Assembly (NCBI GenBank): GCA_029204225.1
Contig: CM055094.1
Location: 16,023,595 to 16,087,594, forward strand
DNA length: 64,000 nt
Direction: 5' to 3'
Source of the DNA: Diphasiastrum complanatum
Taxonomy: Eukaryota; Streptophyta; Lycopodiopsida; Lycopodiales; Lycopodiaceae
A program made the position numbers and the translations under genes. Each line of letters starts with the position of its first letter. Position 1 is the stretch's first letter. Below, one piece after another: positions 1 through 64,000 of this stretch. Under the pieces are notes generated by a model. It had not been told where the DNA came from and did no database searches. It worked only from the letters and a program-made list of their open reading frames with translations.

Positions 1-730
1 TGAAGTAATCAATGGCTGTGAGGTAAAATGCTGGGGTGTCTCGTATATTTAGGTCCTACGGCGGGGTGGAACATGAATCGTTCGGTCTCTTGTGGTTAAC
101 CGGCACCTAGAGGTTTACAGTAAGTAGAGAGTTGTAACAGCCATTATGAGAAGATATTGCGTTCAGAAGATGATCTCATCATTGCTTGGGATGTCAAAGA
201 TTGATCTAATCGAGGGTCCAAGGAAATTTGTTGCCATCAACTATACTGCACATAGCTCCATGTTTGCTATCATAAAACTTCATTCCTTCATAAAGTCTTC
301 AGCAATTGTGTTTCAATACTCCTATCTAGGATATAGATTGTCAGTGACTAACGTTGATCCCAACGAGGTGAAAGATGTGAAAATTAATAGCTTCTTTCTA
401 GAATTCAAAAAATGGCAAGCAAGAACATTAAACGTCATTTTCAAAAGCTACAATGCATTGGCAAAGAGATAAAAACAACATAAACAAACATTAATTGTTC
501 AAAGAAGCACCAAGTCAACAAACATTGTGTGCACTATTATTCCCCTATATTATTTTCCCACGTTGAAGATTCCCATAAACTAGCGTTAACCACAAAAAAC
601 AATGCAACTTAGTACTTAAACTCTCTAGAGTTCATGACATACTTCCACAAAAAATTACAAATTGGCTAAAAATTCTCAACAGATGGACTGACTACACATA
701 AAATATACTTGCATGTCCAGAACAGTTTAC
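1..730. other. Presumed intron 2 of the WDR91-like gene
   Basis: This stretch lies downstream (minus-strand sense) of the exon ending at 731. A plus-strand reading frame at 146-472 (108 codons) has no domain I recognise and no codon pattern that persuades me. Nothing else is seen. Confidence 0.4.
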
Positions 731-881
731 AAGTGGGAACTTTTCAGATAAAGGATATGAATGCTTTCAAAGACCTCACACAAAAAATTGTGTAATGAAA
801 CTTTCAAGGTATCCAACCATTCCTTGGAAAAATATATTTGAAACCGAGGATCGGTACTTGGATTCCTCACATATGGAATAG
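731..881 (-). CDS. WDR91: WDR91 homologue, exon 2
   Basis: The translated exon reads IPYVRNPSTDPRFQIYFSKE and then WLDTLKVSLHNFLCEVFESI. This matches the conserved stretch of WD repeat-containing protein 91 that follows the LisH-like N-terminal region (W-F-x-hydrophobic-P, then Y-F-S-x-x-W and S-L-H-N-F-L). It starts after a good acceptor (AATTGCAG on the minus strand) and joins in phase to exon 1 at 24744, giving WFAIPY across the junction. The 3' limit at 731 is my choice of the donor TT|GTAAAC; the last eight residues are less like the family. The WD40 exons must lie beyond position 1. In animals WDR91 works with WDR81 on endosomes as a Rab7 effector that limits PI3-kinase activity; a similar role in plants is inference. 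Confidence 0.74.
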
Positions 882-991
882 CTGCAATTGCATAAAGACG
901 AGTGAGAAAATGCAATACCACATTGCATTAAAGACAACAAAATAAGAGCAAGTGACATATGTTTCACGAGACACAAATTGGAATTACACTT

Positions 992-1409
992 AGTTACGAA
1001 TAGAGCCACAGCTGATCTAGAATTAAGCTATGAAAGCATCACATAAGCAAGACTTAACCCTAGAAAGCAGGAAAGAGAGAGATTAAGGAGGCTAAAGAGA
1101 GAGATCAATATCATCAGCTGAATGACAAATGACACAGTTTCCCTACTTATAGCCAAGAGGAAGCCCTAAAAGGAAGCTTCCAGTGGCTAGGGCCCAATTG
1201 GGAGAGATAATAGTGCGCCCTCCAAGAAGGCCCCCACTCTCCAGTAATATGTCCAAATGGCCTAATAATGAATAATAAGGCCAAAGGCCAACCATATAGT
1301 CTGAATGTCACTAATGAATAAAAAAGGGCCCAAGGCCTGCTTATGCATAAAGTAAAGTAACTGTAAATGTAAATGGACGCAGCGAATGTAATGAGCCGAG
1401 TCCATAACT
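992..1409 (-). repeat. 3' LTR of the Ty3/Gypsy chromovirus
   Basis: A 418-bp direct repeat of 6771-7188 with five transition differences. In minus sense it begins AGTTATGG and ends CGTAACT, forming a 5-bp inverted terminal repeat. The left flank is the target duplication CACTT (987-991). Confidence 0.95.
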
Positions 1410-1418
1410 CTCCCCGAC
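1410..1418 (-). other. Polypurine tract of the chromovirus
   Basis: In minus sense the sequence TGTCGGGGAG runs directly into the 3' LTR. A purine-rich stretch in this position is the plus-strand primer expected of an LTR retrotransposon. Confidence 0.75.
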
Positions 1419-1455
1419 ACAAAAAAAAGACCCAACTGCCGAAAAGATAACCGGA

Positions 1456-1989
1456 TCAAGTAGCAGCAAGCCCTGGTGCATCAACAGCTACAGGAACATC
1501 TGATGTAGAGGAATCAACAAGTGCAGCAAGAGCACGAGCCTGATCCGCAAGTAATGGTGTATGATAAAACACATCAATAGGCTCCCATGTAGCCTCCTCA
1601 ATAGGACGACCATCCCACTAGACCAAAAACTGAATCTGCCGGCGGCGTCGACTATGGTATAGACGGACCTGTAATATAGCAGCAGGTAAAAATAGAAATA
1701 ACTCTGGAGCAGTAGGAAACTCAGCATCACAAGGAGCGTCATCCTCAATAGCAACACGTAATAAACTGACATGGAATACATCACAGGCGCGTGTGGAAGC
1801 AGGAAGCTGTAAGCGATATGTAACTGGACTAAGAACCTCCACAATGCGATAAGGCCCATAATAACGTGGTGCAAGCTTCTCAGTAGAAGCATGGCCCTGG
1901 ACAAAATGATGACGTACAAACCGTAAGCGTAGATAAACCATATCTCCAAGTTGAAACTCAACATGGCGGCGGTGACGATCAACTGAGGT
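1456..1989 (-). pseudogene. Ty3 integrase C-terminus and chromodomain
   Basis: This continues the integrase frame after the stop at 1990-1992. It contains the GPYRIVEVLSPVTYRLQLP and FHVSLLR motifs typical of the Ty3 integrase tail. A chromodomain-like segment follows (LYHSRRRRQIQFLV, a TAG at 1618-1620, then WDGRPIEEATWEP). The chromodomain is thought to steer integration to marked chromatin in chromoviruses. The reading frame closes with TGA at 1456-1458, shortly before the PPT. Two premature TAG codons break it. Confidence 0.85.
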
Positions 1990-3465
1990 CTAATAACGCT
2001 GCTGAACATGCTGTAAATGACAACTGGCCCGAGTAATAAGCTCTCGAGCACCTGATAGAAAAGATGCAAGTGTAACAGGTGTATCCTCAGGAGGAAGAGG
2101 AATGCCAGGTAAAAGAGGTGCATAGCCATGAGATAATAAAAATGAAGAGACACTTGTGCTGGTACTAACAGAGCTATTATAGCTATACTCTGCTAAACAT
2201 AAATGCTGATCCCAATCCTTCCCTGAAGGAGTAACAAAATGGCGTAAATAATCCTCAAGGATCCTGTTAAGGACCTCAGACTGCCCATCAGAAGTAGAAT
2301 GATAAGCAGAACCCATAAAAAGCTGAACATCCAAAATACGCATAAGCTCTGTCCAGAATATAGATGTAAACTTACTATCCCGATCAGAAAGGATAGTACG
2401 AGGAAATCCGTGCAGGCGGAAAATCTCTAATAGGAACAAACGTGCACACTGCTCTGCTGTGATAGTACTGCGAACTGGGATAAAATGTGCCTGTTTCAAG
2501 AACCTGTCAACTACCACCATACATGAATCGTGACCACGCTGGGTATGGGGAAGGCCAAGGATAAAGTCCATAGATATATCAGTCCACTGGCGATGAGGAA
2601 TAGGCCAACTCTGGAGCAAACCAGCAGATTTAGAACGGGAGTACTTATTACGAAGACAAAAAGGGCAGGTACGAATAAGTACAGCAAGCTCAGATCGAAG
2701 AGAGGGCCAATAGAAATGGTCTTTGAGACGAGCATAAGACTTCTGAAAACCAAAGTGACCCCCAACAGGAGAGGAATGAGCATCCGACAACAACTGGGAA
2801 CGGATACCCAAAGAACTAGGGATACAAAGAGAATCATAATGATAAAGACGATTGTCAGTAATGGAGTAAACCTGATGAGGACTGGACGAAACAGGTGGGG
2901 CAGAACTATAAACATCACGAAAATCAGAACATGTAAGGTATGCTGCAGGTAGAGCATCAAACCATGGAGGAATAGTAGAAACGAGTGTATTTAACAAAGC
3001 TGGAAGACGAGATAATGCATCAGCAGCAGTGTTAGCACGACCAGGACGATACAATATGGAGAAATTAAAAGACTGTAAAAACTGCAACCAACGAAATTGA
3101 CGATCACTAAGGTCACGTTGAGAAAACAGATAACGTAAAGACTGGTGATCAGTAATAATGTCAAATGGGACTCGATACAGATAATGACGCCACTTCTTAA
3201 GAACATAGATAATAGCAAGAAGCTCTTTCTCATGCACAGAATAACGTTGCTCATAAGAGCGAAGACGACGCGACTCATAAGCAATAATACATTGTGACTG
3301 GCGAAGTAAAGCACCCAAACCAACATTACTAGCATCAGTCTCAACAAGAAACTTCTGATCAAACTGTGGTAAACACATAACCGCAGCATCAACAACAGCA
3401 CGACGAAGAGTATCAAACGTTGTCTGACAATCAGGAGTCCACAGAAAAGTACTACACTTCTTCAA
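1990..3465 (-). pseudogene. Ty3 RNase H and integrase core
   Basis: The frame is open for 491 codons. RNase H is seen first (ETDASNVGLGALL, YSVHEKELLAI, ITDHQSLRYL and GRANTAADALSR contain its acidic residues). The integrase follows: an HHCC zinc-binding region (H-S-S-P-V-G-G-H-F, then CPFCLRNK), then the DDE core with WTDISMDFI, LSDRDSKFTS and TSDGQSEVLNR. The frame ends in TAG at 1990-1992, where the family continues without a break. Minus-strand sequence upstream joins it to RT through a TAA at 3529-3531. Confidence 0.93.
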
Positions 3466-4397
3466 AAGTGCATGAAGAGGAGCTACGATAGTGGCAAAAT
3501 GAGGAACTGGACGACGAAGGTGAGTGGCTTACCCAAGAAACATACGAACATGATGAATATCAGTAGGTATAGGCCAATCCTGGATGGCCTGAACCTTATG
3601 AGGGTCCAGACGAATGTGACCATTACAAATAAGAAAACCAAGAAACTCGATCTCAAAAACAGCAAAAGAACATTTAGACAACTTAGCAAATAACTGGTGG
3701 TGTACAAGTAACTGAAAGGCCGAGGAACGATGGGCAACATGCTCAGCAAGAGACTGACTAAAAAAATAAGAATATCATCAAAATAAACCAAGACACAATG
3801 ACCAAGAAGCGGACGTAAGACGTTATTCATCACATTCTGGAACGTAGGAGGGCCATTAGTAACACCAAAAGGAAGTACACGAAATTCATATAAACCAAGA
3901 TGAGTACGGAAAGCAGTCTTATGTTCGTCATAAGGGTGCATCCTGATATGGTAATATCCAGAACGAAGGTCTATCTTGGAAAAGATTTTAGAGGTACCGA
4001 GCTGGTCAAAGAGGTCATCCATGTGGGGAATAGGGTACTTATTACGAATAGTCAACTTATTTAAAGCACGGTAATCAATACAAAGGCGTTTGGTACCATC
4101 TTTCTTATTAATAAGGAGAACAGGAGCACCAAAAGGGCTGTGACTAGGAACAATGAGACCCTGATCTAACAAGGCAGTAATATGGAGCTCAAGCTCATCA
4201 CGCTCAGATCGAGACATACGATAAGGGGGACGGGAGGGAGGAGCAGAACCAGGATGCAAATCAATATGATGGTTCACGTCACGTAATGGTGGTAGCGTCG
4301 TAGGTTCTGAAAAAACAAAAGCATACTGATGTAATAAGTCAGAAATCACCTGAGGAACAGCTGCTGGTGTAGAAACTGGAGGAACTGGTACTGCCCG
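3466..4397 (-). pseudogene. Ty3 reverse transcriptase
   Basis: RT fingers and palm are clear: [48 protein letters not shown] and the catalytic box VYFDDILIF. The frame is lost immediately after this box at a run of A residues on the plus strand (about 3760-3766). The run is consistent with an indel that changes phase. The downstream part continues in the shifted frame, through a TAA at 3529-3531, into the RNase H segment. RT copies element RNA into cDNA in the virus-like particle. Confidence 0.92.
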
Positions 4398-6092
4398 CTA
4401 AACACATAATAAGGCAGCACAATGAGCCTTCGGCAGGCTGCGAATAAACTGCTTCCCAGTAATGAACTGGAAGTCTCCCTGAGAATCAATGCCCACAAGT
4501 GAGTGTGTAACTGCATCATGTACAAATGTCAATGTCTGCTGTGTCAAGTCCAGTGTAACGGCTCCAAGAGATGCAAACCAATCAGCACCTAGGATAAGAT
4601 CATAACGCTCCATAGGGATAATGTAAAGATCTGCCTGTCCAGAGAAATCTCCAATGCGGTATGGTAAACGCTGAAACATCTGAGAACTAGGAAAAGAATG
4701 AGAACTGGCAACCTCAACTGTGAGAGGCTGGGAAGCAGGAACAGGTGAAGCACGGATCCGACTAGTGATATAACTGCTAATAAAAGAATGAGTGCTACCA
4801 GTATCAACTAAAGCAACATACTCTCGACCTGTAATACGCACACGTAACCGAATGGAGCGAGGACCAGGACGCCCTGTCCAAGTAGCATAGGCAAGCTGAG
4901 CATGGCAAGTAGCAGGAAGTAAATTAGGGGAAGGCTCAGAGGATAAGTCAGGCTCATCAGAAATATGAATGTAGATATCGGAATCATCTGGAGTAGTGCC
5001 CTCATGGTAAAAAACAGCAGTAGTAGTAGGGAGAGGCTGGCGGCAATCACGGGCAAGATGGTCAGGACTCTTACAACGAAAGCAAAGACGCTTCTGCTGA
5101 AGATCAGCGAACTCTGCAGACGTGTAATGTCGGACAAAAGCAGGTCGAGGAGTCGGAGGACGAGGAGGCGAAGGGGCAATGGAGAGAGCTGGAACAGAAG
5201 GGGCCGGTGTAGGGGTGAACGTAGCGGGAAAAGATGAAGCAGAAGGACGGGGTCGGGAGAAGCGGGAAGGAAGGGTGTCAGAGTACTTATGTTGTAAAGT
5301 ACTGGCAAGAGACATCGCCTCAACAAGTGTGGTAGGACGGAAGGAAGAAACATCATAACGTAAAGCACCACGAAGCCCAGCAATGTAACGAGAAATAAGC
5401 TCAGTGGGCTGTAGATCTGTGAAAAGATAAGAAAGCTCCATAAACTGATCTGTATAAGAAGCAAAATCACTGGTCTGAATGAGACTACGGAATGTATCAT
5501 GTTGGCGGTCAAGCCACTGAGGATCAATCATAGCATGGCGGAGGTCACGGCGAAAAGTATGCCATACATGGAGCCCTTCCCGATCAGGATCAACTCTATA
5601 AACTCGCCACCACGTGGCGGCACGTCCATCTAAATGTAAAGCAGCCAACTGGATCTTCTGAGGATCAGTCTTGGGGTAAATCTGAAAATATGTGTCAAGC
5701 TTAGCAAACCAATTCTCTAATAAGTTCCCGTCGGCGGAATAGGTAGCAAGTTGTACCCTATCACGAAAGTCTCAAGCAAAGTGTGGCTCAGGAAGGGGGG
5801 GACTAGGAAAGAAACCAGGAGGTGGGTTAGATGGAATGAACGGTCCACCACCAGGCTGACTAGCAGAAGAAGATGGAAATCCAAATGGAGGGGGAGTCCC
5901 AAATGTAGGAAAAACAGGAGCTTTACCAGGACCATGAGGCTATAAAGAATCAATCTGTGACTGCATAGTAGCAAAGCCGGTCATAACTGAATCGAAGCGA
6001 AGAACGAGGCCAGAAAGGGTCTCATCCATGCGACGAAACTGATCGGATAAGGTTTCCTGAGTAGTCTCACTCGGGGTAGGTGAATGTGCCAT
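4398..6092 (-). pseudogene. Ty3 Gag and aspartic protease
   Basis: The likely start is the ATG at 6092 (MAHSPTPSETTQ). The frame is broken by TAG at 5940-5942 and TGA at 5772-5774, then runs open for 416 codons to TAG at 4398-4400. Gag capsid motifs (LDGRAATWWRVYR, ELSYLFTDLQPTELISRYIAGL) are followed by a CCHC knuckle (CFRCKSPDHLARDC). A retropepsin site follows (VALVDTGSTHSFIS) with its partner segment LILGADWFASLGAV. The RT frame continues directly past the TAG at 4398, so Gag and Pol were probably one long reading frame. Confidence 0.92.
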
Positions 6093-6756
6093 AATGATAG
6101 TGGAAGGAATAGACGAAAACTTGAGGGTGCGGACTCTTGTCGTCACCCCAAATTAGCCTATTACAACCAATATTATCACAACTGAAAAAAACAGACAACA
6201 ATGAACAATGGAGAAGCTGTAAAAATGCGCTGGACAGCCAGGGATACAATGTGAATTTGAAAGAGTAAACCTCCAGTCAGAATTCCTGAAAATGTGGTGG
6301 AGAATGAGCGCGCGACAGCCTTTTGATAAGCTGTAAAAGATGGCTGGAATTGGAGAAAAAAAAAGGCAAAAGTGACAAGTTGGGAGTGTTGAGGCAGCGA
6401 TTTACAGGTTGAAGAATTTTAGCTATTTGGAATAGCAAATGATGTCGGAATTGGATAGTTTTTGGATGAGGATGGGCATTGGACAGTCAGGGAACTAACT
6501 GTGGAAGATGGCTGCAAACTGGAAAAATATCAGACGAAAGTGATAGGTCGGAAGGCAAGGACAGTGATGGAAAGGAAGAGGAGGAGCGCTGGGCAGCAAA
6601 GAAAAGAGGGGACAAAACAGGGGGAACGTTGGGCAGGAAGGAGTGGAAGGAGCAGCGATGGAACAGGGCTGTCAAAACGGTAATGGAGCTGCAGGAACAG
6701 CGATGGAGGAGCAAGGCAAGGCAGCAAAGAAAAAATTCCAGATTGTGCTCAGAAAA

Positions 6757-6770
6757 GTGCTCTGATACCA
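6757..6770 (-). other. Primer binding site (initiator Met tRNA)
   Basis: In minus sense the sequence TGGTATCAGAGCAC abuts the 5' LTR with no spacer. TGGTATCAGAGC is the standard PBS complementary to plant initiator-Met tRNA. Confidence 0.93.
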
Positions 6771-7188
6771 AGTTACGAATAGAGCCACAGCTGATCTAGA
6801 ATTAAGCTATGAAAGCATCACATAAGCAAGACTTAACCCTAGAAAGCAGGAAAGAGAGAGATTAAGGAGGCTAAAGAGAGAGATCAATATCATCAGCTGA
6901 ATGACAAATGACACAGTTTCCCTACTTATAGCCAAGAGGAAGCCCTAAAAGGAAGTTTCCAGTGGCTAGGGCCCAACTGGGAGGGATAATAGTGCGCCCT
7001 CCAAGAAGGCCCCCACTCTCCAGTAATATGTCCAAATGGCCTAATAATGAATAATAAGGCCAAAGGCCAACCATATAGTCTGAATGTCACTAATGAATAA
7101 AAAAGGGCCCAAGGCCTGCTTATGCATAAAGTAAAGTAACTGTAAATGTAAATGGACGCGGCGAATGTAATGAGCTGAGTCCATAACT
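6771..7188 (-). repeat. 5' LTR of the Ty3/Gypsy chromovirus
   Basis: A 418-bp direct repeat of 992-1409. The right flank is the target duplication CACTT (7189-7193). Promoter activity is expected here by position; I did not identify a convincing TATA box. Confidence 0.95.
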
Positions 7189-7193
7189 CACTT

Positions 7194-8927
7194 AACCACC
7201 TTAGAAATGCATGTTTAATTTGTATTTAAACCTTGTCAAGCATAACCTAAATGATTACTAGTGGATGAAATAACCAACTCAAAAAAATAAGGCATTATGG
7301 AAAAATCATAAATTGTAAAGACCCTCATCTTCCAAACTTGTGAAGTCCTGCTAGCCCATCATGAGAATGAAGCTCCTCACAAGTCCCTACCATATCCTAC
7401 TATTGAAGTTCAACATTGCCTCTTTGATCCTTGTGGAGTCATGTGATCTTCTTTGGATTAATCATGCTCTTAAATTGATCTTCGTGCCTCACATATCTAG
7501 AATATGTTGTTGGAATGTTGGTGGTCTCTTAAAAGTAGCTTGTAAGTACTCGACTTTGGAAAATGATAGACAAGATTTTTTCTAGTTTTTCGGTCATTTA
7601 TAAGGACAAAATGTATCTATACAAATGCCTTGAAAAACCAAACTCTCAAAAGATTTTACAATCATATTGTTCCCTAGGCTTTAAGGGATGGGTGAAGACC
7701 AACAACCTAAAAAATTGTAATTTTAGCCAAACTTTGGAGAAATTTCGAAATTCCAACTAGCATTGACAATTTGGGATAAGAGTTTCACAATTTGATGGTT
7801 TAGGTGAATTCTAGAACAAGACTTCCATAATTTTGAGATAGAAATATTGGCCAATGATCAAAAATCTGACAACGTAACAGATTGTACTCACGTTTGGGAC
7901 TGAAATTCCAAATCTATGTAGCAAGTATTTTGGTCACTGGTAATTGGAACACGAAGCGCTTCAACAATTTTCAAGACCTAACATCCCAAAAAGATAACAA
8001 GTATATTTTGACAAACAAAAATTACTTTTCTCTAGCAACATGCCATGGATAAACAAGCGATTAAGACAGACTATGTAACAGAATTCCAAGCCGTTAAGGT
8101 ACTGAATAGAACCACGCAAAGAGATTTTAGCACTTGAGTTGTCACATGAAGTACAGGACCAATTTGAAGGCTAGTAAAGTTTTGGTACGCCATAAAAGAG
8201 ACAAAAATTACTCGATTCACCTACACATCACACATTGAGGCAAACAAAGATCGAGAAGGTAGAGAACCCAAGTGGGGGAAAGGACTTCCCCATTGACATA
8301 AATTGGTGGCAAAGAATGCCAACAAGGATGGAGAGGATAGATCCTAAATTGCCGCTCACAACAAAGAAACAAAAGAAAATTTGTGGAAAAGATCAAACTA
8401 ATAGAGGAGTCATTGCCTCCATCAATTTATTCAAGTAAAGTTTTGCTAGATTAAGTCGAAAACCTCCTAGTAAACAAGAATCTACCAATGTTGAGCTAAG
8501 ATAAGCCGCTATGTATAGATAAATGTATAAGAGGAAGAAAAGCTACAATGGGGTAGCAACATTTTTCAGCATCCCAATAACTAAGGAAGAGGAATGATCC
8601 TCCACAACTGAGAAGTACAACTATAACACCAATTCCTTCAACTTGGTCCACTTGCAGTTTGCTTGGAGGATTTATGTTCATTCCTTCAAATTGACGTTTC
8701 AATGAAGAAAAAGGAATTAACGAGTTATTGAGATAGCCCATTAAAAGTTTCCTACCTTTTCAAAATCGGCCCTTTCATAATCAGAATAATCAACAAGTCA
8801 TGCAACTCAACATCAGGGGTCTCTTGAAACGAATCGACGTATTGATGGCCAACAGCTGGCACTTTATGACTCCCAAGTCCACACAATAATTGACTACACT
8901 TTTCATGATTCAAACTCAAATATAGTC
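7194..8927. other. Intronic sequence, no gene recognised
   Basis: AT-rich sequence between the chromovirus and the hAT remnant. Short open frames at 7361-7585, 7563-7760 and 8235-8438 have no recognisable motifs. I looked for a BED zinc finger that would complete the hAT gene at 8928 and found none. Confidence 0.4.
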
Positions 8928-11920
8928 ATGACTCAAACTCAAATACAAGCCAATGTATCTATTAGGAGGTGTTTCTACATGTGCAACCTCCCCTTTCACT
9001 TGGCTACGACCCCTGCATGGAGGGTGATGATGAGACATGTATCTAGGATTGGTTCAGAGTGGGAGGGACCATCCATGCAGCAGTTGAGGACCACTCAGTT
9101 GGTTGCCGAGCGAGACTTCGTGGATAGGGAGCTAGAGCCTATCAGGAGATCATGGCCCATGTAAATCCTGATTCCTAAACCCTACTTTAATGTAATTAGT
9201 AATTACTAATTACTAATATGTATTGTCATTTATGTTCTAACTTGAAATTCCAAGTTTGAAGTGGCGAGTGCCAAGTTCTAACTTCTAAGTTCTATCTCTT
9301 AACTTTTATGTTTTAAAAATTAAGAATGATTGAAATAGTTATATTTATTGACCAGTTACATAAATTGCTAAATTTTAATCCAGTTGAGAATTGCCATCTG
9401 AAATCTGAATATTGTGGGCAATGAGATCTTTTGAACTAGGTATGGGTGCTCCATCATATCAGATAGTTGGACTCATACGAGGAAGCACCATATTGTAAAT
9501 ATATTGGTTTCTTCTTGCTTGGGCACGACGTTCTTGAGATCCATCGACACCTCGGGCTTAAGCTTGGATGCCCAGACATTGTTTGGATTTATTGACGCGG
9601 CCATTGTGGAGGTCGGCAAAGAGAATGTTGTGCAGGTATTGATTCTTGACTTTCAGTTGAGTACTGAGAAATAAAAATGAGTGAAAACTTTTTACTTACA
9701 CTACTTGTTCAATGTTGCTTCTTGGATCATGGACTTCAGAGAAGATCGATGTCGGATGTTGCATGTTGTGCTTTGCAGGTCGTCACCGACAATGCGGCAA
9801 ATTGTGTTGTCATGGGGAAGCTCGTAAATGAAAAGTACCCTTGGATCTTTTGGTCACCCTGTGCTGCACATTGCTTAGACCTCTTGTTTGAGGATATAGC
9901 AAAGTTGCCATGGATTGCAGAGGTACTAGACATAGGCCAGTTCTTGGTGAGGTTTGTCACCAAGAGACCGAGGGTCCTGAGCTATTCAGAGAGTATTCTA
10001 GCCTCGACATTTTGAGGCCTGCCCCCACCAGGTCTACTTTTCTATTCATCAAATTTGATTCGTCACTTAGATTCTTACTACTTAGAAGCTAGTACATAGC
10101 TTACTAGCAACTACTAACTACTTTCGAGTTTCAACCTAAGACCTTGTTATCCGATAATTGCTTTGTTGAAGCTAATACAATTTGCAATCATGATTCGTTC
10201 CAGGTTTGGCTTTATTTTCATTGTTCTGGAGCGGAAGGTGCATGACGGCTTGAGACAGATGGTGGTCTTACAGCCTTGGCGTCAGTGGAGGCACTCACGA
10301 GAGCCTAAGGCTCAGCGATTTGAGAGGATTGTGCTAGCATCTCCTTTTTGGGATGATGCCCGGGCCATTGTCATAGCGTTGCAGCCTCTTTACACTGTCC
10401 TGCGCCTTACGGATAGAGAGGGCGCAACTTTGGGCCTTCTCTATGAGTTCATGGACAGGCTGGGAGAGCAGATTCGCACCTGCACTGCCTTTAGTGCAGA
10501 GAGGTTTGTATTATGCATTATCTCCTATCATGATTAATGAGTGTTTACGAAATATGTAATATGTAGTTATAAGTATGCACCATGTGACATGTATGATGTA
10601 TGATTTTCAAATTTTATAGGGTTGAAGAAATAAGAGCAAAGTGGCAAGCCAGGTGGGAGTGGTTCCATCAGCCTCTACACGCTATGGCTTGCATTCTTCA
10701 TCCTCTATGGAGGAATGAAGATCAGTTCCATGATGCAGAGCTCCAACAGGGATGCGCACATACATTGAGAGGGTCTATCCTAATCCTGTCATGCAGGATT
10801 CACTCAGGGATGATCTCAATGTCTTCAGGTATAAGTCATGACAATTCTCTAACATTTGTAATTTTTTCAAGTCCTTTGTCTTTCTTGAATCCCAATGAAG
10901 TGAGTGGCCACATTGTCACACTCGGCACTCACTCATGAATGATCTTCAATGTGCATTGTCACAACTCACGTGTGCACTGTGCAGGCGTGAGGCTCTTGAG
11001 TTTGGGTGTCCAGGAGCGCGGTTCAGAGAAGGACAACTGCGCCCTGTTTCATGGTGGGACAAGTATGGGGGTAATTGTCCTCGATTGCAGAAGCTCGCCA
11101 TACGCATTCTCTGACAGGATTGCACAACGAGTGCAAGTGAGAGGAATTGGAGTTTGTTCTCTCTGGTTCATACGAAGAGGAGGAACAGGCTCAGTGTTGC
11201 ACAATTAGACAGGTTGGTGTATATGCACGCCAATCTGCGGCTTTTGAAGAAGTTGAAGGGGGCGAGGGAGCCTATGCAGGTAAATTGTAATTTGATAGTT
11301 GCAATTGTGTTTGAACATTGAAATTTGAATCCTTAGTGACATTCTAAATCTGTTGTTCTACTGTCTACATACTACAGGTGTGACGAAGGTTCCAGACCTA
11401 CCACCAAGGTCATAGGAGGTGGAGGACGTGTATGCACTACTCCATGATGACGCCATGCAGTTTGCAGGTGAATTTCAAGTTCCAATTTCAAGCTTTGAAA
11501 TTTGAATTAGCCCTTGAGCCTTGAGGCTTGGGCCCTTGCAAGTTGGTCCTTGGAAGTTTGAACTTTGAGCTCCATCCCATGTTCTAAGTAGTAAGTTCTA
11601 ACTTTAGAAATTAGAATTGAAACTTGTGATTGTGAATTGTAACCCTTTGCCAATCCCTGCGTGCAGGACCTACCACTCGGGCTGCTGCACGTCGCAGGAC
11701 AGGGGGAGAGGCTTCCAGTTCTCGAGCCCACGAGGACGAGGAGCCACTAGAAGATGAAGAAGACGCAGAGACCTCGGAAGATGAAGCCGACAGCGAGGAT
11801 TCCTCAGAGGATGAGAGTAATCCATCTGATGATGTTGATAGCATTGATGAGGATCCTGCTCCTAAGCCTGCACGTACGAGGTCACAGCTTCCACGGGTGA
11901 CTAGGAGGAGGCTACGTTAG
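8928..11920 (+). pseudogene. hAT transposase gene (DUF659 type), multi-exon, decayed
   Basis: Exons can be traced by GT-AG sites that join in phase: about 8928-9160, 9440-9635, 9779-10031, 10204-10503, 10620-10828, 10985-11279, with less certain ones at 11378-11467 and 11667-11920. The first junctions rebuild the DUF659 core (YGCSIISDSWTHTRKHH, then VVTDNAAN and FWSPCAAHCLDL). The sixth exon holds the hAT dimerisation region (SASERNWSLFSLVHTKRRNR, LDRLVYMHANLRL). The last exon encodes an acidic and then basic tail ending in TAG. Damage: one-base shifts near 9980 and 10750, a TGA before SASERNW, and a stop in the seventh exon. The N-terminal BED finger is missing upstream. hAT transposases cut and paste DNA by a DDE mechanism. 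Confidence 0.88.
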
Positions 11921-12994
11921 GCTTTAGTGACTAGACTACCTTAGGGGGACTCAAGAGACTGGCCCATTTGTATTACTATTTAGTATTTAGTATTCTGGTT
12001 AGTTTATAGAAATTAGGAGTTGAATTTGAACTTTGAAGTTTTGAGATTATAAACTTGAGCAGGCTGCAACGTTGTTACCATTTGGCATTTATGGATGAGT
12101 TAAAACTACATATATGATTCAAGACTCAGGTAACAAGTTTGCATCTTCGTAATGTTCAAATGTGGAATGTTTCAATTATCAATGTTGAATGTCGAATGTC
12201 GAATGGGATTTGTACTCACAGACTACGGTAAGTTGTAAGTTGTAACTCAAGAGTTAATATTTAGAAGTTAGAACTTACTACTTAGTATTGTAACTTGTTA
12301 CTTGTAAGCTATTAGAAGTTAGAACTTAGTACTATAATCTATTACTTGTTAATAGTTAAAAGTTACACAATGCACATTGTATACATTGTCATTTTCGTGA
12401 AATTCGAATCATTGAACATTTGCTAATTTACCACTAACTAACCATGCACATGGTACATTGGAATATGACATATGTAATATGTAATATGTATGATGTGACA
12501 TTAATGTTTTAAAAAAAAAACCCTAAAACTGATTCGCCGGTTCGAACCTGGAGAAGCCGATTCTTTCCCGATTCAAACACGGTTCAAAAAGGCGATTCGA
12601 AAGGTACCCTCAAACATTGATTTAATTGACCTGTAGGCTCATACTGGTCCTCATGTTGCCATTCAGAGTGATTATGACCCTCATAATCAACAACGCTATA
12701 CTCATTTTCATCTGGGCCATCGTTATATTCGTCTGCATCACCAAGCTGATATTCCTGATCATCTAGTTGACAAACATGATCCCCATCGGAATATTGTTCA
12801 TGCTCATCCGTATCATCATCACATTGCTGATCATCCTGTTGACAATCGACACCATCATCACATTCCTCCTCATCTTGTTGACAATCATCACCACCATCAT
12901 CATATCAATCCCTTTGTTTACCATACTCATAATCATTTCCATCCCATTGATCTTCATAATCGGACATATATTCATTATGAGTGTCCATGGTATA
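11921..12994. other. hAT 3' flank, then AT-rich sequence
   Basis: No gene is seen. The stretch around 12531-12601 holds a dense group of GATTCG and CGATTC copies that I take as the 3' subterminal region of the hAT element. Positions 12763-13008 consist of ATC/CATC-rich simple sequence that opens frames on both strands without meaning. Confidence 0.45.
12531..12601. repeat. GATTCG/CGATTC cluster (possible hAT subterminal repeats)
   Basis: Within 71 bases the motifs GATTCG, GGTTCG, CGATTC, CGATTC, GGTTC and CGATTCG occur in both orientations. Two other clusters of the same motif sit at 13846-13903 and 18485-18546. Clusters of short motifs near the ends are the usual transposase binding sites of hAT elements; the link here is inference. 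Confidence 0.45.
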
Positions 12995-13138
12995 TGTTGG
13001 AATATCAATCCACACTCTAGAGAGAACTATCAAACAGGGCGGATAGCTTAGTGGTAGAGCATCCCATCCAGTACGAGGGAGGTCCTGGGTTCAAATCCTA
13101 GTCTGTCCATCCATATTATGATTTATGGATTTCTAACA
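12995..13138 (+). repeat. 5' LTR of the TRIM
   Basis: A 144-bp repeat, TG...CA bounded, differing from the right copy (13254-13397) at five positions, all transitions and all inside the tRNA-like block. In this copy the B box is GGTTCAAATCC. Confidence 0.95.
13037..13109 (+). ncRNA. tRNA-like block in the left TRIM LTR
   Basis: A 73-nt segment with tRNA layout: acceptor GGGCGGA pairing with TCTGTCC, D arm GCTT/GAGC, T arm CTGGG/CCTAG around TTCAAAT, and final A. The A-box-like sequence is TAGCTTAGTGG. Three of its differences from the right copy look like decay of CpG sites, so the right copy is closer to the ancestral form. Confidence 0.7.
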
Positions 13139-13151
13139 TGGTATCAGAGCC
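13139..13151 (+). other. Primer binding site of the TRIM
   Basis: TGGTATCAGAGCC lies directly against the 5' LTR and matches the 3' end complement of plant initiator-Met tRNA. Confidence 0.93.
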
Positions 13152-13240
13152 AAGTTAGACCTAACAGTTCATGGTGTCAAAGCCATGGTTAGGTTGCCCA
13201 AGTTGTGGGGCAGTGACAGCTAGGACCCCAACCAAGTGTG

Positions 13241-13253
13241 GCTTGAGGGGGGG
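13241..13253 (+). other. Polypurine tract of the TRIM
   Basis: The G-rich run GAGGGGGGG directly precedes the 3' LTR that begins TGTTGG at 13254. Confidence 0.85.
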
Positions 13254-13397
13254 TGTTGGAATATCAATCCACACTCTAGAGAGAACTATCAAACAGGGCG
13301 GATAGCTCAATGGTAGAGCATCCCATCCGGTATGAGGGAGGTCCTGGGTTCGAATCCTAGTCTGTCCATCCATATTATGATTTATGGATTTCTAACA
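13254..13397 (+). repeat. 3' LTR of the TRIM
   Basis: A 144-bp repeat with the same length and ends as 12995-13138. The right flank is the target duplication GTATA (13398-13402). Confidence 0.95.
13296..13368 (+). ncRNA. tRNA-like block in the right TRIM LTR
   Basis: A 73-nt segment whose acceptor stem GGGCGGA/TCTGTCC pairs at all seven positions (two G-T). The D arm GCTC/GAGC and T arm CTGGG/CCTAG also close. T8, A14, GG in the D loop, TTC in the T loop and the discriminator A are in tRNA positions. A box is TAGCTCAATGG; B box is GGTTCGAATCC, a perfect consensus. The anticodon arm (TCCCA, loop TCCGGTA, TGAGG) has one C-A mismatch and a C where U33 is expected, so it is unlikely to work as a tRNA in translation. 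No TTTT terminator follows closely. I cannot assign an isotype. Confidence 0.75.
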
Positions 13398-13402
13398 GTA
13401 TA

Positions 13403-13845
13403 GTGACAGGCAGTCTGTGGGTTATGGGTCCACAAAACTGAATGAAGTGAAAAGAATTTGGAACAATTATAAATTTCACTGGTAAAATCACAAATTTGCT
13501 AGTGAAAAATTTGTTCTTCTCCATCGTCCCAAAATTCCGAGTCCTCGAAGAATGTAACCTGCAAAATTTAGGGAACAGCAATAGCTTTTGCAAAATGTCA
13601 ACTTTGTTTCATTGATCGGTTTTGGCTTTTATACCACTGCTATCATGTCAAGCTCGACGTAATAATCACTTTTGCTTTTTACTGCGTTGCAAACCGAGGT
13701 CAAACGGAGAAAATACGAAATGTGAACAAGTTAAGACAGAAGGCCCCTAATAAAAGTAATGATGACGAAAACGTTGATCACTATACTCAGTACAATGAAC
13801 TGAGCAATTTTCAATTTTGCAACCTTGAATTCCAACCATAGTTGC
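13403..13845. other. Unassigned sequence between TRIM and second hAT
   Basis: No convincing gene, repeat or RNA is seen. Confidence 0.4.
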
Positions 13846-14339
13846 AGCGAATCGCAATTCGCTGAGTTCCCGATTCGCAAATCGCGATTCGCTGCAAGAA
13901 TCGTGAAAAACTAGATTATAATAAATTTTGTCCTCATCGTGGGCAAAACTGCGCTACTAGAGGAAGCAAATTTTTTTTTTGATGAGCTATGGGTGTCAAA
14001 TCTTCGCATGTGGATAGTCGGCAGGCATCTACTCGGCGATACGGAGGTGGTGTGCACAGTGACAGGGGGATCTGAGCTTCGTGGAGAGCGAAACGATCAG
14101 TTTTCGATATTTGCTAAGTGTAGGCTTGATTTTTTGCAAGTGTTGACATTGAGCTGTAGGCAACCAAATCGAGCGTAGACCACCTTTCTTCATGCCCACA
14201 GTGATTCCTACGGTGTCAGTTTCAGCCGTTACGGCACGCCTAGCGAGATTTGAACACCACATTCCAAATGCTTGTGTATTTTTGCCAATTTCACAAATTG
14301 TCAGGTGATTTGCAGGTTTGATCTCGTGTTGATACAATG

Positions 14340-14690
14340 CCAGTGCGGGGCCGAGGCCTTTGGGCCGAGGTTGAGCTTATTGACCGGGATGTGGCTACAC
14401 ACCATGGCTCAGGGACCCGCAGATGGAAATGCTTGCATTGCGGGTCACTTCACAGGATCACTCACCAAGGTTAGGGCTCACTTGCTGCGCGTCAGAGGGC
14501 CAGATGGGCGGGCATTTGGCATATCTGATTGCCCTAGGATTTCAAATGAGGATATGCAGAGGTTTTTGTACGGGCCCGATGCTGCATCACAGGGTTCTAG
14601 ACAGGGACAGGTAGTAGGAGCAGCTACAAGCAGGCAGGCAGGCAGGGCTCACAGGCAGGCAAGCAGGGCCTACCACAGGTACAGGGCCTA
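14340..14690 (+). pseudogene. hAT N-terminal BED zinc-finger region
   Basis: One frame gives RRWKCLHCG (the two cysteines of a BED finger). A one-base shift near 14441 leads into HFTGSLTKVRAHLLRVRG and then FGISDCPRISNEDMQRF, which holds the rest of the BED domain and the start of the linker. BED fingers bind DNA in plant hAT transposases. The DUF659 and dimerisation domains expected next are not found here, although they occur in the separate copy at 8928-11920. Confidence 0.75.
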
Positions 14691-14805
14691 GTATATCATG
14701 GGCAAGGGCATGGTACAGGTGCAGGGCATAGTACATCACGGGCAGGGCATGTACAGGTGCAGGGCCTAGTACATCACGGGCAGAGCATGGTACAGGTGCA
14801 GGGCC
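14689..14805 (+). repeat. Three tandem 38-40 bp units
   Basis: Units start at 14689, 14729 and 14767 with TAGTAYATCA, and each contains GGTGCAGGGC near its end. A partial fourth unit starts at 14806. They lie in the low-complexity linker after the BED region. Confidence 0.85.
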
Positions 14806-15544
14806 TAGTACAGCACCTTTAGTTCCATCCGCAGCAGCAAGGCCTAGTTCAGAGGCACGAGCATCAGATGAGCATGTTGGTTCAGCGGCAGTGGGTCCTT
14901 CCTCTTCGGCAGCAGATGCACCACATGCTTCGGCAGGTGCTGCCAGAGAGAGTGACACACCCACAAATCAGCCATCCATTTATACAGCAGAGAGGGGTTA
15001 GGCCCAAACAGCAGACCCTTGATCGATGTGGGTGGCAGAGAGAGCAGCAGGCCTAGTGAGGAGCCAGCCATTCCTGCACGTAGGCCTAGAGGGAGACCTA
15101 GAGGTTCTGACGGGGGGGGGCTGAGTTCTTTTTTTGTAGACAAAAGTGGAGCATCACAAGCCAGGCATCATCACAGTGGGTAGGGCCATCCCAGGACGTA
15201 GGATCACAGCCACCTGACACACAGACACGACGGAGTTGACACAGGGGTGGGGGCAGCCAGATGGGGGCCAGGGGACGGGAGAGAGGCAGAGGTAGAGGTA
15301 GAGGTAGAGGCAAGGGGAGTGGGACGGTCCAAAGCCAGAGCACGCAGCAGAAAGCCAGAGCACACAGCAGAGCCAGGGCCACACTACGGCGTATGGTTCC
15401 CTCCGGTTCCGATTCATCTCCAAACCCTTGGGATCTGCAGTCAGGCACAGATTCGGATGATGCTTCCTACCATTGCAGTGTCGTGATTCAGTACTGTTCT
15501 TTGTGGTTTTAGTTCGGTAACTTCGGTTTTATGGTTTATGGTTT

Positions 15545-15700
<156 letters not shown>

Positions 15701-15822
15701 TGAAAAACAATTCTATATGGTTGAAAAATGTTTCATTTATGGTTCAGAATGATTCAGCAGGGTTTTTGTTCAGCATGGTTTTTGTTCAGTTTGTTGTGAT
15801 CTGAGAGAGAGAGAGAGAGAGA

Positions 15823-18240
15823 ATTAGAATTATATTAATGTCTGTTAAGTACCCGAGGGCACATAAGACAAGTAGAGAATACATCAAAAAAGAAGGAGCG
15901 TTGTCCATGTAGGACTTATTTCTAACAGCTAAACCAGCACTAGAAAACAGAGAGAAAAACAAAGCTTAACCTCCAGCTCTGTTGAGGGTACAATATCAGT
16001 AGCTTAACCACCAGCTACACAGAGGGAAAGAGAAAACTGAAATAAGTTAGCTAACTGGCTAAGTGGATATAAAAAACTACGTGATACGGTGAGAAGCAGG
16101 TGTTGGCCTCCGATGAAGAGCCCTGGGCCTGGAGGAGCGAAGAGGATGCTGGAGCTTTGGTCGTCGTGCTGGAATGTCTAACTCACTGTCATAAGTCTCA
16201 TCTCTATCCCTCTTCTGGAAAAAGTGCGTAATGTGGGACTGGCTATGATCCATATCAGAAACATCCAATAAAAAAGAAGATCTAAGAGTAAACATCTCTC
16301 ACAATAATAAACCAACACATCTCGCATCTGAGAAGGCAAGGAAAGAAGCAAGTGTAAGTGGAGTATCTCTGTATAAGCAATGGTACCTGCCTCTGATCTC
16401 ATAGTAGGCTGGGCATCGGAAAATAAAATGGAACTCATCCTCAATCTCCTGTAAAGAGCAGCACTGACAAATTTGTAGTGGTCGAGGTGTGTCTTTGTAT
16501 CTGCCTGTCTCAATAGCAAGCTGGTGAGAAGAGACCCTAAACTGACCAAGACGGTAACGCAGGCCGAAAGATAACGTCTGAGACAAATAACCCGGTCGAA
16601 TGGGAAGCCCGGAAACATCCAGCTGAAGAAGATGAGTGTGATAAAAATGAAGCTTGACCCGTGCTGGATTTGGGTGAGACCACACTGTGCTGATGTAAGC
16701 TCTGTAAATTTGTTGGCGGATATATGCGTGTGTCCCGTTTGGGAGATCAGATACAGATAAACCCCATCTACTCAAAAGGTCAGAAACACACTGGAACCAT
16801 GAGGACTTAGCCTGCTGACTAGCTAGAGTGTGAGAGGATGTGAAAGTTGTAGCAACATATCTGGATGAATCAAGCTCCGAGACTCTATGAATGAATGTGA
16901 TAATTTGAAATATAGCCTCGACAATCAGTGGTGGTGAGGCAAACTCTACCAGTATGATATCATGGGGAACTGACTGCTTCGCACGGATCATCCGGCTAAG
17001 CATAAGGATCTGCAAACGTGAAATATCACTCCAAGTATCTCTGGACAAGCCAGGACACCATGTCTCTGCTGAATATAGAGCCACCGGAGAGACAGTGGCA
17101 GAAAAAAGGCGACAGCGTGTATCAGGATCATGTACATAGTAAATAGAGGAAACCTCTCCATCTGGACAAGAGCAGAGTGCCCCTTGCAGAGCCTAGACAG
17201 TGCAGCTGGTCTAAAAGTGAGCAATGGACCAGTAAAAAGGACACCTAAGTAAGTATAAGAGGCTACTATCTCCAGTGGAAGCCCATCATAGTAGAACACT
17301 GTGTCTCTCATATGCTGTCGATTGGTGTTGAACACCATGACCTTAGTCTTACCAATGTTCACCATCAAACTCCATGTCTGGCAGAAAGTATATAAAGCAT
17401 CAAGGTGCTGCTAAAGCCCAGATGCAGATCTCGATAGAAGTATCACGTCATCTGCATACAGTAGAATAGGGATAATCATATCTGCTAACGAACAGCCATC
17501 TCCACCCTCCTCCTTAATAATCCGCTCAAGATCATCAATATATAGAGCAAAGAGAGTAGGGGACAAAGGACATCCCTGCTTAACTCCCACTGTACTATGA
17601 ATGTAAGAGGACCATCCATCACCATCTCGAAAACGGGCCAACACTTTCTCATACAATGTGATGATAGCAGCAATGATCTCCTGAGAAAAGCCAAGCGATG
17701 CTAAGCGCTGGAGTAAAAGGTGTCTCGGAACATAATCAAAGGCTTTGCGGAAATCCACAAAGCAACAATAAACCCTCTGCTTCCTGAACTTAGCCTCCTC
17801 AATAATGCATCTCAAGATAAATATATGGTCAGCCGTGGAGTAGCCAGCGCGAAAACCTGCCTGTCCCATAGCATGTAACCCTTCTGACTTTGCTCGTGAG
17901 CTGACAATAGACTGTAAAACGGATCCATATAGCTTAGCCATAGTATGACTGATCATAATAGTGCGGTAGTTGTCGACAATCAAAGGATCCCCGGCTTTGA
18001 GGATAGGGTGTAAAAGGTTGGTGCACCACGATGTGGGGAGACCGAAGATGACAGATTGGTTAAAGATATGGGAAATGTATGGGGCAATAATTGTGAGCAA
18101 CTGGTTTTAGGAAGTCCATACTTAGGAGGTCAACATCAGTGGCTTTTTGGGTTTGACCAATTTGGATGGCGTTTTCAACCATGGACGGGGTAAAGAGGGT
18201 GAATTCTGAAGGGCGTGGGGTATCACTGTACATACAAGGC
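15823..18240 (-). mobile_element. 5'-truncated LINE
   Basis: A non-LTR retrotransposon remnant. The minus-strand 3' end is near 15823, after a 3' untranslated region of about 250 bases, and the 5' end is lost near 18240 before any endonuclease domain. A (GA)n run adjoins each end (15803-15822 and 18251-18278). Confidence 0.82.
16077..18240 (-). pseudogene. LINE ORF2: reverse transcriptase and C-terminal zinc motif
   Basis: RT motifs in order are VYCCFVDFRKAFDYVPRHLL, KQGCPLSPTLFALYIDDLER and the catalytic LLYADDVILLS. A later frame contains CQCCSLQEIEDEFHFIFRC, the cysteine-histidine motif found near the C-terminus of plant LINE ORF2 proteins. The frame breaks near 18100, near 17410, near 17080 and at a TGA near 16297. 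The endonuclease is absent because of 5' truncation. ORF2 normally nicks DNA and primes reverse transcription on it. The exact clade is not assigned. Confidence 0.87.

Positions 18241-18250
<10 letters not shown>

Positions 18251-18278
<28 letters not shown>
18251..18278 (+). repeat. (GA)n at the 5' junction of the LINE
   Basis: Fourteen GA units follow a short imperfect run (18241-18250). Confidence 0.9.
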
Positions 18279-18280
<2 letters not shown>

Positions 18281-18546
18281 CCTACTATGAACACATTGGG
18301 CCATTCTCTCTTTTTTGTTGATTTTTTATATTGAATGTAGCTATAGCATAAACCTGGGATTTAATGCACCTAAATTGGACCATCCTGCACCGAAACAGTC
18401 GGCAAACTACACAGTAATAATGCTCTTAATCAAAGCTTTCATCTGATACCCATATTGCCCAAAACAAAATTCAAAAAAAAAAAACGATTCTGTACGATTT
18501 TGGTTTTTTTCCAAATCGCGATTCAGACCGCGATTCTGAATCGTAG

Positions 18547-19703
18547 TGCAAATATGATTTCGACATCAAACGAAGAAGATATAGGGGTTTGAAATAAAGG
18601 AACTTAGAAAGGGGCTTCTAAAAAACTACAAATTGAAATGTATAATGTTTTGTTTGAATTCCATGAAACATTTTAGTGCTCTAAAAAAATAAGCAAGAAC
18701 CGTGGAAAATTATAAAAATTTAGGGCAAACTTTTTTACGGCTGCTCCGGTGGTGCCTTTGGGTGCTCGTGATAGATTTTGAATTCCACAAAAGAAATCAA
18801 GAATATTCTCAGAATATTCCAGGGATGGACGCCACAAGCGGGCAGAGGTGCGAGGGGGGCAAAGGAGGTATCATAGGAGGCGCGAGGGGTGCGAGTTATG
18901 TCATTTTTCTTAATAGAAATTTGCTATAAATAGCAACACGAGAATAGGGCGGGAAAAAAAGAACATTCCAAAAATAGAAAGATGGACACGAAAAATCAGG
19001 CGAAAATGGACTTACTAAAAATAGAAAAAAAAATTAATAAAATAGCAAGCGCGAAAAATGGCGAGTAATGGGCTTTTCAAAAATAGTAGGCACGAAAAAT
19101 GGTGAGTAATAGGCTTTCCAGAAATAGCAGGCGCAAGTAATCGTTGACACGTGGCAAAAAAAAAATTGAAAAACTTCAAAATGAAAAATCTGAAAAAAAT
19201 TTACAAAGGGCCAAAACTTCCAAAAATAAAGAGTTGAAGTGCTTCTCTCCCAAAAATTCTACCAAAAACTAGAATTAGACCTCTTCCACAAGAATTGTCA
19301 TAACTTTGTCAATTCTCCAACAAATTGGCTAGAAATTGGCTCAGATTCAAGATAAGACAAATCTACAATCCTATAAAATTACAGTAACAAAATTTGAGCA
19401 AAAGTACAGCCAAAAATGGAGGAAAACAGACTGCAAAAACTTAACTAAAAATTGAGTGAATTCACTAAAATGGCCATAACTTGGTCATTATAGCTCCAAA
19501 TCAAGAAATCTCAGTACCTCCAAAGAGCTAAGAGAGAGAGCTACTGATCTAAAACAAGAAATTCACACAAAAAATCGGTCAAAAATTGAATCAAAACATG
19601 CTGGAAATTAAAAAACAAGAAAACTAGTAGAGAAAACTCTACCAAACTAGAAGAAAACCACCAAATCTGATGGCGAAAGGATCTAATGCTCTGATACCAA
19701 AAT
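18547..19703. other. AT-rich, non-coding; leader of an LTR element at its right end
   Basis: No gene is seen. The sequence is A-rich with short repeated phrases such as AAAAATAG and GGCTTTCCAGAAATAG near 19000-19130. At 19687-19699 the minus strand reads TGGTATCAGAGCA, a primer binding site facing left from the LTR at 19704. Confidence 0.5.
19687..19699 (-). other. Primer binding site on the outer side of an LTR
   Basis: Minus-strand TGGTATCAGAGCA lies four bases from the end of the LTR 19704-20563. For the element to the right this LTR is the 3' one, so a PBS here implies a second internal region to the left. Confidence 0.75.
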
Positions 19704-20563
19704 TGTCATGTGCCAACCTTAGCATTAAAACATCTAATCCCTTCATAAACATCAAATTACGATGGAAATGCAAGAAATCAAGAAAACTAGTGAAAAAATC
19801 AAGAAGATAGATTAAGATAGCAAAACTTCACCAAATTAGGCAAAGTAAGCATCCATTATTGATGAATGGAGATCATTCAAAGGATAGGGCCTGTTGCTAG
19901 AGCATGATCAAAGCTCTCATGTGGTTGTAGGCACATGAACCACCATTACATTCAAGAAAGCTCTCAAAGAGAATCTTCAAGAAACAATAGAACACACGAG
20001 AGTTCAAAATTAGACAAATCAATAATAGCCTCCAAATTTAGCACGACCTCAGCTATTTATAGTGGTCATTTGTGCCTCTACTATAAGTTTGGGGCCTTAT
20101 TTAGCTAAATTGGGCCTTACAACCATTATTACAATTCCGCTAGCTTTAATAATAACGAGGTTGTTCGAGCCACTTTATTAATTGTCCTATTGACTAGTTC
20201 TAATCTAATTTAGCTCCATGGCTATATTTGGAAATTTATTAGTAAGCTCATGGGCTAATTACATGCAGCACAGGACAATACCACTGCTAGAACCATCAAC
20301 CACCTCCTACTCCTAGCTAGCTCACATCCTGGCTTTGCACAAGCGCTCACCATCCACCTTCTCCTAGGTAGATAGAATGAATGGTTGATGAGACTTCCTC
20401 TCCTTGTATACCTCCAAGGTAGGAGTCTCCAAGCCAAGCGCACATCCTAGGTCATGACAAGTGGCATCCATGTAGGTCCACGAGTCACCGGTCAAGTCAG
20501 CAGGCCCAGTCGACGCTTGGTTCCAAGTTGGGGTTTGGGACCCAAGGGATTGGGTCCCTAACA
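19704..20563 (-). repeat. LTR shared by two Ty3/Gypsy internal regions
   Basis: In minus sense the LTR begins TGTTAGGGACCC at 20563 and ends GGCACATGACA at 19704 (860 bp, TG...CA). On its right is a polypurine tract GGAAGGGGAGGTAA (20564-20577); on its left a PBS. The second copy of this LTR is not in evidence within the window, so the limits rest on these signals and not on a repeat comparison. Confidence 0.7.
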
Positions 20564-23112
20564 TTACCTCCCCTTCCAAAGGTTCCTCTTCTAAATAAGG
20601 AAATCTGGGAATCTCAATCTAAGGTCTTGCTCCTAATCCCAAGTGTCCTCATCTTTGGAACTTCCTTTCCAACCAACCAAGTACTCAGTTACTTGCCGAT
20701 TTCTAAACCCACATTGACGTACATAAACAATGGCCTGAGCTTCAGAGGGTACAAAGGATGTTAGGTCCTGTAGCTGAACTAGCTTATCCTGTAGAATCAA
20801 TTCATCCTTTCCACCGAGTCATTCCTTTAAACGACTGATGTGGAAGACTAGGTGAATATTGATTCCCTAAGGAAGGTCTAGTTGATATTCCAATTGAGTT
20901 TCTTTACAATACAGAAAGGCCCAGCATATCAAGGCGATAACTTAGGACATTTTCCATTCTTTAGTACCTTAGAGTCTTTTGGGACTTTAAGATATGCCCA
21001 ATCTCCTTCCGCAAACATCCTAGGTTGTCGGTTTTGGTTAGCGTAAAACTGGGCTCTATCCTGAGCCTCTTTTACGTTATCGTGAGCAACAAGCAGCATT
21101 TCTTGCATATCATGCAAGAAATCCACCACCGCTTTAACCTTAAGGCTTTTGAGGCCCATGGAGATTGGAGCTCTAGGCTGAAAACCATACATCAGAGTGA
21201 ATGGTCTAAAACCTGTCGCTCCTTTGCCCAAGTGTCCTCATCTTTGAAACTTCCTTTCCAACGAACCAAGTACTCAGTTACCTGCCGGTTTCTGACCCCA
21301 CATTGACGTACATCAACAATGGCCTAACGTTCAGAGGGTATAAAGGATGTCAGGTCCTCTAGCTGAACTAGCTTATCCTGTAGAATCAATTCATCCTTTC
21401 CACCAAGTCGTTCCTTTAAACAACTGACGTGGAAGACTAGGTAAATACTGATTCCCGGAGGAAGGTCTAGTTGATAGGCATTCCGATTGAGTTTCTTTAC
21501 AAAACGGAAAGGCCCAGCATATCGAGGCGATAACTTAGGACATTTTCCATTCTTTAGTACCTTAGAGTCTTTTAGGACTTTAAGATACGCCCAATCTCCT
21601 TCCGCAAACATCCTAGGTTGTTGCTTTTGGATAGCGTAAAACTGGGGGCTCTATCCTGAGCCGTTTTTACGTTATCGTGAGCAACAAGTAGCATTTCTTG
21701 CATATCATGCAAGAAATCCACCGCTGCCTTAATCTTAAAGCTTTTAAGGCCCATGGAGATTGGAGCTCTAGGCTGAAAACCATACATCAAAGTGACTGGT
21801 CTAAAACCTGTCGCTGAGTGCTTTGCGCTATTATATGCAAACTCAATGGTTGGAAGGTACTTTTCCCAATCCGACTATCTACCAGGTCCTAACTCCGGCT
21901 TTCTCTACATCCTCTTTTTAATTTGGATCTGATGATACTCTGATCTCAAATCGATTTTTGGTGAAGTACTTTGCACCATGTAATCGATCAATCAGCTCAT
22001 CCATTCGAGGTAGGGGATAACGGTTTTTTATAGTTAAATTATTTAATTTTTATAATCTACACACAGACGAGTTCCTCAATTGTGTGTAGATCCGTCATCG
22101 AATAAAACTGCTATGGCCTGGCCACCAACAACCCCATTCATCCGAATCAAGTCGTGGGGACCAAAAGCTGTCGCATTAAAACAACAATGCGCACATTATG
22201 CTAGAGTTAACCTGGTGTCTTAAAAGAAGCCCTTTAGTTTTTCTCCTTTTCTTCAGGCAATCCTTTGCCATATGACCTGCCTCCATGCAATTGAAGCACA
22301 AATTGTCACTTCTGGCTTTTGCAAAGTCTCCTGGTCCATGGTAGATCTTTTCTTTCGACTTACTAGGACCCGAAGATGCCTCCTCCGCCTTGTCTTTTCC
22401 TTTCTTTGAAAAGAACGGTTTCTTGCCCTTTACATCAGGCTGAACACCAGGCTCAGGCCTTGCCACTATACGAGAATCATCTTATATACAAGCAAAGCGA
22501 ACTGCATCATCGAGGGTAAGAGGCTGGTTCCTCCTAACCTCTAGTTGGTAATCTCTAGGCAAACCTAGTATGAAATGCAACTTAACCAAAAGAGGATCTA
22601 TCCTAGTTGCAAATATTGATCAAGGGGCCGGGTCCACATGTGTATCATCACATACTGACGATAAAACTCAAAAAGATAGGAAGAAAGGCCGCCTTGAAGG
22701 CGTTGCAAAAATCCTCCCAAGTCTTAGGAGCTTCGGGTCTTCCCCTCATCTCCTACCACCAAGTAAACGCTTTACCTCGCAACTACATGATAGCCAGGTT
22801 GATCTTATTGTCGTCGGAAGAATCGTGGATTGGAAAAGTGCAAATTCCACCGATCAATCCACGAGGTGACCACATCAAGGGATGTCCTTCTTTTCCCCAA
22901 TGAAGATTTCAACTGTGAACAGGGGCTAGTGCAATAGTTGCCTTAACTGCGTTAGTTCCCTCAAATCTTGTTGATCCTTTGTATGTCTTGCTTGCATATC
23001 AGCAATATGTTGTTGTGAATTGCCAACATAAAAGTATCAAAATCTAAAGCAGAAGCAGTTGTCATAGTTTCTGCAGGAGGAGATGTAGGCTGTGTGGAAG
23101 GGCTAGGATCCA
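20564..23112 (-). pseudogene. Ty3/Gypsy chromovirus interior, deleted and rearranged
   Basis: In minus order: Gag start near 23112, a CCHC knuckle near 22300 (CFNCMEAGHMAKDC), a protease trace (LFDDGSTHN) near 22090, a short RT trace ([13 protein letters not shown] type) near 21990, integrase C-terminus (FAYNSAKHSATGF, LMYGFQPRAPISMG), and a chromodomain (VTEYLVRWKGSFKDEDTW). Most of RT, RNase H and the integrase core are missing. The integrase-tail-to-chromodomain part is present twice in tandem. The terminal codons run through the PPT into the LTR. Confidence 0.82.
20640..21820 (-). repeat. Tandem duplication of about 590 bp
   Basis: The sequence starting AAGTGTCCTCATCTTTG occurs at about 20640 and again at about 21232. 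Both copies run on through the chromodomain and integrase tail and end at a shared AAAACCTGTCGCT. They differ by scattered substitutions, so the duplication is not recent. It falls inside the Ty3 integrase region. Confidence 0.85.
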
Positions 23113-23256
23113 TGTCTCAATTGTGAAAGAGGATAAACAAAGAGCAAGGGAAGAAGAGCACTCTCACCACTCAAGCTTTCACTCAAAACTCAAACTTCTT
23201 GATCACAACACAATCAAAGTGGTATTGTCCATGGCTGCCACTAAGACTTGTAATCG

Positions 23257-23290
<34 letters not shown>

Positions 23291-24119
23291 CAAATGGGTG
23301 GCAATCCACCACCACTACCACTTTCACAAGGATCACAACAGCAGCGGGTGTACCCCCCCTTCCGTCCACATGGTTGTTGTTACGAGCTCGTGACCAGTGC
23401 CGAACCCTAGAGAACACAGATAGGTCAGATACCACAGTCAGGGTCGTGTCCAGCGTACACGACCAACAAGGCAAGACAGTGTGAGTAGTGTGCCCCAACA
23501 CGGTCCACAGCCATGGCGGGCCTAACACGGTCTAGGGACCCTGTCAGCAGGACAGGGCCCCCAGTTGGGTTCCGACGTGCAGTCGGCCACGTCAATGCCA
23601 CGTGGCCGACACTTGGCAGTTGCATGCTATCAGTCCTCACACTGGGCTAGGAGGGGCTTACTCTATATCAGGGAGTAGGCAAGGTTGGGTGGATCAGTTA
23701 GTGTTTGCCCTACTGTGGTGTTAGGATCTATTACAGTTGTCCCCCCCCCAGCGGCCAATAAGGCACCGCAAGCCACCCATGCACCTAGGTGGCAGCGCGC
23801 CTGCCAGTCGGCAAGTTGGCCCGCTGGCAACTAGTTGGTTGTGATGTTGCCAGCGCAGTTGCGCCGCCATGGTTGCTGCCGCCCACTTTTTTTTTTTTCA
23901 GAAAGAGAAAAAAAAAAGTCAATTAAAAATTTTCAACTTACTAAGGAAAAGCCGAATCCGGGCTTCATGCGACAAAACAACAATCAAAAGGCTGCAAAAC
24001 TTATTGTTGGCCTTCTACGGATTGATCAAACCTGCACAAGGATTACAGTGGCTCTGATACTCGTGGAAGAATTCTTAATTACAAAAATTAAGTGGAAGTC
24101 TTGTGCAAGAGGAAATGTT
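23113..24119. other. Mixed sequence, probably retrotransposon leader or LTR
   Basis: A (GA)n run lies at about 23262-23287. The part 23400-23870 is GC-rich, unlike its surroundings. At 24049-24060 the minus strand reads GTATCAGAGCCAC, a degraded PBS. I cannot place these parts in one element with confidence. Confidence 0.4.
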
Positions 24120-24420
24120 AGATATTCCTAAGATCCTAACAAAGGTCAGATTGTTGATGATGCTCTTAATGTTAAGACTTCAAGAAGTCAAGGAAGAGGC
24201 AGATCACGTAGAGCAGCCAACTCCATTTCCAAGAAGGGGCCATGCTCCTTTTGTGGAAAGAAGAGTCATTGGGAATCAGATTGTTAGAAAAAGCAAGGAC
24301 AAGGTGACTCGAATTCTAACTCGAAAAAGGGACCATGTTAAATGGAATGTTACATCAAAAAGAATACTTTCAGTGTAAGAGGAAGGGGAAGAAGTAATTG
24401 TGAGAAAATAATGGATACAC
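24120..24420 (+). pseudogene. Copia Gag fragment with zinc knuckle
   Basis: One frame reads PCSFCGKKSHWESDC followed by a stop. This is a C-x2-C-x4-H-x4-C knuckle after an Arg/Ser-rich stretch, typical of the nucleocapsid part of plant Copia Gag. Several stops follow. It has no LTRs or pol nearby. Confidence 0.65.
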
Positions 24421-24743
24421 TTTATGGAACAACTAGATCCTATTTTGACAAAAGATACAACAAGAGATGAACACAATAACGGTAACAAAATATTCCATGA
24501 AGGTGTGCGCTTGGCCTACACACCAGTGCTGATGATTTTGAGCTTTCAGCAACTCAAGTTACGCCAGACCATCAAAAAATCTACTACTCAGGTAGGTTGC
24601 TAACTTTTAAGTGAGTAACAGGTGGAATGTCATTTTGAATTTGCCTTGGGCTTGTATTGCAAAGAGGATAGATTTTGTTCATCATTGAAGCTGAAAGACC
24701 TACATTATGAAAATTGTCAAAGGGGGAAAGACAAGGTACTTGC

Positions 24744-25125
24744 CAAACCAAGAATGCCAGTCTTCTCCATTCTGCAAGAGCGAATCACCGTAATGCTCAA
24801 AAAACTGTATAATCCGATCAGGCCGACCTTTCTGCAGCGCATAGACAATGTAATACTTCTTCAAAGATGCATCCAGCTTACGCACAGTGCTCTGATACTC
24901 TAGATCCGCAGGCGAGAAGAAAGTTTGATTCAGAAAGGCCAATAAATTGACCATTTTGTCTGCCTCAAACCGGGGGATATAAACGGTGAAGAAGAGGTCC
25001 ATGATCCGATCCACCTGCAAGCCCTGCACATGATCGGACGCCAATTCTGCATCGAAGGTCCTCAGAGTGTGTGTAAACCCTCGAAACAAAAGGAATTCCC
25101 TCACCACATCCTCTGCGTGATGCAT
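24744..25125 (-). CDS. WDR91: WDR91 homologue, exon 1 (N-terminal LisH-like region)
   Basis: The exon opens with ATG at 25125 (MHHAEDVVREFLLF). It carries the signature of the WDR91 N-terminus: FLLFRGFTHTLRTFDAEL, then VRKLDASLKKYYIVYALQ and FFEHYGDSLLQNGEDWHSWF. The family start is close to this ATG, which supports the choice. The exon is uninterrupted (382 nt) and ends at a GC donor, TTTG|GCAAGT. The next exon is 23.9 kb away at 731-881. No stop or frameshift is seen, unlike all the transposon genes around it, so a living host gene is likely. Animal WDR91 partners WDR81 on endosomes; this region is its dimer and partner-binding part. Confidence 0.8.
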
Positions 25126-25338
25126 TAGGACGACTTCAGAAGGATTTCAGAACAGAACAGCTCTCTGATCGATAAGAACAAAAGAAATCAGGAGGAGAGG
25201 CCCTTGCGAGTAGCGATAAATCTGTAAGGCATAGTAGCCAGCGACATAGGCTCGCTCTAATCTTTCTATTTCAGAGAGTCCAATGAAGAAGACTTTTTAC
25301 ACAATCTGTCCTAAAAAAACGTCATCTTATTGAAATAT
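25126..25338 (-). promoter_or_regulatory. WDR91: Presumed 5' leader and promoter of the WDR91 homologue
   Basis: This is the sequence upstream of the ATG at 25125. I see no clear TATA box or known element; the call is by position only. Confidence 0.35.
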
Positions 25339-25361
25339 CACACACACACACACACACACAA
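25339..25361 (+). repeat. (CA)n microsatellite
   Basis: About eleven CA units upstream of the WDR91 homologue. Confidence 0.95.
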
Positions 25362-27145
25362 CCTTTATTATTTTAATTTTTAAAAAAAAAAGACATCCAT
25401 GTAAAATAAAATGTTTTTTTCTTGTGCACCTTTTGCTCAAAAGTTGCATGTTAAAAGAAAAATACAACAAAAAAGGTAAAATAATAAATAATAAAAACTA
25501 TTTGTGCTTAGGGAACATCCACCTCCTCATCTATTTCAATGTTGGAAGGGTCTTTTGACCAAAGGCCTTTCCTCAATACAACAACTTCGGTGGGTGACTT
25601 CCCCCTTACCGCCCTAAGCCAAAGGCCCTTCCTCCACAAAACGGCCTCGAGGGCGATCTTTCTCCCTCCTCAAAATTTGTCAAGATATGTTCTAAAGGGG
25701 AAAGTATGTTATGTCTTCGATGTTGGAATGTTAATCCACTCCAAATCCATTTCTAACACAACTTGCAGCATGCTCTGAAATCTACTACAAATTATGTTGG
25801 AAATTAAGTTCACATTCTTCTCCTTGGTGATACTATTTTCTACTTCAAGATTCTTCCTGCATGTTTATTGATCATTCATCTAGGATCAAATGCAACCTAT
25901 TTTGGTTCTATGTCTGCTCATCTGCCTGCAGGAATCACAGAATTCGGACAGCCGAACTATTGGAAGGACGATTATGTCGGGCTTTCGGCTGAATTTCATC
26001 CATGGATCAAAGACTAAAGGGTAACCATTCCTGTTCTTTTCACATTCGAATGTCAAGTTCAAGAATTTGAAGAACATTGAATATCTGGCCATCTCCAACA
26101 ACTTCAACAAATCAGTGTTTTCTATCAATTTGCAGAATTACACTGTTTGTCACAACAGTTTGTAGAAATGAACTGATTGTCGCACAGTTCGCATTTTTCC
26201 CAACTCCCAAAAAATACGACAACTTTTCAACAGTGACTTCTTTTCAAGTAATTCGAAGAAGTGAACTTTTTGTCGGCTTTTTTTGCATTTTCCCAAAATG
26301 CGACAAAATACAAAATGTGACTTTCGACATCAGTTTCAACACCTTCGGGTTTTTTCCAGCACCTTCGGGTTTTTCACAAAATGCGAAAAATGTGAAGGGT
26401 ATCTATTTCGACAAAGAACGTCTCCATCTACTTCCCAAGAAAATGTGAAAAATGCGAAAAATACGAAGTATGCGACATTCTTGTGCACGTCAGCGATCTC
26501 AAGTCGCCTGACCTATGTACACCTATTTAGATGTCGTTGTACTCTAAATATTTGCAAAGTACACGACCAAGTACATAATTAATGCAAACTAATTCGTCAG
26601 AGCGGAGATATTCAGCATCCAAGTTATGCCAACATTCTAGCTATAACTATACTAGCAACATATTCCTATCTATGTCTAACGTAGATATTAGTGTTGTGAT
26701 TTTGATTATACTTTCCTACTGCATGTTTACATTTGTTCACTCACTCTGATCAGAACACGGACGTTTATGACTCCTCAGTTTTTTATTAGACGACAGTTGT
26801 CTACGACGCCTGAGGAACCAGCATTATCATACTACACTATCACCATAAAATTCTGAACTAAACTTCATTACTGAAACTACTTTATAGTAATTCCACACCT
26901 AATCTAATATCTTCGATAGACTGTACTCATTCACTTGTCTGAGTATGAATTATTTTACGATCATGTTAGTGAGAACGCATGTGCTGTAATTTTATTTATG
27001 CATTTACAATCTTTCAGACTGGCTTGTAGCAATCCATAACAACGGGAGAATTGTTTCCACAATCTATTTACTTCTCTCTTCCTCTGTTGTCATCGCTCTC
27101 ATCACCAATCCAACAGTGCGGTGTTAGAGCCACACTGGTTCAACA
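25362..27145. other. Intergenic; possible Copia LTR at right end
   Basis: No gene is recognised. Positions 26170-26480 hold a group of short TGCGA/TCGCA motifs (see findings). The right end, TTCAACA at 27139-27145, immediately precedes a degenerate PBS, so part of this stretch should be a 5' LTR; its start was not found. Confidence 0.4.
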
Positions 27146-27146
27146 A

Positions 27147-27158
27147 TGGTATCAAAGC
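27147..27158 (+). other. Degenerate primer binding site (Copia)
   Basis: TGGTATCAAAGC differs by one base from the initiator-Met PBS and lies two bases after a TTCAACA LTR end. Confidence 0.7.
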
Positions 27159-27204
27159 GTCAGCTCAATAAACCAAGAGATTGTCTATTTGAATTACTAT
27201 CAGT

Positions 27205-27960
27205 ATGTCTCTTCCTGGTAACTCCTCATCTTCTTCATCCAACGAAGTTAGGATCATTGACAGGTTCAACGAATCTAACTTCTACATCTCGAAGTTAAAA
27301 CTTCGGATGATGTTGATAGATAGAGACCTCTAGGATGTTGTAGACGGGTCTAACCCGAAACCAGAAGACGTTGATCATCAATTAGCTAAGGCATGGAAGG
27401 TCAAGGAATAGAAGGCACTGGCATCGATCACATTGAATCTGGCCAACTCCCAAATATTCCACGTTACCACATGCAAGTTCTCCAAGGAAACACTAGATTT
27501 GTTATCAAATCTGTATGAGACTCAAGATGTAACCACACGGTTGCACCTTAGAAGGAGGTTTATAAGATAACTGATGCAAGCTACACTATTATTTTCTCTT
27601 CTGAACAATGTACAATCTTCAATGAAGATGCTACTCTGAGTACTTGCACACGAGTCGGGAACTTATATGCATTGTCTGACTCAGTTGCATTAGCTACTAC
27701 TTCAAATGAAAATGTAAACGATCATGCTATACTGTGGCATAGTTGATTTGGCCACGTGAATACAAGATTACTTTCTTACATGTGTTGTAATAATTTAGTT
27801 GATGGATTATATTTCTCTCTTTCATTAGATAGGCTATTGGATATTAATCTCACTCCATGTGAGGATTCAACAAATTTCAAAACTGGTTTCTACAAGTCTA
27901 CATATTTACTCACAAAAAATGACAGTCTATAGGTAACGATTTGCATGTACTTATACAACA
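27205..27960 (+). pseudogene. Copia fragment: Gag joined to pre-integrase domain
   Basis: An ATG at 27205 opens MSLPGNSSSSSSNEVRIIDR, and FNESNFYISKLKLRMML is the Copia Gag N-terminal signature. Stops occur at DRDL*, KE* and FIR*. After about 27570 a second piece contains ILWHS*FGHVNTRLLSYM, the Copia GAG-pre-integrase motif. The zinc knuckle and protease between them are gone, so an internal deletion has joined the two parts. Confidence 0.78.
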
Positions 27961-28600
27961 AATTATTCAACGGACGTACCACAAGTAATTACAAATTAGT
28001 CAGTAGTAGTTACTGCCATTAAGCAGTCTTGTAATTTAATTCGAGATGTAAATAGCATTCTTGTATATACATGACGTCCATTGAAACATTGTAAAAAGGG
28101 CAACACTCAATCACATTCTTCCATAAGTAGAGGCGCACCTATTATGATCCCCCAAGTGAAGATCTCCTTAGATCTTGTTACATGCAACCAAAAGGACACC
28201 TGTGGAGCAAAACCACCCAACCAACAAGAAATGGCTAGTCAAACCCTAACCACTTCACCCCCAAGCCAAGGTGACTGATGCAAGAGAGGAGGAGATCATG
28301 GCTTTAGAAATCAGAAATCACAATGAGGAGATGGGCTAGTTCCTACAAGAGTTATACACAGAGAATGTTCCCTCTAGGATCCCTCTATTTCTATCAAAAA
28401 CATTTGACCTCCTATTCTTGCACAAAAGGTGTCAATCACCATGCAAAAGCTCCATAGGTCCAAATAGAGCACCTAGGCCCTCATAAGATTATTGATTATA
28501 TTACTGGCTATGGCATAACTAAGAACCTTATACACTGGAGTACCAGCTATGCATGTCAAGAACTATTCTGAATCCCACACACTGTGCATGGACGTTAACA
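27961..28600. other. LTR-like sequence of a minus-strand Ty3 fragment
   Basis: In minus sense an LTR appears to begin TGTTAACGTCC at 28600, directly after a PPT. Its far end was not found. No genes are seen. Confidence 0.45.
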
Positions 28601-28998
28601 TTCTTCCCCCCTTGATACTTCTGTCCTCCGAAGTGGAAACAAGGGAATTTCTTCTTTATGCTTTCAACTCTTTCTCACGAATCATCAACCTCAATCTAAC
28701 CCGTCCACTTAATCAAGCACTCAAAGATAGAACGATTCCTCAATTGTTTATCTCTAGTTCTGAGTACTCTTTCAGGTTCCAAAGGTACACTAAGCGATAA
28801 ATCCTCCAAGCGGGTAAAATCCTCATCAGATCTAACTGCATCACCTTCATGTAAACTTAATTTTAACCGACTTACATTAAACATTGGGTGAGCAGTCGAC
28901 TTAACTTGAAAATCAAATTCGTAAGCTAAAAAACCAATTTTCTTTATAATCCGAAACGGTCCACAATATCTGGTAGACAACTTATAATGCTTCCCCTT
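28601..28998 (-). pseudogene. Ty3/Gypsy integrase tail and chromodomain fragment
   Basis: The frame reads STRYCGPFRIIKKIGFLAYE and FNVSRLKLSLHEGD (integrase tail), then a chromodomain start, PERVLRTRDKQLRNRSIFEC and LIKWTG followed by a stop. A G-rich PPT (AAGGGGGGAAGAA, minus sense) ends it at 28601. The 5' part of the element is cut off near 28998. Confidence 0.82.
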
Positions 28999-30430
28999 AC
29001 AGTACAGAGGGAGAGGAGGTTAGCAAGACACTTGCTACGTCACCCTACCATGTAGGCTTCACACGTGTGAGCTGTAATTGACTGAAATTGCAGTAGGAGG
29101 GTTCCCTTTTACTAGGTGAAATCTTCAAAAATCCAAGTTCATCCCAACATGCATCCAATCAGAGGTTACAAGCACTCTTCTAAGGTTTAGTAAAGAGGCA
29201 TAGAGGCTTCCAACAAGCAATCATAAACTCAGATCATGCAAAAATTGCATTTATGGAGTCCTTCAACAAGCAAAACTTCAAGTATCGCTGCCTAAGTCCC
29301 CCAACTTCAAATTGGGTGCATGATGGCTCAAATCAGGGGAAATCCATCATATCTTTCAGCTTGTAAAAATATCCAATGGATTCAGACCACCAATTGAGAG
29401 TTATTCAAGCTCAAAAAATCTCAAAAATACACTATTTTTTTTTACTTTTTGAGACCCTTAATGGTGTCCAATCCTAAGCAAATTTCATGATGGCCTTAGG
29501 ACAACATCATTACACCTCTAAAAATGTTCATGAAAAATATTAGCCATGGAATCTATAAATATCACCAAAACCAGTGAAACCCCACCAAAAAGCCATGTTT
29601 TTTTTACCATTTTTCAACCTTGTTGGCAATTTCTTGTGGATCAAACCCACATGCAAGTGCAATCAGGCCAAATCTACTATAATTCAATTACATGCAAGCA
29701 GTAAATGTTCTGATCTTAGTAAATCATGGTTCATATAGCCCATTTCTAGCCCAAAAACCCCAATTTTTGAATTTTGTCATTGGATTATTGTGGTCCATTA
29801 GGAACAAATATGGGGGTACTCCAGTACTTGGTGGAATGGATATGTGCATATCTGGTATGGGAAATCCAGATGGATTATTTAAAATCTCTGGAATATCGGA
29901 CAGTGTGATTAAAGATCTTCTTGAAGGAATGGAATTCCTTGTACCATTTCGGAAAAAGATATTGGATATCTATTGGTACCTTATCTAGGCCTTCTTTTGA
30001 CTTTTCCACTAGCATGCAATCATTAGAATCATGATGACTGAAAAATAGCAAATACAATTTTGTTCATGATCAGTACCTTTAATAAATTTCAAGAAAAAAC
30101 ACTTAATATTGTTGAAAAACCTCAAAATCCCAAAATGGTAGAGTCTCCTCCTCTCTATTAAGCATGGAAATAATGTACAAATGGTGCCTTTTTATAAAAA
30201 GGGAAAGGCCCTTGCCCCAAAATCCTATTGGCTAATATTCACGTTGATCCTATCCATTCATTTTGGATCCAACTTGATCCAAGGGTCCACAAAAAGTACA
30301 TTAGAAATCACAAGATTCATGTGAGTCCAATAGTTAAACTCTAAGTTCTAAACTTGACTTTGGGCCTCAAGTTTTTTTTTTTTTACAAAAGGGCCCAAGT
30401 CTATTATTTCTATTTACATTTAACTTCAAA
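28999..30430. other. Unassigned non-coding sequence
   Basis: It interrupts the Ty3 fragment on its left. Open frames (for example 29692-29988) have no known motifs. It may be a non-coding LTR element, but no direct repeat was found. Confidence 0.35.
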
Positions 30431-31210
30431 AGGATCTATTGTCTATCGCAAAGTTGGTTGATCCAAGCATGAACGTTGCCTTTGCATATGACTCATGTGA
30501 AGTGTCTGAAGCGAACAACAATCACATCATCACACAAGGCAAGCAGAGAGACAACTTGTATCAAACCGAATAGGCACACCAAATTCACGATTCCATTGAT
30601 ACCTTATGGCACAAAAGACTATGTCATACGATTATGATGGCGCTATATCAAAACAGAGTATTTACCGGTGCAAGCATCAAAGATGCAAACAGTCTAAAGT
30701 CATGTGAAGCATGTAACAAAGGCAAGATGTCAAGAACACCCTTCACAAGAGACTCGTTCAAGACAACAGAACTCTTCGAGATGATACATTCTGACATCTG
30801 CGGACCTTTCGACGTACTCTCACTTGGAGGTTCGAAATACTACATCACATTTATTGATGACTTTAGCAAGTTTGTTGCCGCATACTTCATTCAAAATAAA
30901 TCTGAGGCACTGACAAGTTTACAGAGTTTGTAAACTGGGCCAAGAAATGGACCGAGAAGAAGGTGAAGCAGCTAAGAACCAGTAGAGGAGGACAATACAT
31001 CTCCAACCAATTCGCTGATTTTTGCAGCGAGCGTGGAATCTTACATTTGAAGATCGTAGTTTACACACAACAATACAATGGTGTTGTTGAGAGAAGAAAT
31101 CACACACTCATGGAAGCAGCAAGATCTATGATGGCTTACTCGAAAGCATCGAAATGGTTATAGGCTGAAGCGTTATACAATTAACTACTTGTAAAATCGA
31201 ATTGGTAAAT
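30431..31210 (+). pseudogene. Copia pre-integrase and integrase fragment
   Basis: Motifs in order: TLWHKRLCHT (pre-integrase), CEACNKGKMSRTPF, MIHSDICGPFDVLSLGGSKY, YITFIDDFSKFV. After a frameshift near 30915 come LRTSRGGQYISNQFADFC and YNGVVERRNHTLMEAARSMM, which complete the DDE core. It ends with stops near 31160. It is of the same lineage as the Copia copy at 59939-63060. No Gag, RT or LTRs remain. Confidence 0.85.
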
Positions 31211-34200
31211 CAGGGCGTCCTCTATCACTTCTATTTTGCATATTGTTGTTGATTGTTCAATGCTTCAAGGTAGCTCAGCTCCTTAGAAATGAATGATTAG
31301 TATTAGACTAAATCTTTTCAGCGCATAGTGCTCATTGACATCTCAAGCACTACCATTCATGTTTTGATTTACCTACTTTGTTATTTCAAATTTTCACATT
31401 CATGCAATCATTAGGTTCTTTGTATTATGAATGTATTTTATATGTGTCTGAATAATAGCTCTATTTAGGGTGATTTTGTCAATAAAGCGCAAGCAGTTCT
31501 GTCAATGTAACAGAATGATTCTTACTTGAAATACAACAGTTTTGAATCTTAGTTCAGAAACATCTAAACCATATGAAGAGCCTAGCTCATTCTCTACTTT
31601 CAGTATGTCTACCTTCGAATCAAACTATTTTCGTTGATAGTTTAACTATCTACCAATCACTAAATTGCCCTATATTTCTACGGAAAAAGCAATATTCAAT
31701 TCTACAAGCCAATGCATGGTGATCTGTGACACCTCAAACACTTAATTGATTTTTTCTTTTACATGCGTCTAATTAGTAGCTCTAGAAATGATTGTGTCTT
31801 CATAATAAGCCACAAGTAATTTTGATTTTTATTTAGAATGATTCTTGTATGATCTAAACAATAGGTCTGAATCGTATTCTAAACTAAGATAAGTGAAAGC
31901 GCATTGTGGCTAATTGCCAATTGTGATCTACGACCATACAGTTGTCTTTAACTGTCATTTGAATGAGCCTAGATGACATTCATAACTAGTATAAATAGTT
32001 GATCCTTTCTAGGTTAACTTCTTCCTCTTTTTGCATATTGATCTTGGAGATTAATATAGTGCATCGCTAGAAATACTTACTACTTATTAGCAGAAGTATT
32101 AGACAGATCTAATCAGATACTCAAAGATAGTTTTGAGTACGCAATTGCATCTACTATTGTTTTCTGCTCACGATTTTTTTAATTTGTACATGCTACTTAC
32201 TGAATTGATCATACAATTTTATTGCATTTAGTATTATGTCAGAACGATCAAATGCTTTTCTATTCCATTGTAATCTAATTACATTCTCTTATAGTTTTGT
32301 CTGAACTATCGAATATTTCGACATAGCAATCTTTATTCTGTTATGTTTGTCTACGAAACCAATTTATCAGATTCTGATGATTTCAAAGTTAGAATCACTC
32401 AGAATTTGAACGTGGCAATAGTCGCGATAGTTTTGTTCGAATTTGATAGGGGTAGTCATACATTAGGAGAAGGTTTATTCCGTAGAGCCCGATAGTGCAT
32501 CTACCGAATGCAGCCATTTCTCTATCGAGCATCATTTCCTTCTTCCAACAGAGTCAACCTCTAAAAATCTTGAGCCCACTGAATTTCACACGTGCAAATC
32601 AAAAAAAGGACCTTGATCCAATTTTCAGACCTGTAAAATCACGATCAAATTTTCTACCTATATAAAAACTCTCTTATTCCTATCAAATCTAATTGTTGGA
32701 CATCAGGAGAACCACAATTAGTGGCAATTTTTGTCAAAATTTAGAGAAATGATGACCCAACATACATTTCTCAACTTAATCTAAGTGGTTGAGATTGCAC
32801 TAGGATAATCTAAAACTTGGATATCCAATACTAGTCAATGTCTATCTTTTATAAACAAGATCTCAAATAATGTTTGATCTACGTATCCAAACCAACACAT
32901 ATCTAAATCAAACTTTGAAGCACTAATATCAAATTTGAATGCATTCAATCAATCATTAGATTATATCCATGAAAACAATAGCTTTGATTCAAAGCTATGA
33001 CCTATCACAAAACAATGTGTAGAAGCAGCTCCAATGCAAAGGCATCTCTCATCCACATGTGGATAGTTTTTATGAGCTTCAACATCTCTAATCTAATATT
33101 TGAAATCCAAAGAACCTAATGCTATTCATGCTCTAAATCAAAGCACCTTGATTCATGCCATGAGCTTTCCTAATTTACTTCGCTTATTTGGCAATTAGGT
33201 GACCTTGACTTCCAAAACGTAAGCAAGTGCATAGCCACAAGTTTTGGGCTGGTAAGTACATCAAAAATAATGAATGCATAATGGCTAATATTTACAAGCG
33301 ATTGCCAAGTGACCAACCAATGAGAATCTAGCTTGTCTAGTTTTGGGAGCTTTCATTATAGAATGACCAAATAATATATACGATTCTAACACTCTCTCTC
33401 GAAGACAAATGTGGTACTTTATTTCTACATTCGCAACAAATATCTACATTGAGCCAACTATAAAACCTTCGACAAAAACATGAATGCACAATCAACTATT
33501 CCCACAAGATAGATTGCACAAATTATAATCATATCAACTTCTAAAGAGTGATTTACAACCACAAACGCTCTCTTAACATTATTTTTATATCTCTTGGTTG
33601 CTTCCTTCTTGAGGATGATTCATAGTTGTCTCTAGCATGGCAAATATATCCTATTGAATTTTGACTTGATAGTAAATGGAAAATATAAAGTGATGCATTT
33701 AGTTGCAAATCAAAATGGAAACATATGCTAAATACAAGTATCCCAACAAGATTTTGATTGAAACTTGAAAAAGGAATTCCGCCCAATGGTTGTGTATTCA
33801 TTGATAGACATTCTTGCATAATTGCATTTTTCTCTTAAGTAGGTATGCCAACCAAGTTCCTTTGACTACCCAATGCTTGTGTAATTTATCACTACTTGGA
33901 ACACTAAACTCCACCAACATGCAACCGAAATATACCCATCCATCAATTCCTAATATCATTTTTACACTAGAGATGTTGTTTTTGCAAAAGTAAATTATTG
34001 ACTGTTGGAATCCATAGACTTGCAACCTTCTTGAATAGCTCTTGTTCCAAAGTAGGATTCCCCAAAAGCTTTCCCATCTTTCGCTCGGGCATCTTTTAGT
34101 GAATTTGATGGCTTTTTTCCATCAATGCCAACATCAAATCTAGATCTGGCACTATCCAATTCCTTATTAATGTCACAATGTTAGTTTAGATTGACTACTA

Positions 34201-36093
34201 AGAACGTGGATGTGCTCACAATATCAAGAATTCCCCCTAGAACCGCATGTTCAAATTGCATTGAAATGAACAAGCTAACAACAATTTTCACTCTCTAAAA
34301 AAACATTTGTAGTTTATCTTAAAAAAAAGCACATGTATGTACCATAAACATTATCATGACGTCAAACCTACCCATGCAATGTATCGTCTCTCCTTTCTTC
34401 ATTTTCTTGTCCATAATTATCTTTTGAAAACATTCCAAGTTGCAACGTGCAAAAGCACTATAAACTTGAACTTTGGGATAACTCCCTATATGGCAAAATC
34501 AAGTTGTCTAATTAGAGTTTTTGATTAGAAACTTATATGAGGTCTCATCTTCAACTTAAATCTCAAAAGGGATGCTTGAAGGGGAGAAAGGCAATGAGGA
34601 ATTGAAGACTCAAAGTGAGACAAAGATAAACGAAAACGATGAAAATGGAGTGAAGTTGTACAAAGCAACATGCTAAATGAGGGGAAGGAGGTTACTCTTG
34701 TAGAAACATTTGTTTGTAAAATAGGGGGTTGTACAGGAAGCAGACTAAATTTGCAATTTTATGTTGTGTATCCTTGCTTGATGGACATATACCTTTTGTT
34801 GATAAGCTTTTAGTTTGTCAACACAAGATTATCCCGATGAAGCTGACATTTCGATATTGTTCTGTTGCTTTTTTAAATTGCATGACATTATTCAAACAAG
34901 CTAGAATCTTCATGACAAACTTGTCTAAACACTCAATTCATTGTAAAAAAATGAAACCAACTATAGTCTAACTGTTCAACAAAAAATTTCAGCTAGTGAT
35001 AGTTCAAAAATCACATCATTTAAGGAACACCCACAGAATAATCAATCATGAATTAATAATTCGACCTAAGTAGTTGATAAGAATCCAAAAAAATAAACGA
35101 GGGCACCAATTTCAATGCACATGAATGTAGCATGTACAGTTTTTGTAGTTCATTAGTTCTATATACTTCATAATCATGTAGTATTGTGAGCAATATGTTT
35201 TCGAGTCATTCACATACATTAAAGCTAAATAAAAGCACTCCACTCATGGCAATTATAGATACATCCATGCAAGATCATCATAATAAAAAACAACTGAATC
35301 AAACTTTGAACTAAACATCAATCGTCCACAAAGATGCTTACAAGAATATTTTATAACGAACTCTCAAAACATCAAAATCTTTCAAATGACTAAAGACTAA
35401 TCCATTCATGCTATTAAGGGTGTTGCAGGGATCTCTTCTAGAACTTTTCCTTGGGTTAGGGCACATGCCCCAATGCACCATGCACCCTACTGATAGGTCC
35501 AACTGACCCAACAACACCGTCCTAAGGTGACCAAGGTCCAAATGACATGATAGGCTCCAACCATACCAATGATGCTAATTAATGTCCATGTCACTATATA
35601 TGTCCTTAACTCTCCCAGAGTGGTATGAAGTCTATCCTCATTGTAAATGTTGATGCAAAATCATAGCCCACAAAAATGTTTATGCTACATAAGTAACCAC
35701 AAGTGGAAGAAGAATGAGAATTCATCGCCCCAAGTTTTGATTAAGCATATGAAAAATGACACTCCAATCCATCAAAGAAGGTAGTCGTATCTTATGACTC
35801 ATCAACAATGTGGCATGAGTTTCCACCAAATGAAGGCAACGGGTTGAGAAGATCTTTGTTGGGTTGTGCAGAGGAACATATATGGTAAAGTTAGAATTGG
35901 TTAAAAGCTTAAGTCAAGGTGGAAGCAACATAAGATCGATGTACTTCTACATTAAAGTAGCAGTAAGAGACATGGTGGCCTGCATAAGTCTAGGATGCAA
36001 GGAGGCCATATCATGTTATGTAGGCCCTTGTAATCCTGCAATTTAACAATAAAGAAGGCATCAATCAAACTAAAAGATATAAAAATAGATATA
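31211..36093. other. Gene-free AT-rich stretch
   Basis: Open frames here are short (at most 88 codons) and show no domain. I see no tRNA, rRNA or microsatellite of note. Decayed mobile-element sequence beyond recognition by eye is likely. Confidence 0.45.
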
Positions 36094-36401
36094 TGTGAGG
36101 TTATGTGTCAATGCACAATTGATCATGTACATAATAGGACGAACAATCATAGATACACCATTATCAGAGCGTAAACGAAAGCAATAAAGCTACAAGCCAA
36201 ATCAGACAAATCAGAATCACAAAAAGCGTATTGATCTTCTATTGATTACCCATCATATACAAAAGAAGGCACTTTTCCATATGTGTCCCTAAGCCTATCA
36301 AGAAAGCATCATGCCTACGTGTACCTAGCGTAACCGTTAGCCTAGTTTCCTAACTTTCGAGTCAGCTTCACCTGACTGTGAAGTGTCACTGCAAACCCAC
36401 A
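36094..36401 (-). repeat. 3' LTR of the Copia element
   Basis: In minus sense it begins TGTGGGTTTGC and is preceded by a purine-rich AGTGAGAGAGGG tract. Left flank ATATA. Confidence 0.93.
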
Positions 36402-36454
36402 AAACCCTCTCTCACTTCACAGTCTACTTATGCTACTTTACAAAATCATCTTTC

Positions 36455-37825
36455 TCATTTCTCAATCCTATCATCTCTTAATGAAACAAAACGACTCTTG
36501 ACTAATGACTTTGTCATTATGTTTGCAAGCATAAACTCAATGCCACAGAATTTCAATCTAAGCTTTCCATCCTGCACCAAGTCCCTGACGAAGTGATATT
36601 GTATTGCAATATGCTTGCTTTTCTTGTGGAACCCGGCATTCCTGCTGAGGAATAGACATCCCTGATTTTTGTTGTAGAGCGTCATACTGTTGGTGTCAAT
36701 TCCCAACTCGCTTAAGATGGTCTGCATCCACAAGTATTCCTTTGCTCCATGACAAACCCCCATGTACTCAGACTCAGTGGTGAATAGGGCTGTAGAATGC
36801 AGTTTCTTACAGCTCCATCTTATGCAAGATCCCCCCATCATATATATGTAACCACTGGTGGATTTCCTGTCATCGATGTCCCCTCCCCAATCCGAATTCA
36901 CATAGCCTGTCATTGAGTCTCCATCAGTCCTATACATGAGACCAAGGCCTGATGTCCCTTTCAAATATCTGATGCCTCTCCTTGTCGCCTGCCAATGCTC
37001 ATCTCCAGGGTTGTAAGGAATTGACTCAGCTTAGTGACTGCCACCCCTAGATCTGGCCTAGTACATACCATGGCATAGGCTGCCAATCAAGTTCCTATAC
37101 AGTTTGTTCTTCATCATGTCTTCTTCTTCTTGTATGATGGGGCTCATCTCTCTACTCAGCTTCGTGTTGGGATCTAGTGAGATTCCCACAGGTAAGCAAT
37201 CTTGCATTCCAAACATCTCAACCAGAGAATTTATGTATATCGTCTGTCCCATCCATGTCAAGCCCCTCTCCCTATCTCTTATGATCTGTATTCCCAAGCA
37301 GTAGTGTATTGCTCCCAAATCCTTCATTTCAAAAGTCCCCTTTAGTTTTTCTTTGAACTCTTTCAAGTCCACTTTATTGTTGCAAACTATTATCAAGTCA
37401 TCTACATATAGTGCAACAGCTAGGAACAGCCCATCTTCAATTCTTATGTACATCCCAGTGTCCGCATAGCACCTCCTAAATTCGTTTTCCATGAAAAATG
37501 AATCAATTTTCTGGTACCACATCCTAAAGGATTGCTTTAGACCATATAAAGCCCTTTTCAGGGCGCATACCTTGTCAGAGCCATCGATGAAACCAGGTGG
37601 TTGCCTCATGAACACCTCCTCCTCCAAGTCCCCGTTCAGAAACGCGGTCCTCACGTCCATCTGTTCAATTTCCATTCCCCACATGGTTCCCCATGCTATT
37701 AAGATCCGGAATGAGCTTAATTTGACCACTAGTGCAAACGTCTCCATATAGTCGATTCCTTCGATCTGTGAGTATCCCTTTGCGACCACTGGCCTTGTAT
37801 CGGTCCACACTTCCGCTTGCATCAT
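36455..37825 (-). pseudogene. Copia reverse transcriptase and RNase H
   Basis: The RT block holds VVAKGYSQIEGIDYMETFA, EQMDVRTAFLNGDLEEEVFM, LKRALYGLKQSFRMWYQK and the catalytic VALYVDDLIIVCNN. After a break near 37058-36965 the RNase H follows (GYVNSDWGGDIDDRKSTSGY, TTESEYMGVCHGAKE, HIAIQYHFVRDLV). The frame closes at 36455, shortly before the PPT and 3' LTR. The break loses about 30 codons of frame but little sequence. Confidence 0.9.
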
Positions 37826-39199
37826 ATTTTACCTTGAAGACCCATTTGCATCCTATGGCCTTCCTCCCTGCTGGCAGGTCCACTAACTCCCATGCATTAT
37901 TCTTGTTGATTGAGTTAATCTCTTCCCTCATTGCTTCATCCCAAAGCTTCCATTCTGGGCTGGATTTTGCCTCCTCAGGTGTCTCTGTTTGCTTGTCTTC
38001 TTCCTCGTCGAATATTACATCCTTGGACAAGACTACCTTAGATGTCTGGGGGTTGAATACCTTGTATCCATATGCATTCTCTGGGTACCCTACGAATATA
38101 CAAGGCAAGCCTCTTGGATCCAGCTTTTTTCTCAACTTCTCCGGAATGTGAGCATAAGCCTTGCTCCCAAATATCTTCAACCCCATTGAGGGCTTTTCTC
38201 CTGACCACACAGCCTCTGGTATTTCGTCCTTTAAGACTCTACTTGATACTCTTTTGGAAATATAAGCGGCTGCGCCAGCCGCTTCCGCCCACATGAAGCT
38301 TGGCAATCCTTAATCATACAGCATGCTCCTGGCCATGTTCATAAGGGTGCGGTTTTTGCGTTCAGCAATCCCATTTTGCTGAGGGGAGTATAACATAGTG
38401 TATTCCTGATGTATCCCCTTTTCTTTGCAGAAACCTTTGAATTTATTCCCAATAAACTCTCCCCCATTGTCTGATCTGACCCTCTTTACCCTCCTCCCTG
38501 TCTGCGCTTCTGTCAACATGACAAATTCCTTGAACTTCTCTGCCACTTGGTCTTTGGTCTTCAACGTGTACAAGAAAGTCTTTCTGCTAAAATCGTCTAT
38601 GAAAGTAAGAAAGTACTTCAAATGTCCCAGGGATTCCGGATCTATAGAACCACACATGTCCGTGTGTATCAGCTCCAAGATCGTCGTTGTTACGGTCCCA
38701 TCTCTTCTCTTAAACGGTTCCCTGTGTTGCCTTCCAAGGACACAACTTTGGCATAAGATCGAAGAAGATACTTTTCGAAAATCCTCGAATTTTTTGCGAA
38801 ATCTTCATCATAGTCAAAGCCTGTTACGAGTCCCTTTTTCTTCATTGTTTGCAACGCCTCTGCTCCCAGGTGTCCCAACCTCCTGTGCCAGAGGGTGCCT
38901 TTCCTGGTTTTCGAAACCGCTATGCATGCTTGATGATCAACAATCACCCCCAAGTTCATCTTGTATAGCCCCCCGTCTTCCACTGCACTAGTCAACATCT
39001 CTCCATCCTTGAAAATCAGGCACTTGTTCTTCAGGAACCTCAGTTCCAGTCCGCTCTGAGTGAATTTCTTGATCGACAAAAGATTCTTGGATAGCTTTGG
39101 AACAAACATCACGCCCCTTAACAGCCCCTTCTTCTCTCCTTCAAGTCTCAGTAACACACTTCCGCTGCCTGGTGATCGAATTGTCATATTGTTACCCAC
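37665..39199 (-). pseudogene. Copia integrase with pre-integrase region
   Basis: In order: VMFVPKLSKNLLSIKKFTQS, TLWHRRLGHLGAEAL, MELIHTDMCGSIDPESLGHL, FLTFIDDFSRKTFLYTLKTK, VRSDNGGEFIGNKFKGFC, and QQNGIAERKNRTLMNMARSM (DDE core), then FGSKAYAHIPEKLRKKLD and a linker into RT (EAMREEINSINKNNAWELVD). Breaks are seen near 38700 (frameshift between pre-integrase and core) and at a stop at 38310. Confidence 0.9.
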
Positions 39200-40351
39200 G
39201 ACTACCCTCCTTTCTTGGCGGTTCTCAAAGTAGTCGTCAGTATGCTCTTGTCATTCGTCATGTGTGTCGTCACACCAGAATCCAAGTACCAATTGCCATC
39301 TCTCTCCATGTTGTCTTCAGAGCTTGTGATCTCGATGAGGCCATCCTGGTAATGTCCTTTCCTTGGGGTGTGCTTGACTCTCGCCCCTTTGCTGCGTTTC
39401 TCTTTCCCTATCGCCATGAAAGCTATATCTTCCTCCTCTTTCTCTTCCTCTGTTACGTTCGTGTGTGTTGCATTCTTCTTCTTCATGTCCTCTGCCCTCT
39501 TGTTGCATTCTCTCGCTATATGTCCGTTGTTGCTGCAATAGTAGCAAATGATGTTCTTTCTGCGCTCCCCTTGTGAAGCCTTCCCGGATCGTCCATGCCA
39601 GTAATGTTTCTTATCTAATCCTTGCTTCTTCCAGTTGTCTCGATTGTCCCTTAACCCGCAAAAGTGGCGCTCTTCCGATCAGAGCTAATTTCTCCGTTCC
39701 CATCTGGCTCTTCCTCCTTTCATCTTCCTGCAACAGCCTTTGCACATTGTTCAGTTCAAGATCCTCTATGCACGTGCTCTCAAGCACCATGATCAATGGA
39801 TCGTAGGACACAGGCAAACTTCCCAAGATTGTAAAAACAAGATGAGTTTTTTCCACGACTGCTCCAGGTGCTTCCAATTGTCTCGCCAAGCCTTTCATTC
39901 TCTCAAGGTGCTCCAGCAGGGACTCACCTTCTGCCATCTTGGTATTAGCCAATCTCCTCCTTAGGAGCAGCACGTTTGCTACACCCTTTCCTTCGTATAT
40001 GCCTTCCAGTGTCTTCCACACCGCTGCAGAAGGTTTGGCATGCTGCACCTACGAAGCAGGCATCTCACCCAGGCTCAAGCAAATTGTGGCAAACGCCTTC
40101 TTCTCCCGCACCTGAAAGGCTCTGGCAGCCTCAGCATTCAGAACACCTTCCCTATCGACCGCAAGAGGAGCCTCTGTTCCCTCCACGATCCCCCATAGCC
40201 CCTTCTCCTCAAGAATCATCTTGATTCTCCACTTCCACAAAGCATATTTTTCCCCTTCGAACCTCTCGATTGCTCGGTGCTCAACAACTCCATGCACTTC
40301 CATCTTTCTGATCGTCGGTTTGCTTAATCTTTCGCCCCTCCTCTCGAACAC
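39200..40351 (-). pseudogene. Copia Gag and protease
   Basis: Gag starts near 40351 or at the inner ATG of MEVHGVVEHRAIERFEGEKY. Capsid motifs (AVWKTLEGIYEGKG, LLLRRRLANTKMAEGESL) lead to a CCHC knuckle near 39530 (CYYCSNNGHIAREC). The protease site is WYLDSGVTTHMTND. A stop lies at 40049, and the frame changes near 39600 and again before the protease-to-integrase link. Confidence 0.87.
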
Positions 40352-40421
40352 TCGGATTCCGTACCCATGTCTCTTCGCAGACGTCAGCTATTCTTTATGT
40401 TGTACGTGGGCCCATAACCTT

Positions 40422-40737
40422 TGTGAGGTTATGTGTCAATGCACAATTGATCATGTACAAAGTAGGACGAACAATCATAGACACACAATTATCAGAGCGT
40501 AAACGAAAGCGATAAAGCTACAAGCCAAATCAGAATCACAAAAAGCATATTGATCTTTTATTGATTACCCATCATATACAAAAGTGATGATCAATGCCAG
40601 GAAGGCACTTTTCCATACGTGTTACTAAGCCTATTAAGAAAGCATTATGCCTACGTGTACCTAGCTTAACCGTTAGCCTAGTTTCCTAACTGCCGAGTCA
40701 GTTTCACCTGACTGTGAAGTGTCGGTGCAAACCCACA
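40422..40737 (-). repeat. 5' LTR of the Copia element
   Basis: A 316-bp copy of 36094-36401, with an extra 18-base piece near 40585. Right flank ATATA. Confidence 0.93.
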
Positions 40738-41850
40738 ATATAATGGTCCAACGAAAATGTCATTGTAATCACCGATGGTATCAAAGTGTCGCCAAGTGCG
40801 GAATGCTTCTCTCCGCTTCTTAAACGAATAACATAGATTGTAAGTTTGATATGATCCTTGAAATGTGAAGAAGGGATATCTTATGCATCTCAAGAGATAG
40901 CATAAGAACACGACCCTGAAAAGTAGCCGGATTAGAAGGCATGGTTACAACCAGAACGTGTATCCGAAGCGAAACTTGAAATAGCATGTTGAGGACAATT
41001 TGTTATCTGAAATTGTCTAGAACTGGTGTAATGTCTCAGCACGTGATGTAACTTTTCATCATTATGTGCCTCTGATGTAGTGATTCTCTCAGTGAGTTCC
41101 TCCTAAGAAGATGAATGGATCTCAACGGTGGGTGGTCGTATATGAGCACCAAAAATTGGTAAAGAAATCTACCTCAAAATGCAACTAAAGAGCTGAATAT
41201 TGTCCAAAGTAAGATGCCCTGTATAGAGGATGAAAGAACCCTCAAAGAGTAGAATATCAGGCTGCAAAGTACTGTAAGAGATCTGTAAAAATCAGCCAAC
41301 CAAATCCACCAAAAATTTAACTAAAAGCAAGCTAAAACAACTCCAAATAAGTGTCAAAAGGTCAAATATAGACCAAAACCAAAATGGAACATATATTTAC
41401 AGTGAGGAGTCAAAGGGAACGTAAGAAAATATTTTGTGTGGTCGACAACCAAAGTACATTATAAGAATTTGTGCCTCCTCCACATAAAAAACTAAATTGT
41501 TGATCAAGTACTCAAATTTCCAAGATGAATTCAATAATGCATAGTGGCAAGAAACGTCAGTTTTGAAAAAGATAAAAACTTATGGTGTTTGTGTATGTAA
41601 AATATATATCATGCAAGTAGAATTGGTTCAAGGTCTAATCATAGTAAACAATCCACATGAAAGTAAATGACCTATTAACATATGCTCTCAATATATCACA
41701 TGTAACTTGCAAGTATCCACACAACATTTTGCTTACTTATATCACATGTAACTTCCAAGTATCCACACAACATTTTCAGTACTTCTATCATCTTCTTTAC
41801 AAAAAATTAATTACCATTGCAAAGTTTTGTTTCTCCTTCACACAATCTGA
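40738..41850. other. Intergenic, 3' flank of the plastid-type gene
   Basis: AT-rich, no gene recognised. Confidence 0.4.
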
Positions 41851-43605
41851 TCAAACGACATTCCATTCCTCCTCAAAGTAAGTGTTTTTGTAGAGAATTT
41901 TGTAGGATGCGCTCCGCATGCTCGCCCGCAGAAAAGCATGAATCGCAAAAGCATCGAAGTTATTCAGAAATGGCGAGCGCATAGATGCCAATTTGCCAAC
42001 CCCCCACAATGTTGCACCTCCCTCCACTTTCACCTACATCAGTGTGACTATATGAAAATGTGCACTTTCACCTGCATGAGTGTGACTATATAAAAATGTG
42101 CACTTTCACCTGCATGAGTGTGACTATATATAATGTACGATTCTGCCTGCGTCAGTGCAACTAAATATGAATGAGCAAAAAAGGACATTAATCTTTTACT
42201 TCTACTGAGCATCCATGAGAATCTGCACAGAGAATGCATGCAGGATAGCTGAACCAATTGGTAGATGGCTACACAATTGGATGTTAGAAGACCACTACAC
42301 AAGACCGTGGATTAATTATGTGTACCTGAAACTTGCCACCATTGCTATTTGGAGATGGTTGGATGTCAACAACAATTGCCTTGAGAGCATAGCCAAGATC
42401 TACAAATGATTGGAGAAGGTAGCTAACGCCATCTACTAGCTGCAGAATATCCAAACACAAGATTTTCAGCTACTTAATCATGGCAACTTCAAAATTGAAA
42501 AATGTATAAACAACAAAAGCATTTCTGTAGAGCGACATTGGCATACACATGGAAAGTTCAAAGTTGTGAACATGTGTAGATCGATATGGGCATACACATG
42601 GAAAGCTCAATGTTGATGAGCAGGGTAAAGGTGCCCTGCAAGTTTCCTCTTCAAACCCATTCAACATACGACTATAAATTAGGGTTCCAGCTTTATCATG
42701 AAAATGGCTTCGCAGTTTGTATCTGTCAAGCAGCTGTCCATCCCTTCACGAAGTCCGAAATGCCTCAGCGACGCGTCATCTAAACTAAACTCAATGGCAG
42801 AATAAAAGCATTCAAATATTCTCAAAAGCAAATCAGGCTATCTGTCGAAACACTATAATTGGAATGCCTTTCCTGTACATTGAACGCAGCCTGCATGCAC
42901 CTTGATAATAAGTTTCCATTCTGTAGTTCGTTGAAAATTGTGGCGAATTGTGCGTAACTGATGAAGTCAAAATAAAGCTGTATCACCACCAAATTTGCAC
43001 AGTTACAATTAGAACATTAACAAAGTCTAAGGAATATGTGAAAATTCTATACGAACATGAATGCAATCCGAGATTCGAACAGAAACTTTTACTTCATAAG
43101 GACGAGCACTAACAGGATCAGAGGGGCTGGCATTCTCTGGTGTACGCCTCGATTTCTCTTTGTCTTAACTTCCAAAACTGCAAGTAAATTCATGTTCGCG
43201 GAATCTTATTGCGCAGTAAAAAAAAGAGAAAATCTCACTAGAACTGCCAAAAGCAGAACAAATACTAAAGATCCAAGCAAAAATTTGGGAAAAAACCAGA
43301 AAAGATCAAACATTTTTTTGAAAAGTGTCCATGGGAGTGCAGTTCAAAGCTTGCATTGCTTCATATGCTGATCTCATAAGAAGTACTGCAAACTTCAAAT
43401 TCAGACGTTTTCGGGGGAAGATCACAGCTTGTGGGGCAGGAACCCGACTCAAAGAACCTGCCTCATATTTCATCATTAGTAGCGGAGCACTGAGGTTAAG
43501 GCTCTTGCTCTTGCGCTTAGGGGAATGGTATGTCCATGGCTGCTGGTATGGTGCGAGAGAAAGAGAAAGAGAAAGAGTGGAGAGAAGAAGAGAGGGAGCA
43601 GACAT
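41851..43605 (-). CDS. Conserved plastid-type plant protein of unknown function
   Basis: Exons by splice sites: 43605-43312 (start MSAPSLLLSTLSLSLSLAP), 43177-43093, 42977-42901, one starting at 42784 with uncertain end, 42439-42326 and 42033-41851 (stop). Key pieces are FAVLLMRSAYEAMQALN with MDTFQKN, FWKLRQREIEAYTRECQPL, LYFDFISYAQFATIFNELQ, LLQSFVDLGYALKAIVVD and VEGGATLWGVGKLASMRS. I know a plant family with these motifs and a plastid address, but no proven function. The Ser/Leu-rich N-terminus fits a transit peptide. Phases match at exons 1-2, 2-3 and 5-6. Exon 2 has one extra base near 43120 giving TGA; without it the exon would end at a good donor (GAA|GTAAAA). So this is either a recent pseudogene or a sequence error. 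Confidence 0.72.
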
Positions 43606-44004
43606 CGCCAGCTTCGACCAAATTTGATTCTTCAACACACAAAATAATAATAATAAATAGAGGCAATGCTTAAATCAATCCCGGGTCCGAGCCCCAAACG
43701 CACACACATGTTTACCACATGGCCATAGGTCCCTTTGGTCTGTCTTGACTACTTGTTTAGGTTGGTCAATAGAGTTTAGTAGAAAGTCAATGTTAAAGGC
43801 TAATAACTTGGTGGTGGTGGTCTAAATTTTTTAACCCTTGGACTTTGGCTAAGGGCAAAAGTATCGTGCATTTATTGTCATTTAAAAATGCAAACCTTGC
43901 ATGACTGGTCGTATGAATTTGCGAGTGCAGTAGCCATTTGGGCGCTAGTAAATAGCCACTCTTTACCTAAGAAAATGAAAAAAGATTAAGTTTGATGTGA
44001 TGGC
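43606..44004. promoter_or_regulatory. Space between two divergent loci
   Basis: About 400 bases separate the ATG of the minus-strand plastid-type gene and the first open block of the plus-strand locus. It may hold promoters for both. No defined element is recognised. Confidence 0.35.
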
Positions 44005-45415
44005 TTGGAAAAGGGCGTCAGTTTTTTAAGACTCTTTTTTGCTAGCCATACATGCCAATGCCAAAAGATTTTCAACTCCTATAAAGAGATGCGGGATAGG
44101 TATTGTAGATTACATAGGGGTGAGCCATCTGCACCCAGATCCGATCCCTTAGATAAGAAAGACCTCCCTACCAAGAGGCCTAGGAAGCAGCCAATCCCCA
44201 AGAGGGCTCCGAAGAAAGTCAGGAGGACTAATATTCAAGTTTCTCCTTCGAGTGAAAATGTAAATAATGTGGCATTGGATTCGGTTGTAAATACAGCTAC
44301 AAGCATTTTGGACAATCTAGTTAATCCTGTAGATACTACTATTCCACCTCCTCTTCCTCCTCCTCCTAAAAATTCTCTCACATATATAGATTCGGATAAA
44401 TATCTTAAGTTTGAGAATGACATATCTGATGTCATTGATGGAATAGGAATTCCATTTTGTTTCAGATTAGAGGAACTTGATTTTAGCATAAATTTTAGAA
44501 CTATTGATTGTTTGGATCTGAAAAACAAATGGGCTTCTATCAGTGATCCTGTGATAGAGCCTTGCAATTTGACATTGCAAGGGATTCAAGTTGAGATGTC
44601 TTAGTTCTCAACAATTTTTTTCTTCAGTCCATTAAGGACGGAAACGCCACCTTGGCACAGTGTCTGTTTAGTGGATGCACACCACTCACCAAATACCTGC
44701 TTGTGCAATATCATACCAAGTAAGACAATTTATATGCTTCTTGCTGTTAATAGCTTTATCATTGGCATGCCAATTTGAAATTATTTCAGAATTGCATCTA
44801 ATCGACTGTCTATTTTATTTTGCAGTGACCATTGGAGCTTAAACCTTATCTCTTTCAAGAGATCTATAGATAATGTAATTAAACTTTTTTGTGTGAAGAT
44901 GAATTCGGCTAGTATACGCATAAGAATATTGACTCGATCCTACCGACAATTTGTAAATACATTTCAATAGAGAATGCCAAGGCAGGGGAATGCCATATCA
45001 TCAGTTTGGAGGTAAATCCTGTCCATTTCATCAACGTTTTAAAATCAACATTCTTATGTACTATATTCATTGTGTGGTTTCCTTCATTGATATCTTGTGC
45101 GCTGAACTTTTTGCAGTCACCCCAGCAAAATGACTCGTTCAACTGTGTATAATGCAAAGTTATTTTTTGAGTGGTACAACCTTCAATAGGATGTTGATAT
45201 TTCAAAGCTAATTTATTCTGTTTATTCTTGATCGTGATTAATTTTTTAGTTCTGTAAAGTGTCTTACCATAACTAATACGTGAATATTCTATCTTGCAGT
45301 TTACAATTTGTACACAACAACTCAGGTGTACAGATTCAGACATGAAATTATCCTGAGCATACTGGCGAGGGCAAGGTTTCAGCCACCCCCTGATTTGTTT
45401 GGTCTTGTTGATGAG
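44005..45415 (+). pseudogene. Unrecognised spliced locus, probably decayed
   Basis: The first block (44005-44604, 199 codons) is Lys/Arg/Pro-rich early (KRPRKQPIPKRAPKKVRR), then has a Pro run and LDFSINFRTIDCLDLKNKW. Three more coding-like blocks follow with plausible splice sites: 44628-44719 (NATLAQCLFSGCTPLTKYLL, donor AA|GTAAGA), 44826-45011 (DHWSLNLISFKRSIDNVIKL, joins in phase to the previous one) and 45300-45415 (YRFRHEIILSILARARFQPP). The third block has a frame change in a T run and a TAG. I do not recognise the protein. It is not obviously a transposon product. Confidence 0.45.
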
Positions 45416-45983
45416 GTTATTATAGTAAATAAAGATGAAAAAAATATAGATAGCACATAACAGACATAGATACAAAATGTATAGAATTGATAGGAACATA
45501 TACAAGTATATACCAAATGCAGCTCCATTTTATTGAAATTGGGAACATAAAAATCATGTCCTGATGTCCAACTTGGGCTTACATTTTTTGAATGAAAGAG
45601 TCTATACACATATTTTACTGAATTGTATTTAAATATATTGCTCTTCCACAATGGTGATTGTTGTAGGTAAAACTTTGTTGCACCAATATTTTGCATTTTT
45701 GGAAGAATCTTAAATTTGATAGGATCTCTTGATTTTAAGTTGCGGGACTTTTTCAAGAGTGTGTTTCAATCTTAGGTGTTAGCAAGAGCTCATCATATTG
45801 TATTTAGATCTATTGTGATCAAGAAATCAACATTCCATGTGCCAGGATTCGTTAGAAGAGAGAAAATGAGAGGCTAGATTGTTTCCAAATCTTTGTGATT
45901 TCTTCTTGAGTTTCATTTGTTGATTTTCAAGAGAGTGCCAAGTGCGTTGGAAAATGTTCAAAGAGAAGATCAATCATTGCAAC
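45416..45983. other. Leader or LTR side of the following Copia remnant
   Basis: No gene is seen and no LTR boundary was found. Confidence 0.35.
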
Positions 45984-47320
45984 ATGGCAATCTCAAGTGG
46001 CTTCATGTTGGAAGGCAATGATAGGCTTACATCAACAAATTATTCAACTTGGAAAGTGAGGATGGAGTCTTTGCTATAGATGAATGATTTGATGGATATT
46101 GTTGTAGGTTTGGAGGAGATACCTTTGGCACCTCAAGAGAAATTGAGGTATGACAAGAGGGCAAAGAAAGCTCTACATGTGATCAAGACAAATGTGACAA
46201 ATGAACTTCTCAAAGAAGTTGGTAAGTGCACAACATCCAGTGAAGCTTGGAAAACCTTGAAGAAGGTTTATGAGTCCAAGTCTACATCTAGGGTTCTAAC
46301 CTTAAGGAGGCAATTTTTTCAAAGTCTTCAAAAGAAGGATGAAAGTGCTCATGCTTTTGTTTTGAGAGTTAAAGCTTTGAGTGATGCACTAGCATGCATT
46401 AGTGAAAGCATTAAGGATGTGGAGCTTGTTCAAGTTGTTCCTTGTTGGATGATCATACTAATTTGGTGCAAAGTTTTGCTATTCAAAAGACATTGCCAAG
46501 TATGAAGGACTTTCAAGAGGTCTTGGTGGCTGAAGATTTTAGCCTCCAAGCAAGAGGAGGATCATCTTCTACATCTCAAGTTGGAGAGGAGGAAGCTATG
46601 TTCTCAAAAGGCAAGTTCAAGGGAAAAGGCAAAAGCAAATGGTCAAAAGGGTAAGATCAAGATGAGCCTTCTATTTTGTTGGCAAGAAGAAAGATAGATC
46701 CAAGTTAAAATGTTTCTATTGTGGAGTCAAAGGACATTTTGCTAGTGATTGTTTCAAGAAGAAGAGAGATCCAGGTGAAAAGAAAACCAATATAACTCTT
46801 GATAAAGATGGTGTTGATGAAGATATTGATCCTTGGTGGATTTATAGTGGAGCTACATCACTTATGACATATCACGAGGAGTATTATTCATCATTGATGG
46901 CTGAGTGTCCATTCAAAACTTTTGGATGCATTTGCTATATCAACATTATTCTTGATGGTAGGAAAAAGGAGGATCCATCTTCAAAGAAAGGTATATTTTT
47001 TTATTATAGTGAGGTGATCAAGGCTTACAAAGTTTATATTCCTTCAACTAAGAAAGTGGTCATTGGAAGAGATGTCATTTTTTATGAAGGAAACTTTCCA
47101 AAAGTTTCTTCAAATGGTGGTGTGGATATTAGATCTAAGATTCTTGATGTTGATGACATTGATGATACTTTGGATGTTGATGTTGAAGAGCCTACTCAAA
47201 GAAAAAGCCAAGGAGGACATCAAGTCAAAGGCAACAACCTTTTAGACTCACATATGATGAGAATGGTAAGCAAGTGGAAGTTACTCATTTATATTTCTCA
47301 CATATTTTGGTGAATCTTCT
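45984..47320 (+). pseudogene. Copia remnant with internal deletion
   Basis: ATG at 45984 opens MAISSGFMLEGNDRLTSTNY (Copia Gag start), with a stop before MNDLMDIVVGLEEIPLAPQE. Gag continues with YESKSTSRVLTLRRQFF and FAIQKTLPSMKDFQEVLVAE, then a knuckle near 46710 (CFYCGVKGHFASDC) and a protease trace (WWIYSGATSLMTY). It then jumps to FKTFGCICYINIILDGRKKE, the segment after the integrase core. The core itself is gone. Its Gag resembles the minus-strand copy at 57592-59690. Confidence 0.83.
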
Positions 47321-47790
47321 TGTGTAAATGATGGTATGCAAGTGGATGGTAGTTTTCATGGAATGGATGCAACTAATGGATCTGGAAAAAAAGTGTTGTT
47401 CACTGTCTTTGCCAAGTGGAAGATCAAGAGGTTGATCTCAAGGGCTTCACCAACATAAAAGGAAAGGTGTCAATTTGGAGCTAGTCAAGAGGATAAAAGG
47501 GAAGTCAAGTGGCAAAGATACTTTGGATCTATTTTTGTAGGTTATTGAAGAGTCAAGTAAGGTCAAGGGAGCATCAAAGAAGTGTTGTTGAAGTTTACTT
47601 TACTTGTTATATCTCATGTTTGAGCAATTTCATGTGAATGTGTGAAAATTGTCAAGATATGGTGAAACTTTTCATCACAAGTTGCCTTTAAATGTGTATG
47701 TTGAATGGTGGATGATTCGTTCAAGTATTATGTGCTCTTGCCTTAGAATTGTAAGCTAGAGTGACGGTAGGTGATGACATAGTGTCAAGA
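47321..47790. other. Unassigned
   Basis: Short frames only; it may include Copia linker sequence. Confidence 0.35.
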
Positions 47791-47913
47791 TGGAAAACAA
47801 TGAATGAAAGTGAGGTGGAGTCAGATATGAATCTCGATCAAGCAAATCATGATGATCATAACATAAACGAATAAGTCTTAGCTAAAATTGACGATCAAGC
47901 TCAAGCACCAACT

Positions 47914-48930
47914 GTGCAGACACCTGACTCTATACCTGTCACACCGGTGACAAGGAGAGTCACTTATCCAATAGTTGTTCCTGATGACACCGAGAGGGTA
48001 CCTAGTATAGTAGGCTCTCTACCACAATTCCACGGAAACAATAATGAAGATGCCCACGAGCATCTCAAAGATTTTGAGACACTAATGGTTGTTAATGCAA
48101 TTGTGAATCTGGCACATAGGATGATGTTATTTCCACAGCTCTTGTAGGAGAAGCCAGGCGCTGGTACTATAATCTACCCAAAGCTTCCATTACAAATTGT
48201 TCAAACTATTTTTATCAGAGTTTGGACTCAAATACAATATCGATAGCTTGATATTCGCTCTGACCATGATACAACAAGAACCAAGCGAATTAGTACGCCT
48301 ATATGTTAAACGACTCAAGGAGCTCGTTCGCCAATTGAACATAGGGCTAGTGACAGAGGTATCATCTCAATTAGTACTCACCTTTTTCTTGAGGGGCTGC
48401 AACCAGCTATCTAGCTAGAAGTACGCCAATCTGGGGCTACATCATTTGAAGAAGCAGTGTCTAGCGCCAGAACCACAGAAGAGGTCTTTCTTGCTACGAA
48501 TGAATGCCAAACCATCTTAGCCATAATGAAAACTATGAACCATATGGTACCATTGAAAGAGGACACCAAACTAGTAGAACATGATAAATCACCACTTGAT
48601 AGTCCCACTTTTGTAGAAGGTGTTGCACTTGCACATTCCAAGACCTTTTGCAGATATTGTAGGGAGTGTGGCCATTCAGAGGATGGATGTTGGTCACAAG
48701 AGAATGGTTTGAATACTAGAAATCGAAGGCAAGAGCTGATAGGCCATGATGTCATGGATGACGAACCACTTAGAACCTACCAAACTTGGAGTCAACCACA
48801 AATAGATTGTAGAGTGACCTCTCAGGGTGAGGTGACTAGAACAGAAGGAGGGAAGCCCCCAATAAACTTGGTAGAGACACTCATAGAAAAGAAAAGGCTG
48901 AGGGTAACCCAAGGTACGGACAGGAGCTGA
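47914..48930 (+). pseudogene. Ty3/Gypsy-like Gag without Pol
   Basis: Blocks in shifting frames: VPSIVGSLPQFHGNNNEDAH, HEHLKDFETLM, EARRWYYNLPKASI, QQEPSELVRLYVKRLKELVR, SFEEAVSSARTTEEVFLATN and a knuckle CRYCRECGHSEDGC near 48650. This is the retrotransposon Gag pattern of Ty3/Gypsy elements. No protease, RT or integrase follows. At least three frame changes and a stop near 48415 are present. Confidence 0.75.
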
Positions 48931-49005
48931 TAGCATTCGCATATGTTGTTAATCAACATGAACAAGTTGTACCTCCTGACGAGGACAGTGAAGTCGACTT
49001 AGACT

Positions 49006-49470
49006 GTGCAGGACATAGTATGGACAACCCCTATAGATTACCACCCTAAATCTGGATCCATAGGCAGTTGTGTAGCAAAGCAAGAAAACGACAAGAATCA
49101 TGAACTCCCACTATATGCATTTGATCAGGAATCATTTGATATCCAACGCTTATTCGAATATCAAGAACAAACAATAAATGACCACATGGTAATAAACTTC
49201 GATAATCAAGATGGTACTGAAATGCCATATGATCCGTTCCTTTGGGACAAAGAACTACCCAATTGCATCAGTGATGAGGAATTTAAGCATGAAGAACGCA
49301 TGGCGATAGAGTATTCCCATGAATCGAATGGCGACCTAAATCTCTTGGCCGCCTATCATATACACGAACAACCGAATATGCCAAAGAAAAAAGGGGCAAA
49401 GAGCATTGAAGTGCAAGATAGGGTTAAAATGCATGGTGAATACCCAGACAACAAGATGGATGCTGGATAG
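49006..49470 (+). other. Unrecognised open frame after Gag
   Basis: A 154-codon acidic frame (PYDPFLWDKELPNCISDEEF, MAIEYSHESNGDLNLLAAYH) with no domain I know. Shortly after its stop is CACAGGGGGCG, which could be a PPT. It could be the spacer of a non-autonomous Gag-only element. Confidence 0.4.
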
Positions 49471-52400
49471 ATGTGCTAAGGTGACAACAATACACCCTTA
49501 TCCCTGATTTCACACAGGGGGCGTACGCTTGACTTTACTTTGCCGGTTTGGTTTTATTATATTTATTTGTGGGTCAACATTCTATCTTGTTTTAAAATAC
49601 CATTAGAAAAAGAAAAAAAAAAAGTCTCATTATGGGATCCATTGTTACTGCATGTGATATTTATACACACTGTAAATGGCGATCTACAAATATCTCAGTT
49701 GACTTTACTCCATTCACTCACGCTGCACTGCATCATGTAGGCACAATGTGCTTGGACATGTGATTGCAAGACCGTCTAATGCATCCATACCCCTGCATTC
49801 TGCATATACTCTGAGCTACATAGGGCATTACATATTTTCTCCCATGGGCATGAGTGTCTGATCAGAAGCATAAAAGGGAGGGTAAGAGAGGAAAAAGTGA
49901 AAACAAAAACAATACAATGGGGTGGGAAGCGACTCCATCACCCAATAGATAAGGCATGATTGACTGACAATTGGAGAATTTCAGGACGTGACGGATAAAG
50001 AAAAAACGAGAGCCTCTACATGATAGTTACATGTAGTGAGATAACAAGCTTGAAACATCACTACTTCTTTGAGTAGTGAACCATTTGAGACAATTGCTGA
50101 AGGATATTATGCTTTGTACATAAAGTTAGATCAGATGGGATGGATGATTTGCAACGAATGTATACATTTGAATCAGTACGTCCACCTACTGATATCAGAC
50201 AACTAAGAAGATTCTTCTCCATATCCATTGACCAGAAACCATCTTTCATAAAGTCCCTACTAAAATAGGAAAAGAGAGAGAAAGAAAGACTGAGAGAAAA
50301 GTAAAAGAAAAAAAAAAGACTTCAACCGTCTCTATCAGACCTTGAACCAATTTGTGAGGACGAGTGACGCCTCACACATCCATAGGAGGTGAGGACGATT
50401 TTTTTCTAATTGATTCTATAGATTGATGAAAACCAGTGCTTCCTACTATATGGTACATTGGATCTTAGGACATTAAGTTGTCCTACATGGACTACTGCTA
50501 GAATATAGGGCTTGAGAGAAGAGTCAGTACAGAGAAGAGAAGTGGTTATTCCCCGTCGAATCAGTTCTTAGAGAATATAAGTTGAATGTCTAAACAAAAA
50601 AAAAAAAAAATTGCTAATGACCAGTCTGGACCGGTTAGGGCATCAAAGCCTCATTGCGTATGCATTCACACACACATCAATGACACGGTGTTAGACACAA
50701 TATTGTTGACTTGCATCCATATCATCCTATCTCCAATCCTGAGATTTGCATTTCCATATCCCTCCATGCATGGGTCTGAAAGTGGGCATTGTCTTACATC
50801 TGATGGAATTGGGAACATTTTGCCATTTAGGTCACAGGTGGGTTTTTGCAGGTATGAAGACACCGGATTGTTCAAAGATGTTGCGGTCAAATCCAATCCG
50901 GTTGCAAATGGATCCTAAGGGCTCAATCGATGGCCTTTGGGTAGGAAGCTGTTCAAGACATCCTACCAACTCACTATGGTTAGCATCACCTAGCAAGGGT
51001 GCTTGCCCACTATACTTGATTCACCGCCAGAACTTGGTCTGCGAAACCAGAAACTCTGGATCCGCCGTATGGGGACCATACTACCCAGTGGTAGTCGCCA
51101 ATGTTAGCAGATATTTCCGCACGGAAAATCGGGCTAATATTGAAGCTTTAGTTCGCAATAACTGGAAAAACCGGCATGTAAAATCTGGTTATTAGAAAAA
51201 AAATTGGCACAAGTTTGTCTTAGAATGGGTCCCAGCCCACCCTAAAGTGGCTAGACAGTTTAAAAGAAAGAAACCGACTTTCATAAAAATCGTCAAAAAT
51301 ATTTTGTGGTCAATTTTTGTAAAGACCGAGCCAAAAATGTTGGTCCACCTAGAATTGGGTCCCAGCCCGCCCTAAATGAGGCTAGAGAAAAGTTTGCAGC
51401 CTTAGAAATGCCTTGTGATAATGTTTTACGGCTTTTTGGCCAGTTGTAAAAATAGCCGGCATAGCCGTGCTAAACTCCTACCATGTACAGAGTTGGTTTT
51501 ACTAATATATGGTTGCCTAGTGCATTTTCAGGGAAAACCGTGCTGTTGTGGGAGCCCTAGTCATGAATGTTGGAAAAGTCAACTTCAGTCAAAGAGCCAT
51601 CAAAGAAAAATATTTATCGGGCAAAACCCAAGCTATGAATTATCGGCAATACTGAAAAATTGCAGAAACGCTAACGGGTAAAATTGGGCAAATTACGGGA
51701 AATGGACAAAATACGCAAATCAGTCGGTAATCTTGAGAAACCAAAAGCCAAGGGCCGGTGGGCCGTACCTGCTACAATGAAAAGAGAAATCAAATGAAGG
51801 GCTAAAAGAAACAAAGGACCAAGGACCAAGGAAATGGAGGGCACCTTAGGTGGAGTAGGGGCTTGACAAAAGTCCTCACCCACCTTTTGGATAATAAATG
51901 TAAACAAACTTTAGGACCTAGAGGGCCTAAAAGATATTTTCTCTAGCTTTTGACTAAGAGAGCATCTTGGCTAGTTTTGGAAAGGGGCCTTAAATGGCAC
52001 CAACCCCTACACCCTCAAGGAGACCACTTGATGTACTTGCCAATGGGTGTTGGACAAATGGACAAAAGGGCTCGAAGGGCATGAAAATTGGCAAAGCCTC
52101 ATTTTGAAGGGGGACACTTGGGATTTACTATAAAGGAGGCCATTTTTTGTGTTAAAATATAATTGGATGATGATGTGATAGTTGGATGATAGTTGGATAA
52201 TGATGTGATAGTGAGTTGATAGTGATTTGAGAGTTGGGGTTGATGAGTTTGATGTGATATTTGAATGCCATGTTGATTGAGAGTTTCATCACATTTGTTG
52301 AGAGTTAGTTAGAAGTCATGTGAATTGGAATGCATTTGGGTTGTTGATTGAAGGTTGATAAGTTTGAGGATGAGTTTGGGTATGACTACTTTCTTGTTGC

Positions 52401-54782
52401 TCAATATTAGTGCTTTGTACGGGATGTGGGAAGCTAACTTCACTTTGTGTGTCTTGTGGTCTCGTTGTCTCCCATGCTAGAATTGACGATTGAGAACGTA
52501 GTATGCTTAAATTTGGAGAGATACTTGTTCAATATTAATTTGCTTGAGAGAGATTTGAGGCTAGTTGCCCCATAGTATGTTTGCTTGAACATTTGTAGTT
52601 TCTTACAATTGGTTGTTTGGTGGGTTGAACATTGTATTGCATGACGTTGTGGACAAAGGGTTAGTTGCTTTGTGGTTATCTATTTTGAGAATGGTGAGAG
52701 TGATTTGAAGGATGAAGATTCTTTCTACGATCACATAATCAGGCCTTATGACTTTTCGCACGTATTAAGAGAGATTGTATGAGAGAAAATTATATAAGGT
52801 ATATGAATTAGGAGTCATATGTGATGAATAAAGAGAGCTTTCACCTTGTTTCATCCTTTTTAGTTCATCTACTTTCATTTGAGAGGCTATTAAGGATTGA
52901 GTCCTTGAGAAGCTCCTTATCTTTCACCTTTATATTTGAGAACAAATGTGTAGTATGAAAGAGCTTAGAGAAGGGCCATACTATCTTAATGGGTTTTGAT
53001 TAGGAGAGATCACCTTTTCTCAAGAGACTTATCACACTTCACATGGGGCTTTAGTCATAGACAGAGAAATTATTGAAGTTCTTTGCTCCATCGCTGGCTC
53101 ATATGCAGTTGTACCCACATTCTGAGCACATCTCAGTCTCCTATCTACAAAATATGTGTTGATCCTATCCAACGCTGACAAAGGAACTAAGGATGGAAAC
53201 TCCATTGATCTATCATCCTCAGAGGAGAAGTGTATGGCCTTTTTATGATTTCGATCGCAACCAAATAAGCAATTGGAAAAAAATTTCTATCTAGGAGTGG
53301 GCGACTTGCCCAATCACCCTGCGTACTATCTCACTGCTCGCTGAAGACCTATGTTGGCCCTGCGAACTGTCTGCTGCCCTCCTCTGTGCGCTACCTGCTC
53401 CTATGTGTGCTCGCTAGAGGGATTCCTGGCAGTCTACTAATTTTGAAGCTATCCATCACTGACACTGATAGAGGATGATTGATTGTAGATTCTGCTCTAT
53501 CTTTCATCATTGATAGAAAATGATTGAACAAACTTCTGGGTCTTGAATTATCTCTGACAGAGAACTCATGGAGTATGAACTCCACGCTGCTGTCCAACGC
53601 TAGGTCAAGTCTATGAATCTAATCCAGTGACCATTGCATAATAACTCTGTTGTATTCTAGCTAGGCTGAGCGCACCGCTATGGCGAATCCACCTTACCTT
53701 CGAGGTAGAGATCCAAGGCATTGTTGTTGCTAATTTTTAGCATTCTTCTGAGTCAGTCAGCATTCAAGCACATAAGCGTCGCATTCCAAGAAGCCATGGG
53801 AGACAGTAAAGGCAAAACAACCAAGACTTCGAGACATTCATGACTAGTGGTCCTTGATGCACTTCGGCTACCTCATTCATCACTAAGGTAACTCATTTTC
53901 ATCTCAATGTTGTTACATGGTATGATGTTCGTATGCATGCTAGTTATTAGTCGATCGGTTTTGTTGTGGTTCCACACCATTTCGTGAAAGAGTGGATATG
54001 TATGGGATCCGAAATCCTGTGTTACATAGTGAAGGGACTTACAAGCAATTTTACAATACAATACTCGCAATGCTAGTGAACATAAGTGATTTGGTGTACA
54101 AAATTTCTGTAAGCATGTTATCTTGGATCTAGACTAGCAGTAAGTCACGTCACCATACGATGGTTTAAGGTTGGAGGTCCTTACTTGCTTATGTCATATC
54201 ATCTGGAAATTAACAAACGTAAGGATTGTTAGAACGGTTAACAAATGCTTTCTCGTTGCATGAAATTACCAAAATTACCGAAATCTTGAATGTTGTTTCA
54301 CTCATGATGAAATCGATACTACGTGATGTCCAGCACTAGTCACTCTGTGCTAAAATCTCCGTTAGTATGCTATTTGAAGTTTCCAAGTTGAAATCGTTCT
54401 GTGACTCTATTATGGAAAGTGTTAATTGGGCCCGACCGTTGTGAAACACCAGAGCGGGTAGTCCACCGGAAATAGCTGAAATACGCTATCACGGTTAAGT
54501 CGCAACGTAAGCACACAATTTTTGCTACTGTCTAGTGAAATATCTAGACCTAGAATCTAGGAAACGCTACTGTCCAGTGAACAGGATGGCACGCGTAATG
54601 TATTCACCACTTTTTCACTTGACCTACCCCACTTAGAAGAACAATGTCTAGGGTGTCCAATAAAAACTAAACAATTTCAATGGATATACCCTTAACAGTC
54701 CTAGAACTTTAGTAGACACATAACCTAATGTCAAAGTAGGGGTCTAAAAGTGAGCTAATAGAAACAATGAGTTGGACCTCGT
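49471..54782. other. Gene-poor stretch
   Basis: Open frames (for example 50746-51195 and 51415-51681) show no domain. A 35-base phrase around GGGTCCCAGCCC recurs at 51225 and 51358. Positions 52150-52400 are rich in TTGATAGTGA/TTGGATGATG phrases. No RNA genes are seen. Parts are probably old LTRs. Confidence 0.4.
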
Positions 54783-55545
54783 ATGATGGGGGAAGAGGGT
54801 CAGTTCCAACCTACGCATAGTGACATCTGTCAACTGAGGCAGAGAGGACCTCCATGCTACTATTTCTTCACCCCAGAAGTCTACCGATATCTATGCCCTG
54901 GAGACACTCTACGTAGAATACAACATTGTGGGGAGTACAACTACTTCGAAGCATATGTACTCACAAAAGACAGATTTTGGCATCTGATAGAAGCCACCTC
55001 TGTCACATACGCAGATATAGCCCACCCCCTTCTACTTAGAGAACCAGCGATACGGTCACCTGGATCAGACAGTAGTACCAATTGAGACCAGGGATATGAT
55101 TTAGGAGAAGATCCTAGGTACACGGTAGACCTATGTGATTGCACCGCCACGAGTTCACCATTAGAGATGAGAACAATTTAGGGGTTCGAAAGGAGAAATC
55201 AGGTCTAGCAGGTCTAAGATACCACCAAAACCTCTAGGTAGTCATATTTCTAAAGGTCCAAAATATTTTCAATAATTAGGGTCCTTGAAATTCATGAATG
55301 GTCCGAACACCACAATGGCAGGGATGCGTCCCAATCTCCCTCTAGGACCTAACATGCCATACATCGGTGCTTCGCATCTAATCATTACTATCTTGCTAGG
55401 GCTGAAGATACACCACCGCCAGAGAATTATATCCATGCTCGGGATAGAGCGGTTGGATAAAATTCATAGAGCGCTAGAGCCCTGCATCCTACCAATAGTG
55501 GATCTTGCAAGGACGCGGGATGTCATAGTTTTAGTATTGTTCTAG
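54783..55545 (+). other. Two unrecognised open frames
   Basis: Frames at 54783-55085 (100 codons: CYYFFTPEVYRYLCPGDTLR, YNYFEAYVLTKDRFWHLIEA) and 55285-55545 (86 codons: MRPNLPLGPNMPYIGASHLI). Composition differs from the AT-rich surroundings and the residue mix is coding-like, but I recognise no family. The gap between them has stops in all frames I tried. Confidence 0.3.
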
Positions 55546-55564
55546 GAGAATCAGTCTTGATAGT

Positions 55565-55845
55565 AGTGTGAGAGGATGACCGTAGTATTGGGCCAAGACC
55601 AAGTTGACTGAAGCAAAACCTACCCTCTTTCTACCATACTTTTGGAAGCCTGGAAAACTTTCATTGGCTGAAAGAGCACGGAGCAATCGAGCGAGCCACC
55701 AGGGTTGGAAGCGGCTATTCTCGATCCCTACCGTAAGGGCATTGTGGGCCCTTCCCCTTTTAGGGCTTTCTGATGAAACCAACCCCTCGTCTGAAAAAAC
55801 CCCTAACAGCATACAATATTTCCTTTACTTCCATTTCATATCCCT
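55565..55845. other. GC-richer segment, possibly organelle-derived
   Basis: Both strands are open here and the sequence has the even composition and G/C runs of plant mitochondrial spacer DNA. I cannot support this further without a search. Confidence 0.25.
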
Positions 55846-55849
55846 CTAG

Positions 55850-56650
55850 CTACTCCATGTGTATGTCCTCTTTAATAATTCCATTGGGAAAAATAATTTG
55901 TACATCCATGTAATGTGTCTCAAGATTTGTTATAACTGCATTAGAAAGCAATAATCTAATGGAAGCACGTATAACAATTGGACTGAGTGTTTCTTGAATA
56001 TCCATAGAAGGTATTTCAGAATACCCTTTAGCAACTAGCCTTGTCTTCCATCTTCCAATGGTACCATCTTGATTGCATTTCACTTTGAAAATCCATTTGC
56101 AAAATATACTATGTTTGCCATCAGGAGGAGGTATGAAAGTATATTTATCATTCTCAATCAAAGAATAATATTTTGCATCCATTGCTTCCTTCTAGTACTT
56201 TAAATTTTTAGATGAGTAGGCTTCTTTAACATTAGTTGGTTTTTCTACAAATGAACAACCTAGTTGTAGATTCATCAATGAATCTCATTGATGGCTTACT
56301 GCTACAAGTATATCTTCTTACATGAGGTTGTTGCAGGTCTGCATATCGTTGTTGATTACTGTCTAGAGATAAATCTTCAATTGTCAAAGTAGACTTTTCA
56401 AGTTCTGTAGGAAAACATGTTGTAGGAGAGAATATACCAGCTATGAATTTCTCCTTCACTTTATAAAATTTATTTTCAACGAATATTACATCTTTATTGA
56501 CTAAGAAATTTTTTATCTATAGGATTATACAATTTAAAACCCTTACAATCAAGTGAATAGCCACCAAAAATAGTCTCAAAACTTGTAGGATCTAATTATT
56601 TACTTAATTCTTTAGGCTCGTGCATGAAGGCTATACATGCAAATGCCTGA
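55850..56650 (-). pseudogene. Copia fragment: integrase tail to RT start
   Basis: In minus sense: HEPKELSK, then FGGYSLDCKGFKLYNPIDKK, a frame change near 56505, VKEKFIAGIFSPTTCFPTEL, and the RT start (CKWIFKVKCNQDGTIGRWKT, RLVAKGYSEIPSMDIQETLS, RASIRLLLSNAVITNLETHY). It stops after the first third of RT at 55850. The linker differs from the Copia copy at 57592-59690, so it is a separate family. Confidence 0.83.
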
Positions 56651-57591
56651 AAACTTTATAAAAAATGTTTTTGACTATGATTGGAGAAATTGTCCAATAG
56701 AATGCTCAATGTTGTTTTGTAGCAAGGTTAGATCAATTCATGAAAAAATATTTACTATCATCCAAACCACTTCTTGGACATGTCCAACATTATGTGATTA
56801 GGTATGAGTTTCAAAATTAAGGCTCTAAGCATGCACAAATTATTTTTAAATAAATGAAAATGAAGTAGATCAAATAACTAATGAGATGGTTCACATGTGT
56901 ACCCGCTATATTTGATGAAACCTCAAAAAATTCCATAGAACCAATTGAGACCCATTAAATTAACTCTATCAGCTTGTGCAACAAAAACTACTACATTTTT
57001 GTAGGAAATTGTGCAATTTGAACTTGTCAAAGAAAAAAAGAAAAAAAAGCTAGTTGCAAGTATGGATTTCCATATTCCTCTTCAATAATGTATGAAACCA
57101 CATTAATTCAAATAATCAAAGGTGGACATACTATCGTCCAGGTGCAAAGATAGAATGTTGTTGCATCTCACACAAGAGTTTTACTCTTGTGGAAGGTACA
57201 CATTGTAGGATTTTGGTGGAAATGCGATGAGCAGCGAAAGTGGTGAGCAAATGGTGATGAATAAGTAGTGCGGCAGTTACCAGCAAGACAGTTCAAGATA
57301 AATCTGATACTACAATGCGCAATGGAACAAAATAGTAGAACGATGCACTCTAATTATATTACAGAAAACTGAGTACAATGCTTGAAGCTGGGTGCAGAAT
57401 AGTAGGCGCTCAAAAACTGCTTCAACTGAAATCGTCGATGATTAAAAACTAGAATCCTAACCAACTAATTCTAAACCTATCTTAACCATTGTCATTGTTG
57501 CAGAATAATGCCTGTACATTGTTACAAACGATGCTTGTTAGGGATTGACTCCATTATTGATGATTGGATGTCAGTTGATTAGTGCATTGAC
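56651..57591. other. Non-coding; right part may be a Copia LTR
   Basis: No gene is seen. About 57200-57590 directly follows the end of the Copia frame to its right (minus sense) and may be its LTR, but no second copy was found. Confidence 0.35.
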
Positions 57592-59690
57592 CTAAGTAGA
57601 TCTTCTTATAGTCCCACTGAAAGTAGCCGTTATTTCTTCTTCTTCACTTGGAAGCTCCTCCTCCATCCTAGCATGATCCTTGGCATCAAGATGATTAGTA
57701 GCATTATCATCCAAATCACAAGCATGTCCTTCATAAAAAGTAACATCCCTACTCACTATCACCTTGCTAGTGATGGGATTGAAGACTCTATAACCTTTGC
57801 TATTCTCACCATATCCCACAAAGATGCCTTTGATGGATGTTGCATCATCCTTCCTTCTCTTATCCAAGGATTGGTGTACATAACAAGTGGATCCAAAAAC
57901 TTTGAGATCCTTGAGATTGGGCTTCTCTCCAAATAGAGCTTTAAATGGTGTGATTCCTCCACTGGCTTGGTTTGGCAATCTATTGCACAAATAGTTAGCA
58001 CAAGTTATTGCTTCACCCCAAAATGGTTTGGATAGAGAAGCATCTAGCCTTAAGGCCTTAGCACACTCACAAAGACATCTATTTCTTCTCTCACTCACTC
58101 CATTTTGTTGAGGGGTGTATGGACCTGACAACTCCCTCTTTATGCCATTAGAACTACAAAAGTCAATCAACTTATTGGAGATATATTCACCTCCATTATC
58201 ACTCCTTAATACCTTAATCTTGGTACTAAGCTGATTTTCTACCAAAGTCTTGAACTTTACAAAAGAATCAAACACCATTAATTTCCTAGACAAGAGGTAC
58301 ATCCAACAAAATCTAGAATAGTCATCAATGAAGATTACATAGTACTTGGAACCACCATTAGACTCATGTGAAAAAACTATGAACATCTGAATGGATGAGT
58401 TCAAGAGGAGAGTTTGATCTTGATGTAGATCTTGAGAAGGGTAGTTTGTGAGCCTTTGAGAGGCTGCATGCTTCACATCTCTTCCCACACTTTGACAAAT
58501 GCTTGGGGAGTCCAACTGCAAGCTCTTTTGCTACCATAGATTCCATGGCTTTGTAGTTGGGGTGGCCCAGCCTTTTGTGCCACAATTCCACCTTTGATAA
58601 CTCCACCTTTGCCAAGTTAACACTCTCCACTGCAACATTAGCATCAAGCTTAAACAATCTACCTTGTTTAAAGCCTTTGGCTATACATTTATCATTTCTA
58701 AAGATGGAACAAACTTCATGCTTAACTTGTACATCGAGGCCATTATCCATTAACTGGCCAACACTAAGCAAATTCTTGGTTAACTTAGGAACATAAAGAA
58801 CATTATCAAGATTCATCCTTTTGGATGATCCAACATACAAGGGAATTGTTCCTATTCCACTTATCTTACATTCTTGACTACTTGCAGTATAGATTGATCT
58901 ACTTAAATCATTGTAAGAAAGGAAAGTGAAGAATATGTCCTTTTGATATGTCATGTGGGAACTAGCCCCACTATCAATCCACCAAGAATCATTGGTGTTG
59001 CACTTGGATGATGGTGGTTTGTTGGAAACCATCAAGGATGATTCCTCATCCTCCTCCTCCTCCTGATGTGCAATGTTGCTTTGTTTGCTCTCTTGTGCCT
59101 TCTTCTTCTTGAGACATTCTGATGCAAAATGTCCTTTCTTTCCACAGAAAAAACATTTGTACTTGGACTTGTCTTTGATCTTGCCCTTTGAGCTTGAAGC
59201 CTCATCCTCCTCCTTGGTCTCCTTGAAGTGCTTCTTCTTGCCATTGGTCTTCTTCTTGCCTTTGAATGAGAAATTAGCTTTCTCATCACCATCCTGCAGA
59301 GAAATAGCATTCATTCTTGCATTGGTATGCATCATCCTACACTCTTCAGCCACTAATACATTGCGTAGCTTTTCTATAGTGGGCAAAGTGTCTTGGATTG
59401 CAAAGCTTTGGACCAAATTTGTAAAGTCACTCCCTAGACCATTGAGGACAATCTGAACAAGCTCATTATCTTGAATCTTCTTTCCAATGGAAGCTAACTC
59501 CCGTCTGAGAGACTTGATTCTTAGCACATAGACCTGTGCACTCTCATTACTTCTCTTCATGCTTTGTAGAATCTGATTCCTAAGCATGAGAACCCTTGAA
59601 GTATTGCTAGACTCATAGATTGATTTTAGAGATCACCAAGCCTCTTTAGCACTGGTACAAGCTGATACTTCTCTCAATAAATCATTAGAG
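57592..59690 (-). pseudogene. Copia fragment: Gag, protease and integrase, no RT
   Basis: Minus-strand motifs in order: YESSNTSRVLMLRNQI, LVQSFAIQDTLPTIEKLRNV, knuckle CFFCGKKGHFASEC, protease WWIDSGASSHMTYQKD, VLYVPKLTKNLLSVGQLMDN, ELWHKRLGHPNYKAM, CEACSLSKAHKLPFS, ELIHSDV. A break near 58364-58390 leads to YYVIFIDDYSRFCWMYLLS, VLRSDNGGEYISNKLIDFC, PQQNGVSERRNRCLCECAKA and FGSTCYVHQSLDKRRKDDAT. The frame ends at 57592 before any RT. Gag is cut at about 59690, where a plus-strand Copia begins. Confidence 0.9.
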
Positions 59691-59813
59691 CTAATACTAT
59701 TCTATTAGTACAAAGATCAGATACAATCCCGATTGAAGACACTGATATTAGTTTGATTTATTCAAACTTTCATCGTGTTCTCTGTGGAAAAGTAATTACT
59801 ATTTTTTTCTACA
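59691..59813 (+). repeat. Truncated Copia LTR end
   Basis: The sequence ending TTTTTTTCTACA precedes a PBS by one base, so it is the 3' part of a 5' LTR. Its left part is missing at the junction with the minus-strand Copia. Confidence 0.6.
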
Positions 59814-59814
59814 G

Positions 59815-59826
59815 TGGTATCAGAGC
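59815..59826 (+). other. Primer binding site (Copia)
   Basis: TGGTATCAGAGC, one base after the LTR end, matches initiator-Met tRNA. Confidence 0.9.
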
Positions 59827-59938
59827 ATAAGGAATTAAAACTAATACAGTGATATCAGAACAAATCAGATCATCCCTCTCAGAATTCTTCATACATCCAT
59901 CAGCAAACCGCTATTTGGAAGTTATTCAGAAATAGAAG

Positions 59939-62900
59939 ATGTCGTCCATCATCAATACTCAAGAAAAGATCACTACAATCTTGGACCCAGAAGGTTCAAA
60001 CTACCTGATTTGGAAATTAAAGACTTCACTCTTGTTGAAGGGCGAAGGTCTATGGCAATGGGTAGAACCAATTGAGAAGAAGCCAGAAGCTACTCCTGGC
60101 AAAGAACTTCGAGAATGGAGTTTAAAAAATGACAAAGCTATAGCAATTATTGTGTCAATGCATGACAATATAATGCTAGATCTTACATCAATTTCGAACG
60201 CAAAAAATTTATGGGAAGAATTGCGAACCAAGAATGAGACTCGATCTCGTAATCAGATCATGTTCTTGGAAGACCAAAGACCTAAACACATTCGTGCAAA
60301 AGATTAAAGATCTGTTTATTTCCTTGCAAAATTCTGGTGCATAAAATACAATTTCTAAGGAAAAATAGCTTAATTATTTTCTTCGAGCTCTACCCAGGTC
60401 ATTCCACACAACAAGAACCTTATTGGCGAAAGATGTGACAATGACACTTCAAAAGGCAATAGACGGAGTTAAGGAGGAAGTAGAAGCTCGTGAACGCTAT
60501 GACGACAATGGTAATTCAAAAAATGCTCTATTTACTCAGAAGAATAAATCTTCTAAGAAGTCTAAGTTTAAGAGGGAGTCGTCTAAGAAGAATGAGTCTA
60601 AGACTAATGAGCAACAATCTGGAAAACAACAGAAGAATTCTAGTGATAAGAAGATCTGCAACAGATGCAGAAGATCATGTCACACAGAAGAAAAGTGTTG
60701 GCTAAATCCAAAGATTGAATGCATTCATTGTCATAAACGGGATCATGCAGTAATAGACTATTATCAAAATCCCAGAAACAAAAAGGAGCAGAATCGAAGC
60801 GAACCTTCAGATTCAAACTATGTTGAAGACAAAGTAGAGTGCTCCAAAGCAGCAGAAAACAGGGCAACAAGGAACTCAACAGCATGTGTTAGTGCTGATC
60901 TATGTTGTTCATCTAATTCAATTCGAGAAGTAGTACTTGATTTGGGAGCCACCTCACATTTTGTTTCCTCAACACAAATTTTGTTTGAGTACAAGAAGAC
61001 AAACTATTCGAGATTTATTATACTTGGAGACGGTTCTAAGCACGTGGTTGATGGAACTAGTGTATTATGGCTGGACACGAATCAGGGTGACAAGAAACTG
61101 AAGGAAGTTCTCTATGTCCCTACTCTTGATAAAGATCTTCTATCTGTTGCTAAGACAGTCGATACACGCATGTCAGTAACCTTCACAAAGAACTCTTGTA
61201 AACTGTTCGAGGAAGATTCTGATAACCTGGATGCTAAAGGCAACAGAGAAGGAAATTTATATCACTTGAACATTCAAACAAGAATTGAACAAGTCAATCA
61301 AACTCAGGAATCGACAGATGTATTGTGGCACAAAAGACTATGTCACATGAACATGGAAGCCTTATACCAAGCCAACAAAAGTCAGAGAATTCAAGGAGTC
61401 AAAATCAAAAGTAGAGATATTCAAACTACCTGCGAATCCTGTCTTAAAGGGAAAATGACTAGAACACCTTTCAGTAAGGATGTTTATAAAGCAAGTAAGG
61501 TACTTGAAATTGTACGTTCAGATATTTGTGGACCATTCGGAGTATTGTCGGTGGGTGATGCAAAGTACTTCATTACGTTTATTGCTGACTTTAGCAAGTT
61601 CGTTGTAGTATACTTTATTTGTACAAATCTGAAGCTTTCGAGAAATTCGTTGAGTATACGAATTGGGTTGAGAAGCAGACAAGCAATAAGCTGAAGCAAA
61701 TGCGCACAGATCGTGGAGGTGAGTACATTTTTAACGAATTCAAAGCTTACTGTACTGATCGAGGTATTATGCACACAAAGACTGTATCTTACACACCTCA
61801 GCACAATGGAATAGCTAAATGAAGGAATCGTACACTGATGGAAGCTGCAAGGTGTATGATGGCTCATGCAAAAGCACCAAAACAGTTGTGGGTAGAAGCA
61901 GTGGCTACATCAAATTATCTTCAGAATCGTATTTTGAAATTTCGAATACCAAATAAAACTCCTCATGAGATATGGTGGAAGTCGAAGCCAAATCTTGCAC
62001 ATGTGCGAACATTTGGATGCACAGTGTATACGCACATACCAGATAAGCTGAGAAAGAAACTCGATAAAAAGACAGAACAAGATTTTCTGGAAGGATTCGA
62101 GTTACATTTTTCATATTATCGTGTTTATGTACCCGAAACTGGCAAGATAGATGTCAAATTTGATGAGTCGAAATACATAGCAGACAGTGATCTAGTCGGC
62201 TATGAAATTTTCAAAAATTATTATGAGCTACCAACAACAACAAAAGAAAAACAAGCAGAAGATGAAAGAGAGTTACCAGATTCAAAGGGAGGTCAAGATC
62301 GAGTGCCTGACAGACTCGAATCGCCAGTTCGAATTCCAGTAGAAAAGCTCGAATCAAAATCGAACTCGAAACTTGCAGAATCGAACTGGAAACCACCTAT
62401 GAGAAGATCAGACAGACAACGAAAACCACCAGAAAGGTTTGATCAGGATGTTTCTAATACAGCCATCGAATTTTGTGGATTCTCTGACGAACCTCAGACA
62501 TTCGAGGAAGCTGTAGATGGACCAGATAAAGATCGATGAATTCAGACAATGGAGGACGAAATGTCATCCATGTATCAGAATAATGTATGGACACTTACAC
62601 CTATACTTGATTTCAGAAAATCAGTCAAGTGCAAGTGGATCTACAAGATCAAAACAGGTCCTGTTGGAGAAAACATCAGATACAAGGCAAGGTTAGTTGC
62701 TAAAGGACTTTCACAGAAGTATGGGATCGACTACACTGATACTTTCTCACCGGTAGTCAAACATACATCAATTCGCTTGTTATTCACGTATGTAGTGGCT
62801 CATGATTTGAAAATCCATATTGTGGATGAGAAGACTGCATTCCTGCACGCAAATTGGAAGAAGATTTATTCATGGACCAACCACTTGGTTTTGTAAACCA

Positions 62901-63060
62901 AGAATATCCAGAATACGGATGTCACATGAATAAAAGCATTTATGGTCTGAAACAAGCAGCCAGACAATGGTATAGAAAGAAGGACAAAGCACTACGTTCC
63001 ATAGGCTTCAAACCTCTATTTGTTGAATCAAATGTCTATATCAAACATGTCCGTGAATGA
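59939..63060 (+). pseudogene. Copia element body: Gag to RT, decayed
   Basis: Gag starts at 59939 (MSSIINTQEKITTILDPEGS, NYLIWKLKTSLLLKGEGLWQ). After breaks near 60305-60420 a 423-codon frame holds two knuckle-like motifs (CNRCRRSCHTEEKC, CIHCHKRDHAVIDY), a protease site with the aspartate kept (EVVLDLGATSHFVS), DVLWHKRLCHMNMEAL and YFITFIADFSKFVVVYF. Integrase continues after a frameshift near 61620 (MRTDRGGEYIFNEFKAYC, a stop at IAK*, RTLMEAARCMM). RT begins near 62549 (CKWIYKIKTGPVGENIRYKA) and fades near 63060, before the YVDD box. In GATSH the usual DSGA is DLGA. Confidence 0.9.
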
Positions 63061-64000
63061 TAGAAGACAAAACCAAATATATAGGAAACAAACAAGAGTT
63101 TGAAACATGTCTTGCAAATAAACTTCTGAAGCTCCTAATATTTCGAAAGAAAAAACATATCCGTTAGATTAAAATTTTAGCATTTTCATCTCTTCGAAAG
63201 AGCAAGCGTATTACTTATGTTATAGAAAAGTAAAAGGACGGTGGACAACCGTGACATTGTGATTCGTGAAGCTGCTATGTGATGACAACAATCGATATAG
63301 AAAGAAATGAAGGAAACGACATTGCAACAACCAAAAGGCTCTCAACGATTTACAACAACATCGAATACATTACAAAGAAGATGCATTAACGACACATAAA
63401 GAAGGTGGTACTGATGTTTTGTTACCAGGAAAAGTCAAATCGTTGTTGACAGACCTTCACTGAATCGTCCAATGTCTCGTTATCTTGTTATCTGCATAGC
63501 AGTACAGCCACAAGCTGTCGCACATTGGGAGAGTGAGCTGCCCGACTCTAGTACAACAGAGTAGGCACCATGCCAGTTGTGGATCCACCTTCAATAGAGC
63601 AAGCACCGGCAGTCTAATTTGGACTTTCTCCCTAGGTGTTTTTTGCTTCAGAATGTCATTTGAATAGGTTCCTTCTTCTCCTTGTACATTCCCTTTGTTT
63701 GTTGAATCTCTACATTTTTCCTTTTTCCATGGGTCTGTTGTCTTCTTGTTGCCAATGCTTTGGTTGCTGGCCTTTTCATTGTTCTGTTGCTCTACTACTC
63801 ACTCTTTGTGGAGGTTTTCTTGTCTTTTCAGATGTTTTCGCTTTTTTCTGCCTACTTTTTTTTGCTGCCATGTTTAGCTTCTTGCTTCTTAGGTTACTCA
63901 ATTGATAGAAACTCATGTAGCTTTCATCATTTCTATGCTACCTTCTTGGCTATTCTTAGCTTGTTGTATATCCAAACTTTCCAGCCTGTTCGTTGCTCCA
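63061..64000. other. Decayed or unassigned sequence
   Basis: The first part may be ruined Copia RT. Positions 63600-63960 are pyrimidine-rich and open on the plus strand without a known motif. Confidence 0.35.

Follow-up and report, generated by a model that had tools for sequence, protein, structure and literature searches.

A tRNA-like block in the LTRs of a high-copy miniature retrotransposon of the Helenus kind in Diphasiastrum complanatum

A 403-bp LTR element and its tRNA-like block

The stretch of Diphasiastrum complanatum DNA analysed here (64 kb in length and referred to as the window) holds at positions 12995-13397 a 403-bp element composed of an LTR, a short interior and a second LTR (Table 1). 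A sequence-only reading of the window had proposed a non-coding miniature LTR retrotransposon with 144-bp LTRs, a primer-binding site (PBS), a polypurine tract (PPT) and a GTATA target-site duplication (TSD), all of which were located; the span it gave, 12990..13402, does contain the element but also takes in the duplications on both sides. The LTRs are identical at 139/144 positions, and all five mismatches are transitions that fall within the tRNA-like block. Random 5-mers taken from the window agree in 0.13% of draws, which is the chance expectation for the GTATA duplication. The PBS, TGGTATCAGAGC, presumably pairs with the initiator Met tRNA.

In the list of open reading frames of at least 120 aa, a single stop-to-stop frame touches the element (12637-13020), and it lies mostly in the flank; the element has no polyprotein capacity, as 403 bp is too short for a retrotransposon polyprotein. 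A hairpin in the interior after the PBS was considered as a further feature and set aside as unconvincing (fold z-score -1.70, with 11/200 shuffles folding equally well). Self-comparison of the 64-kb window found no further copies of the LTR, and a scan of viral contigs with the LTR start and part of the block gave 0 matches.

Table 1. Features of the element and its immediate surroundings (window coordinates)
Feature	Position	Strand	Basis
5′ target-site duplication GTATA	12990..12994	+	sequence
5′ LTR, 144 bp, TG...CA	12995..13138	+	repeat comparison
AATAT at -36, possible TATA-like upstream Pol III element (weak)	13001..13005	+	
CAA at -6, weak candidate for a start site of plant tDNA type	13031..13033	+	
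tRNA-like block of 5′ LTR	13037..13109	+	ARAGORN tRNA-Thr; Rfam RF00005, 48.4 bits
A box of 5′ LTR, TAGCTTAGTGG	13044-13054	+	arms check
B box of 5′ LTR, GGTTCAAATCC	13088-13098	+	arms check
PBS TGGTATCAGAGC, tRNA-iMet type	13139..13150	+	exact, abuts 5′ LTR
Non-coding interior, 115 bp	13139..13253	+	sequence
Polypurine tract region CTTGAGGGGGGG, 3′ end of interior	13242..13253	+	sequence
3′ LTR, 144 bp, TG...CA	13254..13397	+	repeat comparison
tRNA-like block of 3′ LTR	13296..13368	+	ARAGORN tRNA-Thr; Rfam RF00005, 49.8 bits
A box TAGCTCAATGG and B box GGTTCGAATCC of 3′ LTR	in 13296..13368	+	arms check
3′ target-site duplication GTATA	13398..13402	+	sequence

The block occupies bases 43-115 of each LTR and is 73 nt long. 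Both window blocks score well above the Rfam RF00005 gathering score of 29 (Table 1), and ARAGORN, run on the whole window, calls tRNAs at these two blocks only, at exactly the coordinates to which the sequence-only reading had assigned its 73-nt tRNA layout. The right-copy A box TAGCTCAATGG and the consensus B box GGTTCGAATCC that it had named can likewise be read in the sequence. With G-U pairs counted, the acceptor, D and T arms are fully paired; the anticodon arm carries an A-A mismatch at pair 30-40 and a C at position 33, where the rule for tRNAs is U. It is because of C33 and this mismatch that the block is best described as a tRNA-like promoter block and not as a sound tRNA gene. The tRNA layout is one that tRNA models accept, although the 73 nt do not make up an intact tRNA. 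The idea that the block reproduces the primer tRNA, or serves as the element's own primer, is ruled out by the lack of complementarity to the PBS, the longest local match being 4 nt.

Other repeats share the window. One, on the minus strand at 992-7189, is a Ty3-type (Gypsy) element with 419-bp repeats that are 98.8% identical and with gag and protease domains; it is probably a young insertion. A Copia-type element, also on the minus strand (36094-40738), has repeats of about 310 bp that are 86.5% identical, together with an RVT_2 domain, and self-comparison revealed a pair of neighbouring direct repeats, each about 595 bp long, at 20629-21815 (91.6% identical). At an E value of 1e-5, this self-comparison found no sequence common to the miniature element and the Ty3- and Copia-type elements of the window.

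A dispersed family and a second one beside it

A search of the species' own genome (1.745 Gb in 5176 contigs) returned at least 44 matches, 40 of 1411 first-look candidates having been scored; 42 long matches among those scored, including the window copy, are 96-100% identical, and two short ones reach 72 and 81%. We examined 30 loci as a best-match set with the window copy among them. All 30 are full length and show the LTR-interior-LTR arrangement; L015 has a third LTR. An exact 5-bp TSD flanks 27/30 loci (L007 has one mismatch; in L027 and L028 the two flanks fail to match in register), the PBS is exact in 29/30 (L026 carries one change) and the purine tract in 27/30 (one change each in L010, L021 and L022). 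Seven pairs of loci lie in different places and nevertheless have identical 40-bp flanks (L012/L030, L006/L011, L013/L014, L021/L022, L008/L023, L024/L029 and L027/L028), each pair being either a duplicated segment or a product of duplicate assembly contigs. Counting every such pair once leaves 23 insertions, of which 21 have an exact TSD. The LTRs of a copy differ at 0-6 positions in the 21 of these insertions that have two LTRs of equal length, and in two insertions they are identical, from which it follows that some transposition is recent. Nine further loci all have two LTRs, and seven of the nine have exact TSDs; L038 and L039 share the same TSD and may be duplicates.

When one mismatch is allowed, a pattern joining the LTR end to the PBS has 1538 matches in the genome (control, 0), and a 24-mer pattern at the LTR 3′ end has 1642 (reversed control, 0). 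The latter is the safer measure of family size because the 1538 matches include other retrotransposons. One non-family element, in L076 (PBS at base 780, minus strand), has an LTR-end/PBS junction identical to that of the family (TTTCTAACA followed by TGGTATCAGAGCCAAG) and is, judged by this junction, a possible pointer to an autonomous helper.

To reduce the bias of a best-match set, a map-ordered sample was drawn, consisting of the first 42 of 100 listed LTR-end+PBS places minus two already included; these 40 places, all exact matches, lie on C1 and C2. The LTR is present at 38/40, the other two being other elements. Two or more full-length LTR matches occur at 23 places and not at the remaining 17; among the 23, exact TSDs are found at 16 and are absent from 7, with two TSDs each seen twice and perhaps marking duplicates. 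ARAGORN calls at least one tRNA at 36/40 places, a second-family copy (L072, see below) perhaps among them, and none at four.

These numbers bear on three outcomes that the sequence-only reading had named as speaking against it, namely a lack of other copies, an ordinary tRNA gene pair with chance flanks and the absence of the block from other family members. Copies are many (1642 LTR ends), TSDs flank the majority of the examined ones and the block recurs in other members. A tandem tRNA gene pair with LTR-like flanks arisen by chance would explain why both blocks pass as tRNAs in ARAGORN and Rfam, but the 144-bp repeats extend well past the tRNA-like part, the PBS, PPT and TSD are exact and the anticodon arm is defective; given dispersed full-length copies whose TSDs differ from one to the next, this explanation is already refuted and retains practically no probability.

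Within the sampled family, the block is a regular feature. ARAGORN calls a tRNA in 47/47 LTRs of the 23 insertions (43 Thr and 4 Pro), such that 22/23 insertions carry two predicted tRNA genes and the remaining one carries three. The B box GGTTCGAATCC is found in 41/47 LTRs and the A box TAGCTCAGTGG in 30/47, with two variants in 8 and 5; taken together, TAGCTCAGTGG, TAGCTCAATGG or TAGCTTAGTGG is present in 43/47. The anticodon arm is that of the window's right LTR in 37/47. The last figure also weighs on the view that the element partly serves to spread host tRNA-Thr genes, its block multiplying working genes. The 43/47 Thr calls would agree with such a role, and some fungal and bivalve Helenus families are predicted to encode tRNAs (PMC10886601); yet C33 in place of U33 and the A-A at pair 30-40 belong to the very arm shared by those 37 LTRs, ARAGORN assigns Pro to 4/47 LTRs and Ile to two LTRs in L034, and no TTTT follows the block within the element. 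We regard this role as highly improbable.

The locus L034 contains a nest of related elements. At 4168-5180, the window family is present as an array with three LTRs (TSD GTGGT), which sits within the 3′ LTR of a member of a second family. Rfam matches a tRNA in all three blocks of the array (30.5 to 50.0 bits); ARAGORN calls two of them, both as Ile, and makes no call for the third, which is the one at 30.5 bits. In the second-family element, the LTRs measure 150 and 148 bp (134/151 aligned columns identical) and the interior 73 bp; it also has the PBS TGGTATCAGAGCC, a purine tract and the TSD ATTCT. Rfam gives 50.3 and 32.2 bits for its blocks, the lower value coming from the interrupted 3′ LTR, for which ARAGORN makes no call. 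By global alignment, its block agrees with that of the window's 3′ LTR at 60/74 columns (81%), compared with 29/53 (55%) upstream and 14/29 (48%) downstream of the block. The second family, too, is repeated, with at least 86 genome matches (40 scored of 674 candidates). Another copy, L072, has blocks of 52.3 and 54.5 bits and LTRs identical at 150/153 positions; comparison of its flanks revealed no matching duplication.

Two further and weaker tRNA-like blocks in L034 (Rfam, 34.0 and 31.6 bits) suggest, from their sequence, the presence of older families. The second-family element adjoins an older tRNA-like block, and at 5423-5610 there is an older LTR-like stretch with two consecutive tRNA-like segments, the second of which scores 31.6 bits; this is perhaps another family with a duplicated block.

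Where the two LTRs of a copy differ

In the window copy, 5/5 differences between the LTRs fall inside the block (chance, 0.031). The same was examined in two larger sets, for which p values are indicative only since the insertions share ancestry. The best-match set comprised 20 of the 23 insertions (one with three LTRs and two whose LTR length is not 144 were dropped), and 46/56 differences lie in the block, which makes up 73/144 sites (p 1e-6). Once the window copy and the five columns that vary in it are excluded, 29/39 remain (p 0.001). In the map-ordered set of 22 insertions (one of 23 was dropped for having more than two LTRs), the count is 88/124 (p 3.5e-6).

The block holds 6/6 CG sites and 10/11 CHG sites of the LTR, and it is because nearly all sites of these two kinds are there that the differences concentrate in it. 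In the best-match set, the rate of difference per site and pair is 0.10 at CG and 0.09 at CHG sites of the block, 0.05 at the lone CHG site outside it (a single difference) and 0.006-0.02 at CHH and A/T sites; the corresponding rates in the map-ordered set are 0.17 for CG and 0.14 for CHG in the block, 0.23 for the outside CHG site and 0.01-0.05 for CHH and A/T sites. If CHH and A/T sites only are considered, 16/25 differences lie in the block in the best-match set (p 0.043) and 35/66 in the map-ordered set (p 0.11). The pattern fits what decay of methylated cytosines after insertion would be expected to produce. A faster evolution of the block through RNA-modification errors or relaxed function was also considered; CG and CHG sites mostly account for what it would explain. 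Finally, new copies still have their A and B boxes in spite of the highly mutable sites in them, which argues mildly for these boxes being functional in the source copies.

Transcription and place among known TRIMs

The sequence-only reading had seen in this element an analogue of Cassandra, i.e. a terminal-repeat retrotransposon in miniature (TRIM) with a Pol III-type block of tRNA-like kind, and everything tested is consistent with this. It knew of no published tRNA-bearing counterpart, yet there is one: under the name Helenus, Kojima (2024, PMC10886601) described TRIMs with a tRNA-derived sequence in their LTRs from fungi, animals and one plant, with a PBS, a PPT and, in fungi and plants, 5-bp TSDs, and proposed 'TRIMp3' as a class name that includes Cassandra. 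Helenus is mentioned again in a 2026 meeting report (PMC12859917). The traits of this group recur here: two LTRs and no coding sequence in less than 1000 bp (403 bp), a tRNA-derived sequence within the LTRs (47/47), an A box with TRGCY and YGG (43/47) and a B box with GGTTC (41/47), PBS and PPT bounding the interior (exact in 29/30 and 27/30 loci), 5-bp TSDs (27/30, 7/9 further and 16/23 map-ordered loci) and a block that is not complementary to the PBS (best match, 4 nt). Several families per genome and a degenerate tRNA structure are further points of likeness. The already described Helenus kind thus gains another plant, with at least two families, one of them that of the window element, the comparison with Helenus-1_SMo being one by description. 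That family comes from Selaginella moellendorffii, the sole plant in the Helenus listing, and has a 120-bp LTR and an 85-bp interior (PMC10886601), unlike the 144/115 and about 150/73 bp found here. No other plant case came up in searches of openly accessible papers, and a literature search with six pieces of the element's sequence gave no match.

With Cassandra, the element shares a Pol III promoter module of a small-RNA gene inside the LTR, an identical PBS (PMC7215508) and the formation of tandem LTR arrays (here L015 and L034). It is nevertheless not Cassandra, which has 5S rRNA in its LTRs: an Rfam scan of 12900-13500 with E up to 1 found tRNA twice and a weak plastid 3′ UTR match, and no 5S. 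Cassandra is also described with terminators in its LTR, and the window element has no TTTT. Ordinary plant TRIMs/SMARTs are alike in size, two LTRs, lack of coding sequence and tandem arrayed forms (Gao 2016, PMC4717578), and the words 'tRNA' and 'promoter' do not occur in the main text of that paper. tRNA-like sequences are known from another LTR retrotransposon, cqgypsy_1 of Culex, a Ty3-type element with two of them in tandem at the LTR/PBS boundary (PMC3286476), rather than inside both LTRs of a TRIM as here. A tRNA-like internal promoter is shared with tRNA-derived SINEs (SINE2) as well; here, however, the block lies within LTRs that are accompanied by a PBS, a PPT and a 5-bp TSD, and these point to integrase-type insertion, unlike in SINE2.

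We favour, with good confidence, the view that the window copy is a single insertion from a high-copy family of non-coding TRIMs of Helenus type, in which the block acts as an internal Pol III promoter and an autonomous LTR element supplies the proteins; from the sequence, we infer that the block is this promoter and not a working tRNA gene. TFIIIC would bind both boxes in the 5′ LTR, Pol III would start a few bases upstream of 13037 and the RNA would run through the interior into the 3′ LTR. Read-through of this kind would give an RNA with the block near both ends as its R region, and R would begin at or near the block. Initiator Met tRNA would prime reverse transcription at the PBS, with reverse transcriptase and integrase coming in trans from an autonomous LTR element, and the new copy would be inserted with a 5-bp duplication. 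Once in place, copies would decay fastest at CG and CHG sites, almost all of which are in the block, which would fit methylation of the promoter by the host. Kojima (PMC10886601) leaves Pol III transcription of Helenus unproven.

The nearest TTTT downstream is at 13586, 189 bp past the element, and 22/23 copies have none inside; a Pol III transcript would therefore end in the host flanking DNA, which need not block R-R strand transfer. The absence of TTTT was also considered as a sign of selection for Pol III transcription, and rejected on the grounds that 50% of shuffles lack it likewise. Upstream of the block, CAA at -6 and AATAT at -36 show a weak agreement with the CAA and TATA-like motifs reported for plant tRNA genes (PMC11700998); a TATA-like word occurs at -40..-23 of 6% of random positions and CAA at -10..-2 of 19%.

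The lack of a Pol III terminator and the weak upstream motifs would fit an ordinary Pol II TRIM whose block is a passenger, e.g. the head of a SINE inserted into an ancestral LTR, that no longer drives transcription; on Kojima's proposal, Helenus arose through SINE insertion (PMC10886601). Against this stand the absence of TATAAA and AATAAA from the window copy (TATATA was not found there either, and the 23 copies contain TATAAA, TATATA and AATAAA in 1, 0 and 0 cases, respectively), the block being the conserved part of two families whose LTRs are otherwise only about 50% alike and the A and B boxes being intact in most examined copies despite highly mutable CG and CHG sites. A passenger block thus appears unlikely to us, and a Pol III promoter remains the preferred reading.

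More tentatively, and with the odds somewhat against it, the lycophyte may have seen high-copy Pol III-driven TRIMs radiate into two or perhaps more families whose CG and CHG methylation would fall almost solely on the promoter block, so that silencing and mutational death would both hit the Pol III promoter; the block would then be kept across families only through the need of transposing copies for it, and transcripts without a terminator of their own would end in the flanks.

Since each full-length insertion as a rule brings in two predicted tRNA genes, such families will inflate tRNA gene counts. With at least two high-copy families, a plant genome joins the Pol III-type TRIMs, for which Kojima (2024) names Selaginella moellendorffii as the sole plant. 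Its young copies and their 73-nt putative promoter make a good test case for the idea that a tRNA-type promoter can sustain LTR retrotransposons, and also for whether plant methylation silences a promoter of this type.
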